From the NCBI GenBank assembly GCA_019800895.1, contig JAHVKF010000002.1, positions 744,001 through 808,000 on the forward strand: a DNA stretch of 64,000 nucleotides. Direction: 5' to 3'. Numbering within the stretch: position 1 is the stretch's first letter; each line of letters starts with the position of its first letter. The notes under the pieces are model-generated. The model was not told the origin of the DNA and searched no databases. It saw nothing but the letters and a program-made list of their open reading frames with translations. The stretch comes from Halomonas denitrificans. GTDB taxonomy: Bacteria; Pseudomonadota; Gammaproteobacteria; Xanthomonadales; Wenzhouxiangellaceae. The position numbers and the translations under genes are program-made. Below, piece by piece: positions 1 through 64,000 of this stretch.

Positions 1-504
1 CGCCTGCATCCGGTGACCCGACGGATCCGCCCGCACAACGGCACCGATTACGCCGCACCCACCGGCACGCCGATCTGGGCCGCCGGCGACGGCACCGTGA
101 TCGAGGCCGGCTACTCGCGACCCAACGGCAACTACATCTTCATCCAGCACGGCAACCACATCGTGACCCGTTACCTGCACCTGTCGCGCAAGCGGGTCAA
201 CCGGGGCGACCGGGTCCGCCAGGGCCAGGTCATCGGCAACGTCGGGTCGACCGGCCTGGCGACCGGCCCGCACCTGCACTACGAGTTCCTGGTCAACGGC
301 CGACACCGCGATCCGCGCCGGGTCGACCTGCCCGAGGCCACGCCCCTGTCCGAGGAGTTGCTGCCGAGCTTCCGCGCGCACGCCGCACCCTATCTGGCGC
401 AGCTCGATCGGCTCGTTCCCGACGCGGGCGTGATGCTCGCCTCGGCCGGAGACGGCGGCTGCGCCGAGCGCGATGCGGGGTGCCGGTCCGGCAACGCGCC
501 GTGA
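1..504 (+). CDS. M23 family metallopeptidase, C-terminal part (5' end outside window)
   Basis: The reading frame is open from base 1, so the gene starts upstream of the window; 167 codons are visible. It carries the LytM/M23 fold: HNGTD near the start gives the first zinc ligands (H and D), and the HLHYEF motif near residue 93 gives the last zinc ligand and the catalytic His. Family members are periplasmic or envelope-bound endopeptidases that cut peptidoglycan peptide cross-links (MepM/OapA-like). The C-terminal tail of about 65 residues is rich in Ala/Asp and not conserved in any way I recognise. Its TGA overlaps the GTG of the next gene, anmK, which fits co-transcription of two cell-wall metabolism genes. 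Confidence 0.9.
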   Translation, partial: RLHPVTRRIRPHNGTDYAAPTGTPIWAAGDGTVIEAGYSRPNGNYIFIQHGNHIVTRYLHLSRKRVNRGDRVRQGQVIGNVGSTGLATGPHLHYEFLVNGRHRDPRRVDLPEATPLSEELLPSFRAHAAPYLAQLDRLVPDAGVMLASAGDGGCAERDAGCRSGNAP

Positions 505-1625
505 GCGCCCCGGCCTTCCTGGGCCTCATTTCCGGAACCAGCATGGACGGCATCGATGCCGTCGCGGTGCGCTTCGATGGGCGGTCGACGGACCTGCGGG
601 CCGAACTGCTGGCGGGCCGTACGCTGGCCTATCCCGAAGGCCTGCGTGCGGATCTCGACGCGCTGCGAGCCGACCCCGATGCCTTTCCGGCGGCACGTCT
701 GGCCGCGCTGGACGCGGCGGTGGGCGATGCGTTCGCGAACGCGGCCGAAGCGCTGGTCGCCGAGAGCGGCCTGGCCCGTTCCGCAATCCGTGCGATCGGC
801 AGTCATGGACAGACCGTGTTGCACCGGCCCGATGCAGATCGTCCGCACACGGTCCAGGTCGGCGACCCGTCGCGGATCGCGGCGGCGCTCGGGGTCGATG
901 TGATCGCCGACCTGCGACGCGCCGATGTGGCCGCGGGCGGCCAGGGCGCGCCGCTCGCGCCGCTCCTCCATCGCGCACTGCTGCACCGCCCCGGTGAACG
1001 GCGCGCGGTGGTGAACCTCGGTGGGATCGCCAACGTCACCCGGCTCGACGCCGACGGTGCAGTCTCGGGCTTCGACACCGGCCCGGCCAGTTGTTTTCTC
1101 GATGACTGGTACCGTGCTCACCACCCTTGCGGCGCCCGCTTCGACGAGGGCGGCGCGTGGGCTTCCGGCGGGAGGGTCGACGAGGCGCTGCTGGCGCGCC
1201 TCCTCGACGACCCGTATTTCCACCGCACGCCGCCGAAGAGCACCGGTATCGAATACTTCAGCCCGGCGTGGCTCCGTGCTCGGCTGCCCGCGGATGCCGA
1301 ACGCCGCCCGGCCGACATCCAGGCGACGCTGGCCGAGTTCTCGGCCGCCAGCCTGGCCGCCGCACTGGCCGAGATCGCGCCCGAGCGCATCCTGGTCTGC
1401 GGCGGCGGCGTGCACAACCCGGACCTCATCGGTCGCGTGCGCCAGCGGCTGGCGTCGGACGTGGAGCTGGAGTCGACCACGCGCCACGGCCTGAACGCGG
1501 ATTTCGTCGAGGCCACGCTGGTGGCCTGGCTGGCGCGCGAATTCGTCGAGGGCCGGCCGGTCGATACGCCGCCGATCACCGGCGCCGGACGGCCGGTTCG
1601 CCTCGGCGCGCTGTATCCCGGGTAA
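501..1625 (+). CDS. anmK: anhydro-N-acetylmuramic acid kinase
   Basis: Phosphorylates and opens 1,6-anhydroMurNAc to MurNAc-6-phosphate in cytoplasmic cell-wall recycling. The product is 374 aa, normal for the family. The N-terminal GLISGTSMDGID signature, SHGQT near residue 103 and GFDTGP near residue 189 are typical of this sugar-kinase/actin-like fold; CGGG near residue 298 belongs to the C-terminal lobe. I chose the GTG at 501 because it places the signature a few residues from the N-terminus and overlaps the upstream stop (GTGA). An in-frame GTG at 480 is possible. It follows an M23 endopeptidase, consistent with a turnover/recycling pair. Confidence 0.93.
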   Translation: MSAPAFLGLISGTSMDGIDAVAVRFDGRSTDLRAELLAGRTLAYPEGLRADLDALRADPDAFPAARLAALDAAVGDAFANAAEALVAESGLARSAIRAIGSHGQTVLHRPDADRPHTVQVGDPSRIAAALGVDVIADLRRADVAAGGQGAPLAPLLHRALLHRPGERRAVVNLGGIANVTRLDADGAVSGFDTGPASCFLDDWYRAHHPCGARFDEGGAWASGGRVDEALLARLLDDPYFHRTPPKSTGIEYFSPAWLRARLPADAERRPADIQATLAEFSAASLAAALAEIAPERILVCGGGVHNPDLIGRVRQRLASDVELESTTRHGLNADFVEATLVAWLAREFVEGRPVDTPPITGAGRPVRLGALYPG

Positions 1626-1667
1626 GCCGCGCGGGCTTCGCCGCGAATCGCCCGCCGGGCCTCGACG

Positions 1668-2162
1668 TCAGTCCAGTGGGTCGTCGTCGACCAGGCTGCG
1701 GTCCCCCTCGAACGCCCGCCAGTGCTCTGCGAAGGTTCGGCCCGTCGACGGGTGTGCGAGATCCGGCGCCAGGTCGGCCAGCGGCTTCAGGACGTGGGCG
1801 TACTTCAGGATTTCTCCGCGCGGCAGGACCAGATCGCCGAACCGGCCCGTCCGCTGGCCGTAGAGCAGGACGTCGATGTCGAGGGTCCGGTCGGCGAATT
1901 TCGGCAGGTCGCGGCGGCGGCCGTGGCGGTCTTCCAGGTCGGTCAACCAGGCTTTCAGCGCGGCGGGCTCGAGGTCGGTGCTCAGGCGGCAGCAGGCGTT
2001 GAGGAAGTCCTCGCCGTCGAAGCCGACCGCCTCGGATCGGTAGACCGGCGAGCATTCGACCCGGCCGAATCGGTCGCGGAGCTCGGCCAGGCCGGCCGCC
2101 AGGTTGCGCCGGGCATCGACGTTGCTGCCGAGCCCCAGGTAGACCGTTTCGGCGTCGGTCAC
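1668..2162 (-). CDS. folK: 2-amino-4-hydroxy-6-hydroxymethyldihydropteridine pyrophosphokinase
   Basis: Transfers pyrophosphate from ATP to 6-hydroxymethyl-dihydropterin in folate synthesis. The 164-residue product has the family's N-terminal YLGLGSNV strand and the R-T-L-D-I-D-V-L-L-Y signature near residues 92-101, which carries the metal-binding aspartates. It is the last gene of a minus-strand run tsaD-folB-folK and lies just downstream of folB, whose product supplies its substrate. It converges on anmK with about 40 bp between the stops. Confidence 0.93.
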   Translation of the reverse strand: MTDAETVYLGLGSNVDARRNLAAGLAELRDRFGRVECSPVYRSEAVGFDGEDFLNACCRLSTDLEPAALKAWLTDLEDRHGRRRDLPKFADRTLDIDVLLYGQRTGRFGDLVLPRGEILKYAHVLKPLADLAPDLAHPSTGRTFAEHWRAFEGDRSLVDDDPLD

Positions 2163-2195
2163 GCGTGCCTCCGGGGTAAGAAGTCCAGGTTCGGG

Positions 2196-2555
2196 TCAGT
2201 CGGGTCGGCGGCCGCGCTCGATCATCACGCCGACCGACTTCGAGCCGGTCACAGCGCCCGGCTTGTCCAGGCGCAGCGTCAGCCAGGGAACATCGAACTC
2301 GTCGAGGATGATCCCGGCACAGCGCTCGGCCAGCGTCTCGACCAGGTAGAAGCTGCTCTGGCCGACGAACGCGATCAGCCGCTTCGAGACCGCCTTGTAA
2401 TCGAGTGTATCGTCGATCGAATCGGTGCGTGCGGCAGCGGCGATGTCGGCGGCCATTTCGACGTTGAGAACGACTTTCTGTCGAATTTCCCGTTCCCAGT
2501 CGTAGATGCCCACGACGGTCTCGACTTCCAGGTCCTGGATGAATACGCGGTCCAT
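2196..2555 (-). CDS. folB: dihydroneopterin aldolase
   Basis: Cleaves dihydroneopterin to 6-hydroxymethyl-dihydropterin and glycolaldehyde, one step before FolK. The product is 119 aa, the usual length. VGIYDWERE near residue 14 holds the conserved Glu, and RLDKPGAV near residue 97 holds the conserved Lys-Pro. The ATG at 2555 is chosen because the protein begins with the family's usual MDRVFIQDLEV-type start; the open frame further upstream is shadow sequence over tsaD. It sits 14 bp downstream of tsaD and upstream of folK, probably one transcript. Confidence 0.93.
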   Translation of the reverse strand: MDRVFIQDLEVETVVGIYDWEREIRQKVVLNVEMAADIAAAARTDSIDDTLDYKAVSKRLIAFVGQSSFYLVETLAERCAGIILDEFDVPWLTLRLDKPGAVTGSKSVGVMIERGRRPD

Positions 2556-2569
2556 GCGGCGTGCTCCTG

Positions 2570-3580
2570 TCAAAGCGGGGGAAGGTCGTCCAGCGGCCAG
2601 CGCGGACGGACCGCGATGTCGCCGGCGCGTCCGGCCTCGTTCCTGCGGAACCAGCCGGCCAGCGCGATCATCGCGCCGTTGTCGGTGCACAGCGCGAGCG
2701 GCGGATAGTAGACGCGCCCCGGCAGCGCCGCGTCGAGGGCGGCCCGCAGGCGCCGGTTGGCGCTGACCCCGCCGGCCACGACCAGCCGCTCGAGGCGCGT
2801 GGCCTTCAGTGCCCGCCGGCACTTGATCGCGAGGGTCTCGACCACCGCGCGCTCGAAGCCGGCCGCGATGTCGGCGCGGGTCGCCGGATCGTCGGCCTCG
2901 CGCTCGATCAGCAGCCGCGTGTGGGTCTTGAGCCCGGAGAAGCTGAAGTCCAGCCCCGGCCGGTCGGTCATCGGCCGCGGAAAGGCGAAGCGATCGGGGT
3001 CGCCTGCCTCGGCCAGGCGCGCGACTTCGGGACCGCCGGGGTAGCCGAGTTCGAGCAGGCGGGCGGTCTTGTCGAAGGCCTCGCCGGCCGCATCGTCGAG
3101 GGTCTCGCCGAGCAAGCGGTACGCACCCGGCGCGCGCACCTCGATCAACAGCGTGTGGCCGCCGGAGACCAGCAGCGCGACGAAGGGAAACTCGGGCGGG
3201 TCGGGCTCCAGCAGCGGCGAGAGCAGGTGGCCCTCCATGTGGTGGACGCGGATCGTCGGCCGGTCGATGCCGCGCGCGTAGCCCTCGGCGACCGCGCTGG
3301 CGACCAGTAGCGCCCCGGCCAGCCCCGGCCCGGCGGTGTAGGCCACCGCGTCGATCGAGTCGGGCCCCAGGGCCGCCCGATCCAGCACCTGGCGGATCAT
3401 CGGCGCCAGCTTTCGGACGTGGTCCCGCGAGGCCAGTTCGGGCACCACGCCGCCGTAGCGCGCATGCTCCAGCTGGGTATGGACCGCGTCGGAAACGATG
3501 CCCTCCCCGTGCCGGTAGACCGCCACCGCGGTTTCGTCGCAGGACGTCTCGATGCCGAGAACGGTAGAAAGGCTTTGCAT
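2570..3580 (-). CDS. tsaD: tRNA N6-adenosine threonylcarbamoyltransferase
   Basis: Catalytic subunit that transfers the threonylcarbamoyl group to A37 of ANN-decoding tRNAs (t6A), working with TsaB and TsaE. The 336-residue product has the ASKHA-fold start GIETSCDET, the Fe/metal-binding HHMEGH at about residues 110-115, and the C-terminal phosphate-binding [10 protein letters not shown] region. The ATG at 3580 gives the standard N-terminus ([13 protein letters not shown]); longer in-frame starts run into the rpsU promoter region. Divergent from rpsU, the same arrangement as in E. coli. Confidence 0.96.
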
Positions 3581-3604
3581 TGCAGCATGGTACCGCGATA
3601 TACT
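3575..3604 (+). promoter_or_regulatory. probable sigma-70 promoter of rpsU
   Basis: TTGCAT (3575-3580) and TATACT (3599-3604) are separated by 18 bp. They would start transcription near 3611, about 33 bases before the rpsU ATG. The -35 box overlaps the first codon of the divergent tsaD gene. Assigned by consensus match only. Confidence 0.6.
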
Positions 3605-3643
3605 GGCGAACTCTGCCAATTTCTCAAGGTTGTGTGATTCGTA

Positions 3644-3859
3644 ATGCCTAGCGTCAAAGTCAAGGAAAACGAGCCGTTCGAGTACGCCCTGCGCCGCTTC
3701 AAGCGTTCCTGCGAGAAGGCCGGTGTGGTGGCCGAAACCCGTCGGCGCGAGTTCTTCGAGAAGCCGACCCAGGAGCGCAAGCGCAAGAAGGCCGCTGCGG
3801 TCAAGCGGCACCTGCGGAAGCTGTCCCGAGACGTGACGAACCGCAAGCGCCTGTACTGA
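3644..3859 (+). CDS. rpsU: 30S ribosomal protein S21
   Basis: Small-subunit protein next to the anti-Shine-Dalgarno end of 16S rRNA, important for initiation. The 71-residue product has the length and sequence of gammaproteobacterial S21 ([19 protein letters not shown] start, basic C-terminus ending NRKRLY). It is the first gene of the macromolecular synthesis operon (rpsU, yqeY, dnaG, rpoD) and is separated from the rest by a terminator-like hairpin at 4048-4075, which should let S21 be made in excess over primase. Confidence 0.97.
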
Positions 3860-4047
3860 AACGGCGCCTCGTCGCCCCGGCGCGCGCTTCGTCGCCCCGG
3901 GACCTGCTCACGCACTGATCGTGCGCTCCGCGGTTCCCGGCGCTCCTGCAGCCCACGCCGGAACGACGATTCATCCGTCTCCCGCGGTCGCCGCGTACAT
4001 CGTCGATGGCGAAAGGTCGACGGCGAAAGCGGATTCCAGATGAAGCG
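3860..4047. other. intergenic spacer between rpsU and yqeY
   Basis: No coding sequence is seen. The only structure noticed is a direct repeat of a 12-base motif (TCGTCGCCCCGG) near 3870-3900. The spacer ends in the hairpin listed next. Confidence 0.5.
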
Positions 4048-4075
4048 AACGGGTGGCCTGCGGGCCGCCCGTTTT
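4048..4075 (+). terminator. intrinsic terminator / attenuator after rpsU
   Basis: A 9-bp stem with one G-U pair (4050-4058 with 4063-4071), tetraloop TGCG, flanking A/T pairs, and a run of four T at 4072-4075. The position corresponds to the internal terminator between rpsU and dnaG in the E. coli operon, where partial read-through sets primase and sigma levels. Here it lies 63 bases upstream of yqeY. Confidence 0.75.
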
Positions 4076-4137
4076 GCGTTTCCGGATTTCGACCCCACTT
4101 TCCGTTTCCTGAACACGAACCCTTGCAGGAGAGCGCC

Positions 4138-4581
4138 ATGTCGCTGAAGCAGAACGTGAACGATCAGGTCAAGCAGGCGATGAAGTCGGGCGACAAGGAC
4201 CGGCTGAAGGTGCTCCGCATGCTGACCGCGGCAATCAAGCAGCGCGAAGTCGACGAGCGGGTCGAGCTCGGCGACGACGACGTGATGGCGGTGATCGAGA
4301 AGATGGTCAAGCAGCGTCGCGAATCGATCGAGCAGTATCGTGCCGGTGGGCGCGAAGAGCTGGCCGAGGTCGAGCAGGCCGAGATCGACGTGCTCGCCGA
4401 CTTTCTGCCCGAGCCCCTGAGCGACGACGAGATCGAGGCCCTGATCGACCAGGCGATCGCCGACAGCGGGGCGTCGCAGATGAGCGACATGGGCCAGGTC
4501 ATGGGTCGGTTGAAGGGCCCGATGCAGGGCCGCGCCGACATGAAGCAGGTCTCCGCCAGGGTTCGCGCCCGCCTGAGCTGA
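4138..4581 (+). CDS. yqeY: GatB/YqeY domain protein
   Basis: 147-residue protein matching the YqeY family: MSLKQNVNDQVKQAMKSGDK start, LRMLTAAIKQREVDER helix, and a C-terminal helical tail resembling the tRNA-binding tail of GatB. The family is linked by homology to tRNA-dependent amidotransferases, but its own function is not settled. The ATG at 4138 has a CAGGAG ribosome site 6 bases upstream; longer in-frame reading would start inside the terminator hairpin. Located between rpsU and dnaG, as in many bacteria outside the enterics. Confidence 0.9.
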   Translation: MSLKQNVNDQVKQAMKSGDKDRLKVLRMLTAAIKQREVDERVELGDDDVMAVIEKMVKQRRESIEQYRAGGREELAEVEQAEIDVLADFLPEPLSDDEIEALIDQAIADSGASQMSDMGQVMGRLKGPMQGRADMKQVSARVRARLS

Positions 4582-4659
4582 TTCCGCGGCGGCCCCTGCC
4601 CGGCCGGTCCCGACGCGTCGGCGCGTCGTGCCGCCTGCAACAGCGCTAAACTCGGACGC

Positions 4660-6390
4660 GTGTCCGGCCTGATTCCCGAATCCTTCATCGAGTCGCTGCT
4701 CGAACGCATCGACATCATCGACGTAGTCGGCGCGCGCGTTCCGCTGAAGCCCGCCGGCCACGAGTTCAAGGCCTGTTGCCCGTTCCACGACGAGAAGACG
4801 CCGTCGTTCTACGTCAGTCCCCAGAAACAGTTCTACCACTGCTTCGGCTGCGGCGCCCACGGCACCGCGGTCGGCTTCGTGATGCAGTACGACGGCCTCG
4901 AGTTTCCGGCGGCGATCGAGGAGCTGGCCGGCCAGGTCGGAATGGACGTGCCGCGCACCGGCGGCGAGGCGTCCGGGGCGCGCAAGCGCGAGCAGGAACC
5001 GCTGTTCGATGCGCTCGAAGCTGCGCAGAACTTCTTCCGGGCCCAGCTGAGGAAGGATCCGGCCGCGCAGCGCTACCTGGCCGAGCGTGGCCTGGACGAA
5101 CGCACGCTCGACGAGTTCGGCGTCGGGCGCGCCCCGGACGCGTGGTCGGCGCTGGTCGACCGGCTGATCGAGAAAGGGCACAAGGCGGTCGACCTGGAGA
5201 AGGCCGGGCTGGCCGGCCGGGCGCGCAACGGCAACTGGATCGACAAGTTCCGCAACCGGATCATGTTCCCGATCCGCGATCGACGGGGGCGCGTGATCGC
5301 CTTCGGCGGCCGGGCCCTGGGCGACGATGGCCCGAAGTATCTCAACTCGGCCGAGACCCCGGTGTTCCACAAGGGGCGCGAGCTCTACCGGCTTTTCGAG
5401 GTCCGGCGCGGCGGCCTGCCCGAGCGCCTGCTCGTGGTCGAGGGCTACATGGATGCCGCGGCGCTCTACCAGTTCGGCTTCGAGGACGCGGTCGCGACGC
5501 TCGGCACCGCGGTGACCTCCGACCACCTCGAGCTCATGTTCCGCGCGACCTCGGTGGTGGTGTTCTGCTTCGACGGTGATTCGGCCGGTCGGCGTGCCGC
5601 GTGGAAGGGCCTGGAAGCCGCGCTGCCTGCGATGAAGTCGAACCGTGAAGTGCGGTTCCTTTTCCTGCCGGACGGCGAGGACCCCGACAGCCTGGTCCGC
5701 AGCGAGGGCCGGGATGCGTTCGCCGCCCGGCTGGATTCGGCGGTGCCGCTGTCGTCGTTCCTCTTCGACGAACTTGCGCGTCCGCTCGACCTGACCACTC
5801 TCGACGGCCGCGCCCGCCTGGTCGCCCAGGCCGAGCCGTTGCTGGGCCGCTTGCCGGCCGGGCCCTTCGCCGACCTGATGGCCGACGAGCTCGAGCGCCG
5901 GGCCGGCCATGCGGGCGACTGGCGCCCGCAACCGGCGGCGCAGGGCCCGAAACGACAGGCTTCCGATCGGTCCTTGACTCCGGTACAATACGCGGTTGCC
6001 ATTCTTGTCCAGCACCCGGAGCTGGCCGCAGATCTGGACCGCGACCGGCTCGATGGGCCCGGCGCGCTGAAAGGGGTCGATTTCCTGGTCCAACTCATTG
6101 ATTTCTGCGCGTCCCGGCCCAACGTCTCCACCGCACTCGTCCTCGAACACTGGCGGGATCGGCCGGAGGGTCGGTATCTGGCCGAGCTGGCCGCGCGCGA
6201 CCTTGCCGGCCGCGCGGAACAGCTGGGGCCCGCGCTGGTCGAATCGCTGGACAGGATCCGGATCCAGAGAATTCGCGTCCGGGTCGCCGAACTGCAGCGC
6301 CGTCAGGCGGCCGAAGGGCTCACGCCCGAACAGGCCGACGAACTCCGGCACTGGCTGAAACACCGTACCGCCGGCCCGTCCGGCAACTAG
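4660..6390 (+). CDS. dnaG: DNA primase
   Basis: Makes RNA primers at the replication fork with DnaB helicase. The 576-residue product has an N-terminal zinc-binding domain (CCPFHDEKTPSF near 39-50, HCFGCG near 60-65), a TOPRIM catalytic core (VVEGYMD near 258-264, FDGDSAGRRA near 303-312) and a C-terminal helicase-binding region. Start is GTG at 4660; the protein then begins MSGLIPESFIESLLERIDIIDVV, the usual family N-terminus. Twelve bases separate it from rpoD. Confidence 0.97.
   Translation: MSGLIPESFIESLLERIDIIDVVGARVPLKPAGHEFKACCPFHDEKTPSFYVSPQKQFYHCFGCGAHGTAVGFVMQYDGLEFPAAIEELAGQVGMDVPRTGGEASGARKREQEPLFDALEAAQNFFRAQLRKDPAAQRYLAERGLDERTLDEFGVGRAPDAWSALVDRLIEKGHKAVDLEKAGLAGRARNGNWIDKFRNRIMFPIRDRRGRVIAFGGRALGDDGPKYLNSAETPVFHKGRELYRLFEVRRGGLPERLLVVEGYMDAAALYQFGFEDAVATLGTAVTSDHLELMFRATSVVVFCFDGDSAGRRAAWKGLEAALPAMKSNREVRFLFLPDGEDPDSLVRSEGRDAFAARLDSAVPLSSFLFDELARPLDLTTLDGRARLVAQAEPLLGRLPAGPFADLMADELERRAGHAGDWRPQPAAQGPKRQASDRSLTPVQYAVAILVQHPELAADLDRDRLDGPGALKGVDFLVQLIDFCASRPNVSTALVLEHWRDRPEGRYLAELAARDLAGRAEQLGPALVESLDRIRIQRIRVRVAELQRRQAAEGLTPEQADELRHWLKHRTAGPSGN
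5961..5989 (+). promoter_or_regulatory. possible internal promoter for rpoD inside dnaG
   Basis: TACAAT at 5984-5989 matches the -10 consensus in five of six positions, 17 bp after a weak TTCCGA (-35-like). It is about 410 bp upstream of the rpoD start, inside the 3' third of dnaG, where E. coli also has internal rpoD promoters. The match is weak and chance cannot be excluded. Confidence 0.3.
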
Positions 6391-6402
6391 AGTCGACAGT
6401 CT

Positions 6403-8268
<1,866 letters not shown>

Positions 8269-8305
8269 TCCCGCGCCGCGCCGCGCCGCGGCGTCCCGCG
8301 TTCGA

Positions 8306-8330
8306 CGCCCCGCCCCGTGCGGGGCGTTTT
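8306..8330 (+). terminator. intrinsic terminator after rpoD
   Basis: Six-bp GC stem 8311-8316 with 8321-8326, loop GTGC, then four T (8327-8330); an alternative 7-bp stem 8306-8312 with 8320-8326 is also possible. It lies 40-60 bases after the rpoD stop. Confidence 0.85.
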
Positions 8331-8373
8331 CGTTCGAGCAGCGATCAACGGCCCGGTGACGCACAATGCGCTC

Positions 8374-9489
8374 ATGCGCACGCCCGACCCTCCGCGCCGG
8401 ATCTGGCTGCTGTCGGCCTACCGCGCCGAAAGCCACGCAGCCTGGGCCGATCGCCTGGTTCGCGACCACGGCGCGTACCGGTGGCGGCGATTCGAGCTTC
8501 CCGGCCGCCACTTCGCATGGCGGATTCGCGGCAACCCGCTGAGCTGGTTCGATGAGCTGGGTGCGGCTAGCGAATCGAGTCCGCCGGATGCCCTGATCGC
8601 GACATCGATGGTCGACCTGGCGACGATCCGCGGTCTGCATCCCGCCCTCGCGCGCGTTCCCACGCTGCTGTACTTCCACGAGAACCAGTTCGCCTATCCG
8701 CGGAGCGAGCGCCAGGTCACGTCGATCGAGGCCCGGATGGTGCAGCTGTACGCGGCCCTGTGCGCGGACCGGGTCCTGTTCAATTCCCGCTTCAATCGCC
8801 GGTCCTTTCTCGACGGCGTAGCGGCGCTGCTGGCCCGGATGCCCGATCACGTGCCCGGGGACCTGGGGTCGCTGCTGTCGCGCCGGAGCGACGTGCTGCC
8901 CGTGCCGGTGGAGGCCATCGCGCCGGCGCCGCGGCGAGACCCGCGGTTGGTCGTCTGGAATCATCGATGGGAGTACGACAAGGCCCCCGACCTCTTCGCC
9001 GAGGCCATGGTGGAACTGGAACGGCGGGGCGTGGCGTTCCGGCTAGCGCTGCTCGGGCCGCGCGGTGCCCGACCCGTGCCCGCCCTGGCCCGGATCCGCT
9101 CGGCGTTGGCGTCGCGCATCGAGATCGACCGCTGCCCCGACCGCGAGGATTATCGAGCGGTCCTGGCGCGCGCCGGCGTGGTGGTCAGCACCGCGCGTCA
9201 CGAGTTCCAGGGGCTGTCGGTCCTGGAAGCGGTGTCGGCCGGTTGCGTTCCGCTGGTCCCGGACGCGCTGTGCTATCGCGAGCAGTATCCGGAATCCTTC
9301 CGCTATGCCGAAGGCGATTCCGACGCGCTTGCCGGTTGTCTCCAGGGCTGGTTCGATGCACCGCGGGCCATGCCGCGTGCCCCCTCGGTCCATGACTGGA
9401 CGGGGCCGAAGGTGAAGGCGCGCTGGAGTGAGGAGCTCGCGCGGCTGCTCGCGTCGGCGGGTGGCCTGGGACGTCGCGCGGTCGAGTGA
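8374..9489 (+). CDS. DUF3524-type glycosyltransferase, related to tRNA-queuosine mannosyltransferase
   Basis: 371 residues, GT-B glycosyltransferase layout. The N-terminal half has the DUF3524 hallmarks: LLSAYRAESHAAWADRLV, ELPGRHFAWRIRGNPLSW (about 41-58) and YFHENQFAYP (about 98-107). The C-terminal half has a nucleotide-sugar region with the EFQGLSVLEAVSAGC motif. The vertebrate member (GTDC1, now QTMAN) mannosylates queuosine in tRNA-Asp; bacterial homologues are largely uncharacterised, so a tRNA or another substrate is an inference. The ATG at 8374 is preferred, since an upstream GTG lies inside the rpoD terminator. It stands alone with no queuosine genes nearby in the window. Confidence 0.75.
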   Translation: MRTPDPPRRIWLLSAYRAESHAAWADRLVRDHGAYRWRRFELPGRHFAWRIRGNPLSWFDELGAASESSPPDALIATSMVDLATIRGLHPALARVPTLLYFHENQFAYPRSERQVTSIEARMVQLYAALCADRVLFNSRFNRRSFLDGVAALLARMPDHVPGDLGSLLSRRSDVLPVPVEAIAPAPRRDPRLVVWNHRWEYDKAPDLFAEAMVELERRGVAFRLALLGPRGARPVPALARIRSALASRIEIDRCPDREDYRAVLARAGVVVSTARHEFQGLSVLEAVSAGCVPLVPDALCYREQYPESFRYAEGDSDALAGCLQGWFDAPRAMPRAPSVHDWTGPKVKARWSEELARLLASAGGLGRRAVE

Positions 9490-9542
9490 TCGAACGATCG
9501 ATGCAGCGACCCCGCGCCGGGGCGGGATCGCGGGCCGCCCGG

Positions 9543-10259
9543 TCAGGGCGTGACGACGTGGAACTCGTCCTGGCTGCCATCGATCACGCTAGGCAGGCCG
9601 GTGATGCCCTGGCCGTTGAAGCGGGCGGCGACGTTGTCCAGCGCGCCGGCGTTGAAGGCCCGGGTGGAGCGAGACACCGTGCTGCGCGAAATCAGCACGG
9701 GGCTGCCGCCGGTCGGTGCGTGGATTCCGGTCCGGCCGGCGCGATCCACGGAGCAGCCGTCCACCGTGCCTGCGCCCCCGATCGCGATGCCGTTGCCGTT
9801 GACCTCGAGCACCGTGAGGTCCCGCACCCGATTGCCTTCGCCCGCGAGAGCGATTCCGTCGCCCTCGATGCCGCGAATCGAGCCGTTGACCACGGACACC
9901 GCGTCGGCGCTGTCGATGCTTTCGATCGCTGCGCCCCAGCGCGTCAGCTCGCACTCGGTCGACTCGCCGGTCCATTCGCAGTGGTTCTGTCCGAACACGG
10001 CGAAGCCGTCCATGTCGATGTGAACGTTCGAGACGAGGACGATGACGCCCCTGGGGTCTCCGCTCCCGAGTTCGAGGTTGCTGGCGAATCGATAGCTGCC
10101 CGGTTCCTCGATCTCGACCGGGAAGCCCGGCCGGTCGCCGGGGAAGCATCCGGACGGCACGCAGGCTTCGTCGATGATCCGGGGGGCGGCCAAGCTTGCG
10201 GTCGCCCAGCACGCGGAAGCCGCCGCGAGCACGAAAAGGCAAGGGGTTCGTCTGGTCAT
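9543..10259 (-). CDS. secreted right-handed beta-helix protein
   Basis: 238 residues with an N-terminal signal peptide (MTRRTPCLFVLAAASACWATASLAA). The body shows parallel beta-helix spacing: repeated short blocks such as NVHIDMDGFAV, VSVVNGSIRGI, NRVRDLTVLEV, GTVDGCSVDRA and PVLISRSTVSR. Such folds often bind or cut polysaccharides or act as surface proteins, but I see no lyase or hydrolase signature. Four cysteines in the mature N-terminal half (CVPSGC, HCEW, EC) could form disulfides. The ATG at 10259 is preceded on the minus strand by AGGAC. It lies downstream of the amidohydrolase operon but behind that operon's terminator. Function unknown. Confidence 0.75.
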   Translation of the reverse strand: MTRRTPCLFVLAAASACWATASLAAPRIIDEACVPSGCFPGDRPGFPVEIEEPGSYRFASNLELGSGDPRGVIVLVSNVHIDMDGFAVFGQNHCEWTGESTECELTRWGAAIESIDSADAVSVVNGSIRGIEGDGIALAGEGNRVRDLTVLEVNGNGIAIGGAGTVDGCSVDRAGRTGIHAPTGGSPVLISRSTVSRSTRAFNAGALDNVAARFNGQGITGLPSVIDGSQDEFHVVTP

Positions 10260-10280
10260 GTCCTGTTCTCGTTGGAAAGT

Positions 10281-10298
10281 TGCGTACCGGAGTACGCA
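10281..10298 (-). promoter_or_regulatory. palindrome in the leader of the beta-helix gene
   Basis: A perfect 7-bp inverted repeat (TGCGTAC / GTACGCA, 4-base loop) sits 22-39 bases upstream of the beta-helix start codon, between the upstream terminator and the ribosome site. It could be an operator or an mRNA hairpin. Nothing in the sequence says which. Confidence 0.35.
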
Positions 10299-10318
10299 GG
10301 CCGCTGGAAGGACACGCC

Positions 10319-10345
10319 AAAAAAGGCCCCGGACGCGCCGGGGCC
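10319..10345 (-). terminator. intrinsic terminator of the amidohydrolase operon
   Basis: On the minus strand an 8-bp GC stem (GGCCCCGG / CCGGGGCC, 5-base loop) is followed by six T (plus-strand A run 10319-10324). It lies about 35 bases after the stop of the last amidohydrolase gene. Confidence 0.9.
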
Positions 10346-10378
10346 AGTGCAGCAGCAAACAGGGAGGAGCAGCGCTCG

Positions 10379-11677
10379 TCAGTCGCCGGTCGAGTCGATG
10401 TGGTCGCGGTAGCGTTCGAACAGACGCAGGTGCTTGTTGCGCTGGAGGTCGTACTCCGTGCCGTCGATCCAGACGCGCTCGATCGACGTCATCGGTTCGA
10501 GCGGGTCGCCGTCGGTGACGATCAGCGAGGCGCGCTTGCCCACGCTCAGGGTGCCGAGTTCGTCGCCGATCCCGAGGATTTCGGCCGGCCATTGGGTCAC
10601 GCTCTTCAATGCGGCGTCCTTCGGCAGCCCGAAGGCGGCCGCACTGCCGGCGTGGAAGGGCAGGTTGCGGGCGTTGGTGCCGGAGTTGCCGGCGATCGCG
10701 AACCGGACCCCGGCCTCGTGCAGGCGGGCCGCGGCCACGTACGCCTGGTCGTAGGGCTCCCAACGGCGGGTCGGCATGGTGTAGACGCCGGTCAGGATGG
10801 CCGGCGTGCCGTCGACCGCGAGCCGTTCGGCCAGGTATTGCAGGTCGGGCCCGCCGACCAGCACCAGATTGTCGAACGCCTGGCGTCCTGCCCAGTCCAG
10901 CGCCGCTTCGATCGCCGCGTGGTTGTCGGCGTGCAGGAACAGCGGCAACGAGCCGTCGAGCAGCGGCCCCAGGGCTTCGAGTTGCGCGTTGCGGGGTGGG
11001 CGCGGTGCATTTCCGGCTTCGAACGCCGCTTGTGCACGGTGCCACTGGCGGGCCTGTTCGAGCACCCGGTCGATGGCCTGGAGATCGTCGTTGTCCGCGT
11101 TGTCCGCGGCGCCCGGGGGGAACGCGATGTGCATGCCCGCCGGTGCTTCGATGACCATGTCTTCCCACGACCAGCCGTCCATCCGCATCACCGCCGACCG
11201 GCCGCGGATCAGGCCGCCAACGGGCACCGTGTGCGAGGTCAGGATGCCGCCGGCAACGCTCACCGGCAGGAGGTCGGAGTCGTGGTTGAACGCGACTTCG
11301 ACCCGCAGCGCGGCGTTGATCGACCCCATCTCGCTCTGGTCCATCGTGCCGTCGACGCTGCCGATCTCGATCAGGCCGAGCTGCGACAGCGGGTGGACGA
11401 AGCCGGGGTAGACGTGCAGCCCGTCGAGGTCGACGAATTCGATGCGGTCGTCATCGAGGGAATCGGCGAGCTCGTCCTCGCTGCCGATCGCCTCGATGCG
11501 CTCGCCGCGGATCACCACGACGCCGTCGGCGATCGGATCGCCGTCGACCGGGTGGACCGTGGCCCCGGTCAGCACGGTCATCCGTTCGTTCGATGCGCGC
11601 TCGTCCTGGGCTCTGGCCGGCGAAGCGGCGAGGGCCAGCAGGGCGAGGATCAGGAGTGTCTGGCTGAAGCGGTTCAC
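10379..11677 (-). CDS. exported amidohydrolase-fold protein lacking HxH (third gene of trio)
   Basis: 432 residues with a signal peptide (MNRFSQTLLILALLALAASPARA). The composite amidohydrolase architecture is visible: a beta-sandwich start (LTGATVHPVDGDPIADGVVVIRGERI) and a C-terminal strand set (LSVGKRASLIVTDGDPL). Where active members read PGxxDxHxH, this protein reads PGFVHPLSQLG (about 91-101), so the first two metal-binding histidines are missing. The late aspartate motif is also unrecognisable (FAIAGNSGTN). It is therefore probably not a classical metal hydrolase. The GTG start at 11677 overlaps the TGA of the upstream gene. A role as partner of the intact paralogue encoded upstream is possible. 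Confidence 0.8.
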   Translation of the reverse strand: MNRFSQTLLILALLALAASPARAQDERASNERMTVLTGATVHPVDGDPIADGVVVIRGERIEAIGSEDELADSLDDDRIEFVDLDGLHVYPGFVHPLSQLGLIEIGSVDGTMDQSEMGSINAALRVEVAFNHDSDLLPVSVAGGILTSHTVPVGGLIRGRSAVMRMDGWSWEDMVIEAPAGMHIAFPPGAADNADNDDLQAIDRVLEQARQWHRAQAAFEAGNAPRPPRNAQLEALGPLLDGSLPLFLHADNHAAIEAALDWAGRQAFDNLVLVGGPDLQYLAERLAVDGTPAILTGVYTMPTRRWEPYDQAYVAAARLHEAGVRFAIAGNSGTNARNLPFHAGSAAAFGLPKDAALKSVTQWPAEILGIGDELGTLSVGKRASLIVTDGDPLEPMTSIERVWIDGTEYDLQRNKHLRLFERYRDHIDSTGD

Positions 11678-13230
11678 TGGTGGGCCTCCCCGGAGCGGTG
11701 GGCATGATCGTGGGCGTAGCAGTACGCGTCGTGGGCGAGCTCCGACTCGCGATAGCCGAGCAGCCCCTCGGGCGACGGCTCGCCGCCCTCCGCGCCGTCC
11801 TCGTCCTTGTCGGACCCGCCTTCGTCAAGGACCAGAGCCATCAGCTCGCGCCGTTCGGCGTCCAGCGCCTCGCGCCGGGCCAGGTCGGCCTCGCGGTCGA
11901 AGTAGCGGCGGCCGTCGACCCAGGTCTGCTCGACCCGGGAGTAGACCGACAGGGGGTTGCCGTTCCAGATCACGACGTCGGCGTCCAGGCCCTCGGCCAG
12001 CCGGCCGGTGCGGTCGCCGATTCCGAGCTGTTCGGCCGGTCCGGCGGTGATCATCACCAGCGCGTCGTGTGGGTCGACGCCCCCGTAGCGCACCGCCTTG
12101 GCGGCCTCGAGGTTCATGCGCCGTGCGAGCTCGGAGTTGTCCGAGTGCAGGCCGGTGACGACACCGGCGCGTTGCATCAGCGCCGGGTTGTAGCCGATCG
12201 CGTCGGTCGCCTCGTGCTTGAAGTTCCACCAGTCGATGAAGGTCGACCCGCCGGCGCCGTGCTCGGCCATCCGGCGCGCCAGCTTGTAGCCTTCGAGGAC
12301 GTGCTGGAACGTACCGATGGTCACGCCGAAGCGCTCGGCCAGCTCGATCAACATCACCATCTCGTCGGCGCGGTAGGCATGGGAGTGGATGCGTCGCTCG
12401 CCGGCCAGGATCTCGCCGATCGCCTCCAGCTCCAGGTCCGGGCGGGGCGGCACGACGTCCCGGCCGCGACGGCCCTGCGGCATCGATTCCAGCGCCCGGC
12501 GATGATCCTCCGCCTGCTGGAACTTCTCCTCGATGATCTGGGCCACGCCCGGACGGGTCGAGGGGTAGCGCGGATCGTCGCTGCTCCAGTTGCTCTGCTT
12601 CGGGTTTTCGCCGAGCGCGAACTTGATGCCGGCCGGCGCCGCGTCGAACAGCAGGTCCTCCGGGGCCGCGCCCCAGCGGAGCTTGATCACGGCCATCTGG
12701 CCGCCGATCGCGTTGGCCGATCCGTGCAGCAGGTTGATCGTCGTCACGCCGCCGGCGAGCTGGCGGTAGATGTTGATCGAATCCGCGTCGATCACGTCCT
12801 CGATCCGCACCTGCGCCGTCGAGATGTCGGTGGCTTCGTTGACGCCCCCGATGATCGCCGAGTGCGAGTGCGCATCGATGATTCCGGGCGTGACATGCAG
12901 GCCGGTGCCGTCGATCTCCAGCGCACCGCGGGGGACGGAGAGATCGGGGCCGATCGCAGCGATCCGCCCGTCCTCGATGTGCAGGTCCGTCTCCTCCAGA
13001 ATGCCCGCCTCGCCCGCAGTCCAGAGCGTGGCGTCGCGGATGACCAGGTCCCGCTGGGGCGGCGGCTGATCGATCACCCATGCCTCGATGTCGGGCCGGT
13101 AGCCGGGCTCCCGGTCATCGGCGTCGGCCGCGGCCAGCGAGGTTGCGAGCGCCGCGCCAAGCAGCACGGCCAGTCGCCGCTTCGTCGTTCTCTTGTTCAT
13201 CGGTCTGTTCTTCTTCGTCGGTCGGTTCAT
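11674..13230 (-). CDS. exported amidohydrolase with intact metal site (second gene of trio)
   Basis: 518 residues. This is the only member of the trio that keeps the metal ligands: PGIIDAHSHS (H121, H123), HSHAYRADEM, QHVLEGYK and GLHSDNSE, in the order expected for imidazolonepropionase/dipeptidase-like amidohydrolases. A hydrophobic segment after a basic start suggests export. The ATG at 13230 overlaps the previous stop as ATGA; a second ATG at 13200 would give a more typical signal peptide (MNKRTTKRRLAVLLGAALATSLAAA). The C-terminus carries an acidic, Gly-rich stretch and a His-rich end (HDAYCYAHDHAHRSGEAHQ), which could bind metal. The substrate cannot be told from sequence. Confidence 0.85.
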   Translation of the reverse strand: MNRPTKKNRPMNKRTTKRRLAVLLGAALATSLAAADADDREPGYRPDIEAWVIDQPPPQRDLVIRDATLWTAGEAGILEETDLHIEDGRIAAIGPDLSVPRGALEIDGTGLHVTPGIIDAHSHSAIIGGVNEATDISTAQVRIEDVIDADSINIYRQLAGGVTTINLLHGSANAIGGQMAVIKLRWGAAPEDLLFDAAPAGIKFALGENPKQSNWSSDDPRYPSTRPGVAQIIEEKFQQAEDHRRALESMPQGRRGRDVVPPRPDLELEAIGEILAGERRIHSHAYRADEMVMLIELAERFGVTIGTFQHVLEGYKLARRMAEHGAGGSTFIDWWNFKHEATDAIGYNPALMQRAGVVTGLHSDNSELARRMNLEAAKAVRYGGVDPHDALVMITAGPAEQLGIGDRTGRLAEGLDADVVIWNGNPLSVYSRVEQTWVDGRRYFDREADLARREALDAERRELMALVLDEGGSDKDEDGAEGGEPSPEGLLGYRESELAHDAYCYAHDHAHRSGEAHQ

Positions 13231-14897
13231 CGGCGCGAGCCCTCCTCGTCCGGGCCGCTGGTTCGCTGGCCGCGGACGGTGAATTCTCCGAACGGGCCGC
13301 TGCCGGTGCCGCGGCCCCGGTCCCCTTCGATGTCCATGTCGATCGCGATCGTGCCGGAGCCGCCGTAGCGCGACGCGTCGATGCGGATCTGAAGCTGCTT
13401 GCCGGACACCCGGATCTCGCTCAGCGGGGTGTCGTTGCCCATGGCCGAAAGGGTGCCGGTCAGGGAGGTGGGGTCGCCGCTGAGCACGAGTTCGGCGTCC
13501 ACGTCGCCCATGCCGGGCAGGCCGAGCGTCAGCGCCCAGGTGCCGGCCGGGTCGACTTCCGGCGGCTCGAGTTTCGCCAGCTCGTAGCGCGCGCCGTCGA
13601 TCCAGACCTCGCTGATCGTCGGCGCTTCGGTGAACAGGTCGCCTTCGACGAGGAGGAAGTTGGCCATGTGGCCCGGCGCGATCCGCCCGGCACGATCGCC
13701 GATGCCCAGCCACTCGGCCGGTCCGGTGGTCAGACCGGCAAGCGCGCGATCCGGGTCGAGGCCGCGTTCGATCGCCGTGGCGAGGTGGCCGAACAGGTCG
13801 GCCGGGTTGCCCAGGCCGTGGGCAGTGAACATCACCGGCACCCCGGCCTCGATCAGCCGCTGCGCGTTCTCCGGGGCGCGGCGCCAGTGGCGAAGCTCTT
13901 CCAGCGAGACATCGCGGTCGTTCTCGTCCTCGACGTCCGGGGCCGCAGGAAGGTCCATGGTCAGGATGTGCGGAACCCGGCGCGGAAACTGGTCGAGGCG
14001 CTGGTACTCGGCGCCGTGGCCGACCAGGACGAGGTCCATCTCGTCGTCGACCAGGCCCAGGATCCGGAGCGTGTCGTGGATGTCGCGGGCTTCGAAGACC
14101 AGCGGTACGTCGCCGTCGAGGACGGGATCGAGCGCGTCGAGCCCCGGCAGCCACTCCGGTCGCGCCTGGGCCGGATCGGCCTGCCAGGCGCGCTGTGCCT
14201 GCTGCTGCCAGCGCGCATCGAGGAGCGTCTGCCGGAACAGGGCGACCGAGCCCATCAGCGACTGCGGGTAGGCACCCGACGGCCCGCGTTCGTGCAGGTG
14301 GGCGTGCTGGGCGACGTCGGCGCGCAGGCGGTTGGCGGTCAGGCCGCCTTCGCCCAGATTGGCGACCACCGAACGGCCGCGCAGCAAGCCGTCTCCGGGG
14401 GCCAGCAGGGCCGTGGTGAAGCCGGCCCGGCGGCGCGCGTCGACCGTCTCGTCGGGCCAGAGGCCGGCATCCACGGTCGCATCCGGACGGATCAGGGCGT
14501 GGCGGCCGTCTGCCACGGCCGCCTCGTCCGGCGCCTCGTCACCGGCCTCGGCCTCGACGACGAGATAGGAATCGATGAGGCCCGGATAGACCGTCAGCGG
14601 CGGCTGTTCGGCGCCGCGCTCGTACTCGATGCGGGCCGCGTCGGCGGGCGGCTCGACGTCGCCGACCGATTCGATCACGCCATCGCGGACCACGATGGTG
14701 GCCGACTGCAAGACCTCTCCGGGCGCGGTCACGACGCGCACATCGACGAGCGCGTGCACGTCCGGGAGCGGTTGACGGAGCTCGGCCGCGGCGGCCGGCA
14801 GGGCGGCCAGCGCGGCCAGCAGCAGGACCAGTGGGCCGCGAGCAGGCCGGATCGAGGGCCGGCCCCGGGCCTCGGAATTCAGGGAAAGGACGGGCAA
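13227..14897 (-). CDS. exported amidohydrolase-fold protein lacking HxH, with extra C-terminal domain (first gene of trio)
   Basis: 556 residues if started at the TTG at 14897, which has an AGGAG site 9 bases upstream and yields a signal peptide (RPARGPLVLLLAALAALPAAAA). No in-frame ATG exists before the middle of the protein, so a TTG start is likely. The amidohydrolase N-terminal strands are present, but the metal motif reads VYPGLIDSYLVV (about 103-113) in place of PGxxDxHxH, and the later aspartate position reads MFTAHGLGN. After about residue 440 there is an additional beta-rich domain of about 110 residues (ending near FGEFTVRGQRTSG) not found in the other two proteins. Its stop overlaps the next start, so the three genes are translationally coupled. 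Confidence 0.78.
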   Translation of the reverse strand: MPVLSLNSEARGRPSIRPARGPLVLLLAALAALPAAAAELRQPLPDVHALVDVRVVTAPGEVLQSATIVVRDGVIESVGDVEPPADAARIEYERGAEQPPLTVYPGLIDSYLVVEAEAGDEAPDEAAVADGRHALIRPDATVDAGLWPDETVDARRRAGFTTALLAPGDGLLRGRSVVANLGEGGLTANRLRADVAQHAHLHERGPSGAYPQSLMGSVALFRQTLLDARWQQQAQRAWQADPAQARPEWLPGLDALDPVLDGDVPLVFEARDIHDTLRILGLVDDEMDLVLVGHGAEYQRLDQFPRRVPHILTMDLPAAPDVEDENDRDVSLEELRHWRRAPENAQRLIEAGVPVMFTAHGLGNPADLFGHLATAIERGLDPDRALAGLTTGPAEWLGIGDRAGRIAPGHMANFLLVEGDLFTEAPTISEVWIDGARYELAKLEPPEVDPAGTWALTLGLPGMGDVDAELVLSGDPTSLTGTLSAMGNDTPLSEIRVSGKQLQIRIDASRYGGSGTIAIDMDIEGDRGRGTGSGPFGEFTVRGQRTSGPDEEGSRR

Positions 14898-15009
14898 GAT
14901 CGTGCACTCCTGAACGGGATGGAGTCCCGCACCGTAGCCGCCTGCGCGTGAGCGTCGCATCGGCCAGAAGTCACGCAGTCCGGTGATTCGCGGCGATGCC
15001 ACGAGGGTA

Positions 15010-15038
15010 TTGAAACGAAGGGCCGGACGCGCGATAAT
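15010..15038 (+). promoter_or_regulatory. sigma-70 promoter of rpmE
   Basis: TTGAAA (15010-15015), 17-bp spacer, GATAAT (15033-15038). Predicted start near 15045, about 33 bases before the rpmE ATG, with an AGGAA site at about 15067. Confidence 0.75.
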
Positions 15039-15077
15039 TGCGGGCTTCGTTTTCTTTGCATACGCAGGAACGCCATC

Positions 15078-15329
15078 ATGAAGGCAGGCATCCACCCCGA
15101 ATACCGCGACGTCGTGTTCCAGGACATCTCGAGCGACTTCTCGTTCAAGACGCGCTCGACGATCAAGACCAAGGACACGATCAAGTGGGAAGACGGCAAC
15201 GAATACCCGCTGGTCAAGGTCGAGGTCTCGAGCCAGTCGCACCCGTTCTACACCGGTCAGCACAAGATCGTCGATTCCGGCGGCCGCGTCGATCGGTTCA
15301 AGCAGCGCTACGGCAAGTCGAAGAAGTAA
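15078..15329 (+). CDS. rpmE2: 50S ribosomal protein L31 type B (zinc-free)
   Basis: 83 residues, beginning [21 protein letters not shown] and containing [18 protein letters not shown] and a basic end, as in the YkgM/type B family. It has no cysteine at all, so the zinc-binding motif of type A L31 is absent. In bacteria that carry both types, the type B copy is used when zinc is short. Here it has a good housekeeping-type promoter and no Zur-like palindrome that I can see, so it may be the main L31 of this organism. Confidence 0.93.
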
Positions 15330-15561
15330 CGCCGCACCCGCTGTTCGACTCCGGTGCGCGCCCGGCGTGCACCGCGTACGGCCGACGACCCCGGCCGACA
15401 TCGCACGGTCATCCTGGTGTCTCCGAGCCTGTGCGATACTCTATCCATACGGTGCCGCATGGTCGCGACACCGTTTCGACGTTCGCGCTGCCGCCCGCTC
15501 CAGGGCGTCGCGTGTCCTCGCGCGGACGCCAGACAAAACCCATGACGCAAGGAGTGCCACC
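15330..15561. other. intergenic region upstream of gltA
   Basis: About 230 bp without a supported gene. A TGCGATACT extended -10-like element occurs near 15431-15439, but no convincing -35 was found. The region presumably holds the gltA promoter. Confidence 0.35.
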
Positions 15562-16851
15562 GTGGCGGAACGCAAGCTGACCCTGACCGATCCCGAATCC
15601 GGCAAAGAACTCGACCTGCCGGTCGTCGCCGGCAGCGAAGGCGATCCGACGCTGGACATCAGCGGCCTGCACAAGGAACTGGGGTATTTCACCTTCGACC
15701 CCGGCTACGGCACCACCGCGAGCTGCAAGAGCGACATCACGTTCATCGACGGCGGCGCCGGCATCCTGCGCTACCGCGGCTATCCGATCGAACAGCTGGC
15801 GGAGAAGTCGTCCTTTCTGGAGGTCGCCTACCTGCTGTTGTACGGCGAGCTGCCGACGCAGGCCGAGTTCAGCCGCTTCGACCGCGACATCACGTACCAC
15901 ACGATGGTGCACGAGAAGCTCAACACCTTCATGCAGGGCTTCCACTACAACGCGCACCCGATGGCGATCCTGTCGGGCGTGGTCGGTTCGATGGCCGCGT
16001 TCTACCACGACATGCTCGATGTCAACGATCCCGAGCAGCGTGACCTGGCGGCCAAGCGCCTGATCGCCAAGATGCCGACGATCGCCGCGGCCGCCTATCG
16101 CCATTCGCAGGGCTGGCCCAGCGCCTATCCGAAGAATTCGCTGCGCTACTCGGAACGATTCCTGCACATGATGTTCTCCGTGCCCGCCGAACCGTACGAG
16201 GTCAACCCGGTCGCGGCCAAGGCGCTCGACCTGCTGTTCATCCTGCACGCCGACCACGAGCAGAACGCGTCGACCTCGACCGTGCGCCTGGTCGGATCGA
16301 CCGGCGCCAATCCCTATGCCTGCACCGCGGCCGGCATCGCCGCGCTCTGGGGCCCTGCCCACGGCGGCGCCAACGAGGCGGTGCTGCGCATGCTCAACGA
16401 GATCGGCACCGTCAAGAACGTCCCCGAGTTCATCAAGCGGGCCAAGGACAAGGACGATCCGTTCCGCCTGATGGGCTTCGGTCACCGCGTCTACAAGAAC
16501 CACGATCCGCGCGCGACCATCATCCGCAAGGCCTGCCACGAGGTGCTGCAGGAGCTCGGCAAGAAGGACGAGCTGCTCGACCTGGCGATGAAGCTCGAAG
16601 AGATCGCGCTCGAGGACGACTACTTCGTCGAGCGCAAGCTCTACCCGAACGTGGATTTCTATTCGGGAATCATCTACAAGGCGCTGGGCATTCCGACCTC
16701 GATGTTCACCGCCATGTTCGCCATCGGCAGGACCGTCGGCTGGGTCAGCCAGTGGCTGGAGCAGTCGGCGAACCCGACCCGCATCGGCCGTCCGCGCCAG
16801 GTCTATACCGGCGCGACCGAGCGCGACTACGTGGAGATCGGCAAGCGCTGA
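15562..16851 (+). CDS. gltA: citrate synthase (type II, hexameric family)
   Basis: Condenses oxaloacetate and acetyl-CoA to citrate. The 429-residue product has the standard gammaproteobacterial length. Catalytic motifs are in place: [12 protein letters not shown] (His near 229), [11 protein letters not shown] (His near 269) and [14 protein letters not shown] (His/Arg, Asp follows). Start is GTG at 15562 with AAGGAG 7 bases upstream; the frame is open further 5' but without a better site. Monocistronic, converging on the hypothetical gene downstream. Confidence 0.97.
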
Positions 16852-16893
16852 TCCGCGACGCGTGCGGCGTCGGCTCCCGGCCGACGTCCGTGC

Positions 16894-17511
16894 TCAGGGC
16901 GCATTCGCCGCCACCATCGCTTCGACTTCCGTCAGGCCCGCGCGTCGCTGCGGGCGCCCGTCGACCGGGTCCGGCGGTGCCTGGCGGCCCGAGGGCCCGC
17001 ACATCAGCGCGAGCTCGAAGGCCTGTCCGCCGGCCTCCACGACCACCAGTTCCAGGTCACGGAACGACCCGTCGTGCCAGCGGATGCGGCGCGATTCCTG
17101 GCTGAACGGAAGGCGCTGCTCCATCAGATAGGCCACCACCTCGTCCGGCGTGTCGCAGAACAGGTGCAGGCTGACCCGGGAATGCTCGTCGGCGGTGCCT
17201 TCGAGCACCGGGCCGACGAGCTTCGGCCGGAACCGGTGGAAGAAGCGCATCGCGCCGACCGCGGCGTCACGTAGCTGCTGCAGCGTGTCCTGGTGCGCGT
17301 CGCCCCCGTACAGTGCCTGATAGCGCTTCAGTTCGGCTTCGACCTCGCTGTTCGACGGCAAGCCGCGGCCGATCGGCACGCCGAGACGGCTGGCCGCCTT
17401 CTCCTTGGCGCTGCGGTAGTTGCGCTGCCCTTCGGTGGCCAGGATGCGGGCGGCCTCGAAGGCCACTTCCTGGCGGCGTCGATCCGCATTGCGCGACGAG
17501 CGATTTCCCAT
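16894..17511 (-). CDS. conserved hypothetical protein, possible nucleotidyltransferase-like
   Basis: 205 residues. The N-terminal 60 residues are basic and helical (NADRRRQEVAFEAARILATEG, RSAKEKAASRLG). The central part is mixed alpha/beta with PKLVGPVLEGTADEHSRVSLHLFCD (about 95-120), which resembles the beta-strand core of nucleotidyltransferase-like hypothetical proteins of proteobacteria. I do not see a full GS-x-DxD motif, so activity is uncertain. It lies between gltA (convergent) and mrcA (upstream on the same strand, 63 bp away). Confidence 0.7.
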   Translation of the reverse strand: MGNRSSRNADRRRQEVAFEAARILATEGQRNYRSAKEKAASRLGVPIGRGLPSNSEVEAELKRYQALYGGDAHQDTLQQLRDAAVGAMRFFHRFRPKLVGPVLEGTADEHSRVSLHLFCDTPDEVVAYLMEQRLPFSQESRRIRWHDGSFRDLELVVVEAGGQAFELALMCGPSGRQAPPDPVDGRPQRRAGLTEVEAMVAANAP

Positions 17512-17574
17512 CGTCGATCTCCGTAGAACGGCTTCGGGCCTGGGCTCGATTATGCGGGGACGGCGGCAACGCCG

Positions 17575-20070
17575 TCAGTAGATCTCGTACGGATCGACCG
17601 CGTCCTCGGCGACGGCGTCGCGCGGCTCCTGCAGCGGCGGCAGGTTGCCCGACTGGAACCATTCACGCACCGCGCCCGGCGTGCCGGGTCGCACCCGCAG
17701 GCCGGAATCGGGATCGATCATCGCCTGGACGATGCCCACGGGAACCGTCCGTTCCTGCTCCGGCACGCCGTCGAGAGCGACGGTCATGTAGTCGACCCAG
17801 ATCGGCAGCGCGGTGCGCCCGCCCTGCTCGTAGCGCCCCAGCTCCTCGTTGCCGTCCATGCCGACCCAGACGACGGTCACGAGCTCGTCGTTGAAGCCGG
17901 CGAACCAGGTGTCGCGCTGATCGTTGGTGGTGCCGGTCTTGCCGGCCAGGTCGTTGCGGCCCAGGGCCATCGCGCGCTGCCCGGTGCCTTCGCGGATCAC
18001 GTCGCCCATCATCGAGCGGATCAGCCAGGCGGTCTGCGGCGAGAGGACCCGCTCGGCCAGGCGCGGAACCGGTGGGCCGTGCAGCTCGGCGGGCTCGCCT
18101 TCGGCTTCGTCCGGCGCAGGATTCTCGCCGGTGTCCAGGGTCAGGGCGCGAACGGAATCGCGCTGCGGTTCGGGGGCGGCGGTGGCCGCTTCATCGGGGC
18201 GAGGCGGCGGGCAGTCGGCGCAGACCCGGGGCCGCTGCGGCACCTCGAGCTCCTGCCCGTCGATGTCGCGAACGGCCAGGACGAAGTGCGGCTCGATCGC
18301 GAAGCCGCCGTTGGCGAACACCGCGTAGGCCGCCGCCAGGTCCATCGGTGTGATCGACGCCGAGCCCAGCGCCATCGACGGTCCGTTCGGAATCTCGTCG
18401 CGGGCGAAGCCGAAGGAGGTCACGTAGTCGGTCGCGCGCTGCAGTCCGAGATCCATCACGAGCCGGACGCTGATGAGGTTGCGTGAATGAACCATGCCTT
18501 CGCGCAGCCGGGTCGGTCCGAAGAACTGCTCGGAGAAGTTCTGCGGCTTCCAGGTCCGCTCCTGCGACGGGTCGTCGAAAACGACCGGTGCATCGTTGAC
18601 CAGGCTCGCCGGGGTGTAGCCGGCGTCGAGCGCGGCGGCGTAGATGAACGGCTTGAACGCCGAGCCCGGCTGGCGGCGGGACTGGGTGGCCCGATTGAAC
18701 TGGCTGGCGGCGAAGTCCAGGCCGCCGACCAGCGCGACCACCGCGCCCGTGTCCGGCTTCAGCGAGACCAGCGCGGCCTGCGCCTCGGGCACCTGGGCCA
18801 GGCGCCAGCCCTCGGGATGCTCGCGCAGGCGGACCCGATCGCCGGGCGCCAGCACGTCGCCGACCGCCGACGGACTCGCGCCGACCGCGTCTCGGCCCAG
18901 GAACGGACGGGCCCACTCGATGCGTTCCAGCAGCAGGGTGGCTTCACGGCCATCGACCAGCAACAGGCGGGCCTGCTCGGGTTCGACCTCGAGGACAACG
19001 GCCGGGATCAGGTCGCCGATGTCCGGCGCCTCGTCGAGCAGGTCCAGCAGCGCATCCGGCCGATCGAGGAGGTCCGGATCGACGCGGCCTTCGGGGCCGC
19101 GCCAGCCGTGGCGCTTGTCGTAGGTGTCGAGGCCGTCCTGGACCGCCGCATCCGCGGCGCGCTGCAGCGAGCTGTCGACCGTGGTGACGATTTCGTAGCC
19201 CCCGGCGTAGGCCTCTTCGGCCCCGAACCGGTCGACGGCTTCCCGGCGCACGATCTCGGCCACCCAGGGGGCATCGAGTTCCCGCTGCGGCCCGTGCAGC
19301 TCGGCGCGGTCCGGCGTGGCCTGCGCTTCGCTCCACTGCGCCTCGGTGATGAAGCCCTCGTCGAGCATCCGGTCGAGCACGTAGCCGCGCCGCGCGACCG
19401 CGCCCTCGGGATTGCTGATCGGGTTGTCGCGGGACGGCGCCTTGGGCAGTCCGGCGATCAGCGCCATCTCGGCCAGCGTGAGTTCGTCGACGGTCTTGCC
19501 GTAGTAGATCTGCGCCGCGGCACCGACGCCGTAGGCACGCTGGCCGAGAAACTCCTTGTTGAGGTAGAGCTCGAAGATCTCGTCCTTCTCCAGCTCGCGC
19601 TCGATCTTCACGGCGAGGAAGATCTCGCGGATCTTGCGCGTCACGGAGAACTCATTGGTCAGGAAGAATCGCCGCGCGACCTGCTGGGTGATCGTGCTGC
19701 CGCCGGGCACCCTGCGCTGGCCCAGGTAGCGCACGTAGCCGAACACGCCGCGCAGCGTTCCGGCGATGTCGATGCCGAAGTGTCCGTAGAAATTGTCGTC
19801 CTCCGCGGCCAGGAACGCCTGGCGCTGGAGCTCGGGAATTTCCTCGATACTCAAGGGGATGCGGCGTTGCTCGCCGATCTCGGCCATCAGCTGTCCATCG
19901 GCCGAATACACCCGCAGCGGAACCTGCAGTTCGACCTCGCGCAAGGTCTCCACGTCGGGCAGTGAGGGCCAGATCAGGGCCCAGAGGACCGTGAAGCCGA
20001 TCACACCCAACAGCAACCCCAGAAAAAACAGGCGGATAGAAAACTTAATTAGAGACTTTATTCTTGGCAT
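17575..20070 (-). CDS. mrcA: penicillin-binding protein 1A (transglycosylase/transpeptidase)
   Basis: 831-residue class A PBP that polymerises and cross-links peptidoglycan. One N-terminal membrane anchor (about 12-34) precedes the GT51 domain (EDDNFYGHFGID near 85, GGSTITQQVARRFFL near 117, KIREIFLAVKIE). An OB-like insert follows, then the transpeptidase domain with the SxxK motif QPGSAFKPF, the SxN motif SRNL and the KTG motif GKTGTTND. An acidic, proline-rich insert near residues 610-665 (from VCADCPPPRP) lies between SxN and KTG. The ATG at 20070 is preferred; an in-frame ATG seven codons upstream is possible. Divergent from pilM, as in pseudomonads. Confidence 0.95.
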   Translation of the reverse strand: MPRIKSLIKFSIRLFFLGLLLGVIGFTVLWALIWPSLPDVETLREVELQVPLRVYSADGQLMAEIGEQRRIPLSIEEIPELQRQAFLAAEDDNFYGHFGIDIAGTLRGVFGYVRYLGQRRVPGGSTITQQVARRFFLTNEFSVTRKIREIFLAVKIERELEKDEIFELYLNKEFLGQRAYGVGAAAQIYYGKTVDELTLAEMALIAGLPKAPSRDNPISNPEGAVARRGYVLDRMLDEGFITEAQWSEAQATPDRAELHGPQRELDAPWVAEIVRREAVDRFGAEEAYAGGYEIVTTVDSSLQRAADAAVQDGLDTYDKRHGWRGPEGRVDPDLLDRPDALLDLLDEAPDIGDLIPAVVLEVEPEQARLLLVDGREATLLLERIEWARPFLGRDAVGASPSAVGDVLAPGDRVRLREHPEGWRLAQVPEAQAALVSLKPDTGAVVALVGGLDFAASQFNRATQSRRQPGSAFKPFIYAAALDAGYTPASLVNDAPVVFDDPSQERTWKPQNFSEQFFGPTRLREGMVHSRNLISVRLVMDLGLQRATDYVTSFGFARDEIPNGPSMALGSASITPMDLAAAYAVFANGGFAIEPHFVLAVRDIDGQELEVPQRPRVCADCPPPRPDEAATAAPEPQRDSVRALTLDTGENPAPDEAEGEPAELHGPPVPRLAERVLSPQTAWLIRSMMGDVIREGTGQRAMALGRNDLAGKTGTTNDQRDTWFAGFNDELVTVVWVGMDGNEELGRYEQGGRTALPIWVDYMTVALDGVPEQERTVPVGIVQAMIDPDSGLRVRPGTPGAVREWFQSGNLPPLQEPRDAVAEDAVDPYEIY

Positions 20071-20366
20071 GGAGTATGATAAACCTTGCATTCGATGGCG
20101 CGACCCGACCGGCTCGGCGAGTCGCGAGCGGAGATCGAAGACAGGTCTTGGACCGTGGTCGACAGGGAACGATCCACGATTATGGTCCAAAACCATGCAG
20201 GGTCCGGCGGATTCGCCGGAGCCGTCCAGGCCGCCGGGGGAGCCGGCCTGCCGTGCGGGCATCGCGCGGGAGCCATCCAAGGGGGAGCGAGTCATCGACG
20301 TGCGGGGCGAACCACGGGCCTCGACGGCAGTTTCGGTACCGAACAAACAACATCCGGGGAACGGTC
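20071..20366. other. divergent regulatory region between mrcA and pilM
   Basis: About 296 bp without a supported gene. The part next to mrcA (20035-20090) is clearly richer in A/T than the surroundings and probably holds the mrcA promoter. No convincing sigma-70 or sigma-54 box pair for the pil operon was found by eye. Confidence 0.4.
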
Positions 20367-21425
20367 TTGAACATATTCAAACGATCAGCGCCGCCCATGA
20401 TCGGGGTGGACATCGGAACAAGCAGCGTCAAGGTGCTGCAGCTCGGCCGCGCCGGTTCGAGCTACCGCGTCGAGCATTTCGCGGTGGAGCCGCTCCCGGA
20501 GGGCGCCTACGCGGAGCACAGCATCAACAAGGTCGACGATGTCGGTGCGGCGATCCGCAACGCGGTCAAGCGCAGCGGCAGCAAGGCCAAGCACTGCGTC
20601 ATGGCGGTCTCGGGCTCGGCGGTGATCAGCAAGATCATCCACCTGCCCGGGGACCTCGCCGAGGACGAGATCGAGGGCCAGATCGAGATCGAAGCCGGGC
20701 AGTACATCCCGTATCCCCGGGACGAGGTGAGCCTGGATTTCGAAGTCATCGGCCAGTCGGCGCGCAATGCCGATGTGGTCGAGGTGCTGCTCGCGGCCTC
20801 GAAGACGGAGAACGTCGAGACGCGCCAGGCGGTGGCGGACATGGCCGGACTGACCGCGCGGGTGGTCGATGTCGAGGCCTTCGCGATCGCCAACGCCTTC
20901 GAGCTGGTCCGCAAGCGGGACGGGATCGACGACTCCACGGTGATCGCCGTGCTCGACATCGGCGACGTCCGCTCCTCGCTCAACGTGCTGCGCGGCGGGC
21001 GTTCGATCTACTACCGCGATCATCCCTTCGGCGGTCGCGAACTGCGCGAAGAGACGATGCGGCGCTACGGCCTCGACGAAGAGCAGGCCCAGTTCTGGAA
21101 GCGCGATGAAGAGCCGCCGGCCGGGTTCGACGATGAAGTCCTCGAGCCCTATCGGCAGAACATCATCCAGCAGATCGGCCGCGCCCTGCAGTTCTTCTCG
21201 TCGAGCCGCGACTACGCCAGCATCAGCACCCTGTACCTGGCCGGGGGCGGCGCAGCCATTTCCGGCCTGCCCGAAACGGTGTCCGGCGAACTGGGCATGA
21301 ATGCCGAACTCGCCGATCCGCTGAAGAACCTGAAGCTGGCGCCGCGCATCAGCGCGAGCGCCCTCGAGTCCATCCGGCCGTCGCTGGTGACAGCGACCGG
21401 GCTGGCGTTGCGGGGAGTCGAATAA
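20367..21425 (+). CDS. pilM: type IV pilus inner-membrane platform protein PilM (actin-like)
   Basis: 352-residue cytoplasmic actin-fold ATP-binding protein that binds the N-terminus of PilN and links it to the pilus motor complex. The IGVDIGTSSVKVLQL phosphate-loop is at the start, and VLDIGDVRSSLNVL and LYLAGGGAAISGL supply the other nucleotide-binding loops. The TTG at 20367 is chosen: it has a GGGGA site 6 bases upstream and gives the usual family N-terminus (a short NIFKRS segment before the first strand). The open frame further upstream is non-coding. The stop overlaps the pilN start (TAATG). Confidence 0.94.
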   Translation: MNIFKRSAPPMIGVDIGTSSVKVLQLGRAGSSYRVEHFAVEPLPEGAYAEHSINKVDDVGAAIRNAVKRSGSKAKHCVMAVSGSAVISKIIHLPGDLAEDEIEGQIEIEAGQYIPYPRDEVSLDFEVIGQSARNADVVEVLLAASKTENVETRQAVADMAGLTARVVDVEAFAIANAFELVRKRDGIDDSTVIAVLDIGDVRSSLNVLRGGRSIYYRDHPFGGRELREETMRRYGLDEEQAQFWKRDEEPPAGFDDEVLEPYRQNIIQQIGRALQFFSSSRDYASISTLYLAGGGAAISGLPETVSGELGMNAELADPLKNLKLAPRISASALESIRPSLVTATGLALRGVE

Positions 21426-22015
21426 TGCGCCAAATCAACCTATTGCCGTGGCGCGAGGAACAGCGTCAGGATCGGCAGAGAAACTTCCTGATCCTGATGG
21501 CCGTGGTCGCGGCACTCGCCGCACTCGCCGTCTTCCTGGTCAAGGGGTATTTCGACGCCCAGATCGACGGCCAGAACGCGCGCAACAACTACCTGCGCGC
21601 CGAGATCGCCAAGCTGGAACGCCAGATCGCGCGGATCGACCAGCTCGACGAGACCCGCCGCCAGCTGATCAACCGGAAGGAAGTCATCGAGGACCTGCAG
21701 TCGAATCGCACCCTGATGGTCCACCTCTTCGAGCAGCTGGTCCGGACCGTGCCCGACGGCATCCGGCTGATCAGCGTGCGCCAGGTCGGTGACCAGCTGA
21801 CGATCGACGGAACCGCGCAGTCCAGCGCGCGTGTCTCGACCTACCTGCGCAATCTCGAGGCGTCGCCGTTCCTGCACGAGCCGACGCTGCGGATCGTCGA
21901 GGCCGAAGCCGAAGAGACCGATCGCGAGCTGCCGTACCGCTTCGCGGTCAACGTCCGACTCGCTCCGCCCGACAACGACGAAAGCAACGAATCCCGGGAG
22001 GCGAGCGCACCATGA
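21425..22015 (+). CDS. pilN: type IV pilus assembly protein PilN
   Basis: 196-residue bitopic inner-membrane protein. The cytoplasmic N-terminus carries the INLLPWREE motif that binds PilM, followed by one membrane helix (about 22-42), a coiled coil (about 48-90) and a small periplasmic ferredoxin-like domain that pairs with PilO. Start and stop both overlap the neighbouring genes, so pilMNO is translationally coupled. Confidence 0.95.
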   Translation: MRQINLLPWREEQRQDRQRNFLILMAVVAALAALAVFLVKGYFDAQIDGQNARNNYLRAEIAKLERQIARIDQLDETRRQLINRKEVIEDLQSNRTLMVHLFEQLVRTVPDGIRLISVRQVGDQLTIDGTAQSSARVSTYLRNLEASPFLHEPTLRIVEAEAEETDRELPYRFAVNVRLAPPDNDESNESREASAP

Positions 22016-22635
22016 ATCTTCAGGAAATTCGCGATCTGGACTTCAACGATCTCGGCAACGCATCGAGCGGCGCAAAGGCGTTCCTGCTGATCGTCATCGT
22101 TGCGGCCATCCTCGGCGCCGGGTACTGGTTCATCGTCAAGGACCAGCGCACCCAGCTGCAGAGCGTGGAGCGCCAGGAAACGCAGCTGCGCGCCGACTTC
22201 GAGGACAAGCAACGCAAGGCGGCGTTGCTGCCGGTCTACGAACAGCAGCTCGAGGAAATGCGGGTGATGCTGCGCAGCCTGCTCCGCCAGCTGCCGAGCA
22301 AGACCGAGATGCCCGACCTGCTGGTCGATATCTCGCAGACCGCGCTGGCCTCCGGCATCGAGACCGAGCTGTTCGAGCCCCGGGCCGAAGTGCTAAAGGA
22401 CTTCTACGCCGAGCTGCCCATCGCCATCCGGATGAGCGGCACCTATCACCAGTTCGGCAGTTTCGTCAGCGGCGTGGCCTCACTGTCGCGAGTCGTGATC
22501 CTGACCATGCGCGACATCGCGCTCGAGCCGGTCGAGGGCCAGCCCGGCGTGCTGCGGATGGAGGGAACCGTCACCACCTACCGCTACCTCGACGACAGCG
22601 AGGAAACCGACAGGCTGCTGGAGGGAGATTCCTGA
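22012..22635 (+). CDS. pilO: type IV pilus assembly protein PilO
   Basis: 207 residues with one N-terminal membrane helix (about 24-43), a coiled coil (about 45-80) and a periplasmic domain containing the DISQTALASG and YHQFGSFVSGVASL segments typical of PilO. It forms a heterodimer with PilN and contacts PilP. ATGA overlap with pilN and TGATG overlap with pilP. Confidence 0.95.
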   Translation: MNLQEIRDLDFNDLGNASSGAKAFLLIVIVAAILGAGYWFIVKDQRTQLQSVERQETQLRADFEDKQRKAALLPVYEQQLEEMRVMLRSLLRQLPSKTEMPDLLVDISQTALASGIETELFEPRAEVLKDFYAELPIAIRMSGTYHQFGSFVSGVASLSRVVILTMRDIALEPVEGQPGVLRMEGTVTTYRYLDDSEETDRLLEGDS

Positions 22636-23186
22636 TGCGTGCGAAACACACTCTTGTCCTCGGCCTCGCTGCGATGGTGGTGCTGGCCGGTTGCGGACGC
22701 GACAAGCGCGATCTCGAGCAGTGGGTCGCCGAGACGCTGAATCGCCCGCCGGGACCGGTCGAACCCATTCCGACGGTCGAGACGACCGAGCCGGTGACCT
22801 ATTCCGCCTACGAGCTGCGGGACCCGTTCCTCCGGCCCGGCCGGGAGCGCGCGGCCGAAGAGGGCGGCGAAGAAACGAGCAGCGGCGAATACACCGGGCC
22901 GCGGCCCGATCCGAACCGGCGCCGTGAGTTCCTCGAGCGGTTCCCGCTCGATGCGCTGTCGATGGTCGGCACGATCGAGCTCGACGACCAGGTGTTCGGC
23001 CTGGTCGCGGATACCGAGGGCACGATCCATCGTGTCCGGGAAGGCAACTACCTGGGCCAGAACCATGGCCGCATCCTCCAGGTGACCGAAGGGTCGATCC
23101 AGCTTGTCGAGCTGGTCCCGGACGGCGCCGATGGCTGGATGGAACGCAATGCGTCGATCGCCCTGGGCGACGACGCCGTCCAGTAA
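22635..23186 (+). CDS. pilP: type IV pilus lipoprotein PilP
   Basis: 183-residue lipoprotein with lipobox VLAGC near residue 20. A flexible, acidic Pro-rich linker is followed by the HR/beta domain (YELRDPFLRP, LDALSMVGTI, GLVADTEGTIHRVREGNYLGQNHGRI) that contacts the N-domains of the PilQ secretin. It links the inner-membrane PilNO complex to the outer-membrane pore. Confidence 0.95.
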   Translation: MRAKHTLVLGLAAMVVLAGCGRDKRDLEQWVAETLNRPPGPVEPIPTVETTEPVTYSAYELRDPFLRPGRERAAEEGGEETSSGEYTGPRPDPNRRREFLERFPLDALSMVGTIELDDQVFGLVADTEGTIHRVREGNYLGQNHGRILQVTEGSIQLVELVPDGADGWMERNASIALGDDAVQ

Positions 23187-23263
23187 CGGTGACCGCCATG
23201 AATCCAGCAACGAGAATTCGAGTTATGAACAGCCAAGCAGGGAACGCAACAGGGAGCCCGATT

Positions 23264-25447
23264 ATGAATTGCACCAAGCGCATCTCGGTACTGCTGGCCG
23301 GAGTGATCTGGCTCTGGGCCGGCCACGTTGGCGCGGCAACGGTCACCGATGTTCGCGTCAGCGACGACGGCGACCAGTTGCGCTTCATCCTGACGACCGA
23401 CGAGTCCGGCGCCGAGCCGACGGTGTTCACCACCGACCAGCCGCCGCGGATCGTGCTCGAGCTTCCCGACACGTCCAGCAGCGTTCCGGGCGGTCAGAAT
23501 GCGGTCGGCGTCGGCCCGGTCAAGAGCTACATGGCCCTGTCCTCCGGTGACCGCACGCGCCTGGTCGTGGACCTTTCCCGCCAGGTCGGCTACGAGGTCG
23601 AGGTCGACGGCAACCGCGTGGTGCTGGCGCTCGACGCCGGTGGCGCCGGCGCCAGCCGGCCCGCCATGGCCAGCAGTTCCGGCGGCGGCAGCGGCGGCGA
23701 TATCGAAGGCATCGACTTCCGCCGCGGCGACAACGGTGAAAGCCGGGTCCTGGTCGATCTGGCCCAGTCCGGAGTCGACATCTCGGTCGACGAGCGCGCC
23801 GGCCAGCTGCGGGTCACGCTGTTCAATACGGACCTGCCTGCGGACATGATGCAGCGCCTCGACGTGGCCGACTTCGCCACGCCGGTCCAGTTCATCACGC
23901 CGGAAGCGCGGGGCGACAACGTCCGCTTGAATCTGGACATCGATGGTGCCTACACCCACCTCGCCTACCAGACCGACGACCAGCTCGTGATCGAGGTCGC
24001 CCGCCCGGTCCAGGAAGCCGAGGTCGCACGCGAACTCGAATTCTTCGAAGACCGCGAATACACGGGCGAGCGCATCACGCTTAACTTCCAGGACATCGCG
24101 GTCCGCTCCGTGCTGCAGCTGATCGCAGACATCTCGGACCTCAACATCGTGGTCTCCGATTCGGTGACCGGCAACCTGACCCTGCGCCTTACCAACGTGC
24201 CCTGGGATCAGGCGCTGGACATCGTGCTGGAAACCCGCAACCTCGACATGCGCGAGTCCGGCAACGTGCGCTGGGTCGCACCGACCGCGGAGATCGCAGC
24301 GCGTGAGCAGCAGATCCTGCGCGCCCGCCAGGAGCGGCAGACGCTCGAGCCGCTGCGCACCGTGATGATCCCGGTCAGCTACGCCGATTCCGAGGCGCTG
24401 GCGGACCTGATCCAGGCCTCGGTCGAGTCCGGCGGCGAAGGCGGCGTCGGCCTGCTGTCCGAGCGCGGCTCGGTCACCATCGACCAGCGCACCAACACCT
24501 TGCTGGTGACCGATACGGCCGAGCAGATCGAAGCGGTCCGCGACCTGGTCGCCGAGCTCGATCGGCCGGTTCGCCAGGTTCTGATCGAGTCGCGGATCGT
24601 CATCGCACGGTCCGACTTCAACCACGAGCTGGGCGTTCGCTTCGGCGTCACCGGCAACCGCCAGGTCGACAACAAGATCCTGTCCCTGTCCGGGTCCAAC
24701 CTCGCGACCGACCGCATGAGCAACGTGGCGCTGGCGCGCCGCACGCTGCTCGGCCAGCGTCCGGGTCGGCCGAACTTCCTGGCCGATGCCGAACCGGGCG
24801 ACCCGATCACGGTCGGTACCGGCGGCATCGCCGTGCCGACGCTCGAAGATCGCCTCAACGTCAACCTGCCGGTCTCCAACCCGGCCGGTGCCCTGGGCAT
24901 CAGCTTCCTGGCGAGCAACTTCCTGCTCGACCTCGAACTGTCGGCGCTCGAAGCGCAGGGCGAAGGCGAGGTCATCTCCACGCCGCGCGTGATCGCGGCC
25001 AATGGCCAGGAGTCGTTCATCCAGCAGGGTGTGGAAATTCCCTACGAAGAAGCAACGACCGCCGGCGCGACCTCGGTCGAGTTCAAGGAAGCCGTGCTCG
25101 AGCTGCGCGTCACGCCGCTGATCACGCCCGACAACCGGGTCCAGCTGGCGCTGGCGATCAAGCAGGATACGGTCGGCGAGATCTTCCAGACCGGCCGCGG
25201 CGGGTCGGTGCCGTCGATCGACACCCGCGAACTCGGCACCAGCGTGCTGGTCGAGAACGGCCAGACCCTGGTCCTCGGCGGCATCTTCCAGGAAGAGCGC
25301 AACTTCAACACCACAAAGGTGCCCGTGCTGGGCGACGTCCCCGTGCTGGGGACGCTGTTCCGTCGTCGCGCAACGCAGGACGAAAAGCGTGAACTGCTGA
25401 TCTTCATCACGCCGAACATCCTCGACGACCAGATTCGGGTCGACTGA
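23264..25447 (+). CDS. pilQ: type IV pilus secretin PilQ
   Basis: Outer-membrane secretin, 727 residues from the ATG at 23264. This start has a GGGAG site and gives a clean signal peptide (MNCTKRISVLLAGVIWLWAGHVGAA); in-frame GTG 23189 and ATG 23198 and 23225 are alternatives, the first being 2 bp after pilP. Two AMIN-type peptidoglycan-binding domains (about 26-120 and 145-245) precede an STN/secretin N-domain (LNFQDIAVRSVLQLIADIS) and the secretin core ending in VPVLGDVPVLGTLFRRR and ELLIFITPNIL. Confidence 0.95.
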   Translation: MNCTKRISVLLAGVIWLWAGHVGAATVTDVRVSDDGDQLRFILTTDESGAEPTVFTTDQPPRIVLELPDTSSSVPGGQNAVGVGPVKSYMALSSGDRTRLVVDLSRQVGYEVEVDGNRVVLALDAGGAGASRPAMASSSGGGSGGDIEGIDFRRGDNGESRVLVDLAQSGVDISVDERAGQLRVTLFNTDLPADMMQRLDVADFATPVQFITPEARGDNVRLNLDIDGAYTHLAYQTDDQLVIEVARPVQEAEVARELEFFEDREYTGERITLNFQDIAVRSVLQLIADISDLNIVVSDSVTGNLTLRLTNVPWDQALDIVLETRNLDMRESGNVRWVAPTAEIAAREQQILRARQERQTLEPLRTVMIPVSYADSEALADLIQASVESGGEGGVGLLSERGSVTIDQRTNTLLVTDTAEQIEAVRDLVAELDRPVRQVLIESRIVIARSDFNHELGVRFGVTGNRQVDNKILSLSGSNLATDRMSNVALARRTLLGQRPGRPNFLADAEPGDPITVGTGGIAVPTLEDRLNVNLPVSNPAGALGISFLASNFLLDLELSALEAQGEGEVISTPRVIAANGQESFIQQGVEIPYEEATTAGATSVEFKEAVLELRVTPLITPDNRVQLALAIKQDTVGEIFQTGRGGSVPSIDTRELGTSVLVENGQTLVLGGIFQEERNFNTTKVPVLGDVPVLGTLFRRRATQDEKRELLIFITPNILDDQIRVD

Positions 25448-25480
25448 TCGATCCCGAATCGCCGGAGCCGATCCGGATCG

Positions 25481-25516
25481 GGCCCGGGGCGTTCGCGCCC
25501 CGGGCCTTTTGTTTTT
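25481..25516 (+). terminator. intrinsic terminator after pilQ
   Basis: Perfect 11-bp GC stem (25481-25491 with 25496-25506), UUCG-type tetraloop, then TTTTGTTTTT. It lies 33 bases past the pilQ stop and closes the pilMNOPQ operon. Confidence 0.95.
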
Positions 25517-25574
25517 CCCCGGGGGCCCGCACATGGTTTCGAGTCGTCGCATGAATCGGACCTCTTGTCCCTCG

Positions 25575-26171
25575 ATGAGACCCGACCGTCCTCATTCGCC
25601 GGCCGCCGACCGCAATCGCGGCCCCATCCTCGACGTGCTGCGCCACGCGCTGCCGGAGCGGGCGCGCGTGCTCGAAATCGGGGCCGGCACGGGACAACAC
25701 GCGGCGTACTTCACCGCCCGGCAGCCCGGCTGGTCGTGGACACCGACGACCGTGCCGGCCGAGCTGGCCACGCTGGTCGCAGGCCTCGAAGGACTGGAGC
25801 GGCCCGGTCTCGGGCAAGCGGCGCCGCTGGACGTGCGGACGGAAACGGACTGGCCCGAGCCCGGCTACGACGCGGTGTTCGCCGCCAATGTCGTCCATAT
25901 CGCGCCGGAGCCGGCGGTCCGGGCGCTGATTTCGGGCGCCGCGCGAGTTCTCGTGCCCGGGGGCCGGCTGGTGCTGTACGGACCGTTCATGCGGGACGGT
26001 CGGCACACCTCGGAAAGCAACCGGCGCTTCGACGTAGATTTGCGCTCTCGGGGCGTCGGCTCGGCGTTGCGCGATGTCAACGACGTCGATCGCTGGTCGG
26101 CGGAATCGGGACTGCGCCGGGTCGCCGACATCGCGATGCCGGCCAACAATTTCATCCTGATCTACGATTGA
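25575..26171 (+). CDS. DUF938 family SAM-dependent methyltransferase
   Basis: 198 residues. The N-terminus HSPAADRNRGPILDVLRH and motif I VLEIGAGTGQHAAYF (about 30-44) are diagnostic of this UPF0585/DUF938 family of class I methyltransferases; YDAVFAANVVHIAP and YGPFMRDGRHTSESNRRFD are also family blocks. Substrate unknown. The ATG at 25575 gives the usual family start; ATGs at 25533 and 25551 are possible but would lie only a few codons past the pilQ terminator. Confidence 0.85.
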   Translation: MRPDRPHSPAADRNRGPILDVLRHALPERARVLEIGAGTGQHAAYFTARQPGWSWTPTTVPAELATLVAGLEGLERPGLGQAAPLDVRTETDWPEPGYDAVFAANVVHIAPEPAVRALISGAARVLVPGGRLVLYGPFMRDGRHTSESNRRFDVDLRSRGVGSALRDVNDVDRWSAESGLRRVADIAMPANNFILIYD

Positions 26172-26213
26172 TTCCGATCCGGCACCCCGCCCACGCAGGA
26201 GAATTGAACACCG

Positions 26214-26708
26214 ATGAATCTGGACCAACCCCTCACCCCGGTCGAGAGCTGGGACGAACTCCTCGATCGCGCCCGTGCACTGCTGCACGGCGAGACGCAC
26301 TCGCTGGCCAACGCGGCCAACCTGTCGGCGCTGATCTTCCACTCGCTGGCCGACCTGAACTGGGCGGGGTTCTACTTCGCCGAGGGTGAGGAACTGGTCG
26401 TCGGGCCGTTCCAGGGCCTGCCGGCCTGCGTCCGGATCCCCTTCGGCCGCGGGGTCTGCGGCACTGCTGCGGTCGAGCGCACGACCCAGCGCGTTGCCGA
26501 CGTTCACGCGTTCGACGGTCACATCGCCTGCGACGTCAATTCACGCTCGGAAATCGTCGTGCCGCTGATCCGCAACGGCGAGTTGCTCGGCGTGCTCGAT
26601 GTCGACAGCCCGACGCCGGATCGCTTCGACGCCGCCGATCAGGCAGGCTTCGAAGCGCTGGCGGCGATCTACGTTGCTTCGCTTCAGTCGTCGTCGAAGG
26701 ACGGCTGA
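26214..26708 (+). CDS. msrC: free methionine-(R)-sulfoxide reductase (GAF domain)
   Basis: 164-residue GAF-fold enzyme that reduces free Met-R-sulfoxide. The three functional cysteines are present: LPACVRIPF, GRGVCGTAA and HIACDVNSRSEIV. The NWAGFYF and FQGLPACVRIPFGRG blocks are typical of the fRMsr (YebR/MsrC) family. Repairs oxidised methionine in the cytoplasm with thioredoxin. ATG at 26214 has AGGAG about 10 bases upstream. Its 3' end overlaps the convergent phosphatase gene by about 25 bp. Confidence 0.92.
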   Translation: MNLDQPLTPVESWDELLDRARALLHGETHSLANAANLSALIFHSLADLNWAGFYFAEGEELVVGPFQGLPACVRIPFGRGVCGTAAVERTTQRVADVHAFDGHIACDVNSRSEIVVPLIRNGELLGVLDVDSPTPDRFDAADQAGFEALAAIYVASLQSSSKDG

Positions 26709-27151
26709 AACCGGTCCAGGGCCCTCGCCCGGCCGTCGGCGTCGAGCTCGAGGACGTGCGCGCTGCCGACCGAAATCGGCAGCAGCATGCCGGTCCAGGC
26801 GCGGTGCAGTTGCTCCAGTCCGGGGTTGTGTCCGATCAGCAGCCGATCACCGGTCGCGTCGCCGAGCAGGTCCAGCAGCATTCCGAGCGATGCATTCCAC
26901 AAGCGTGACTCGGTCGATACCGTGCGGCGGTGCCATCCGGCCAGCGCTCGTTCGGCGGTTTCCCGCGTGCGTCGCGCCGGGGAGACGCTGACCGGTAGTT
27001 CGGCGATGCCCTCGCGCAGCGCAAGCCAGCGGCCCAGCTGATCGGCTTGCGCGCGCCCCCGGCGGGTCAGGCCGCGGTCGATATCGCCCTGGCCCGCACC
27101 GGGCGGGCCGGCCTCCGCGTGGCGCACCAGGATGACGATCCGCCCGCTCAT
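26684..27151 (-). CDS. SixA-type histidine phosphatase
   Basis: 155 residues of the branch-2 histidine phosphatase fold. VRHAEAG (about 9-15) holds the catalytic His, SVSPARRTRETAE the conserved Arg, and LIGHNPGLEQL the second His. Short SixA proteins dephosphorylate phospho-His on HPt domains, or on PtsP/Npr in enterics; the partner here is not evident. The ATG at 27151 overlaps the stop of the upstream dehydratase gene (ATGA). Confidence 0.87.
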   Translation of the reverse strand: MSGRIVILVRHAEAGPPGAGQGDIDRGLTRRGRAQADQLGRWLALREGIAELPVSVSPARRTRETAERALAGWHRRTVSTESRLWNASLGMLLDLLGDATGDRLLIGHNPGLEQLHRAWTGMLLPISVGSAHVLELDADGRARALDRFQPSFDDD

Positions 27152-28122
27152 GCGCTCGGCAGGCCATGGAGCAACGCGCCGACGTCCAGGTTGCCGCCGG
27201 ACAGAACGATCGCGACCCGGCGCCCCGCGAAGCGCTCGGGATGGGCGGCGACCGCCGCGTAGGCGACGGCTCCGGACGGTTCGATGACCTGCTTCAGGCG
27301 ATGCCAGAGCGCCACCATCGCGTCCCGGATCGCGGCCTCGGAAACGGTCAGGATCGGCACATCGCGCGCCTCCAGGATCGCGAGGTTGCGGTGACCGACC
27401 AGGGCTCGGAGGCCGTCGGCGATCGTGCGCGGCGAGTGATCGTCGACCCGGCGACCGGCCGCGCGGGATCGCGCGGCGTCGTCGGCGCCGGCCGGTTCGG
27501 CTCCGATCACCTCGATCGTCCGACCCGACTCCGCGACTGCTCGGGCAATTCCGGCCAACAGGCCGCCGCCGCCGATCGGCGCGACGATCGCGTCGAGCCG
27601 ATCGACCTGGTCGATCAGCTCGACGCCGACGGTTCCCTGGCCGGCGATGATGTCGTCGTGGTCGTAGGGTGGAATCGGGACCAGTCCCTCGGCCACCCGG
27701 TCGGCCAGGCCCGCCTCGCGAGCCGCCTGCGTCGGCGCGCAGAAGTGCACGATGCCGCCGTGCTCGCGGACCGCTTCGACCTTGGTCCGCACCGCGTTCT
27801 CGGGCATCACGACGTGTGCCCCCAGCCCGCGGGCGCGCGCGGCAGCGGCCAGGGCCGCACCGTGATTGCCCGACGAATGGGTCGCCACACCCTGCACGCC
27901 CTCGGCCAGCCGCGCAACCGCGAAGGATGCGCCCCGGAACTTGAACGAACCGGTCCGCTGCAGGTGCTCGGCCTTGAAGAACAGCTGCCCGCCGGTGAGC
28001 TCGTCCAGCGCAGGATCGACCAGAACCGGGGTCCGGACCACGCGATCGCGCAGCAGCTCCATCGCGGCACCGGGGTCGGCCGGCGCGGGACCGGCGTCGC
28101 TTTGGTCGTTGGCGGTAGACAT
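27148..28122 (-). CDS. PLP-dependent threonine/serine dehydratase family protein
   Basis: 324 residues of fold-type II PLP enzyme. The Schiff-base lysine lies in TGSFKFRGA (about 57-65), SSGNHGAALA binds the substrate, GGGGLLAGIA (about 185-194) is the phosphate loop, and LSGGNLD is near the C-terminus. No ACT regulatory domain follows, so it is like the catabolic or serine-racemase-type enzymes rather than IlvA. Catalysis could be threonine/serine deamination or serine racemisation; the sequence alone does not decide. Divergent from pepN with about 41 bp between the starts. Confidence 0.85.
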   Translation of the reverse strand: MSTANDQSDAGPAPADPGAAMELLRDRVVRTPVLVDPALDELTGGQLFFKAEHLQRTGSFKFRGASFAVARLAEGVQGVATHSSGNHGAALAAAARARGLGAHVVMPENAVRTKVEAVREHGGIVHFCAPTQAAREAGLADRVAEGLVPIPPYDHDDIIAGQGTVGVELIDQVDRLDAIVAPIGGGGLLAGIARAVAESGRTIEVIGAEPAGADDAARSRAAGRRVDDHSPRTIADGLRALVGHRNLAILEARDVPILTVSEAAIRDAMVALWHRLKQVIEPSGAVAYAAVAAHPERFAGRRVAIVLSGGNLDVGALLHGLPSA

Positions 28123-28163
28123 GTTCGTATACTACCGGGTCCTTTGTTCCCCCGAGGTTGACC

Positions 28164-30839
28164 ATGGCGCTCAAGGGCGATTCTCCGCGCACTCCGATCC
28201 GGCGTCTCGACTATCGCCCGCCGGACTGGCGGATCGAGACGGTCGAGCTGACGCTTGCGCTCGATGCCGACACCACCCGCGTCGACGCGATCCTGGCCGT
28301 GCGCCGGAGCGCGGCGTCCGGGACGGCCTCCGATTCCGGCGATGCACCCCTGATTCTGCACGGATCGGGCCTCGAAACGCTTTCCGTCGCGGTCGACGGG
28401 CGGCGGCTCGCCGCCGACGAGTACGCCATCCACGGCGAGACGCTGGCCATCGACGGCGTGCCCGACCGGGCGCGGATCGAGACCACGGTCGAGATCCATC
28501 CGTCCGCCAACACCGCGCTGGAGGGGCTGTACCGGTCGGGCCCGAGCCTGCTGACCCAGTGCGAGGCCGAGGGCTTCCGAAAGATCACCTGGTTCGCCGA
28601 CCGGCCCGACGTGATGGCGACCTATCGCGTCCGTCTCGAGGCCGACCGGGATCGCTACCCCGTGCTCCTCGCCAACGGCAACCGGGTCGACGCAGGGGAA
28701 CTCGAAGGCGGCCGGCATTTCGCGACCTGGGACGACCCGCATCCGAAGCCCAGCTATCTGTTCGCGCTGGTGGCCGGCGACCTTGGCTGCGTCGAGGATC
28801 GCTTCACGACCGTATCCGGGAAAGAAGTGGCGCTGAAATTCTATTCCGAGCGCGCCAACCTCGGTCGCCTGCAGCACGCCATCGACAGCCTGAAGAAGGC
28901 GATGGCCTGGGACGAGGAGCGCTTCGGCCTGGAGTACGACCTCGATGTCTACCACGTCGTCGCGACCCACGACTTCAACATGGGCGCGATGGAGAACAAG
29001 AGCCTGAACATCTTCAACGCGAAGTTCGTGCTTGCCGACCCGGAAACGGCCACCGATACCGATTACGAGGGCATCGAGTCGGTGATCGCGCACGAGTACT
29101 TCCACAACTGGACCGGCAATCGCGTGACCTGCCGCGACTGGTTCCAGCTGACTTTGAAGGAAGGGCTGACCGTCTACCGCGACCAGGAGTTCTCGTCGGA
29201 CATGCAGTCGCGCTCGGTCAAGCGCATCCAGGACGTACGCGACCTGATGGCCCGCCAGTTCACCGAAGACGCCGGGCCCATGGCGCATCCCGTCCGCCCG
29301 GAGCGGTACGTCGAGATCAACAACTTCTACACCGCGACCGTGTACGAAAAGGGCGCCGAGGTGGTTCGCATGTATGCCGCGCTGCTCGGCGACGACGGCT
29401 TCCGCAGGGGCATGGACCTGTACTTCCAGCGCCATGACGGGCAGGCCGTGACCTGCGACGATTTCCGCCGGGCGATGGCCGACGCCAACGATGCCGACCT
29501 CGATCAGTTCGAGCGCTGGTACCGCCAGGTCGGCACGCCTACCCTGCATGTAAAGAGCGAGTTCGACGAAGATAACGGCACGTTCGACGTCGAACTACGT
29601 CAATCCCTGCCCGAACACGAACACAATCGAGGCCTGGGTCCGCTGCAGATTCCGCTCGAATTCGGCTTGCTGACCGCCGACGGCGAACCGCTGTCGCTTC
29701 CGCTCGACGGCGCGCCGGCGTCCACCTCGCATCGCATCGAGCTCAAGGAGGAAACCGCCCGGTTCCGCTTCGAAGGCCTGCGCGCACGCCCGGTGCTTTC
29801 GATGCTTCGCGGCTTCACTGCGCCGGTGAAGGTCGACGACTCGCCCAGCGACGACGACCTCGGCTGCCTGCTGGCGCACGACCCGGACCCCGTCGCCCGC
29901 TGGCTGGCCGGCCGCCGGCTGGCGAGCCGGATCCTGCACGAGGCCATCGACAACAATGGATCGCTGCCCGCGGTCCGGCCCCTGGGGGCAGCGTGGCAAC
30001 ACCTGCTCGATCATGCCGACGCCGACCCGGCGCTCTGTGCCGCGCTGCTCGAACTGCCCAGCGAGGCCGACATCGCCCGCGATCGGTCGCCGGTCGATCC
30101 GGACCTGATCCACTCCGCCCGTACCGCCCTTCGTCACAATCTCGCCGAGCGGATGGCCGGTCGACTCGACGCAATCCTGCAGAACGGCCTGCCGCGCGGT
30201 CCGTGGCGATTTGCGCCGGACGACGTGGCGCGTCGCAGCCTTTTCCATGCCGCGCTGCGGCTGCGCGTGGCGCACCCCGACGGCGCGGCGGTCGCGCGGG
30301 CGGTTCGCCTGTTCGATCGCGCCGACAACATGACCGATCGCTTCGGTGCGCTGGCAGCCCTGGTCCAGGCGGGGCGCAACGAAGCGGAGCCGCTGCTCGA
30401 CGAGTTCGAGCGGCGCTACGCCGACAATCCGCTGGTGATGGACAAGTGGTTTGCCGTCCAGGCGCAGGTCGCCGACCCGTCGACGGTCGAGCGAGTGAAA
30501 ACGCTGATGGCGCACCCGGCGTTCTCCCTGAACAATCCGAACAAGGTGCGTGCCCTGGTCGGTGCGTTCGCCCTGCACAACCCGGTGGCCTTCCATCGCG
30601 CCGACGGCGCCGGGCACGCGCTGGTCGGCGAGGCCATCCGCACGCTCGATCGAATCAATCCGCAGGTCGCCGCCCGGCTGGTCAGCGTGTTCAATCGCTG
30701 GAGCGACTTCGACCCGAAGCGCTCGGCGTCCATGAAGGCCGAGCTCGATGCGATCAAGGCGCGACCGGGTCTCAGCCCCGACGTCGACGAGATCGCCACC
30801 GCCGCCCTCCAGCGCGACGGACGGCCCGGTCAGGGATGA
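28164..30839 (+). CDS. pepN: aminopeptidase N (M1 family)
   Basis: 891-residue zinc aminopeptidase of the PepN subfamily (E. coli enzyme 870 aa). The exopeptidase motif GAMENKSLNIFN is near 275, and the zinc site HEYFHNWTGNR near 312 with the downstream conserved Glu in LKEGLTVYRDQEF. The beta-domain and long helical C-terminal domain are complete. ATG at 28164 has CGAGG just upstream; the TTG two codons earlier is possible. General cytoplasmic peptide degradation. Confidence 0.96.
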   Translation: MALKGDSPRTPIRRLDYRPPDWRIETVELTLALDADTTRVDAILAVRRSAASGTASDSGDAPLILHGSGLETLSVAVDGRRLAADEYAIHGETLAIDGVPDRARIETTVEIHPSANTALEGLYRSGPSLLTQCEAEGFRKITWFADRPDVMATYRVRLEADRDRYPVLLANGNRVDAGELEGGRHFATWDDPHPKPSYLFALVAGDLGCVEDRFTTVSGKEVALKFYSERANLGRLQHAIDSLKKAMAWDEERFGLEYDLDVYHVVATHDFNMGAMENKSLNIFNAKFVLADPETATDTDYEGIESVIAHEYFHNWTGNRVTCRDWFQLTLKEGLTVYRDQEFSSDMQSRSVKRIQDVRDLMARQFTEDAGPMAHPVRPERYVEINNFYTATVYEKGAEVVRMYAALLGDDGFRRGMDLYFQRHDGQAVTCDDFRRAMADANDADLDQFERWYRQVGTPTLHVKSEFDEDNGTFDVELRQSLPEHEHNRGLGPLQIPLEFGLLTADGEPLSLPLDGAPASTSHRIELKEETARFRFEGLRARPVLSMLRGFTAPVKVDDSPSDDDLGCLLAHDPDPVARWLAGRRLASRILHEAIDNNGSLPAVRPLGAAWQHLLDHADADPALCAALLELPSEADIARDRSPVDPDLIHSARTALRHNLAERMAGRLDAILQNGLPRGPWRFAPDDVARRSLFHAALRLRVAHPDGAAVARAVRLFDRADNMTDRFGALAALVQAGRNEAEPLLDEFERRYADNPLVMDKWFAVQAQVADPSTVERVKTLMAHPAFSLNNPNKVRALVGAFALHNPVAFHRADGAGHALVGEAIRTLDRINPQVAARLVSVFNRWSDFDPKRSASMKAELDAIKARPGLSPDVDEIATAALQRDGRPGQG

Positions 30840-30867
30840 GGGGCCGGAGACTTGAAAGGAGAATGTT

Positions 30868-31115
30868 TACCGCCGATGGGCGCAGATGAACGCAGATTGA
30901 AAAAGCAGTCGGGAGGCGCGAGAGCCCGTGATCGCCGCCGACGTGCAGGTGGAGCGCCGGAGTAGGAACGGGGGAACGGGGCGCCGCCCTTCCATTCGCT
31001 CGTTCCGAGGGGAGTCGAAGAAGAATCCGGGACAACGAAGGATCCGGAGCAACCTCGACCGATGCTGCAGTCTTCTTGCCCTTATCCGCGTTCGTCTGCG
31101 TTCATCCGCGGTCAA
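30868..31115. repeat. small element bounded by inverted repeats, in the gap after pepN
   Basis: Two inverted arms of about 31 bases, left about 30868-30900 and right about 31083-31115, agree in roughly 25 positions; the core reads GCAGATGAACGCAGAT on the left and its variant on the minus strand at the right. The enclosed about 180 bp have no supported gene. The arms resemble the GATGAACGCAGAT-type repeats scattered in many proteobacterial genomes. It may be a mobile miniature element or a repeat-derived RNA structure; the copy number cannot be known from this window. The whole 30840-31143 gap has no gene. Confidence 0.5.
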
Positions 31116-31143
31116 TTCGGGTTCTGGCCGCAGCGTTCGAAGA

Positions 31144-31359
31144 TCAGGGATCGTGAGTGTTGAGGGCCTTGATCAGGAGCTCGCGCTCGAGGACGGCGGC
31201 GTTGCGGTCGGGCTTCTTGACCGCGACCCGGGCGCCGGAGACGAGCCGGACGTTGAACGCCCAACCCTCGTTGTTCTTGGCCTCGAACAGGCCCGAGACC
31301 ATCACGATCTTGTCGAGGACCAGCGTGAAGCCGGCCACGTCGTGGGTGCGTTTGCTCAT
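31144..31359 (-). CDS. small hypothetical protein
   Basis: 71 residues, ATG start on the minus strand. The sequence alternates hydrophobic and polar residues in a beta-rich pattern (FTLVLDKIVMVSGLFEAKN, WAFNVRLVSGARVAVKK) and ends in a helix (AAVLERELLIKALN). No signal peptide or membrane helix. It is followed by no gene on its strand and lies 40 bp downstream of another small hypothetical gene, probably co-transcribed. Function not recognised. Confidence 0.6.
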   Translation of the reverse strand: MSKRTHDVAGFTLVLDKIVMVSGLFEAKNNEGWAFNVRLVSGARVAVKKPDRNAAVLERELLIKALNTHDP

Positions 31360-31399
31360 GCGGGGCGTCCCTCGCGGAAACGGATCGGAGCGGTCGTGA

Positions 31400-31792
31400 T
31401 CAGAACTTGATCGAACCGCCGGAGCCGCCGCCGGGCATCTCGATCTTCCCGCCGTCCTGGCCGGGCACCATGATCGAGCCCTGCTGTTCGCGCTGCATCC
31501 GCTTGAGCTCCTCGATCGTTTCCTTGAATGCCTGTTCGGCGCCCTCCGCGAAGCCCTTCGCGGCTTCGGACAGGCTGTCGCCCTCGAGTTCGAAGCTCAG
31601 CGGAAGGGTGCCGGCCGGCGTCATGGCCGATGCCTCGCCGACGTAGCGGACGGGGCGCGACGCGTCGACGTTGCCGTCCGCGTCGACCGGCGTCATACGG
31701 CGGATCGAGCCGGTGCGCTGGTCGGTGAAGGTATCGATCCGGTACAGGTCGTCCGTATCGAAGCGGAGCTGTTCGGCGTTGTCATCCGTCAT
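31400..31792 (-). CDS. hypothetical cytoplasmic protein with glycine-rich tail
   Basis: 130 residues, ATG start. The N-terminal two thirds look like a small beta-domain (LYRIDTFTDQRTGSIRRMTPV, PVRYVGEASAMTPAGTLPLSFELEG). An amphipathic helix follows (AAKGFAEGAEQAFKETIEELKRMQREQ), then a Gly-rich end (GGGSGGSIKF). No export signal. Divergent from prmA and upstream of the 71-aa gene. Family not recognised. Confidence 0.6.
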   Translation of the reverse strand: MTDDNAEQLRFDTDDLYRIDTFTDQRTGSIRRMTPVDADGNVDASRPVRYVGEASAMTPAGTLPLSFELEGDSLSEAAKGFAEGAEQAFKETIEELKRMQREQQGSIMVPGQDGGKIEMPGGGSGGSIKF

Positions 31793-31899
31793 GGCGGCGC
31801 CCGTGGTTTCGGTCCAGTGTTCAGGAATGGGGTCGTTCGTGGCGAATGCAAGCGGGACGGCCCGTGGTCCTCCATCTGCCGCGGCGCTATGCTTCGACC

Positions 31900-32799
31900 A
31901 TGGATGCCTACCGCACGCTGCGATTCCGCGCCGCGCCCGATCGACTCGAGGAGGCCGAGGACCTGCTCTGGTCGCTGGGCGCTGCCGCGGTCACGCTGAC
32001 CGACGCCGGCGACCAGCCGCTGCACGAGCCCGGTCCCGGAGACACGCCCCTGTGGGACGACTCGGTGATCGAGGCGTTGCTGCCCGAAGGTCTGGACAGC
32101 GACCAGGTCCTGCTCTCCCTGGCCGGCAGTGGCGTGCTGGAGGGAGGGGCGCAGGCAGCGAGCTTCGAGCCGGTGGCCGATCGCGACTGGGTGAGGGCGT
32201 GGATGGATCGCTACGAGCCGATGCGCTTCGGCGAATCGATCTGGGTCTGCCCGTCGCACGTGGAGCCGGATCCGGACTGGCCGGTCGTGGTCCGGCTCGA
32301 CCCGGGGCTGGCCTTCGGCACCGGCACCCACCCGACCACCGCGCTGTGTCTGGAATGGCTCGACGGCCAGGCGGTCGAGGGCGTCGACGTGGTCGATTAC
32401 GGCTGCGGGTCCGGCATCCTCGCCGTCGCGGCGGCCCTGATGGGCGCTCGTCGGGTGCTGGCGATCGACCACGATCCGCAGGCGCTGGAAGCCACCGTCG
32501 ACAACGCCGAGCGCAACGGCGTGGCCGATCGGATCGTGGCCGTGTTGCCCGAGCAGGCCCCGAGCGGCACGGCCGGGCTGGTGCTGGCCAATATCCTGGC
32601 CGGGCCCCTGGTCGAGCTGGTCGACGACATCGCGGGCCGGGTCGCGCCGGACGGCCGGCTTGCCCTGTCGGGCATCCTGGCCGACCAGGCCGACGGCGTA
32701 TGCGATGCCTACCGCGAGCGGCTGCGCCCGTCCGGCGAAGCGACGCGCGAGGACTGGGTCCGCCTCGACTTCGCTGCAGCCGGTGACCGGGTCACGTGA
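31900..32799 (+). CDS. prmA: ribosomal protein L11 methyltransferase
   Basis: 299-residue class I methyltransferase that trimethylates L11. The N-terminal substrate domain is followed by the family block DPGLAFGTGTHPTTALCLEWL (about 138-158), then motif I VVDYGCGSGILAVAA and the LANILAGPL motif, the NPPY-equivalent of PrmA. ATG at 31900 gives the normal length; an in-frame upstream start has no better site. The stop overlaps the next gene (GTGA). Confidence 0.95.
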   Translation: MDAYRTLRFRAAPDRLEEAEDLLWSLGAAAVTLTDAGDQPLHEPGPGDTPLWDDSVIEALLPEGLDSDQVLLSLAGSGVLEGGAQAASFEPVADRDWVRAWMDRYEPMRFGESIWVCPSHVEPDPDWPVVVRLDPGLAFGTGTHPTTALCLEWLDGQAVEGVDVVDYGCGSGILAVAAALMGARRVLAIDHDPQALEATVDNAERNGVADRIVAVLPEQAPSGTAGLVLANILAGPLVELVDDIAGRVAPDGRLALSGILADQADGVCDAYRERLRPSGEATREDWVRLDFAAAGDRVT

Positions 32800-33644
32800 G
32801 CGAGCGGCTTCCCGACTTCCTGATCATCGGCGCGCAGAAGGCCGGCACCAGCTGGCTGCACGCCCGGCTGCGCGAACAACCCGGGCTGTATCTCCCTTCG
32901 GACAAGGACTTCGAGTACTTCAGCTACCCCGGCACCACGCCGGCCGCGGACTACCTCGCGCGCTTCGCGGCCGCGCCGCCCGGCGTCCGCGTCGGTGATG
33001 CCTGCGCCAGCTATTTCTGGACCACGGGCCGCTCGACCGACAATCCCGATTTCGCGCGCGACCTTCCGGGCCTGATCGATGCCGCGCTCGGAACCGGGAC
33101 CCGCTACATCGTGCTTCTGCGCGACCCGGTCGAGCGTGCGATCTCGGCCTATCTGCACCACATCGCGTTCGGCAGCCTCGATGTGCGCGTGCCGCTGCTC
33201 GAAGCGCCCGAGGGGCTGGGGTTGCTGGATATCGGCCGGTACGGCGCCCACCTGGAGCGGTGGCTGGAGGTGGTGGGGAGCGACCGGATGTGCGTGCTGC
33301 CGTCGCCGGACGAAGCGCCGCCGGCCGACCTGCTTCGTCGTGCCTGCGACTTCCTGGGCTGCCGGGCAGCGACGACGACCGGTGTCGATCAGCGCGTGTT
33401 CGCCGGACTGCAGCGGCAAACCCGCGAGGACGGGATCTGGGTCGAGGCCGGCCAGCCGGGCGTGGACGCCTGCGCAGGCCCCGAGCGAATCCGGGACGGT
33501 CGCCGCTGGATCCGGCTGGTCGATTCGGCCACGCTGGCGACGCTGCGCCGGCGGTTCATGCCGGATACGGCGCGCCTGGCCGGATTGCTGGCCGGCGACG
33601 AGCCGGCGTTCGCGCGCTGGCCGTCCTGGCCGAGCGACGTCTAG
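32796..33644 (+). CDS. sulfotransferase domain protein
   Basis: 282 residues. The PAPS 5'-phosphosulfate loop is IIGAQKAGTSWLHARL (about 9-24) and the 3'-phosphate block is YIVLLRDPVERAISAYLHH (about 103-121); both are typical of heparan/deacetylase-type sulfotransferases. No signal peptide, so it acts in the cytoplasm, probably on a lipid or saccharide precursor. The acceptor is unknown, and no polysaccharide cluster is nearby. The GTG start overlaps the prmA stop. Confidence 0.85.
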   Translation: MSERLPDFLIIGAQKAGTSWLHARLREQPGLYLPSDKDFEYFSYPGTTPAADYLARFAAAPPGVRVGDACASYFWTTGRSTDNPDFARDLPGLIDAALGTGTRYIVLLRDPVERAISAYLHHIAFGSLDVRVPLLEAPEGLGLLDIGRYGAHLERWLEVVGSDRMCVLPSPDEAPPADLLRRACDFLGCRAATTTGVDQRVFAGLQRQTREDGIWVEAGQPGVDACAGPERIRDGRRWIRLVDSATLATLRRRFMPDTARLAGLLAGDEPAFARWPSWPSDV

Positions 33645-34576
33645 CCCTCGCCGCTCCCGGGCATCGGCCCGAAACGCTCGGGCTCGTCGACCCACAGGCC
33701 TCGAACGAAATCGGCGAACAGCGGTTTTTCCGGACAGGTGGGCAGTGCGTCGATCTCGGCGAGCACGTCCCGGGGGTGCCGGTCGCCGTAGATCACCTTG
33801 ACCGTGTCATGGAACAGGCGACCGAACATCGGGCTGTAGGCGATCGCCGCACGTTCGGCGGCCAGCCGCGTCCGCTCGGTCTCGACCGAGGCGGCGTCCA
33901 GCGACTTTCCGGCAACGATCTGCACCCAGGGCGAATCCCGGAAGCAGGTCAGCGGCTGCAGGCCGGCCCGGTCGGCATACAGCTGGAACTCCTCGGGTAC
34001 GCAGAACTGGTTGCGGGCGACGTCCTTCCGGCCCTGCTGGTCGGAGCGGTTCCAGAACTCGACCTCGTACATCCAGCGCTGCCAGCCGGTCGGGTCCGCC
34101 AGGTTCCAGGTCTCGAGGTAGGCGCGGCCGCCGGGCTTGAGCACGCGCGCGATCTCGCGCAGATAGAGGAACAGGTCCTCCTTGTCCATGTGGCAGAGCA
34201 CGGCCACGGTGTAGGCCTTGTCGACACTGTCGTCGTCGATCATGTCGAGGCGGGTCCGCTCGAGCAGTTCGAGCCGGACGTTTTCGTGGTCGGCGAGGCG
34301 CTGACCGGCGACCCGGATCATGTTCGGCGAGATGTCCACGCCGATCCACTGGCCGCACCGCGGCGCGACCTGGCGGCCGATCCGGCCCGCGCCGCAGCCG
34401 AGCTCCAGCACCGTGTCGTCGGCCGAGATCTGCAGTGCGGACGTCAGCTGGCGCGCCACGAACTCACCGGTCGTGCGCGCGACCTGTTCGCTGGCCGAAT
34501 TGTCGACCGCTTCCAGCGCCTTCTTGTCGTCGGCGGCGCAGCGGTCCCATTTCTGGCGATAGGTCAGTTCGGCCAT
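33641..34576 (-). CDS. class I SAM-dependent methyltransferase
   Basis: 311 residues. Motif I VLELGCGAGRIGRQV (about 51-65), the acidic DIS at motif II, LERTRLDMIDDDS, and post-motif VLKPGGRAYLETWNLA. The long C-terminal half (WMYEVEFWNRSDQQG, PEEFQLYADRAGL) is typical of UbiE/Tam-like small-molecule methyltransferases, but no precise family is recognised. The ATG at 34576 overlaps the ppa stop (TGATG), so it is coupled to ppa. It converges on the sulfotransferase gene with a 4-bp overlap. Confidence 0.8.
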   Translation of the reverse strand: MAELTYRQKWDRCAADDKKALEAVDNSASEQVARTTGEFVARQLTSALQISADDTVLELGCGAGRIGRQVAPRCGQWIGVDISPNMIRVAGQRLADHENVRLELLERTRLDMIDDDSVDKAYTVAVLCHMDKEDLFLYLREIARVLKPGGRAYLETWNLADPTGWQRWMYEVEFWNRSDQQGRKDVARNQFCVPEEFQLYADRAGLQPLTCFRDSPWVQIVAGKSLDAASVETERTRLAAERAAIAYSPMFGRLFHDTVKVIYGDRHPRDVLAEIDALPTCPEKPLFADFVRGLWVDEPERFGPMPGSGEG

Positions 34577-35112
34577 CAGCGCGAGCGTCCGGCGGCGCGT
34601 TCGATGCCGGCCAGGATCTCCCGCCGAGCGTCGTCCGGGCCGTGCCACCCGAGCACCTCGACCCACTTGCCCATCTCCAGGTCCTTGTAGTGCGCGAAGA
34701 AGTGCCGGATCTGGCGGCGCGAGAACTTGGCCACGTCGTCGATGCTCCGGATGTCCTCGTGCAGCGGGCTGATCCGGTCGATCGGCAGCGCCGCGATCTT
34801 GACGTCGCGCCCGGCGTCGTCGCTCATCTCGAGGTAGCCGATCGGCCGGCAGCGGATCACCGAACCCGGGATCAGCTTCGGCCGGATCAACACCATGACA
34901 TCGACCGGATCGCCGTCCTCGGCCAGGGTGTTCGGAATGAAGCCGTAGTTGCACGGGTAGCGCATCGAGGTCGCCAGCAAGCGGTCGACGTGGATCGCGC
35001 CGGTGTCCTTGTCGACTTCGTACTTGACCGGTTCGCCCTCGTTCGGAATCTCGATGATGACGTTGAAGTCGTCGGGCGGATTCTCGCCGGCGGAAATCTG
35101 GTTGACGTTCAT
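34576..35112 (-). CDS. ppa: inorganic pyrophosphatase
   Basis: 178-residue family I soluble pyrophosphatase. The signature EDGDPVDVMVLI (about 64-75) carries the metal-binding aspartates; FNVIIEIPNEGEPVKYEVDK and RYPCNYGFIPNT are the other conserved blocks, and FFAHYKDLE closes the active site. Pulls pyrophosphate-releasing biosynthesis forward. Confidence 0.96.
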   Translation of the reverse strand: MNVNQISAGENPPDDFNVIIEIPNEGEPVKYEVDKDTGAIHVDRLLATSMRYPCNYGFIPNTLAEDGDPVDVMVLIRPKLIPGSVIRCRPIGYLEMSDDAGRDVKIAALPIDRISPLHEDIRSIDDVAKFSRRQIRHFFAHYKDLEMGKWVEVLGWHGPDDARREILAGIERAAGRSR

Positions 35113-35257
35113 GCGGGCTCGGCTTCCTGGTCCTTGGCTGGTCGATGACTGGTGGTTGAATCCGGTGTGCCGTCCGCGGCTCGCACCATCAGAGGCTGGG
35201 CGATGTGTCGTTCGCGAGGCCGCGCGGCCGCCGACGAGCCGAACATTCTACCGCGAC

Positions 35258-35869
35258 TCAACCGCCCTGGACGTCCACTCCGTACCACGCGGCCATCACC
35301 GCTTCCAGGTCTTCGAGGCCGATGCCCTTGGTGGCCGAAAACGCCTGGACCGTGGCCCGACCGCCGAACGCCTGCCGCACCGCCCGCACCGCCTCGACCC
35401 GCTTGCCGTGGCCCAGCTTGTCCGCCTTGGTCAGCACCACGTGCATCGGCAGGTGGCGGTGCAGCGCGAACTCGGCCAGCTGGCGGTCCGTGTCCTTCAG
35501 CGGGTGGCGGATGTCCATGACGATGACCAGGCCGGCCAGCGCGGCGCGTTTCTCGAGGTAGCCCTGGATCAGGCCCTGCCAATGCTTCTTCATGTCGCCG
35601 CTGACCGCGGCGTAGCCGTAACCGGGCAGGTCGACGAGATGGCGCTGCTCGTCGAGCTGGAAGAACACCAGCTGGCGCGTCCGGCCGGGCGTGCGGCTGG
35701 TGCGAGCAAGCGACGTCTGCCGGCACAGCCGGTTGATCAGGCTGGACTTGCCGGCGTTGGAGCGCCCTGCAACGGCCACCTCGATGCCCTCGTCGGGCGG
35801 CAGCTGTGGACGGTTGTGGACACTGATCCGGTACACTGCCGAATGCAGCAGACGGCGAATATCGCTCAT
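35258..35869 (-). CDS. engB: ribosome biogenesis GTP-binding protein EngB (YihA/YsxC)
   Basis: 203-residue small GTPase needed for 50S assembly. G1 GRSNAGKSSL (about 34-43), G2 TPGRTRQL, G3 DLPGYG, G4 TKADK and G5 SATKG are all intact. ATG at 35869 gives the usual length. Divergent from cytochrome c4, a neighbourhood conserved in pseudomonads. About 145 bp separate its stop from the ppa start without a visible gene. Confidence 0.95.
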   Translation of the reverse strand: MSDIRRLLHSAVYRISVHNRPQLPPDEGIEVAVAGRSNAGKSSLINRLCRQTSLARTSRTPGRTRQLVFFQLDEQRHLVDLPGYGYAAVSGDMKKHWQGLIQGYLEKRAALAGLVIVMDIRHPLKDTDRQLAEFALHRHLPMHVVLTKADKLGHGKRVEAVRAVRQAFGGRATVQAFSATKGIGLEDLEAVMAAWYGVDVQGG

Positions 35870-35912
35870 GCTCTGGTCTGCGCGGGTCGATCCGGCGATA
35901 ATAGCGGATTGG

Positions 35913-35928
35913 CCCGTCGGCCGACGGG
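35913..35928. promoter_or_regulatory. perfect palindrome between engB and cytochrome c4
   Basis: A 16-bp perfect palindrome (CCCGTCGG / CCGACGGG, no spacer) lies in the 147-bp divergent interval. It may be an operator; no known regulator box was recognised. In GC-rich DNA a chance palindrome of this size is possible. Confidence 0.3.
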
Positions 35929-36016
35929 ACCGGCACGGACGACTGCAGCATCCCTGCAGACGGTCGGGCCGGACACCAACCCTATTCGAAACCAACGCTT
36001 CATGGAGCGACCCACG

Positions 36017-36634
36017 ATGCTTCGAGCAGCCCTCCTCCTTCTTGCCCTGGCCTCGACGGCCGCGTTCGGCGCCGGCGACCCGGCGGCCGGAGAATCCAAG
36101 GCCTCTGTCTGCGCGGCCTGTCACGGCATGGACGGCAACAGCCAGATCGCCCAGTGGCCCAAGATCGCCGGCCAGCACGCCGACTACACCGCGCGCCAGA
36201 CCCGGATGGTCCGAGACCAGCAGCGCGAAGTGCCGCAGATGTACCCGATCGTCATGAACCTGAGCGACGAGGACATCGCCGACATCGCTGCCTGGTACGC
36301 GACGCAGGAAATCGAACCCGGCGTGGCCGACGAGGCGCTGGTCGACCTGGGTCGATCGATCTATCACGGCGGCAACATCGAGTCCGGCGTGCCGTCGTGC
36401 ATGGCCTGCCACGGGCCGACCGGGAACGGAATTCCCGAAATGGGCTACCCGATGCTGCGCGCCCAGCACGCGGACTACACTGCCGACCGCCTGCGCCGCT
36501 ACCGCGACGGCCAGTCCTACGACAGCAACAGCGCGATCATGGTCGGCGTCGCCGCGAACCTCACGGACGAGGAAATCGACGCGGTGAGTTCCTACATCGA
36601 AGGCCTGCATCGCTCCGCGCCGGCGGGGAACTGA
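36017..36634 (+). CDS. cytochrome c4 (diheme)
   Basis: 205 residues with a signal peptide (MLRAALLLLALASTAAFGAG). There are two class I heme domains: CAACH with later Met in MYPIVMNLSDED, and CMACH with later Met in AIMVGVAANLTDEE. It is a periplasmic electron carrier to terminal oxidases. ATG at 36017 is chosen because GGAG lies 9 bases upstream; the in-frame ATG at 36002 has no site. Neighbours engB and dsbA match the pseudomonad order. Confidence 0.93.
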   Translation: MLRAALLLLALASTAAFGAGDPAAGESKASVCAACHGMDGNSQIAQWPKIAGQHADYTARQTRMVRDQQREVPQMYPIVMNLSDEDIADIAAWYATQEIEPGVADEALVDLGRSIYHGGNIESGVPSCMACHGPTGNGIPEMGYPMLRAQHADYTADRLRRYRDGQSYDSNSAIMVGVAANLTDEEIDAVSSYIEGLHRSAPAGN

Positions 36635-36778
36635 CCGCGCTCGCCGCGGTCAGTAGAAGTTCAGCGGCGGCCGACGGTGCCGCCGGACTCCGATGGGAAG
36701 CGAGATGACGGGATGCCGCGTGGCGTTCAGGATCATCTCCGGTCCCGCGACCGAATCATCGAAAGGAAATCGCTGACC

Positions 36779-37480
36779 ATGACAGCTGCTACCAGACTCG
36801 TTGCCGGCGCCACGTTCTTCGTCGGCCTGCTTTTCGCACCTCTCGCCCAGGCCCAGTTCGTCGAGGGCACCCACTTCGAACGGATCGACGGACCGGCCGC
36901 GGCCGAGACCGACGGCGGAATCGAGGTCGTCGAAGTGTTCAGCTACATGTGCCCGCACTGCCGCAACTTCCAGCCCTACGTCAGCGCCTGGGAAGAAGAA
37001 CTCGCCGAGGACGTGACCTTCCGCCGCGTGCCGGTGTCCTTCAACCGGTCGTGGGAACCGTTCGCCCGTGCCTACGTGACCGCAAACGTGATGGACATCC
37101 TCGACGAATCGCACGTGGCGCTGTTCGAAGCGCTGCACGATGAGCGCCGCTCGATCCGCACGCTGTCCGATCTGGCGGAGTTCCACAGCCAGTTCGGCGT
37201 CGACGCCGAGGCGTTCGAATCCACCGCCGGCTCGTTCCCCGTCGAGGCCGCGATGCGCAAGGGCCGCGCCGAACTCGGCAAGTGGGGCATCCGGTCCACG
37301 CCGACGCTGGTGATCAACGGCAAGTGGCGGGTCAGCCCGCAGCGCGGCAGCACCTTCGAGGACATGCTGGCGGTCGCCGATTACCTGATCGAGCGCGAAC
37401 GCGCCGAGACGGCCGCCGGCACCGACGACGACAGTGCAGGCGAGGCCGATGCCGGAGCCGCCGCGACCGCCGAATCCTGA
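36779..37480 (+). CDS. dsbA: thiol:disulfide interchange protein DsbA
   Basis: 233-residue periplasmic oxidoreductase. Signal peptide (VAGATFFVGLLFAPLAQA), thioredoxin-fold redox motif CPHC in YMCPHCRNFQPY (about 57-68) and the cis-Pro loop RSTPTLVING. The C-terminal 25 residues are an acidic Ala/Asp/Glu tail not found in the E. coli protein. ATG at 36779 has AAAGGAAA upstream. Supplies disulfides to exported proteins, plausibly including c-type cytochrome partners here. Confidence 0.95.
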   Translation: MTAATRLVAGATFFVGLLFAPLAQAQFVEGTHFERIDGPAAAETDGGIEVVEVFSYMCPHCRNFQPYVSAWEEELAEDVTFRRVPVSFNRSWEPFARAYVTANVMDILDESHVALFEALHDERRSIRTLSDLAEFHSQFGVDAEAFESTAGSFPVEAAMRKGRAELGKWGIRSTPTLVINGKWRVSPQRGSTFEDMLAVADYLIERERAETAAGTDDDSAGEADAGAAATAES

Positions 37481-37525
37481 TCGCCCCCGGTCGCTGGCCG
37501 GCCGGGCTCGATCGGCCCGCTCCAC

Positions 37526-38323
37526 GTGACGGGCGAGGGTCCGGACCAGCTGCGACTGGTCAGCTACAACATCCAGGCCGGCACCAGCACCGCCAACTAC
37601 CGCGAGTACGTCACCCGCAGCTGGCGGCAGGTCCTGCCGAACAACCAGCGGATCGACAACCTCGATGCGATCGCCGACCTGGTCGGGCCCTACGACATCG
37701 TCGGGCTGCAGGAGGTCGATTGCGGAAGCCTGCGCTCGGGCTTCGTCAACCAGGCCAAGTACATCGCCTCGCACGCCGGCTTCCCCTGGTGGACGCACCA
37801 GGCCAACCGCAAGGTCGGCGTGATCGCCCACGCCGGCAACGGTGTCCTCAGCCGCTACGCTCCGGACCAGGTCGACGAACACCGCCTGCCGGGGGCCATC
37901 CCCGGGCGCGGTGCCCTTGTACTCAAGTTCGGTGGCGGGCCCGATGCACTCTGGCTGGTCGTGCTCCATCTCGCCCTCGGCAGGCGCGCACGGCTGCAGC
38001 AGCTCCGCTACGTCGCCCACCTGGTCGACCGCCAGCCCAACGTGGTCGTGATGGGCGACCTGAACGCCGGGCCGGAAAGCCGGGAAATCCGGGAATTCTG
38101 CTCGAACGCGGGGCTGATCGAGCCGCGCCGCGACCTGCTGACCTTCCCCAGCTGGCGCCCCCAGCGCGCGATCGACCACATCCTGGTCTCGCCGGGGCTC
38201 GACGTGCTGGAACTCGACGTGCTGCCGAGCACGCTCTCCGACCACCGACCACTGGCCATGACGATCGGGCTGCCGGCCGGCGTCTCACTGCAGCGCCATG
38301 CGCAAGGCAACGACCAGCAGTAG
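37526..38323 (+). CDS. endonuclease/exonuclease/phosphatase family protein
   Basis: 265 residues of the EEP/DNase I fold. Motifs in order are LVSYNIQAG, IVGLQEVD (catalytic Glu), NGVLSRY, VVLHLALGRRARLQQL, MGDLNAGPES and LSDHRPLAM (catalytic Asp-His). No signal peptide is visible. A homologue lies next to dsbA and cytochrome c4 in pseudomonads. The substrate could be nucleic acid or a phosphoester. Start is GTG at 37526. The 3' end overlaps the convergent permease gene by 39 bp. Confidence 0.85.
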   Translation: MTGEGPDQLRLVSYNIQAGTSTANYREYVTRSWRQVLPNNQRIDNLDAIADLVGPYDIVGLQEVDCGSLRSGFVNQAKYIASHAGFPWWTHQANRKVGVIAHAGNGVLSRYAPDQVDEHRLPGAIPGRGALVLKFGGGPDALWLVVLHLALGRRARLQQLRYVAHLVDRQPNVVVMGDLNAGPESREIREFCSNAGLIEPRRDLLTFPSWRPQRAIDHILVSPGLDVLELDVLPSTLSDHRPLAMTIGLPAGVSLQRHAQGNDQQ

Positions 38324-39070
38324 CGCGCCGAACACCCGGCCCAGCCGCTCGGAGCCCAGCCGTTCGGCCAGTCGCGCGCCCAGGGGGGCGGAGGCCAGCC
38401 CGGCGAGGCCGACCAGCACCATTCCCGGAAGATACAGGTGGCCGAACAGGCCCGGCACCGCGCCCGGTTCCAGACCGCGCAGCGCGAAGCCCGTCGCGCC
38501 GGCCAGCGCGATGGGCCAGCCGCAGGCCGCGGCCACCGCGACCGCGCGAAGCGGGGAGTAGCCGTTGTGGACGAGGTACGGGACGTTGAAGCTGCCGCCG
38601 CCGATACCGATCAGCGCCGAGAGCGCTCCGATCAGCGGGCCGGCCGCCCACCAGCCGCGGGCTTTCGCCGGTCGGTGCGCTCGCGCGGGCCGCACGGCGA
38701 ACAGCATCCGCAAACCGATCACTGCCGCCAGCGCGCCGAACACGCGGGCCAGCACCGCGCCCCCGAGCGCCGGCGCGATCCAGCCGCCGAACAGCCCGCC
38801 CAGGGCCAGCGCGGGGCCCAGCCGAAGTGCAGCGGCCCAGTCCATGCGCCCGCCACGCGCATGGGCCAGCGCGCTGCTCGCCGAAGTCAGGAGCATGGAG
38901 CCGAGGGCAGTCGCCACGGCGGCGGGTACCGCGGCATCGACCGACAGCCCGCGCGCGACCAACAACGCCGTCACCGCAGGTACGATCACCAACCCGCCGC
39001 CGATACCCAGCAGGCCGGCGAGCAGCCCGGCCGCGGCGCCGGTGGACAGCAACGCAATCCATTCGATCAT
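38285..39070 (-). CDS. TauE/SafE family sulfite exporter-like permease
   Basis: 261-residue membrane protein with about eight helices arranged as two repeats, each containing the family glycine motif: GLLGIGGGLVIVPAV (about 20-34) and ALIGIGGGSFNVPYL (about 143-157). The family exports sulfite, organosulfonates or related anions; the substrate here is unknown. ATG at 39070 is preferred over an upstream ATG at 39112 because the protein then begins directly with the first helix. Divergent from slt. Confidence 0.87.
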   Translation of the reverse strand: MIEWIALLSTGAAAGLLAGLLGIGGGLVIVPAVTALLVARGLSVDAAVPAAVATALGSMLLTSASSALAHARGGRMDWAAALRLGPALALGGLFGGWIAPALGGAVLARVFGALAAVIGLRMLFAVRPARAHRPAKARGWWAAGPLIGALSALIGIGGGSFNVPYLVHNGYSPLRAVAVAAACGWPIALAGATGFALRGLEPGAVPGLFGHLYLPGMVLVGLAGLASAPLGARLAERLGSERLGRVFGALLLVVALRMALQ

Positions 39071-39115
39071 CGGCACGTCTCGAATCCATCTCCGTCGTTC
39101 TGAGCGAAACACATC

Positions 39116-41164
39116 ATGACGTCCAGGCTCTCATCGTTCCTCTCCGTGGCCCCTCGCGCCCTCGCCTTCGCGGCCGCGCTGGCCGCGGTTCTCGCCGCGC
39201 AGGCCCTTGCCTTGCCGCCGGCGCTGGCCCAGCCGGTGGCCGCCGCGGGACCCGCGACCCCGGCCGAGCAGCGCGAGATCTTCCGCGAAGCCTGGGCCCG
39301 CGCCGGTCGCGGCGACCACGAGTTCCTGGCCCGGGCGATCGCCCGCCTGCCCGATTATCCGCTGACGCCCTACCTCGAGTTCGAACTGCGGCGCCAGCGC
39401 CTCGCGGACTACGACCCGGCGTCGATGAGTCGCTTTCTCGCCCGCCACCGCGACTGGTCCTTTCACGATCGCCTGGTCCGAGCCTGGCAGCGCCACCTGG
39501 CGCGTTCCGGCCAGTTCGACGCGCTGCGCCGGTACGTGCCGGAGAGCGAGGATGCGGAGGTCCGCTGCCTCGAGCTGCGCGACCGGCTGCGCGCCGGCGA
39601 AGACAGCGAGTCGCTCGAGGACCGGGCCGGCGCGCTCTGGCTGAGTCCCGTTTCCCGACCGGCCGCCTGCGATCCGCTGTTCGCGTGGTGGCGGCGGCAG
39701 GGCCACCCGGACACGGAGATCGCGTGGCAGCGCTTCGGTCTCGCCGTCGAGGCCGGCGAGCTGGCGCTGGCCGGCTATCTGCGGCGATACCTCGCGCCGC
39801 TCGATCGGCCGCTGGCCGAGGGCTGGTTGAAGATGGCGCGCCGTCCCGCGTCGGGCCTCGCCGACGCCCGGGGCTGGCCGGACCAGCCGAGGCCGCGCCA
39901 GCTCGTGGCCTGGGGGCTGCATCGCCTGGCCGGCCAGGACTGGGCCAGTGCCTCGACGTGGCTGGGCCGGTTCCAGGCCCGGATGCAGTTCGAAGACGAC
40001 GAGATCGCGCCGGTCCGGCGCCGGATCGCCCTGTTCCAGGCCGTCGACCTGGATCCGGGTGCGGTCGCGACGATCGATGCGCTGCCCGACGACTGGATCG
40101 ACGACCAGTTGCTGCAATGGCGGCTGCGCGTCGCCCTGGTGCACGGCGACTGGGCCGCGGTGCTCGACAGCGTGCAGCGCATGTCGGCCGAAGCGCAGCT
40201 GGAGGGACGCTGGCGCTACTGGCGCGGCCGGGCGCTGGCCGCGCTGGGGCGGCCCGAGGCCGGGCTGGTGCTCGGTACGCTGGCTGCCGAGGCCGATTAC
40301 TACGGGTTCCTAGCCGCGCTGCGGACCGACCAACCGCTGACCCTGTGCAGCCGCGAGCTTCCGGCCGACGGCGATCTCCAGCGGCGCCTGCTGCGCGATG
40401 CCGAGTTCGCCCGTGCGCTCGAGCTGTATCGGGTCGGCTTGAACCATGACGCGCGCTGGACCTGGAACCGGGTCAGCGACCGACTGCGCGCCGCCGAGCT
40501 CGAACAGGCCGCGCTGCTGGCGTCGGCGGAGGGCTGGCACGATCGCGCCATCACGGCGCTGGCCCGCGCCGGGGCGAGCACGGCCTATCCCTGGCGGTTT
40601 CCGATCGTCGAGCGCGAACGGATCGAGCGGACCGCCGCCCGCCACGGGGTCGACCCGGCGCTGGTTCTCGGATTGATGCGCGCCGAGTCGGCGATGCAGG
40701 CCGACGCGCGCTCCTCGGCCGACGCCCGCGGTCTGCTGCAGCTGGTCGACGGCACCGCTCGCGGTGTGGCGGCGCGCTTCGGTCTTCCGTACCGCGGGCC
40801 GTCGGATCTCTACGACCCGGCGCGCAATCTCGCCCTCGGCATCGCCCACCTCGGCGAACTGCAGCAGCGGTTTGCCGGCGAATTCACCCGGGTCGCTGCC
40901 GCCTACAACGCCGGGCCGGGGGCGGCCGAGCGCTGGCAGCAGGAGCGTCGAGGCCTGCCCGCCGACATCTGGATCGAGACCCTGCCGTACTTCGAGACCC
41001 GTGACTACGTGCCGCGGGTCCTCGCCTTCGCCACCGTCTACGAATGGCAGCTGCAGCGATCGCCCTCGCTGCTGGCCCGTCACGTGATCGGCCGGGGCGA
41101 TGCCGGCGCGTTCGCCTGCCCGCAGCCGAACGCCGCCCCGTCCGGGCCGATTTCGGCACAATAG
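39116..41164 (+). CDS. slt: soluble lytic murein transglycosylase (Slt70-like)
   Basis: 682 residues. Signal peptide, then the long all-helical U-domain (about 45-480) and a C-terminal GH23 domain from about 490. The catalytic Glu is in LMRAESAMQADARS (about 521-534), followed by RGLLQLVDGTA and AYNAGPGAAERW. Cleaves MurNAc-GlcNAc bonds with 1,6-anhydro product, which anmK (at 501) would help to recycle. ATG at 39116. Confidence 0.93.
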   Translation: MTSRLSSFLSVAPRALAFAAALAAVLAAQALALPPALAQPVAAAGPATPAEQREIFREAWARAGRGDHEFLARAIARLPDYPLTPYLEFELRRQRLADYDPASMSRFLARHRDWSFHDRLVRAWQRHLARSGQFDALRRYVPESEDAEVRCLELRDRLRAGEDSESLEDRAGALWLSPVSRPAACDPLFAWWRRQGHPDTEIAWQRFGLAVEAGELALAGYLRRYLAPLDRPLAEGWLKMARRPASGLADARGWPDQPRPRQLVAWGLHRLAGQDWASASTWLGRFQARMQFEDDEIAPVRRRIALFQAVDLDPGAVATIDALPDDWIDDQLLQWRLRVALVHGDWAAVLDSVQRMSAEAQLEGRWRYWRGRALAALGRPEAGLVLGTLAAEADYYGFLAALRTDQPLTLCSRELPADGDLQRRLLRDAEFARALELYRVGLNHDARWTWNRVSDRLRAAELEQAALLASAEGWHDRAITALARAGASTAYPWRFPIVERERIERTAARHGVDPALVLGLMRAESAMQADARSSADARGLLQLVDGTARGVAARFGLPYRGPSDLYDPARNLALGIAHLGELQQRFAGEFTRVAAAYNAGPGAAERWQQERRGLPADIWIETLPYFETRDYVPRVLAFATVYEWQLQRSPSLLARHVIGRGDAGAFACPQPNAAPSGPISAQ

Positions 41165-41252
41165 GCGAACGGCGGTTGCGGCGCACGGCCTGGACCGGTC
41201 GCCCGGCCGAAGAGATCCTCGATCGCGCCACCGATTCGACCCGGAGAACACG

Positions 41253-42197
41253 ATGACCAAGAAGATCCTGATGCTCGGCGGCTCCGGCTTCGTCGGCAGC
41301 CACCTGACGCGTCGCCTGGCGGCCGACGGACACCGGATCACCGTGATCACGCGCTACGCGCCCGGTGCCCGACACCTGAAGGTGGTCCCCGGCACCCGGA
41401 TCGAGACGCTCGATCCCTACGACGTCGATGCCCTGACCGGGACCCTGGCCGGCCACGATGCGCTAGTCAACCTGGTCGGCATCCTCAACGAGCGGGGCTT
41501 CGGCGGCGACGGGTTCCGCCGCGCCCACGTCACCCTGGTCGAAGGCGCGATCGAAGCCTGCCGGCGAGCCGGCGTCGGTCGACTGATCCACATGAGCGCG
41601 CTGAACGCCGGTGCCGGCGACAGCCACTACCTGAGGACCCGGGGCGAGGGCGAAGCCCGGGTACGCGAGTCCGGACTGGACTGGACCCTGTTCCGGCCGT
41701 CGACCATCTTCGGACCCGACGACTCCTTCCTGAATCGCTTCGCCGGGCTGCTGGCGATCTCCCCGGTCCTGCCGCTGGCGCGGCCCGGGGCGCGCTTCGC
41801 ACCGGTCTACGTCGACGACGTGGTCGAGGCCTTCGCGCGCGCGCTGGAACGTGACGATGCGACCGGCCAGACCTACGAACTCTGCGGGGCCGAGACCTGG
41901 ACGCTGGCCGAGCTGGTGCGATGGGTCGCCCGGCAGCGGGGCATGCGCCGCTGGGTCGTCGGGCTGCCCGACGCGTTGGGCTGGCTGCAGGGGCGGATCT
42001 TCGATTTCGTCCCCGGGCGCCCGTTCTCGTCGGACAACTTCAAGTCGCTTCGCGTGGATTCGGTGTGTAGCGATCCGGGCTTCGAACGGCTCGGCATGGC
42101 GCCCTGGGGCCTGTCGGAAAAAGCGGTCGACTGGTTGGCCGATGGCGGCCGACAGTCGCGCTACCGGCGCTTCCGCCAGCACGCACGGCGCGGCTGA
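41253..42197 (+). CDS. atypical SDR, NDUFA9-like NAD(P)-binding protein
   Basis: 314 residues with a Rossmann fold, GGSGFVGSHLTRRL (about 9-22). The NLVGILNERG and LIHMSALNAG blocks and the absence of a YxxxK catalytic motif place it in the atypical SDR group often annotated as complex I NDUFA9-family. It probably binds NADPH in a structural or sensing role. ATG at 41253 has GGAGA upstream. It lies 2 bp from cca and downstream of slt. Confidence 0.85.
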   Translation: MTKKILMLGGSGFVGSHLTRRLAADGHRITVITRYAPGARHLKVVPGTRIETLDPYDVDALTGTLAGHDALVNLVGILNERGFGGDGFRRAHVTLVEGAIEACRRAGVGRLIHMSALNAGAGDSHYLRTRGEGEARVRESGLDWTLFRPSTIFGPDDSFLNRFAGLLAISPVLPLARPGARFAPVYVDDVVEAFARALERDDATGQTYELCGAETWTLAELVRWVARQRGMRRWVVGLPDALGWLQGRIFDFVPGRPFSSDNFKSLRVDSVCSDPGFERLGMAPWGLSEKAVDWLADGGRQSRYRRFRQHARRG

Positions 42198-42199
42198 CC

Positions 42200-43492
42200 G
42201 TGCGCCCGGACTGGGCCGCTGACCCGCTGCTCGACGGCCTCGAGGTGTACCGGGTCGGCGGCGCGGTGCGCGACGCGTTGCTCGGCCGCCCGGTCGCCGA
42301 CAGCGACTTCGTGGTGGTCGGTGCGACGCCGGAGGCATTGGCCGAACGAGGGTTCCGGCCGGTCGGCCAGGATTTTCCCGTGTTCCTGCACCCCGACAGC
42401 GGCGAGGAGTTCGCGCTGGCCCGGACCGAACGCAAGTCCGGGCGCGGCTACGCCGGCTTCACGTTCCACGCGGGCCCCGGGGTCGGGCTGGAAGAGGACC
42501 TTCGCCGCCGCGATCTGACCGTCAACGCGATTGCCGAAGCCCGCGACGGGTCGCTGGTCGATCCGTTCGGCGGTCGAGCCGATCTCGATCGCCGCGTCCT
42601 CCGCCACGTTTCTCCCGCCTTCGCGGAGGACCCGGTGCGCTTGCTGCGCCTGGCCCGCTTCGCGACCCGCTTCGCCGAATTCGCCATTGCCGAAGAAACG
42701 CTGGCGCTGGCCCGGAAGCTGGTCGACGACGGCGAGATCGACCACCTGGTACCGGAGCGCGTGTGGCAGGAGATGGCGCGGGCCTTGATGCACCGGCGGC
42801 CGTCGCGCTTCTTCCGGGTGCTTCGGGAGGCCGGTGCGCTGGCCCGGCTGCTGCCGGAACTCGACGCGCTGTTCGGCGTGCCGCAGGTTGCCCGGTGGCA
42901 CCCGGAGATCGATACGGGCGAACACGTGATGCGGGTCCTCGACGTTGCCGCCGCCGACGATCGGGCGCTGCCGGTCCGCTTCGCCGCGCTGGTCCACGAC
43001 CTCGGCAAGGGGCTCACGCCGGCCGCGGACCTGCCCGCCCACCGCGGCCACGAGCGCGCCGGGCTGGACCCGGTGCGCGCGGTCTGCGACCGGCTGAAGG
43101 TGCCCAATGCGTGCCGCGAGCTCGGGCTGCTCGTCTGCGAGCACCACCTCGATGCCCATCGCGCATTCGACCTGCGTCCAGCGACGCTGGTCCGGCTGCT
43201 GCGCAAACTCGATGCGTGGCGCCGGCCGGAGCGCTTCGAGCACTTCCTGCAGGCCTGCCAGGCCGATCGCCAGGGCCGCAAGGGTCGGGTCGGCTCGCCC
43301 GTGCCCACCGTCGATTATCTCCGTCGCCAGGCCGCGGCGACGGCGTCGATCGACGTCGAGCCGCTGACCGCGAAGGGGTTGTCCGGCGCCGCGCTGGGTA
43401 AAGCGATCGAGGCCGAGCGGATCGCCAGGGTGCGCCGGCTGCGGGACGCCCGGCCCGCGATCGGCAAGGACGCGCCGGGCCGCTTGCGGTGA
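42200..43492 (+). CDS. cca: multifunctional CCA tRNA nucleotidyltransferase with HD domain
   Basis: 430 residues, class II CCA-adding enzyme. Motif YRVGGAVRDALLGR (about 14-27), catalytic SDFVVVG, RRDLTVNAIA and the nucleotide-selecting region LRLARFATRF. A C-terminal HD phosphohydrolase domain follows (HPEIDTGEHVMRVLD, LVHDLGKGLTP, CEHHLDAH). The HD domain gives the gammaproteobacterial enzyme its 2',3'-phosphodiesterase/phosphatase activities. Start is GTG at 42200. Confidence 0.94.
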   Translation: MRPDWAADPLLDGLEVYRVGGAVRDALLGRPVADSDFVVVGATPEALAERGFRPVGQDFPVFLHPDSGEEFALARTERKSGRGYAGFTFHAGPGVGLEEDLRRRDLTVNAIAEARDGSLVDPFGGRADLDRRVLRHVSPAFAEDPVRLLRLARFATRFAEFAIAEETLALARKLVDDGEIDHLVPERVWQEMARALMHRRPSRFFRVLREAGALARLLPELDALFGVPQVARWHPEIDTGEHVMRVLDVAAADDRALPVRFAALVHDLGKGLTPAADLPAHRGHERAGLDPVRAVCDRLKVPNACRELGLLVCEHHLDAHRAFDLRPATLVRLLRKLDAWRRPERFEHFLQACQADRQGRKGRVGSPVPTVDYLRRQAAATASIDVEPLTAKGLSGAALGKAIEAERIARVRRLRDARPAIGKDAPGRLR

Positions 43493-43539
43493 AGCGGCGG
43501 CCTGGGGTGGCGACGGTGCCGCGCCCCCGGAACGCGGCC

Positions 43540-45570
43540 CTAGACCACCGCCAGCCTGCGCATGCGGAAATGGCACAGATCCGCCGCCCTCGGCTTCTGC
43601 AGCAGGTGCCCCTGGACGTAGTCGCAGCCGCTCTCGGCGAGGAACGCCATCTGCTCCGGGCGCTCGACGCCCTCGGCCACCACTTCCATCTCCAGACTGT
43701 GGGTCAGGCCTACCATCGCGCGCACGAGTTCGCGCTGGCGCGGGTCGGTCTCCAGGCCGTTGAGGAACTGGCGATCGAGCTTGATCTGGTCGACGTGCAG
43801 TTCGCGCAGGTGGGCCAGGCTGCTGTAGCCGGTGCCGAAGTCGTCCAGCGCGATCCGGATGCCGCGCTCCTGCAGCGCGCGGATGTTGTCGTTCCCGCTC
43901 TGCAGATCGCGGATCGCCGTGTCCTCGGTGATTTCGAGCTGAATGCGGTCCGGCGCGACCGCGAACTGGTCGCAGACCTCGAGCACCTGCTCGACCAGGT
44001 CCGCCTGCTGGAACTTCTGCGCGCTGATGTTGATCGACATGCGCAGCCTGCGGCGCGCGCGATCGAGGTGCCAGTTGCGCAACTGGCCGATCGCCAGCTG
44101 CAGGGCCCGCTGCTCCAGCTCGGCCAGCACACCGATCTCGGCGGCCTGGTCGAGGAACGCGGCCGGCGACAGCAGGCCTCGCTGCGGATGGCGCCACCGC
44201 AGCAGCGCCTCGAACCCGACCACTTCGTAATCGCTCAGGGCGATGATCGGCTGGTAGTGCATCTCGAACCGGTCCTCGTCCAGGCCGCGGCGCAGTTCGG
44301 CTTCAAGCTTGAGGGAGGTCTCGTCGTCCTCCGCTTCGCGCTGGCTCAGGTCACGGAACAGGGTGGCGTTCCGTCCCAGCCGGCTGGATCGCATCAGCGC
44401 CTGCTGTGCCTGGCGGACCAGGGTCCCCGGCGATGCGCCGTCGTCGGGAAACAGGCTGATGCCCGCACACAGGCTGACGAAGACCTCCTGGTCTCCGATA
44501 TGCAGCGGGCGACTGTTGGCGGCGAGCAGCTGTTCGGTCCATTCCAGCACCTGGATCGGATCGTCCAGCGTGGGCCGGACGACCAGGAAATCGCGCTCGC
44601 TGAGTCGCCCCAGCACGCATCGTCGGTTCAGCGAGCGGTGAATCCTGTCGGCGGTCTCCATCATCATCGCTTCGGCCTGGTCCCAGCCCAGCACCTGGTG
44701 GACCAGCGAGAACCGGTTGACCCCGATCGACAGCACGGCGAGCCGGTCCGGCCCGGACTGGCCCATCATCTCGCCCAGCTGTTCGGTCACCATCGCGCGA
44801 TTCGGCAAACCCGTGCCCGGATCGTGCTGGCGGATGTGCGTCAGTTCGCTGTGGATCCGATGGGTGCGCAGGCGCTGCAACTCGAGCAGCCAGACGATGA
44901 TCCCGAGCGCCATCAGGGACTGGAACAGGAAATCGAGCAGGTTGACGTAACCGAGGTAGAACGGCGCGGAGCCTCCCGCGCGCGTCCACTGGTTGATCCC
45001 GGCGACGTGCAGCCCCTGCAGGCCATACAACAGGAACGCGATCGCACCGAGTCGGGCGCCGATCTGTCCGCGTCCTCGCTGGGCGCGCCAGAGCAGGACG
45101 CCGGCGCAGACGAACGCGGTGCCGGTCAGCGCGTAGCGCAGATCGACGCGCAAGGCGTTGCGCAGCGCGCCGGCGTCGGGATCGAAGGGCAAGACCAGCG
45201 ACGTTGCCACGCCGAACAGGGCGGCGGCCACGGCGACCCCGATCCAGCGCCGACCGACCAGGGAGCGGCCTCGAGAGGCTTCCCAGGCACCCATCAGCAG
45301 CCAGGCGACGTGCGGATAGGCTGCCGCCAGGGACAGCGACGCCAGCACCAGCCGCAGGATCGCCCAGTCGGGCACGGCCCACCAGATTGCCAGCGACGCC
45401 GTCGATGTGGCCAGGTAGACGGCCAGCGCCGTGGCGCTCAGGGCCCAGTGGAAGAGAAACGTCTGCTGGAACGAACGGACGAACACCCAGAGCAGGCCGG
45501 CAAGGACGAGGCTGGCGACGCACTGCACCAGCTGGATGGCAATCACCAGCTCTGCCGGATGCATGTTCAC
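43540..45570 (-). CDS. membrane EAL-domain protein with degenerate GGDEF (predicted c-di-GMP phosphodiesterase)
   Basis: 676 residues. About six or seven N-terminal membrane helices (1-225) form a sensor region of no recognised family. The GGDEF domain (about 245-405) has lost its signature, reading LSERDFLVV, so cyclase activity is unlikely. The EAL domain (about 425-670) keeps FEALLRW, NISAQKF, EITEDTA, DDFGTGYSSL, IKLDRQF and EVVAEGVE, the residues needed for c-di-GMP hydrolysis. The GTG at 45570 has AGGAGG 8 bases upstream; the ATG two codons later is poorly spaced. It may tune pilus or biofilm behaviour. Confidence 0.9.
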   Translation of the reverse strand: MNMHPAELVIAIQLVQCVASLVLAGLLWVFVRSFQQTFLFHWALSATALAVYLATSTASLAIWWAVPDWAILRLVLASLSLAAAYPHVAWLLMGAWEASRGRSLVGRRWIGVAVAAALFGVATSLVLPFDPDAGALRNALRVDLRYALTGTAFVCAGVLLWRAQRGRGQIGARLGAIAFLLYGLQGLHVAGINQWTRAGGSAPFYLGYVNLLDFLFQSLMALGIIVWLLELQRLRTHRIHSELTHIRQHDPGTGLPNRAMVTEQLGEMMGQSGPDRLAVLSIGVNRFSLVHQVLGWDQAEAMMMETADRIHRSLNRRCVLGRLSERDFLVVRPTLDDPIQVLEWTEQLLAANSRPLHIGDQEVFVSLCAGISLFPDDGASPGTLVRQAQQALMRSSRLGRNATLFRDLSQREAEDDETSLKLEAELRRGLDEDRFEMHYQPIIALSDYEVVGFEALLRWRHPQRGLLSPAAFLDQAAEIGVLAELEQRALQLAIGQLRNWHLDRARRRLRMSINISAQKFQQADLVEQVLEVCDQFAVAPDRIQLEITEDTAIRDLQSGNDNIRALQERGIRIALDDFGTGYSSLAHLRELHVDQIKLDRQFLNGLETDPRQRELVRAMVGLTHSLEMEVVAEGVERPEQMAFLAESGCDYVQGHLLQKPRAADLCHFRMRRLAVV

Positions 45571-45658
45571 ATCGAGACCCTCCTGCGAGGCCGTCGGGCA
45601 AATATACTCCCTCGGCCCGGCCGAAACCATCGAGGGCCCGTCGCCGCGGGCGCTCCGG

Positions 45659-46948
45659 CTAGAGTCGTCCCCGGTGGTCGGCAAGCTCGAACGCGGCCAG
45701 CGGCGCCGCCGCGTCGCGCGTTGCGGCGATCAGCTTGAACTTCTCGCCCATCTCGCCCGGCAGGGCCAGCCGCTTGAATTCGCCCGCCAGCCTCAGCCGT
45801 TCACGCTCGTCTTCGACGGCGCCGAGCCGGTCGAGGAGGCCGCTGCCGAGCAGGAATCCGGCCTGGGTCGTGAAGCCCGCCAGCTCCAGACCCGAGTCGA
45901 TCAGTCCGTCGGCCACCGCGGTGAAATCCACGAACGCCGACAGATCGGTCAGGCCGGGCCAGACCAGGGGGTCGAAGTGGGCGCGGTGGCGATACTGGCA
46001 GACCAGCGTGCCGTCGGACCGGTCGGGGTGGTAGTACTCGCGTCGTGGATAGCCGTAGTCGGCCAGCACCACGGCCCCGCGTCGCAGCGGCGCGGTCACG
46101 GTGCGCAGCCAGTCCGGCAGGTCGACGCAGACCTCGGTGCGGTAGCCCTCGCCGAGCGGCGCGTCGAGGTCGGCTTCGAGCCGCGCGATCGCCTCGGCCA
46201 GGCGTGCGGCCGCTTGCCGGTCCGCTTGCCGGTCCGCTCGCCGGTCCGATTCGCGATCCGCTGTCGGATCGATGGCCCGGCCGGCCCAGCGTGGGCCCCT
46301 GGCGTCGATCTCCAGCACTTCGCGCAGCGGGCCCGACGGCTCGACCCGGATCCGCTCCACCGGCAGCGCGTCGATGACCTCGTTGCCGATGATCGCCCCG
46401 TCGAACGCAGCATCGGGCGGTCGGTCGATCCATTCCACCCGCCGGGCCAGCGATTCGGGCAGCGCGGCCAGCGTTTCGCGCTGGACCTCGCGCAGGGCGG
46501 CGCTCGGTTCCAGCAGCAGCATCCGGCGCGGTGGCCGCTCCATCGTTTCGAGCAGCGTTCGCGCCAGCGCGCCGGAACCGGGGCCGAGCTCGAGAAGGGT
46601 CCAGTCCTCGCGCTCGTCGAGATCCAGCGAGGCGGACAGGCCGTCCAGCCAACCGGCGAGCGCGGTGCCGAACAGCGCGCCCTGTTCCGGGGCGGTGGTG
46701 AAATCGCCGGCCTGTCCGAACTTGTGCAGACCATTGACGTAGTAGCCGTGACCGGGTTCGTAGAGCGCCATCTCCATGTACCGGCGGAACGGCATCGGCC
46801 CGTCGCGTTCGATCTCGTTGACGATCCTGGTCCACAATGCGGCGCTGAGTTCCGCGAGTTCGGACGGCGGCTCGGGCAGATCGAGCGTCCCCGGGCGGCC
46901 GGGCCGCGGCGTCGATGGCGGAAACGAGTTCGAGGAGAAACGGGACAA
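45659..46948 (-). CDS. MidA/NDUFAF7-like SAM-dependent methyltransferase (COG1565)
   Basis: About 429 residues. Diagnostic blocks are MPFRRYMEMALYEPGHGYYVNG, GDFTTAPEQGALFG, LLELGPGSGALARTLL (motif I), IIGNEVIDALPVER and LADYGYPRREYYHPDR. Mitochondrial NDUFAF7 methylates an arginine of a complex I subunit; the bacterial role is unproven. The only in-frame start upstream of the conserved part is a TTG at 46948, so the start is uncertain. A 12-bp tandem repeat makes a DR-rich insert. Back to back with the pteridine reductase gene. Confidence 0.83.
   Translation of the reverse strand: MSRFSSNSFPPSTPRPGRPGTLDLPEPPSELAELSAALWTRIVNEIERDGPMPFRRYMEMALYEPGHGYYVNGLHKFGQAGDFTTAPEQGALFGTALAGWLDGLSASLDLDEREDWTLLELGPGSGALARTLLETMERPPRRMLLLEPSAALREVQRETLAALPESLARRVEWIDRPPDAAFDGAIIGNEVIDALPVERIRVEPSGPLREVLEIDARGPRWAGRAIDPTADRESDRRADRQADRQAAARLAEAIARLEADLDAPLGEGYRTEVCVDLPDWLRTVTAPLRRGAVVLADYGYPRREYYHPDRSDGTLVCQYRHRAHFDPLVWPGLTDLSAFVDFTAVADGLIDSGLELAGFTTQAGFLLGSGLLDRLGAVEDERERLRLAGEFKRLALPGEMGEKFKLIAATRDAAAPLAAFELADHRGRL
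46211..46270 (-). repeat. five tandem 12-bp units inside the MidA-like gene
   Basis: Three near-identical units (CGCTTGCCGGTC type) at 46211-46246 and two diverged ones to 46270. Read on the minus strand they encode the repeating tetrapeptide pattern DRxx (DRES, DRRA, DRQA, DRQA). The period is a multiple of three, so unit gain or loss would keep the frame. Confidence 0.8.
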
Positions 46949-47727
46949 TGGGCAAGGGACAGGAAGAGAGGACCGCGATTGTAACGGGCGCGGCTCGCCG
47001 CCTCGGTGCGGCCATTGCCGAGACGCTGCACCGGCGCGGGCTGAACGTGTTGATCCATTGTCGCGGATCGGTGAGGGACGCCGAAGAACGGGTGGCCGCG
47101 CTGAACAACGAGCGGCCCGGCAGTGCCGCGCTGGCGGTGGCCGATCTCGGCGACGACGAGGCGCCGGGACGGATCGTTTCGGCCGCGCTCGAGGCCTTCG
47201 GTCGGGTCGACGTGCTCGTCAACAACGCATCGGGTTTCTACCCGACGCCGCTCGACCGCGCCGGCCCGGCCGACTGGGATGCGCTCGTCGACAGCAACCA
47301 GCGCGGTCCCTTCTGGCTGTCCCTGGCGGCGGCGCGCGCCATGGCCGATCGACCGGGGCGTGGAACGGATCACGATAGGAGCGGCGCCATCGTCAACCTG
47401 GTCGATATCCACGGGATGGTGCCGCTGGCCGGTCACGCGATCTACTCGCAGGCCAAGGCCGGGCTGATCATGCAGACCCGCGCCCTGGCCAAGGACCTGG
47501 CGCCTCGGGTCCGGGTCAACGCCGTCGCTCCGGGCTCGATCCTGTGGCCGGAAGGCGAGGACTCGCCGACCGCGGAGGTCGCCGCGCAACGCCTGGAGCG
47601 TGTCCCGCTGGGTCGCCAGGGAACCCCCGACGACATCGCCGGCGCGGTGGCCTTTCTCGCCCTCGACGCGCCCTACGTGACCGGCCAGGTGCTGGCCGTC
47701 GACGGTGGGCGGACCCTCTCGATGTAG
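46948..47727 (+). CDS. pteridine reductase (SDR family, FolM-like)
   Basis: 259-residue short-chain dehydrogenase. VTGAARRLGAAIAETL (about 12-27) has the Arg-containing NADPH loop of pteridine reductases in place of TGxxxGIG. NNASGFYPTP and the catalytic YSQAK follow, then NAVAPGSILWPEG. The family reduces dihydrofolate or dihydrobiopterin (FolM in E. coli). ATG at 46948 has GAGGAG about 11 bases upstream; the frame is open 11 codons further but without a better site. Confidence 0.87.
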   Translation: MGKGQEERTAIVTGAARRLGAAIAETLHRRGLNVLIHCRGSVRDAEERVAALNNERPGSAALAVADLGDDEAPGRIVSAALEAFGRVDVLVNNASGFYPTPLDRAGPADWDALVDSNQRGPFWLSLAAARAMADRPGRGTDHDRSGAIVNLVDIHGMVPLAGHAIYSQAKAGLIMQTRALAKDLAPRVRVNAVAPGSILWPEGEDSPTAEVAAQRLERVPLGRQGTPDDIAGAVAFLALDAPYVTGQVLAVDGGRTLSM

Positions 47728-47808
47728 GCCTGGCGAAGCCGGGCCGGTTCAGGTTGGGTTAATCCGCTCGTGCTACCGTCACCTTCGACGCTCCGGAGGT
47801 GCGCGACG

Positions 47809-49185
47809 ATGAACACGTTTCCGAACCGACTCTGCCTGCGAATCCTGATGGCTGCGGGGCTGATGGCCCTGGCCGGCTGCACGACGGTCTACGTGCCGCG
47901 TTACGCGGATGAGGGCGTCTACTACGACGAGGGCCTCGGACACAGCTATCCGGCCTCGTCGGGTTACGGCCACGACCGTGCCTGGGCGGCCAACCCGGTG
48001 CACTACCCCTACTGGTCGCTGGACTACTTCTACTTCAGCCAGTACTACCACCCGTATTCGGTGGTGGTCGGCAGCTGGGACCCCTACTACTACCCCTATC
48101 CCGGCTGGCGCTACGGGCCGCGGCATCGCCGCCACGGCTTCGGCATCTCGGTCGCGATCGGCGACCCCTGGTACAGCGATCCCTGGTACGGCTACCCGTG
48201 GCACGGCTACGGCTACGCCTATCGGCCGGTGCACTACGGCTTCTTCGGCAGTGCCTGGTACAGCCATGGCTACCGCTACGGCTACGGCGACGGATATCGT
48301 CACGGCTACCGGTACGGCAGCCGCTACGGCCATCGGCACGGTCATCGCAACGACCTCCACCCCGTGCATCGGAGCAACGACCGTCTCCGCGCGCTGCAGC
48401 GTCGCGAAACGTCGGCCAGTCGCAGTGTCCTGATCTCCCAGCGTACGGGGCGCGCCGGAGGCGCATGGTACGTGCCCGAGCGCGAACCCCTGGGCCGCGC
48501 GACCCAGCCCTACAAGCGGGGCGACGTGCGGGCGCAGCGGCGTGCCGAACTCCGCGGAGCGCCCATCGTCGGACGCAGCGGAAGCGCGCCGCGGATCGAG
48601 CGCCGGGCCGTAACCCCGCAGCGCGAGGCGTCCCGCTCCACGACCCGCAGCCGGATCCAGGCTCGCCCGACAGCCGGCGCCGATCGCTCGGCACCGAGGC
48701 GCATCGAGCGCCACCGCAGCGATCCGACCGCCGCGGTGAACCGGGCCCGGACGCGGTCGCAATCCACATCCCGGCGGCCGGACGCCGCCCCGGTCCGGTC
48801 CACGCGGGGATCGAATCGAGCCGTGGAACGGACCCGCCATCGTTCGGCGAGCCGGTCGACCCTCCGTACTCGCGGTGCGTACGATGCCTCCCGCGCCGCG
48901 CCGGCCGTGCAGCAGCGGAGCCGATCGAACCGGCGTGAGACGCTTCATCGCACGGCGCCGGTCCAGCGTTCGACGCCTCGCGCCACGACGCGTTCGGCGC
49001 CGGCCGCACGAATCGAATCGCGGGTCCGCGCCGCCGCACCCGTACGGGCACCCCGCGCTGCGCCGCCGCCGCGATCGACCGGCCGCGCGTCACCACGTCC
49101 TGCCCGCAGCGCGCCGACGCGCAGCAGCGGGGGGCGGGACCGGCTCCGCAGCCGCCGCGATTCGGACGGCCGGGGGCGACGCTGA
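47809..49185 (+). CDS. lipoprotein with Tyr/Gly-rich head and Arg/Ser-rich tail
   Basis: 458 residues. Signal and lipobox LMALAGC put the lipidated Cys near residue 24. Residues about 40-190 are extraordinarily rich in Tyr, Gly, His, Trp and Pro (WDPYYYPYPGW, YGYGDGYRHGYRYGSRYG). The remaining 260 residues are a low-complexity, strongly basic Arg/Ser/Ala/Pro region. GGAGGT lies 8 bases before the ATG. No known domain. It could be an envelope adhesin or matrix-like protein with a tail that contacts polyanions; this is only an inference. Codon use matches the neighbours, so recent import is not indicated. Confidence 0.75.
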   Translation: MNTFPNRLCLRILMAAGLMALAGCTTVYVPRYADEGVYYDEGLGHSYPASSGYGHDRAWAANPVHYPYWSLDYFYFSQYYHPYSVVVGSWDPYYYPYPGWRYGPRHRRHGFGISVAIGDPWYSDPWYGYPWHGYGYAYRPVHYGFFGSAWYSHGYRYGYGDGYRHGYRYGSRYGHRHGHRNDLHPVHRSNDRLRALQRRETSASRSVLISQRTGRAGGAWYVPEREPLGRATQPYKRGDVRAQRRAELRGAPIVGRSGSAPRIERRAVTPQREASRSTTRSRIQARPTAGADRSAPRRIERHRSDPTAAVNRARTRSQSTSRRPDAAPVRSTRGSNRAVERTRHRSASRSTLRTRGAYDASRAAPAVQQRSRSNRRETLHRTAPVQRSTPRATTRSAPAARIESRVRAAAPVRAPRAAPPPRSTGRASPRPARSAPTRSSGGRDRLRSRRDSDGRGRR

Positions 49186-49318
49186 TCGATCCCGGCCAAC
49201 GCGGCCCGGCGCCCCGGCGCTCGGCGCCGCTGGCCGGCCACCTGGCCGGGCCGCTGTAGCCGCCGCGGTACACTAGCAACAGTCCAGAACCTACGCCGCC
49301 CGGCGCGGCGAACCGACC

Positions 49319-51199
49319 ATGAGGTATCCGGAAACCTTCGACGTGATCGTGATCGGCGGCGGCCATGCCGGCACCGAGGCTGCGCTGGCTTCTGCGCGCT
49401 GCGGCGCATCGACCGTGCTGGTGACCCACAATCTCGAGACGATCGGGCAGATGAGCTGCAATCCGGCGATCGGCGGGATCGGCAAGGGGCACCTGGTCCG
49501 CGAGATCGACGCGCTGGGTGGTGCCATGGCCCGCGCCGCAGACCGGGCCGGCATCCAGTGGCGGCGCCTGAACGCCAGCAAGGGCCCGGCCGTGCGCGCC
49601 ACGCGTGCGCAATGCGACCGGTCGCTGTACCGGGCCGCGATCCGCCGCATGGTCGAACACCAGCCGGGCCTGACGCTGTTCCAGGCGGCGGTCGACGACC
49701 TGATCGTCGACGACGGCCGGGTGGTCGGCTGCAGGACGGCGATCGACGTCGATCTGCACGCCGGCGCCGTGGTCCTGACCACGGGTACTTTTCTCGGCGG
49801 CGTGATCCACATGGGCGATGCGCGCACCGCCGGGGGCCGAGCCGGGGACGCGCCCGCCAACCGGCTGGCCGAGCGCCTCCGCGCGCTGCCGCTCAGGATC
49901 GGCCGGCTGAAGACCGGAACGCCGCCGCGCATCGACGGCCGGAGCATCGACTTCTCGCGCCTGACGGAGCAGCCCGGGGACGACCCGAGGCCCGTGTTCT
50001 CGTTCCTCGGTTCGGTCGACGACCACCCCGAGCAGCGCTCCTGCTGGATCACCCGAACGGGAGAAGCCGCGCACGAGATCATCCGCGGCGCGCTGGACCG
50101 TTCGCCGATGTATTCCGGCGCGATCGAGGGCGTCGGGCCGCGCTACTGCCCTTCGATCGAGGACAAGGTCGTGCGCTTCGCCGAACGCGATTCGCACCAG
50201 ATCTTCCTCGAGCCGGAGGGGCTGGACCTCAACGAGTGGTATCCGAACGGAATTTCCACCAGCCTGCCGTTCGACGTCCAGCTGGAGTTCGTGCGCACCA
50301 TCGACGGCCTCGAGCAGGCCCGCATCACCCGCCCCGGCTACGCCATCGAGTACGACTACCTGGACCCGCGCGACCTCTCGCCAAGCCTCGAGTCGAAGGT
50401 CCTCGACGGCCTGTTCCTCGCCGGCCAGATCAACGGCACGACGGGCTACGAAGAGGCCGGCGCCCAGGGCCTGGTCGCCGGCCTGAACGCGGCCCGTCTC
50501 GTGGCCGGCCGGGAGGCCTGGTCACCGGCCCGATCCGAGGCCTACATCGGCGTGATGATCGACGACCTCATCACCCGTGGCACCAGCGAGCCGTACCGGA
50601 TGTTCACCAGCCGCGCCGAGTACCGCCTGATGCTTCGCGAGGACAATGCGGACCTCCGCCTGACCGACGCCGGCCGCGAGCTCGGCCTGGTCGACGACAA
50701 CCGGTACCGGGTATTCGAGCGGCGCCGGAGCGCGATCGAGGCCGAGACCGCGCGGCTGGCCGGACTGCGAATCACCGCCGGTTCGGCGCGCGCTCGCGAG
50801 ATCGAGGACGCGCTCGGGACCCCGATCCGGAAGGACATCACCGCCGCCGATCTGCTCAAGCGTCCCGAGGTGGGGTACGACGCGCTGGTCGCGGTCGAAG
50901 GGCTGGGCCCGGGCGCGACGCGGTCCGATGTCGCCGAGCAGGTGGAGACCGGCATCCGCTACGCGGGCTACCTGGCGCGACAGGCGCAGGACGTGGAACG
51001 CACGCGCGCGGCCGAGGAGACCCGGATTCCTGCCGACTTCGACTACGCCCGCGTCCGCGGCCTGTCGGCGGAAGTGGTCGAGAAGCTCGAACGCCAGCGG
51101 CCCGAGACCGTCGGTCAGGCGGGCCGGATTCCCGGTGTGACGCCAGCGGCCGTGTCGCAGCTGCTGGTCTGGATCAAGCGCGCCCGCAGCGCGGCCTGA
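49319..51199 (+). CDS. mnmG: tRNA uridine-5-carboxymethylaminomethyl modification enzyme MnmG (GidA)
   Basis: 626-residue FAD enzyme that, with MnmE, installs cmnm5U at the wobble position. [15 protein letters not shown] (about 10-24) binds [36 protein letters not shown]-type and [16 protein letters not shown] blocks are all family signatures, and the helical C-terminal domain is complete. In many Proteobacteria rsmG and the parABS genes follow near oriC; they do not follow here. ATG at 49319. Confidence 0.96.
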
Positions 51200-51324
51200 C
51201 GCCCCTGCGGGAGGGCATCGAGAGCTGTTCACCCCGGATTCACGGTCTTCGGAGATACTGCAATCGTTGGCTGCGGGTTACCTCTCGGTACCCTGACTCC
51301 CTCCCCCCGCATCCAACGTTACGC

Positions 51325-51364
51325 GCGAACCCCGGCCACGGCTCCCGGCCGGGGTTCGCTTTTT
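51325..51364 (+). terminator. intrinsic terminator after mnmG
   Basis: Perfect 13-bp stem (51325-51337 with 51347-51359), 9-base loop, then five T. It lies about 125 bases after the mnmG stop. The remaining part of the 51200-51505 gap shows no gene. Confidence 0.95.
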
Positions 51365-51505
51365 CCCGTGTGCGCAAGCTCCCTTGCGGTCGCCCCCACG
51401 GCCCGGGCCCTGCAAGGCACGCGCCGGTGCCTGCGCGATCTTGCCATTTCGTCGCGGGCGGGCCGGGTATGCTCGGCGACAACTTCGCTGCAGGATTTCT
51501 CGCTT

Positions 51506-51926
51506 ATGCAGAACCGTCAGCACGCCGCCCGTGTCCTCGGAGCGTCCGGCCTGCTTCCGTTCGTCGCCCTTCCGGTCTTCGTCGCCCTCGGCGGGCCGGG
51601 CTGGGTGATCGATCTGCTGCGGGCGTATGCGCTGTTGATTCTCGCGTTCCTCTGCGGCGCGACCTGGGCCGAGTGCATGGCCCGGCCGGCCGACGGGGCA
51701 CTGCCGCTGGTGATCAGCAACCTCGTCGTACTGGCGTCCCTGGTCGCGCTCCTGCTGCCGCTGTCCTGGGGCTTCGCCTGGCTTGCGGGCCTGTTCGTGG
51801 TCCATGCGCTGACCGAGGCGCGCTGGACGCGACCCGCACAGCATGCCGCGTACCGTCGCCTGCGCACCCTGCTGAGCGGGGCCGTCGTGCTGCTCCTGGC
51901 CGCGACCGCCGCGGTCGCTGCGCGCG

Positions 51927-51934
<8 letters not shown>
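51506..51934 (+). CDS. DUF3429 family membrane protein
   Basis: 142 residues with about five membrane helices (LLPFVALPVFVAL, AYALLILAFLCGATWAECM, LVISNLVVLASLVALLLPL, WLAGLFVVHALTEA, GAVVLLLAATAAVA). The LGASGLLPF start and the GATW/W-R pattern match DUF3429, a small family of unknown function. ATG at 51506 has an AGGA site upstream. Its end overlaps the ABC ATPase start by 8 bp, so it is probably part of the same operon. Confidence 0.75.
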
Positions 51935-52625
<691 letters not shown>

Positions 52626-52627
52626 CC

Positions 52628-55075
52628 GTGCGCGCGCGTCTGTCGCACGCCTTCTTCCTGCGCCATCCCGGCCAGCTGCTGCTGGCCCTGATCGGCATTG
52701 CCGCCGGCATGGCCGTGGTGACCGGCGTGGCGCTGCTGCGCGGATCGCTGGTCCAGTCGCTGGATGCGGCGAGCGATGCGCTGGCCGGTCCGGACGCGGT
52801 CACCCTGCGGGCGTCCGACGGGCCGATCGCACCTGGCGCCTACGCGGCGCTGGCCACACGCACCGGAGCGCCCGACCTCGTGCCGGTCCTCCGGATACCG
52901 GTGCAGGTCGCCGGCGTCCAGCTGGAGGTGGTCGGGGTCGATCCGTTCGGCGGCGTGGCCGACGGCCGCTCGGTCGGTCCGGCGGCCCTGGCCGGCCTGC
53001 AGTGGGACGGCACCGGTTCGCCGCCGGCGCTCGTCGGCCCCGAGACCCGGGCCCTGATCGGCCTCGAGGAACCGGGCCCGATCGACGCGGTCGGGCCCGA
53101 CGGGCCGGTCGCGCTCACGGTCATCGACGGCCCGGTCACCGGTGCGGTCGCCGCGCTCGATCGCCGCCTGCTGATGGACATCGCCGCCGCCCAGCACGCG
53201 TTCGGCCAGCCCCGGGCCATCACGGAGCTCCTGGCACCGGCGGAAGCCGCCGATTGGTTGCAGGCCCATCTGCCGCCTGGCCTCGTGCTGTCGCGGGCCG
53301 CCGAACAACGCGCATCGGCGCGTCGCCTGACCGCGGGACTGCGCGCCAACCTCACCGCGATGAGCCTGCTGGCGCTGGCAACCGGCCTGTTCGTGGTCTA
53401 CAGCGTGCTGAGTTTCCTGATGGTCCAGCGGCGCCGGACCTTCGGCGTCCTCCGTGCGATCGGCCTGACCCACCGCGACCTGGCGCGGATGCTGATCCAG
53501 GAGGGGCTGGCGCTCGGCGTGCTCGGCTCGCTGCTCGGCCTGGTGGCCGGGACGCTGCTGGCCGATCGTCTGCTCGCGCTGGTCGCCGGCCCGGTGCGCA
53601 GCATCTACGGGCAGCTCGCCCTGGCCCGGACCGCGCCGACCCTCGAACTCTACGCGGTGCTGTTCGCGATCGGCGCGCTGGCCGCCGTCGCGGTCACCAT
53701 CCCGGTGGCGCGCGAAGCGCTGCGCGTGCCGCCCGGTCGGTTGCTACGCGACGCGCCGGAAGCGCGGGATCGGCGGCCCGCGTGGCTGACGCCGCTGCTG
53801 GCCGCCAGCGGCGTAATCGCCGTGATCGTGGATTCCGGGCTGTACGCGGCGCTGGCCGGCCTGTTCCTGGTCCTTGCCGGTCTCGCTTCGTGGCTGCCGG
53901 CACTGGGCTTTCGTGTGCTGGCCGCCGGCGCTCGTCGCCTCGGCAGGGGCCTGGCCGGGCGCGCGATCGGTCTCCTCGTCGGCTCGCAACGCCGCCTCGG
54001 GCCTGCGCTGTCCGCCTTGTCGCTCGCGCTCGCGCTGGCCATGGGCATGGGCATGATGATTCTCGGCTTCCGCGGTGCGGTCGACGACTGGGTCCAGCGC
54101 CTGCTGCGCGCCGATCTCTACGTGTCGGCGCCGGAGCGGACGCTGGCGCCGGACGATGTCGCCGCTCTCGAGGCGCTGGACGGTGTCGCGGCCGTCTCCA
54201 CGGTGCGGAGCCTGCGGCTGATCGACGGCACGCGATTGACCGCCTACCGCTTGCCCCGCGAGGCCTGGGCGGGCTTCGAATGGCTGGCCGGCGACGCCGA
54301 GGCGATTCGCGCCGGCTTCGAACGCGGGCGCGGCGTCGCGATTTCGGAGCCGCTGGCGCGGGCACGATCGCTGGCGCCGGGCAACGACATCGAGCTGCCG
54401 TTTGCCGGTGGCGTGCGCCGGATGACGGTGCTCGGCGTGTTCCGGGACTACAGCAGCGACGCGGGCTTCGTCGCGATCGATGCGCGGCAGGTCGCCGACG
54501 CCGTGGTCGATCCGGGCGAGGTCGACAGCGTCGGCCTGTATCGGGCGTCGGAGGTCGACCCTGGCGCGCTGGAGCGCTCCGTGCAGGCCCTGGCCGAGCG
54601 GCGCGGGTTCCGCTGGATCGGACCGGATGCCATTCGCGACCAGAGCCTGTCGGTGTTCGACCGCACGTTCCGGATCAGCTGGGCGATGGCCTTGCTGGTC
54701 GGTGGCATCGCGCTGGTCGCGTTGGTCAGTGCGCTGCTGGCCCACGGCCTCGAGCGCGCGCGGGACTACGCCACGCTGCGTGCGCTGGGCCTCGAGCCTC
54801 GCCGGCTGTTCCTTCTGGTCGTCGCCCAGACCCTGGGCCTGACGGCAGCCGCGGCGCTGCTTGCGGTGCCGACCGCCGCTTTGGTCCACTACGCGCTGGT
54901 GCTGTTCGTCCAGCCAAGGGCGTTCGGCTGGACCGTGCCCGCCTCTCTCCCGCCGGTCGAGCCGATCCTGGTGGTGATCCCGCTCGCCCTGGTCCTCGGC
55001 GCGCTGGCCGGACTGGTGCCCGCGGCCCGGATCGCCAGTCGGCCGCCGGCCGCATCGCTGAGGGCCTTGCGATGA
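52628..55075 (+). CDS. ABC transporter permease, FtsX/MacB-like with two FtsX domains
   Basis: 815 residues. An N-terminal helix (about 16-38) precedes a periplasmic MacB-like domain, then three helices near 240-360 (LLALATGLFVVYSVLSFLMVQRRRTFGVLRAIGLT is the FtsX motif). A central hydrophobic segment and second extracytoplasmic domain follow, then a second FtsX motif with RARDYATLRALGLEPRRLF near the end. This ten-helix layout is like AttG-type or YbbP-type permeases. Substrate likely a lipid, lipoprotein or hydrophobic molecule; unproven. GTG start. Confidence 0.9.
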   Translation: MRARLSHAFFLRHPGQLLLALIGIAAGMAVVTGVALLRGSLVQSLDAASDALAGPDAVTLRASDGPIAPGAYAALATRTGAPDLVPVLRIPVQVAGVQLEVVGVDPFGGVADGRSVGPAALAGLQWDGTGSPPALVGPETRALIGLEEPGPIDAVGPDGPVALTVIDGPVTGAVAALDRRLLMDIAAAQHAFGQPRAITELLAPAEAADWLQAHLPPGLVLSRAAEQRASARRLTAGLRANLTAMSLLALATGLFVVYSVLSFLMVQRRRTFGVLRAIGLTHRDLARMLIQEGLALGVLGSLLGLVAGTLLADRLLALVAGPVRSIYGQLALARTAPTLELYAVLFAIGALAAVAVTIPVAREALRVPPGRLLRDAPEARDRRPAWLTPLLAASGVIAVIVDSGLYAALAGLFLVLAGLASWLPALGFRVLAAGARRLGRGLAGRAIGLLVGSQRRLGPALSALSLALALAMGMGMMILGFRGAVDDWVQRLLRADLYVSAPERTLAPDDVAALEALDGVAAVSTVRSLRLIDGTRLTAYRLPREAWAGFEWLAGDAEAIRAGFERGRGVAISEPLARARSLAPGNDIELPFAGGVRRMTVLGVFRDYSSDAGFVAIDARQVADAVVDPGEVDSVGLYRASEVDPGALERSVQALAERRGFRWIGPDAIRDQSLSVFDRTFRISWAMALLVGGIALVALVSALLAHGLERARDYATLRALGLEPRRLFLLVVAQTLGLTAAAALLAVPTAALVHYALVLFVQPRAFGWTVPASLPPVEPILVVIPLALVLGALAGLVPAARIASRPPAASLRALR

Positions 55076-56253
55076 AGCGCCGATGGCTGAACCGATGGGC
55101 CCGGCTGGTGCCGCTCGTGGTCCCGGGCCTGCTGCTCGCGGTGCTTTCGATCGCGTGGCTGGTCCAGCGCAGCATGTCCGTGCAGTCCGACACTGCGTCC
55201 CTCGATACCACGGCGCTGCTGGATTCCGCTCCCGAGGACTTTCTCCGGGTGACCGGTCCGCGAGCGCTGGCCTTTCCCGCCGATCACGCGGCGCATCCCG
55301 GGTTCCGCAGCGAATGGTGGTACTTCACGGGAAACCTCGAGGCCGCCGGCGGCCGGCGCTTCGGGTTCCAGTTCACGCTGTTCCGCTTCGGTCTCGGCGG
55401 CGATCGGGTACTCGATGCCGATTCGATCGAAAGCGTGTTCGCCGCTGATGCGGTCTGGATGGCGCACCTGGCGGTCAGCGACCTGGAGCAGCAACGCTTC
55501 CTGTCGCGTGAGCGCTTCGCACGCGGCGCGCTCGGGCTGGCCGGCGCCACCGCCGATCGGTGGTGGCTTCGGGACTGGACGGTCGATCGCACCGAGCGTG
55601 GCTGGCGGTTACGCGCGGGCGCCGACGACTTCTTCCTCGACCTGGCGCTGGAACCGGCCCGTCCCGTGGTGCTGCAGGGCGACGCCGGCTACAGCCGCAA
55701 GGGGCCCTCGCCCGGCAACGCGTCCCGCTACTACTCCTACACCCGGATGCGGTCCGGGGGAACGCTGGCGCTGGACGGCGCCTCCTTTTCCGTCGACGGC
55801 ACGGCGTGGCTGGACCGTGAGTGGGGGTCGAGCCAGCTGGGTCCCGGAATCGAGGGCTGGGACTGGTTCGCGCTGCAGCTCGACGACGGCCGCGACCTGA
55901 TGGTCTACCGACTGCGCACGGAGCAGGGCACGGCGTCGCCCTTTTCCGCCGGAACGCTGGTCGAGGCCGACGGGCAGGTCCGGACGCTCGGCCCCGACGC
56001 GTTCGACCTGCATCCGATCCGTCGCTGGCGCGATCCCGAGGGTGTGGCCTGGCCGGTGGCCTGGTCGGTCGACGTCCCCGGGCAGGGGCTCTCGCTGGAG
56101 GTCCGACCGGCTTTCGATGCCCAGCTCTGGCGGGGCAGCGTCCGCTACTGGGAAGGCGCGGTCGAAGTGCTGAGCGGCGGCGAGCCGGTCGGTCGCGGCT
56201 ATCTCGAGCTCAGCGGCTATACCGGCGCGGATCGCGGACTGACGGGGCGTTGA
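55072..56253 (+). CDS. AttH/CrtC-like lipocalin-fold protein (hydroxyneurosporene-synthase family)
   Basis: 393 residues with one N-terminal membrane anchor or signal (VPLVVPGLLLAVLSIAWLV). Family blocks: FPADHAAHPGFRSEWWYFTGNL, FGFQFTLFRFG, RYYSYTRMRSGGTL, GTAWLDREWGSSQLGPGIEGWDWFALQL and LMVYRLRTEQG. The family includes carotenoid hydratase CrtC and AttH, which is encoded with ABC transporters in Agrobacterium att loci. Here it is the last gene of an ABC operon (ATGA overlap with the permease), as in att clusters; no carotenoid genes are near. Confidence 0.88.
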   Translation: MKRRWLNRWARLVPLVVPGLLLAVLSIAWLVQRSMSVQSDTASLDTTALLDSAPEDFLRVTGPRALAFPADHAAHPGFRSEWWYFTGNLEAAGGRRFGFQFTLFRFGLGGDRVLDADSIESVFAADAVWMAHLAVSDLEQQRFLSRERFARGALGLAGATADRWWLRDWTVDRTERGWRLRAGADDFFLDLALEPARPVVLQGDAGYSRKGPSPGNASRYYSYTRMRSGGTLALDGASFSVDGTAWLDREWGSSQLGPGIEGWDWFALQLDDGRDLMVYRLRTEQGTASPFSAGTLVEADGQVRTLGPDAFDLHPIRRWRDPEGVAWPVAWSVDVPGQGLSLEVRPAFDAQLWRGSVRYWEGAVEVLSGGEPVGRGYLELSGYTGADRGLTGR

Positions 56254-56269
56254 GACACGCTCGTGCCTC

Positions 56270-56304
56270 GAAAAACGAAAACGGCCCGCCGGGGGCGGGC
56301 CGTT
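56270..56304 (-). terminator. intrinsic terminator of the beta-propeller gene
   Basis: A 9-10 bp stem (56281-56289 with 56295-56303) is followed on the minus strand by TTTTCGTTTTT. It lies between the convergent AttH-like gene and the beta-propeller gene; the T-run is only on the minus side. Confidence 0.88.
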
Positions 56305-56326
56305 CGAAGGGAGTGCGTGAGGCCGA

Positions 56327-57250
56327 TCAGCTGAAGCGCGAGCGCACCACGAAGGCCACGCCGAGCATCATCAGCGTCAGCAGCACGATGCCCAAGCGGT
56401 TCAGGCTCGGCACCGGCTGGCTGCCGTCCGGCAGGCACAGCTGACCGGCGTTCGGTGCCGGGGTCGCCGCCGAGATGTCGAATTCGAAGACCTGCGAATT
56501 GCCCGGATCCATCACGTACAAGCGGTTGCCGATCACGCCCAGTCCCTCGCCGCCGCCGCCGCCGGCCGCGATCGTGCCCGGAAAGGTCTCGATTTCCGTG
56601 AACGTGCTGTCGTAGCTGCGGACCGTATCGGTGCCGCTGTCGTAGATCCAGAACGAGCAGCGGATCGGATCGAAGGCGATGCCGTCCGGCGAGGAGCCGT
56701 TGATCGGGTAGGTGGTGACCAGCGTGCCGGTCGGGTCGTACTCGGCCACGACGTTTCCGCCGGCACCATCGACGACATACAGGTTGCCGCTGAACGGCGC
56801 GGTCGTGATGCCTTCCGGGAAGGTGGTCTCGGCGGCGACCGAGAAACTCGACACGAAGGTGTAGCCGGCATCGTAGTAGTCGACTTCCTGGCCGGTCGTA
56901 TCGGTGATCGCGAAGTTGCCGCCGATCCGGGTGATGCCGATCGCGTTGCCCGTGTCCGACAGGGACGTGGGGCCGGTCACGACGGCGCCGGTGGTGTCGA
57001 TCGTGCCGGCGTTCGGCGTCATGCCCCCGATTTCGGTGAGATCGAGATTGCCGCTGCCGTCGTTCTCCAGGCCGACGGGCAGGTTGGAAAACGCCGGGTC
57101 GACCGGGAAGCTGCCGATGACCGCACCGACGCTGCCGCGCGGATTGGTATTGACGCCGTCGATGGCGTTGTTGGGGTCGTCGGTGGTCTGCGCCACCGCG
57201 GCGCCGCTGGCGATCAGGCCGGCAGCAAGCAAGGATCGATACTTGTTCAT
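56327..57250 (-). CDS. secreted beta-propeller-like protein with IPTL/VP-type C-terminal sorting-like tail
   Basis: 307 residues. Signal peptide (MNKYRSLLAAGLIASGAAVAQ). The body repeats NHL-like blade elements (GITRIGGNFAITDT, GITTAPFSGNLYVVDGAGGNVVAEYD, GIAFDPIRCSFWIYDSGTDTVRSYD, GLGVIGNRLYVMDPGNSQVFEFD). The C-terminus is PVPSLNRLGIVLLTLMMLGVAFVVRSRF: a VP motif, one hydrophobic helix and basic residues, the layout of IPTL-CTERM sorting signals. Probably exported and held at the surface or outer membrane by an exosortase encoded elsewhere. Function unknown. Confidence 0.78.
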   Translation of the reverse strand: MNKYRSLLAAGLIASGAAVAQTTDDPNNAIDGVNTNPRGSVGAVIGSFPVDPAFSNLPVGLENDGSGNLDLTEIGGMTPNAGTIDTTGAVVTGPTSLSDTGNAIGITRIGGNFAITDTTGQEVDYYDAGYTFVSSFSVAAETTFPEGITTAPFSGNLYVVDGAGGNVVAEYDPTGTLVTTYPINGSSPDGIAFDPIRCSFWIYDSGTDTVRSYDSTFTEIETFPGTIAAGGGGGEGLGVIGNRLYVMDPGNSQVFEFDISAATPAPNAGQLCLPDGSQPVPSLNRLGIVLLTLMMLGVAFVVRSRFS

Positions 57251-57355
57251 TCGTTCAGCTCCGCTCTGTCAGGGGTTGGTACGCGGGTCACGTGGCGGCC
57301 GAGCGACCTCGATCGACAAACCTCGATCCGGGTGCAGAACGACCACAGGCGGCGA

Positions 57356-57389
57356 CGCACAAAACAGGCGGCCGAACGTGATCGGCCGC
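57356..57389 (-). terminator. possible terminator of the integrase-like gene
   Basis: A perfect 8-bp stem (57368-57375 with 57382-57389, 6-base loop) is followed on the minus strand by CCTGTTTTG. The T-run is short and displaced by about four bases, so efficiency is uncertain. The remaining 57251-57438 gap has no gene. Confidence 0.5.
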
Positions 57390-57438
57390 ACAATCCATGG
57401 AATCTACTCCACGGCGAAGGAGAATTCAAGCGTTCGGG

Positions 57439-58419
57439 TCAGGATGCCGACAGCCCGTGGGCCACGCGGGTTGCTGGAAGATCGAGGCAGACCGGTGGGT
57501 CGTCGCGGGTGCACGCGGGCAGATCGTCCGGCGCGGTGCCGAGCAGCTGCTCGACCCGGCGCACCGGCACGCCTTGCTGGATCAGGTGGATGGCGTAGCT
57601 GTTGCGCAGCACGTGCCCCGTCACCCGGCGGTGGATTCCGGCGGCCTGGGCCGCCTGCTCGAAGTGGCGGTGCATCTGTGCCGGCTCGACGTGGTGCATC
57701 GGCTCACCGTCCGGCACCGGGCGGAACTCCTCGCCTTCGCGGCGCTGCGGAAACAGGTACTGCCAGCCCCATTTGCGCGCGAGCTCCGGGTGCTGCTCGG
57801 CGAGTTCGGGCGGCAGGGACGCGCGGCCCCGACCTTCGCCGATGTCCTGGATGTGCCGGCGTCGGAGCGTTTCGATCCGTTGCTCGAGCGGGACCAGGAT
57901 CGACTCGGGAAGGGCGGCGTCGCGGAGGACGGTCCCGCGGGGGTCGCGGATCTGCAGCGACCGCTCGCCCAGGTCGATGTCCCGGATTCTCAATCGTACG
58001 CATTCGACCAGTCGGATTCCGGTGCTGTAGACCAGCGCCGCGGCCAGCCAGTGCGCACCGTGCAGCTGCCCCAGCAGGCGGCCGACTTCGTCGCGCGTCA
58101 CGATGTTCGGCCCTTTCACGGGGCGACGCTCGTCGAGCACGATCTGCAGCCAGGCCGGCACCTGGCCGACGCCGCGGCGGTACAGCAGGCGGATCGCGTT
58201 GAGCGCCCGGTCCTGGGAAGGCCGTCCGGCGTAGCGCTCGTTCGCCAGGTGAGCGAGGAAGCGATCCAGATCGCGGCGACCGAGCCGCTTGGGATCGTCC
58301 GAACCGGCGTGCTCGAGGAAGGCCCGGGCCCAGAACAGGTTGCGGCGGGCGGTCTTGTCATCGACGCCGTCGCGACGCATCGCGTCGCTCATGCGTTCGA
58401 GCGATGCGGACACGGTCAA
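57439..58419 (-). CDS. IntI-like tyrosine recombinase, catalytic C-terminus lost
   Basis: 326 residues. The N-terminal SAM-like domain and the catalytic fold resemble integron integrases, including the IntI-specific insert (EGRGRASLPPELAEQHP then ARKWGWQYLFP, about 195-224). The first catalytic Arg (STGIRLVE, about 136) and the His-x-x-Arg box (GHVLRNSYAIHL, about 269-280) are present. The active-site Lys region is altered. The sequence departs after VEQLLGT (about 295), where LLGH and the downstream catalytic Tyr are expected, and no other frame supplies a YTH-type motif. The reading frame is otherwise intact. Probably a chromosomal integron-integrase relic unable to recombine. Confidence 0.82.
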   Translation of the reverse strand: MTVSASLERMSDAMRRDGVDDKTARRNLFWARAFLEHAGSDDPKRLGRRDLDRFLAHLANERYAGRPSQDRALNAIRLLYRRGVGQVPAWLQIVLDERRPVKGPNIVTRDEVGRLLGQLHGAHWLAAALVYSTGIRLVECVRLRIRDIDLGERSLQIRDPRGTVLRDAALPESILVPLEQRIETLRRRHIQDIGEGRGRASLPPELAEQHPELARKWGWQYLFPQRREGEEFRPVPDGEPMHHVEPAQMHRHFEQAAQAAGIHRRVTGHVLRNSYAIHLIQQGVPVRRVEQLLGTAPDDLPACTRDDPPVCLDLPATRVAHGLSAS

Positions 58420-58486
58420 CCCTCCCGGAACGCACGAAACGTGATGCAGATCACTATACGAGCGCCCCCGGGCATTTGCAACGAGG

Positions 58487-59803
<1,317 letters not shown>

Positions 59804-59897
59804 GTGGGGCTCCGTTCGGAATCGGTGGTCGGGACTCTCGGGACTATAGAGGTGTGCCTGCGAGCGCGCGGTCGACGCGTCGGCCGCATCTCGTTGC

Positions 59898-60731
59898 TCA
59901 GGCGATGACGCCGATCAGCAGCAGCAGGGCGACGACGGCCAGCCAGAGGGCGAGGACGCGGCGCGCCAGCTGCCGACCCTCGTGGAGGCCGGCGGCCAGG
60001 GGGGTGGGCCGGGGTTCCGTGTCGGACTCGTCCTGGCATTCATCGGGCCCAGCGCGGCAAACGGCGTCGGCGAGGTCGTCGAGCAGCCGCGCGGGAAAGC
60101 GCCAGCGATCGGCGCGTGCGTCGAAGCGGTCGAGCACTCGGTCGAAGTCGGTCATGAGGGCGACCGAGAGCGTCATCAGGCCCACCGCGGGCCAGTTCAG
60201 CACGCCGAGCACGGCGTCGAAGGCCGGGCGCTGTTCCGTTCCGGCCGGGAACAGGTGGCGAGCGAGGCGGATCGAGCGATAGGCGACGGCGCCGGGAATG
60301 CCCAGGACGGCGAACCAGAACAGGACGCCGAACCAGCGAGCGAGGGCGGCGTGCAGCACGGCGGCCGCGCCCTGTTCGCGGGTGGAGTCCGGCTCGATGC
60401 GCAGACGCAGGCGCGCCATTGCCGACTCTTCGCCGCCGCGCGCCGCCGAATCCACATCCCGATCGAGGTCGCGGGGGCCGAGCACGAAAAGGAGGACCAC
60501 GGTCCCGGCCAGCAACCGCCCGACGTCGCCGAGCAGCAGGTCGGCCAGTCCGGCCAGGAGCCCGCCGGCAATCAGCGCTGCGATCACGGTCGCGGCTGCC
60601 GGGGCCCAGGCCGGTCCTCGTCGCCCGGCCCACAGGGCGGGTTCGGCCATCCAGTCGATGTTCCGCCAGCGCTCGACGTCGGGCCAGGCCCGAGACAGGC
60701 CAAGGGCGATCAGAAGCGCGAGTAGGGTCAC
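59898..60731 (-). CDS. ampE: AmpE-like membrane protein (CobD/AmpE family)
   Basis: 277 residues with about four membrane segments. Family blocks LLFVLGPRDLDRDV (about 80-93) and ARWFGVLFWFAVLGIPGAVAYR (about 130-151) are clear. AmpE is an inner-membrane sensor-like protein associated with AmpD in beta-lactamase regulation. Here ampD is not adjacent in the window. Start is GTG at 60731. Confidence 0.85.
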   Translation of the reverse strand: MTLLALLIALGLSRAWPDVERWRNIDWMAEPALWAGRRGPAWAPAAATVIAALIAGGLLAGLADLLLGDVGRLLAGTVVLLFVLGPRDLDRDVDSAARGGEESAMARLRLRIEPDSTREQGAAAVLHAALARWFGVLFWFAVLGIPGAVAYRSIRLARHLFPAGTEQRPAFDAVLGVLNWPAVGLMTLSVALMTDFDRVLDRFDARADRWRFPARLLDDLADAVCRAGPDECQDESDTEPRPTPLAAGLHEGRQLARRVLALWLAVVALLLLIGVIA

Positions 60732-60836
60732 GTGAGCTCGTCGACGATCATCAAGCGTCCGTTGTAGACCCGCCGGTGCGGCAAGTCAACCGACGGCCGA
60801 CCGATGCGGTGCGGGACGGGGCGCGGCCGGATCGCG

Positions 60837-61214
60837 TCAGGCGAGCCCGAAGGAGGATCCGCAGCCGCAGGTCGTGGCCGCGTTGGGATTGCGGATGATG
60901 AAGCGGGCCCCCTGGAGGTTCTCGGCGTAGTCGACCTCGGCGCCTTCCAGGTACTGGAAGCTGAGCGGGTCGACCAGCAGGGTGACGCCGTCGCGATCGA
61001 CGCGCACGTCATCCTCGTCGGCCGCTTCGTCGAAGGTGAATCCGTACTGGAATCCCGAGCAGCCCCCGCCGGTGATGTAGACCCGCAGCTTCAAGGCCGG
61101 ATTGCCGTCGGCCAGGATCAGCTCGCGCACCTTGCGCGCGGCCGACTCGGTGAACACCAGTGGTGCGGCGTCCGTGTCGGCGGCGTGGGTCGAATCGTGC
61201 ATCGAGTCGTTCAT
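60837..61214 (-). CDS. erpA: iron-sulfur cluster insertion protein ErpA
   Basis: 125-residue A-type carrier that delivers Fe-S clusters to apoproteins. The three ligand cysteines are present: [11 protein letters not shown] and TTCGCGSSF near the C-terminus. The family core [13 protein letters not shown] begins at about residue 20. ATG at 61214 gives a slightly long, His/Asp-containing N-terminus; internal starts are possible. Confidence 0.93.
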
Positions 61215-61320
61215 GGCGAGCCGGCTCCGGGGTTCCTGGCGGTCAGCTATGGAAATGAGGTTCGGGACCAGCATACTCAAGCGGCTGCACGAACGCAGCC
61301 GACGCGTCGGAGGCCGGCGA

Positions 61321-61426
61321 TAAAAAAAGCGGTCCGAAGACCGCTTTTGCCCCAAACCGGATGCTGCTCGGTACGTGGTGATACCGGAACGGTACCCCTG
61401 TGCTGTTGTTAATATTGTGTTTGCAC
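61321..61426 (-). ncRNA. candidate small RNA upstream of erpA
   Basis: A good minus-strand promoter (listed separately) would start a transcript near 61426, and a terminator ends it near 61322, so about 105 nt. The 5' part (61397-61426) is A/U-rich and unpaired (AACACAAUAUUAACAACAGC), unlike the GC-rich surroundings. A 7-bp hairpin with a 3-base loop follows at 61380-61396, then a linker and the terminator stem. No Rfam family is recognised. A short reading frame starts at ATG 61431 but has no ribosome site and runs through the terminator, so a non-coding role is preferred. Confidence 0.62.
61325..61348 (-). terminator. intrinsic terminator of the candidate sRNA (U-run on both strands)
   Basis: 10-bp stem (61325-61334 with 61339-61348), loop of four bases, flanked by seven A on the plus left side (61322-61328, giving a minus-strand U-run) and four T on the right. 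It would stop transcription from the minus-strand promoter before erpA. Confidence 0.9.
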
Positions 61427-61432
61427 GCCATG

Positions 61433-61462
61433 GTTATACCGCCGTGCCGAAGCCGAAGTCAA
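61433..61462 (-). promoter_or_regulatory. sigma-70 promoter of the candidate sRNA
   Basis: On the minus strand, TTGACT (plus 61457-61462) and TATAAC (plus 61433-61438) are separated by 18 bp. Five of six consensus bases match in each box. It points towards the AU-rich segment and the terminator. Confidence 0.7.
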
Positions 61463-61612
61463 GCCGAAGCATGACTTCCGGCAGGGGGGATCGGTTCCGG
61501 GCCCCGCTCGGGTCGCCGGCGGCCCGGCGCCGGTGCGGGCGAGCGGGTGTCCACGCTTGAGGCTCGTGGCGCCAGCCGTCACAATAGCCTCCCGTCCGCC
61601 AAGGTCCCCGGC

Positions 61613-62032
61613 ATGCTCTGGCTCAAGGCCTTCCACATCGTGTTCGTCGTCACCTGGTTCGCCGGTCTGTTCTATCTGCCGCGGTTGTTCGTCTACGCGG
61701 CCGAGAACCCGGAGCCGGCGGTCCAGGACCTGTTCCGGATCATGCAGCGGCGGCTGCTCGGCATCACCCACATCGGCGGCGCACTCGCCGTCGGCTTCGG
61801 GCTGGCGCTGATCCTCGCCGCGCCCGAGGTCTACCTGGCGATGGGCTGGCTGCATGCAAAACTGGTGCTGGTTGTCCTGCTGGTCGCTTATCACCTGTGG
61901 TGCTGGCGACTGGTACTCGCCTTTCGAGCCGGACGCAATCGCCACGACTCGACCTGGTACCGCTGGTTCAACGAAGCGCCGGCCCTGCTCCTGGTCGCGA
62001 TCGTACTGCTGGCCATTCTCAAACCGTTCTGA
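61613..62032 (+). CDS. hemJ: protoporphyrinogen oxidase HemJ (UPF0093)
   Basis: 139-residue integral membrane protein with four helices. Conserved heme-ligand histidine in KAFHIVFVVTWFAGLFYLPRLFVY (about 5-28) and GWLHAKLVLV (His, Lys) are typical of HemJ, which oxidises protoporphyrinogen IX to protoporphyrin IX in heme synthesis. ATG at 61613 is preferred because it puts the first conserved helix at the N-terminus. Located 14 bp before a multiheme cytochrome gene. Confidence 0.9.
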   Translation: MLWLKAFHIVFVVTWFAGLFYLPRLFVYAAENPEPAVQDLFRIMQRRLLGITHIGGALAVGFGLALILAAPEVYLAMGWLHAKLVLVVLLVAYHLWCWRLVLAFRAGRNRHDSTWYRWFNEAPALLLVAIVLLAILKPF

Positions 62033-62046
62033 ACGGAGACTCCCGA

Positions 62047-63750
62047 ATGCGATTCCGCCTGCCCCTCCTGGCGACCCTCCTGCTGCTCGCCGGCACCCCG
62101 GCCCGTGCCGACATCACCGGCATCGTGGTCGACGATCTGACCGGACTACCGATCGAGGGCGCCCGGGTGCGAATCCAGGCCACCACCGATGCCCCGTTCG
62201 TGACCGGGGCAGACGGCCTGTTCTCGCTTCCCGATCCGGTCGGCGTGGTCACGATCACCGCGGTCACCCCGTACGACAGCGCCAACGCCGACAACTACAT
62301 CACCGGATCGGTCGACGCGGTCGCCGGCGTGGACACGGAAATCCGCCTGACTTCGCTACCGACGGCCGACCGCGTGCCCTACGACCCGGGCACTTCGACC
62401 AACTGCGCCAGCTGTCACTTCGACCAGTTCTCCGAATGGCGCGACTCGCGTCACGCCGGTGCCGGCGTCAATCCCTGGGTGCTTGACCTGTTTTCGGGAG
62501 ACGGGACCCCGGGGGGCGGAAACGGCTACGTGTTCCGCGACACGCACGACCCGGACGACACGGGGTTCTGCGCCACCTGCCACGCGCCGCTGGTCGATGC
62601 CCAGGACCCGGGCAACGTGTTTCTCGACGAGGTCACCGAGCCGTACGGGCTCGACGGCGTGAGCTGCCTGGCCTGCCACCAGATGGCGGAGGTCAACGAC
62701 GACACCGATGCGCTGCACCACCTGGGCAATACGCTCTACCGGTTTCCGGACGATCCCTCGACCCCGCTCTGGGTGTGGGGACCGCTCGACGACGTGAGCT
62801 TCTCGGTGATGCGCGCTTCGTACCAGCCCGGCTTCTCCGATGCGAAGTTCTGCGCCTCCTGCCACCAGTACAACAATCCGGAGACCGGAGCGCCCGGCCA
62901 GACGACCTACGACGAGTGGCTGGCCGGCCCCTACTCGGTGCCGGGGCCCGATTTCATGGCCTGCCAGGACTGTCACATGCCTGCGGCCGATGGACCGGGT
63001 CCGATCTCCTCGATCGGCGGTACACCGATCCGGCCAGCGGAACAGCGGCGCTCGCACGAGTTCATCGGAGCGACCCCGCCGCAGCTGTCCGACGCGATCG
63101 GTCTGACGCTGGACGCGTGGGTCGACGGCGAGGAGCTCGCCGTCCAGGCTCGGGTCAGCAACGACGGCGCCGGGCACGAGTTTCCGACCGGTGTGTCGAT
63201 CCGCAACGCGGTGCTGGTCGTCGAGGCGCGCGTCGACGGCGAACCGCTTGCGCAGGTCGGCGGTCCGGTGGTGCCGTTCTACGGTTCGGCCGCCGGCGGC
63301 TCCGGACCCGAGGACCTGGCCGGCCGCCCGGGTCGCGGCTTCGCCCGTGTCCTCGAAGGCCGGATCAACGGCAGCGGCCCGGTCGTGGCCCCGGTGCTGT
63401 TCATCGACGCCGAGGCCGTCCAGTCCGACACTCGCATTCCGTCAGGGGGTGCCGATGTCTCGGACTACCGCTTCGCGCTCGGCTCGGCACTGGTTGCCGA
63501 GGCCGAAGTGACCGCGCGGCTGGTCTACCGGCGCGCATGGCGGGACCTGGCGGTGACCAAGGGCTGGACCGAGACCCCGTCCGGCGACCCGGTGGAGACC
63601 GAAGTCCAGGCCGAGTCGCTGACCGTCGACCTGACCGGCTCGGTCGGAGCGATCCGCCCGGTGCCCGCGCTGAGCACGCTGGCGCTGCTGCTGATGATCA
63701 GTCTTCTTCTGGCGGCGGCGTGGGCCAGCGGGCCCGCGGGTCGCCGCTGA
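62047..63750 (+). CDS. pentaheme c-type cytochrome with carboxypeptidase-like N-domain and sorting-like tail
   Basis: 567 residues. Signal peptide, then a beta-sandwich resembling a carboxypeptidase regulatory/CnaB domain (ITGIVVDDLTGLPIEGARVRI, about 23-43). Five heme-binding CxxCH motifs follow: CASCH 120, CATCH 175, CLACH 207, CASCH 269 and CQDCH 306. A beta-rich region (about 345-530) precedes the C-terminal tail VPALSTLALLLMISLLLAAAWASGPAGRR, similar in layout to the tail of the protein at 56327. Periplasmic or surface redox protein; partners not known. ATG at 62047. Confidence 0.83.
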   Translation: MRFRLPLLATLLLLAGTPARADITGIVVDDLTGLPIEGARVRIQATTDAPFVTGADGLFSLPDPVGVVTITAVTPYDSANADNYITGSVDAVAGVDTEIRLTSLPTADRVPYDPGTSTNCASCHFDQFSEWRDSRHAGAGVNPWVLDLFSGDGTPGGGNGYVFRDTHDPDDTGFCATCHAPLVDAQDPGNVFLDEVTEPYGLDGVSCLACHQMAEVNDDTDALHHLGNTLYRFPDDPSTPLWVWGPLDDVSFSVMRASYQPGFSDAKFCASCHQYNNPETGAPGQTTYDEWLAGPYSVPGPDFMACQDCHMPAADGPGPISSIGGTPIRPAEQRRSHEFIGATPPQLSDAIGLTLDAWVDGEELAVQARVSNDGAGHEFPTGVSIRNAVLVVEARVDGEPLAQVGGPVVPFYGSAAGGSGPEDLAGRPGRGFARVLEGRINGSGPVVAPVLFIDAEAVQSDTRIPSGGADVSDYRFALGSALVAEAEVTARLVYRRAWRDLAVTKGWTETPSGDPVETEVQAESLTVDLTGSVGAIRPVPALSTLALLLMISLLLAAAWASGPAGRR

Positions 63751-64000
63751 CCAGGAAATCCCCGTTGAGGGTGGTTTCGCGCGCGTTGTAGCGCAGGTCG
63801 CGCCCGTCGGGCAGCCAGACCCGCCCTCCGGCGGCGTGCACGATCGCGTCGCCGGCCGCCGTGTCCCACTCGCTGGTCGGGCCCAGGCGCGGGTAGAAAT
63901 CGGCTTCACCGCTGGCCACGGCGCAGAACTTCAGCGCGCTTCCGCGCGCCATCCGTCGGTGGGGGCCGATCGCCTCGAAGAACGCCTCGCTGCGCGGATT
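63698..64000 (-). CDS. cysQ: 3'(2'),5'-bisphosphate nucleotidase CysQ, C-terminal part (5' end outside window)
   Basis: The frame is open to the window edge; 100 C-terminal residues are seen, starting inside the gene. The family blocks KFCAVASGEADFYPRLGPTSEWDTAAGDAIVHAAGG and LPDGRDLRYNARETTLNGDFLVSGD are characteristic: WDTAAGDA is the conserved C-terminal inositol-phosphatase-type motif. It removes 3'-phosphoadenosine 5'-phosphate, a by-product of sulfate assimilation and of sulfotransferases. The 3' end overlaps the convergent cytochrome gene by 53 bp. Confidence 0.92.
   Translation of the reverse strand, partial: NPRSEAFFEAIGPHRRMARGSALKFCAVASGEADFYPRLGPTSEWDTAAGDAIVHAAGGRVWLPDGRDLRYNARETTLNGDFLVSGDPRARWPTPPPEED

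Follow-up and report, generated by a model that had tools for sequence, protein, structure and literature searches.

An erpA-linked small RNA of the Wenzhouxiangellaceae as a predicted antagonist of an sX13-type RNA

Features of the erpA upstream interval

The window (the whole 64-kb stretch of DNA analysed here) contains erpA and a divergent hemJ-like gene, and the interval between them holds a predicted small-RNA gene (Table 1). A preliminary description of this interval had proposed a stand-alone small RNA with its own minus-strand promoter, an A/U-rich 5' segment, an internal hairpin and a strong terminator, of no recognised family, which could regulate the adjacent iron-sulfur or heme genes.

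Table 1. Coordinates in the window of the putative small-RNA gene, its parts and its neighbours.
Feature	Position	Strand	Details
erpA, Fe-S cluster insertion protein	60837..61214	-	NF010147, 183.8 bits (cut-off 117)
Predicted small RNA, ~105 nt	61322..61426	-	Fold z -4.42; conserved 5' of erpA in the family
Intrinsic terminator	61322..61348	-	10-bp stem AAAAGCGGTC-TTCG-GACCGCTTTT (UUCG loop) and T-run; sequence, fold, conserved in relatives
Conserved segment AUCCGGUUUGGGGCA	61348..61362	-	Identical in 26/30 erpA loci; no exact copy in the other 4
5' hairpin GUGC...GCAC closing an A/U-rich loop	61400..61426	-	Fold; hairpin with other letters in relatives
Sigma-70-type promoter	61433..61462	-	TTGACT 61462-61457, 18-nt spacer, TATAAC 61438-61433
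hemJ-like gene (protoporphyrinogen oxidase), divergent neighbour	61613..62032	+	TIGR00701, 131 bits, just under the cut-off of 138

Both the promoter and the terminator of the preliminary description were confirmed. The pattern TTGAC-N17..19-TATAA occurs only once in the window, was not found in any of 100 dinucleotide shuffles and is conserved in the family, and the terminator is supported by the three kinds of evidence listed in Table 1. A generic scanner run over 60400-62400 called no promoter and did not call the terminator at 61348-61322, because its rules demand a final T in the -10 box and five T past the stem; it listed one weak plus-strand terminator-like site within the interval (61388-61407). 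We infer the 5' end to be about 7 nt past the -10 box. An RNA of 108 nt folded at -37.4 kcal/mol (shuffles, mean -22.59, sd 3.35; z -4.42), and none of 200 shuffles was as stable.

The A/U-rich 5' segment forms the loop of a predicted 5' hairpin. This loop, which is retained in g1 and g6, might be a possible Hfq site, and Hfq was found in 21 of the 21 genomes searched. The letters of the hairpin differ by genus: GUGC..GCAC in g1, GCAC..GUGC in g6, GUGAUGU..ACAUCAC in g7 and GGUCA..UGACC in g2. The support for the hairpin comes from this by-eye comparison of genera, because pair counts within g6 do not exceed those of shuffles, and the hairpin is missing from some minimum free energy folds. The internal hairpin is present in the window RNA; as a feature of the gene it had to be given up, being not conserved even within the genus. 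A coding role was considered and rejected: a short ATG frame (MKIQHH...) occurs in several g6 RNAs, is absent in g1, and its end is not kept (by eye). Rfam gave no match at gathering scores in the window, in agreement with the earlier statement that no known family was recognised; one match within 61150-61650 had an E-value of 1.4 (11.3 bits vs a cut-off of 80), and nine loci of relatives gave sub-cut-off matches only.

In several relatives, -35/-10-like boxes were seen by eye between the terminator and erpA, and in this reading erpA would be a transcription unit separate from the small RNA. In the window, CTTGAGTATGCTGGTC sits between the terminator and erpA at 61265-61285 (minus strand), a sequence which we take to resemble an IscR/Rrf2-type site.

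Conservation and distribution of the erpA-linked RNA

The family is one of environmental bacteria. A search for ErpA detected the gene in 36 of its 43 genomes analysed, and an RNA lies 5' of it in 33 of these 36: 28 have CCGGTTTGGGGC, and five have another G-rich segment. When 61 genomes were searched with the DNA, sequences of the genus matched clearly, chiefly over the 3' half. Thirty erpA loci were fetched, and 26 of them have a unit upstream on the same strand that consists of TTGAC-18/19-TATAA (present in all 26 motif-holding loci of L031-L060), an A/U-rich 5' segment, CCGGTTTGGGGCA and a terminator; in the remaining four, the nearest copy of the segment has two to four mismatches. Note that the invariance of CCGGTTTGGGGCA in the alignment is partly by choice, because the 26 aligned loci were selected by exact CCGGTTTGGGGCA. 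An incomplete locus (L205) was omitted from alignments A3 and A4. Loci from two further genera (L061, L062) have CCGGTTTGGGGC with a promoter and a terminator.

The conserved parts are the promoter, the 5' hairpin (same place, other letters), the segment ATCCGGTTTGGGGCA, which the preliminary description had not singled out, and the terminator; most alignment columns outside the segment and the terminator are variable. The promoter-hairpin-terminator unit, the lack of which in related species had been named as evidence against the small RNA, was thus found in the relatives. With its own promoter and an intrinsic terminator conserved as a unit, the stretch from 61426 to 61322 (minus strand) looks like an independent, trans-encoded small-RNA gene, as predicted from the sequence.

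At E <= 0.01, a covariance model of the erpA-linked RNA (R1) matched 28 of the 299 genomes from the order, and 27 of these belong to the family. The match in G238, with an E-value of 0.004 and located 3' of a frame that is crp-like by eye, was taken as chance, and matches in G013 (contig C156), G007 (contig C120) and G035 (E 0.03-0.18) were rejected since they resemble unrelated terminators. In G238, which belongs to another family of the order, CCGGTTTGGGGATCG and then a terminator follow straight after the crp-like frame (L166, G238:C33, about position 1000; by eye). Scans of more than 40 genomes were run with stricter filters.

The promoter-plus-segment pattern was found in 25 contigs of a named genome collection, which overlap with the G genomes and are not independent of them. 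In 24 of the 25 it lies upstream of erpA on the same strand, and hemJ is on the far side in 21 of the 25. The 24 erpA-linked contigs are titled Wenzhouxiangella, Wenzhouxiangellaceae, or as metagenome-assembled genomes under wider names; the other contig, from Amnibacterium (L099), has the pattern away from erpA and was taken as a chance occurrence. The segment is absent from 40 erpA upstream regions of ten other families in the order (f7 not sampled). Among those 40 regions, terminator-like sites are present in L146 (f8) and L142 (f11), and promoter-like sites in L146 and L153 (f9). In L146 (G126), an A-rich stretch and a terminator, AAGCGGCTTCGGCCGCTTTTTTG, stand 5' of erpA in the corresponding position and resemble those of g3-g5, and this is possibly a related RNA outside the family. 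The G003 assembly has two different erpA loci (L067 on C309 and L035 on C80), one of them g6-like, probably as a result of bin contamination; C309, which carries the second locus, did not enter the counts as a genome.

An sX13-type RNA with a complementary loop

In the genome to which the window belongs (G000), CCCCAAACCGG or its reverse complement occurs at two sites only: the erpA-linked RNA itself and G000:C2:358188, where it falls in loop 2 of another predicted small RNA, at a distance of 0.45 Mb. Across the 43 family genomes, CCCCAAACCGG gave 99 matches, 29 of which are the RNA itself, and the 70 non-self matches barely exceed the 61 of a reversed control. Of the approximately 70 non-self complement sites, 60 were fetched, and 22 of these proved to be one orthologous locus. 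This locus comprises a terminator and an RNA of three hairpins whose loops are C-rich, with UCCCUCCCU, GUCCCCAAA and UCCUCCCUC as examples. In helix 1 of this partner, six of seven pairs are changed on both sides. For the whole structure, none of 500 shuffles reached the observed numbers of cells paired and of both-side cells or the covariation score; the count of pairs with two-sided change was reached by four of the 500, and that of pair types by 135.

A covariance model of the partner (R2) matched 31 of the 43 genomes of the family, all with E <= 3.5e-8. Across the order, it matched 92 of 299 genomes when the limit was E <= 0.01. Two weak R2 matches were read, in G034 (E 0.006) and in G000 itself (C2:847529-847634, E 0.007), and were rejected as resembling terminators. 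In the genomes read, the partner adjoins polA in g6, g2 and f8 (one each, convergent in f8), in f12 (two), and in G030, g3 and g7; it lies away from polA on the same contig, at 11-26 kb, in G000, G001 and G004, and the two are on different contigs in G002 and in g4/g5. The G000 copy (L267:6138-6248, that is, G000:C2:358137-358247, minus strand) is located between an NTP-transferase/hexapeptide frame and a YkuD frame, approximately 23 kb from polA, and has a GGAACT..GGTC box upstream. Upstream of nearly all partner copies stands a box resembling GGAACTT or GAAACTT, with GTC or GCATC after it (by eye), an arrangement which we take to resemble sigma-E promoters.

The three stems with three C-rich loops are those expected of sX13. 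The best score for Rfam sX13 (RF02232) in the family is 34.2 (L245), below the cut-off of 50, and one f12 copy found with R2 (L263) passes with 53.8. We call the partner an sX13-type RNA because of the three C-rich-loop hairpins, the adjacency to polA in several genomes and the f12 copy above the cut-off; it is of this type by build and place, not by Rfam score within the family. In Xanthomonas, sX13 adjoins polA, is built of three stems whose loops are C-rich, is Hfq-independent, and requires loop 2 for repressing hfq and XCV3927 (from part of PMC3771888). As a target of the sX13-type RNA, hfq was considered on the Xanthomonas precedent and rejected, no GGGG being found near the hfq start in three family members (L168-L170).

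In G010, G014 and G032 (L189, L190, L218), a hairpin, GCATCCCGCCCCAAACCGGATGC, stands before a terminator downstream of an rpmA-like frame (by eye). It carries the same 11-nt complement, was seen in these three g6 genomes only among the 60 sites read, and is possibly a further partner or a decoy.

Pairing and co-variation of the two RNAs

Pairing between the two RNAs was scored as contiguous helices, because ViennaRNA duplexfold on whole RNAs returned long gappy duplexes that were of no use. The RNAs were trimmed before the terminator, and the helix energies were computed with a hand-entered stack table. Wherever both RNAs were found (24 genomes), contiguous pairing of 9-13 bp is kept, one 9-bp case (g3) being not specific; extended and evolutionarily kept complementarity to another small RNA is what is expected of a sponge. 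In g1 and g6, the helix has 13 bp, formed by AUCCGGUUUGGGG with CCCCAAACCGGAU (loop and 3' arm); in the window RNA, the first 13 nt of AUCCGGUUUGGGGCA pair in this way with loop 2 and the 3' arm of G000:C2:358137-358247(-). The helices of g7 (13 bp) and g2 (12 bp) each contain one G-U.

The partners of g1 and g6 were found via the complement, and the copies so obtained, loop letters included, served to build R2. R2 in turn detected seven partners that the complement search had not given (one each in g2, g7 and g3, two each in g4 and g5), and other letters are shown only by g4, g5 and g3. In g4 and g5, the erpA-linked RNA is without CCGGUUUGGGG and has GGGGAUUGGC or GGGGAUUGAC, and the partner loop is GGUCAAUCCCC, giving helices of 11-12 bp at -22.4 to -25.3 kcal/mol. 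Both sides thus differ in these two genera, yet they match (GGGGAUUGRC with GGUCAAUCCCC). Cognate helices of the g1/g6/g2/g7 and g4/g5 classes range from -22.4 to -28.6 kcal/mol, whereas crossing g4/g5 with the g1/g6/g2/g7 class gave group means of -15.5 to -18.5 kcal/mol; for the opposite cross they were -14.6 to -16.0 kcal/mol.

Shuffled erpA-linked RNAs paired as strongly in 0-2 of 300 cases in 23 of the 24 genomes. In a control with local windows, from which windows holding the motifs had been excluded, pairing as strong was reached by 5/150 in G013 and 4/170 in G012, and by none in G000, G006, G008, G009 and G011. Part of the fit is GGGG on CCCC. In predicted folds, the G-rich segment is no more than half accessible and not clearly unpaired (mean 0.46 across 28 RNAs). 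The net energy that remains at the site once both RNAs have been opened, computed without a shuffle control, is negative in 24/24 (-5.2 to -12.9); G033 has a more favourable site elsewhere, CCATGCGCAT (-13.7).

The g3 RNA ends approximately 0.95 kb before erpA and has a promoter and a terminator. Its GGGGGACUA pairs with UAGUCCCCC over 9 bp (-21.0), a pairing that is not specific: 26/300 shuffles and 13/584 local windows were as strong, the g3 RNA pairs equally with the partners of g6, g2 and g5 (-21.6 to -22.0), and the g3 partner gives helices of -19.3 to -19.6 with the RNAs of g4/g5. The likely g3 counterpart is the RNA at L269 (G007:C435, minus strand, ~2378-2245), with a TTGAC-TATAA promoter, a long A-rich stretch AGAAAAGAACAACAACAAAAAAAUAAGAAGAAUAAUAAUA and a terminator AAGCGGCTTCGGCCGCTTATTTTTTT. 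The RNAs of g4, g5 and g3 were called counterparts by their place, terminator and by-eye promoter, the g4 promoter being weak.

Some genomes have one RNA or neither. G019 and G030 have erpA without the RNA, and their sX13-type RNA has another loop 2; in G035, neither the erpA-linked RNA nor the partner was found. These three genomes, of 1.7-2.1 Mb, have a NUDIX-like frame (by eye) directly upstream of erpA (G030, G035, G019; L040, L051, L055). In nine genomes the RNA is present and no partner was matched, and the partner locus is likely unassembled there, because the C-terminus of polA was also not found in 9/9. This assembly-gap argument is only suggestive, because in G005 the partner is present even though no polA was detected. 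In five genomes with the partner, an intact erpA was not found.

Proposed function

We propose, with a probability of roughly 70%, that the erpA-linked RNA acts in trans on the C-rich-loop, sX13-type RNA in its own cell, as a sponge or antagonist. The direction, binding, expression and effect of the pair are predicted from sequence as follows. The erpA-linked RNA would be transcribed, perhaps constitutively; AUCCGGUUUGGGG would meet the CCCC of loop 2 and then invade the 3' arm of the loop-2 hairpin, and this invasion would hide loop 2 or lead to decay of the sX13-type RNA. The loop so blocked would be the one that sX13 uses on mRNAs. Given the sigma-E-like promoter of the sX13-type RNA, the antagonist would set a threshold for it.

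The stand-alone small RNA of the preliminary description thus holds, through its conservation in the family, and the suggested regulation of the neighbouring Fe-S and heme genes is not supported, because the conserved segment complements a loop of a distant sX13-type RNA and both co-vary between genera. The neighbourhood of erpA would be incidental or reflect mere co-regulation.

Pairing has no inherent direction, and the sX13-type RNA may instead capture the erpA-linked RNA, which would regulate mRNAs via its A/U-rich 5' loop, kept in g1 and g6, or via the G-rich segment. This seems unlikely to us: the sX13-type RNA occurs in several families of the order whereas the erpA-linked RNA, by model, occurs in one, and the latter varies widely outside the loop-2-complementary segment and the terminator. 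The RNA could also act in trans on other targets, such as Fe-S, heme or iron genes, or bind a protein; its match to loop 2 would then be a side effect of a G-run meeting C-rich loops. The conserved erpA and hemJ neighbours and the general presence of Hfq would suit such a role, any G-run fits C-rich loops somewhat (non-cognate helices near -15 kcal/mol), and the g3 pair is not specific. The matched change of both partners in g4/g5, the helix energies (-22 to -28 vs about -15 to -18) and the finding that the only other 11-nt complement in G000 is loop 2 make this reading doubtful.

The position on the same strand upstream of erpA, together with a CCGgUUU that could pair imperfectly with the 5' arm of the terminator (by eye), would fit an erpA 5' leader in which the terminator is an attenuator or part of a riboswitch. 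We regard this as very improbable, since the distance to erpA varies by hundreds of bases among relatives (the g3 counterpart being far removed), the segment is fixed in sequence beyond pairing alone, and the promoter-like boxes mentioned above lie between the terminator and erpA. A chance promoter and terminator without function is hardly credible with promoter, segment and terminator conserved in four genera.

The sX13-type, C-rich-loop RNAs regulate G-rich mRNAs, and, if the antagonist reading is true, a conserved and co-varying antagonist would show how such an RNA is held in check. It would also provide evolutionary evidence, gained without an experiment, for pairing between small RNAs and ready-made pairs for specificity tests, and it would be a warning that the genomic neighbours of a small RNA need not be its targets.

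Comparison with known systems

RNAs that capture small RNAs are already known, including one against a C/U-rich-loop RNA in Campylobacter (from parts of PMC7815308 and PMC8687705). In open-access literature, mainly at the title and abstract level, we found no antagonist of an sX13-type RNA (searches for sX13 sponges and for CUCCUCCC sRNA sponges) and no publication joining Wenzhouxiangella with small RNAs. We consider it somewhat better than an even chance that the locus represents a dedicated, stand-alone antagonist gene of the sX13 class that co-evolves with its target, in which at least two letter pairs (CCGGUUUGGGG/CCCCAAACCGG and GGGGAUUGRC/GUCAAUCCCC), perhaps with a third in g3, would do the same job across genera as a natural series of largely orthogonal pairs.

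Among Rfam families, sX13 (RF02232) is to be likened to the partner, not to the erpA-linked RNA, by the three C-rich-loop hairpins and the place next to polA in several genomes; the partner differs in that its family copies score below the Rfam cut-off (at best 34.2 vs 50), in its sigma-E-like box (by eye) and in lying off polA in G000. The partner also gave sub-threshold matches to ar14 (RF02344; 46.2 vs a cut-off of 58.8) and anti-hemB (RF02837; 33.3 vs 49.5), two C-rich-loop RNAs named for other bacteria (Alphaproteobacteria and Burkholderia), with which any homology would be putative.

In Campylobacter jejuni, CJnc180 antagonises CJnc190, whose C/U-rich loop represses a G-rich mRNA, and SprY is named as an antagonist of RNAIII (from part of PMC8687705). 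The erpA-linked RNA would, by prediction, share with CJnc180 the role of antagonist of a small RNA with a C/U-rich loop. CJnc180 is encoded opposite CJnc190, in cis, whereas the two genes described here are 0.45 Mb apart and their pairing spans 9-13 bp only.

The small-RNA sponges of Escherichia coli include IspZ for OxyS, ChiZ for ChiX, and FtsO and RbsZ for RybB, and a number of them seem to be constitutively expressed (from part of PMC7815308). Like the RNA predicted here, they are short RNAs that base-pair with a small RNA and affect how much of it there is or how active it is. IspZ and ChiZ derive from 5' UTRs, and FtsO derives from an open reading frame, whereas the erpA-linked RNA looks like a separate gene. 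It further differs from the E. coli sponges in its predicted target, an sX13-type RNA, and in a segment that changes together with its partner between genera.
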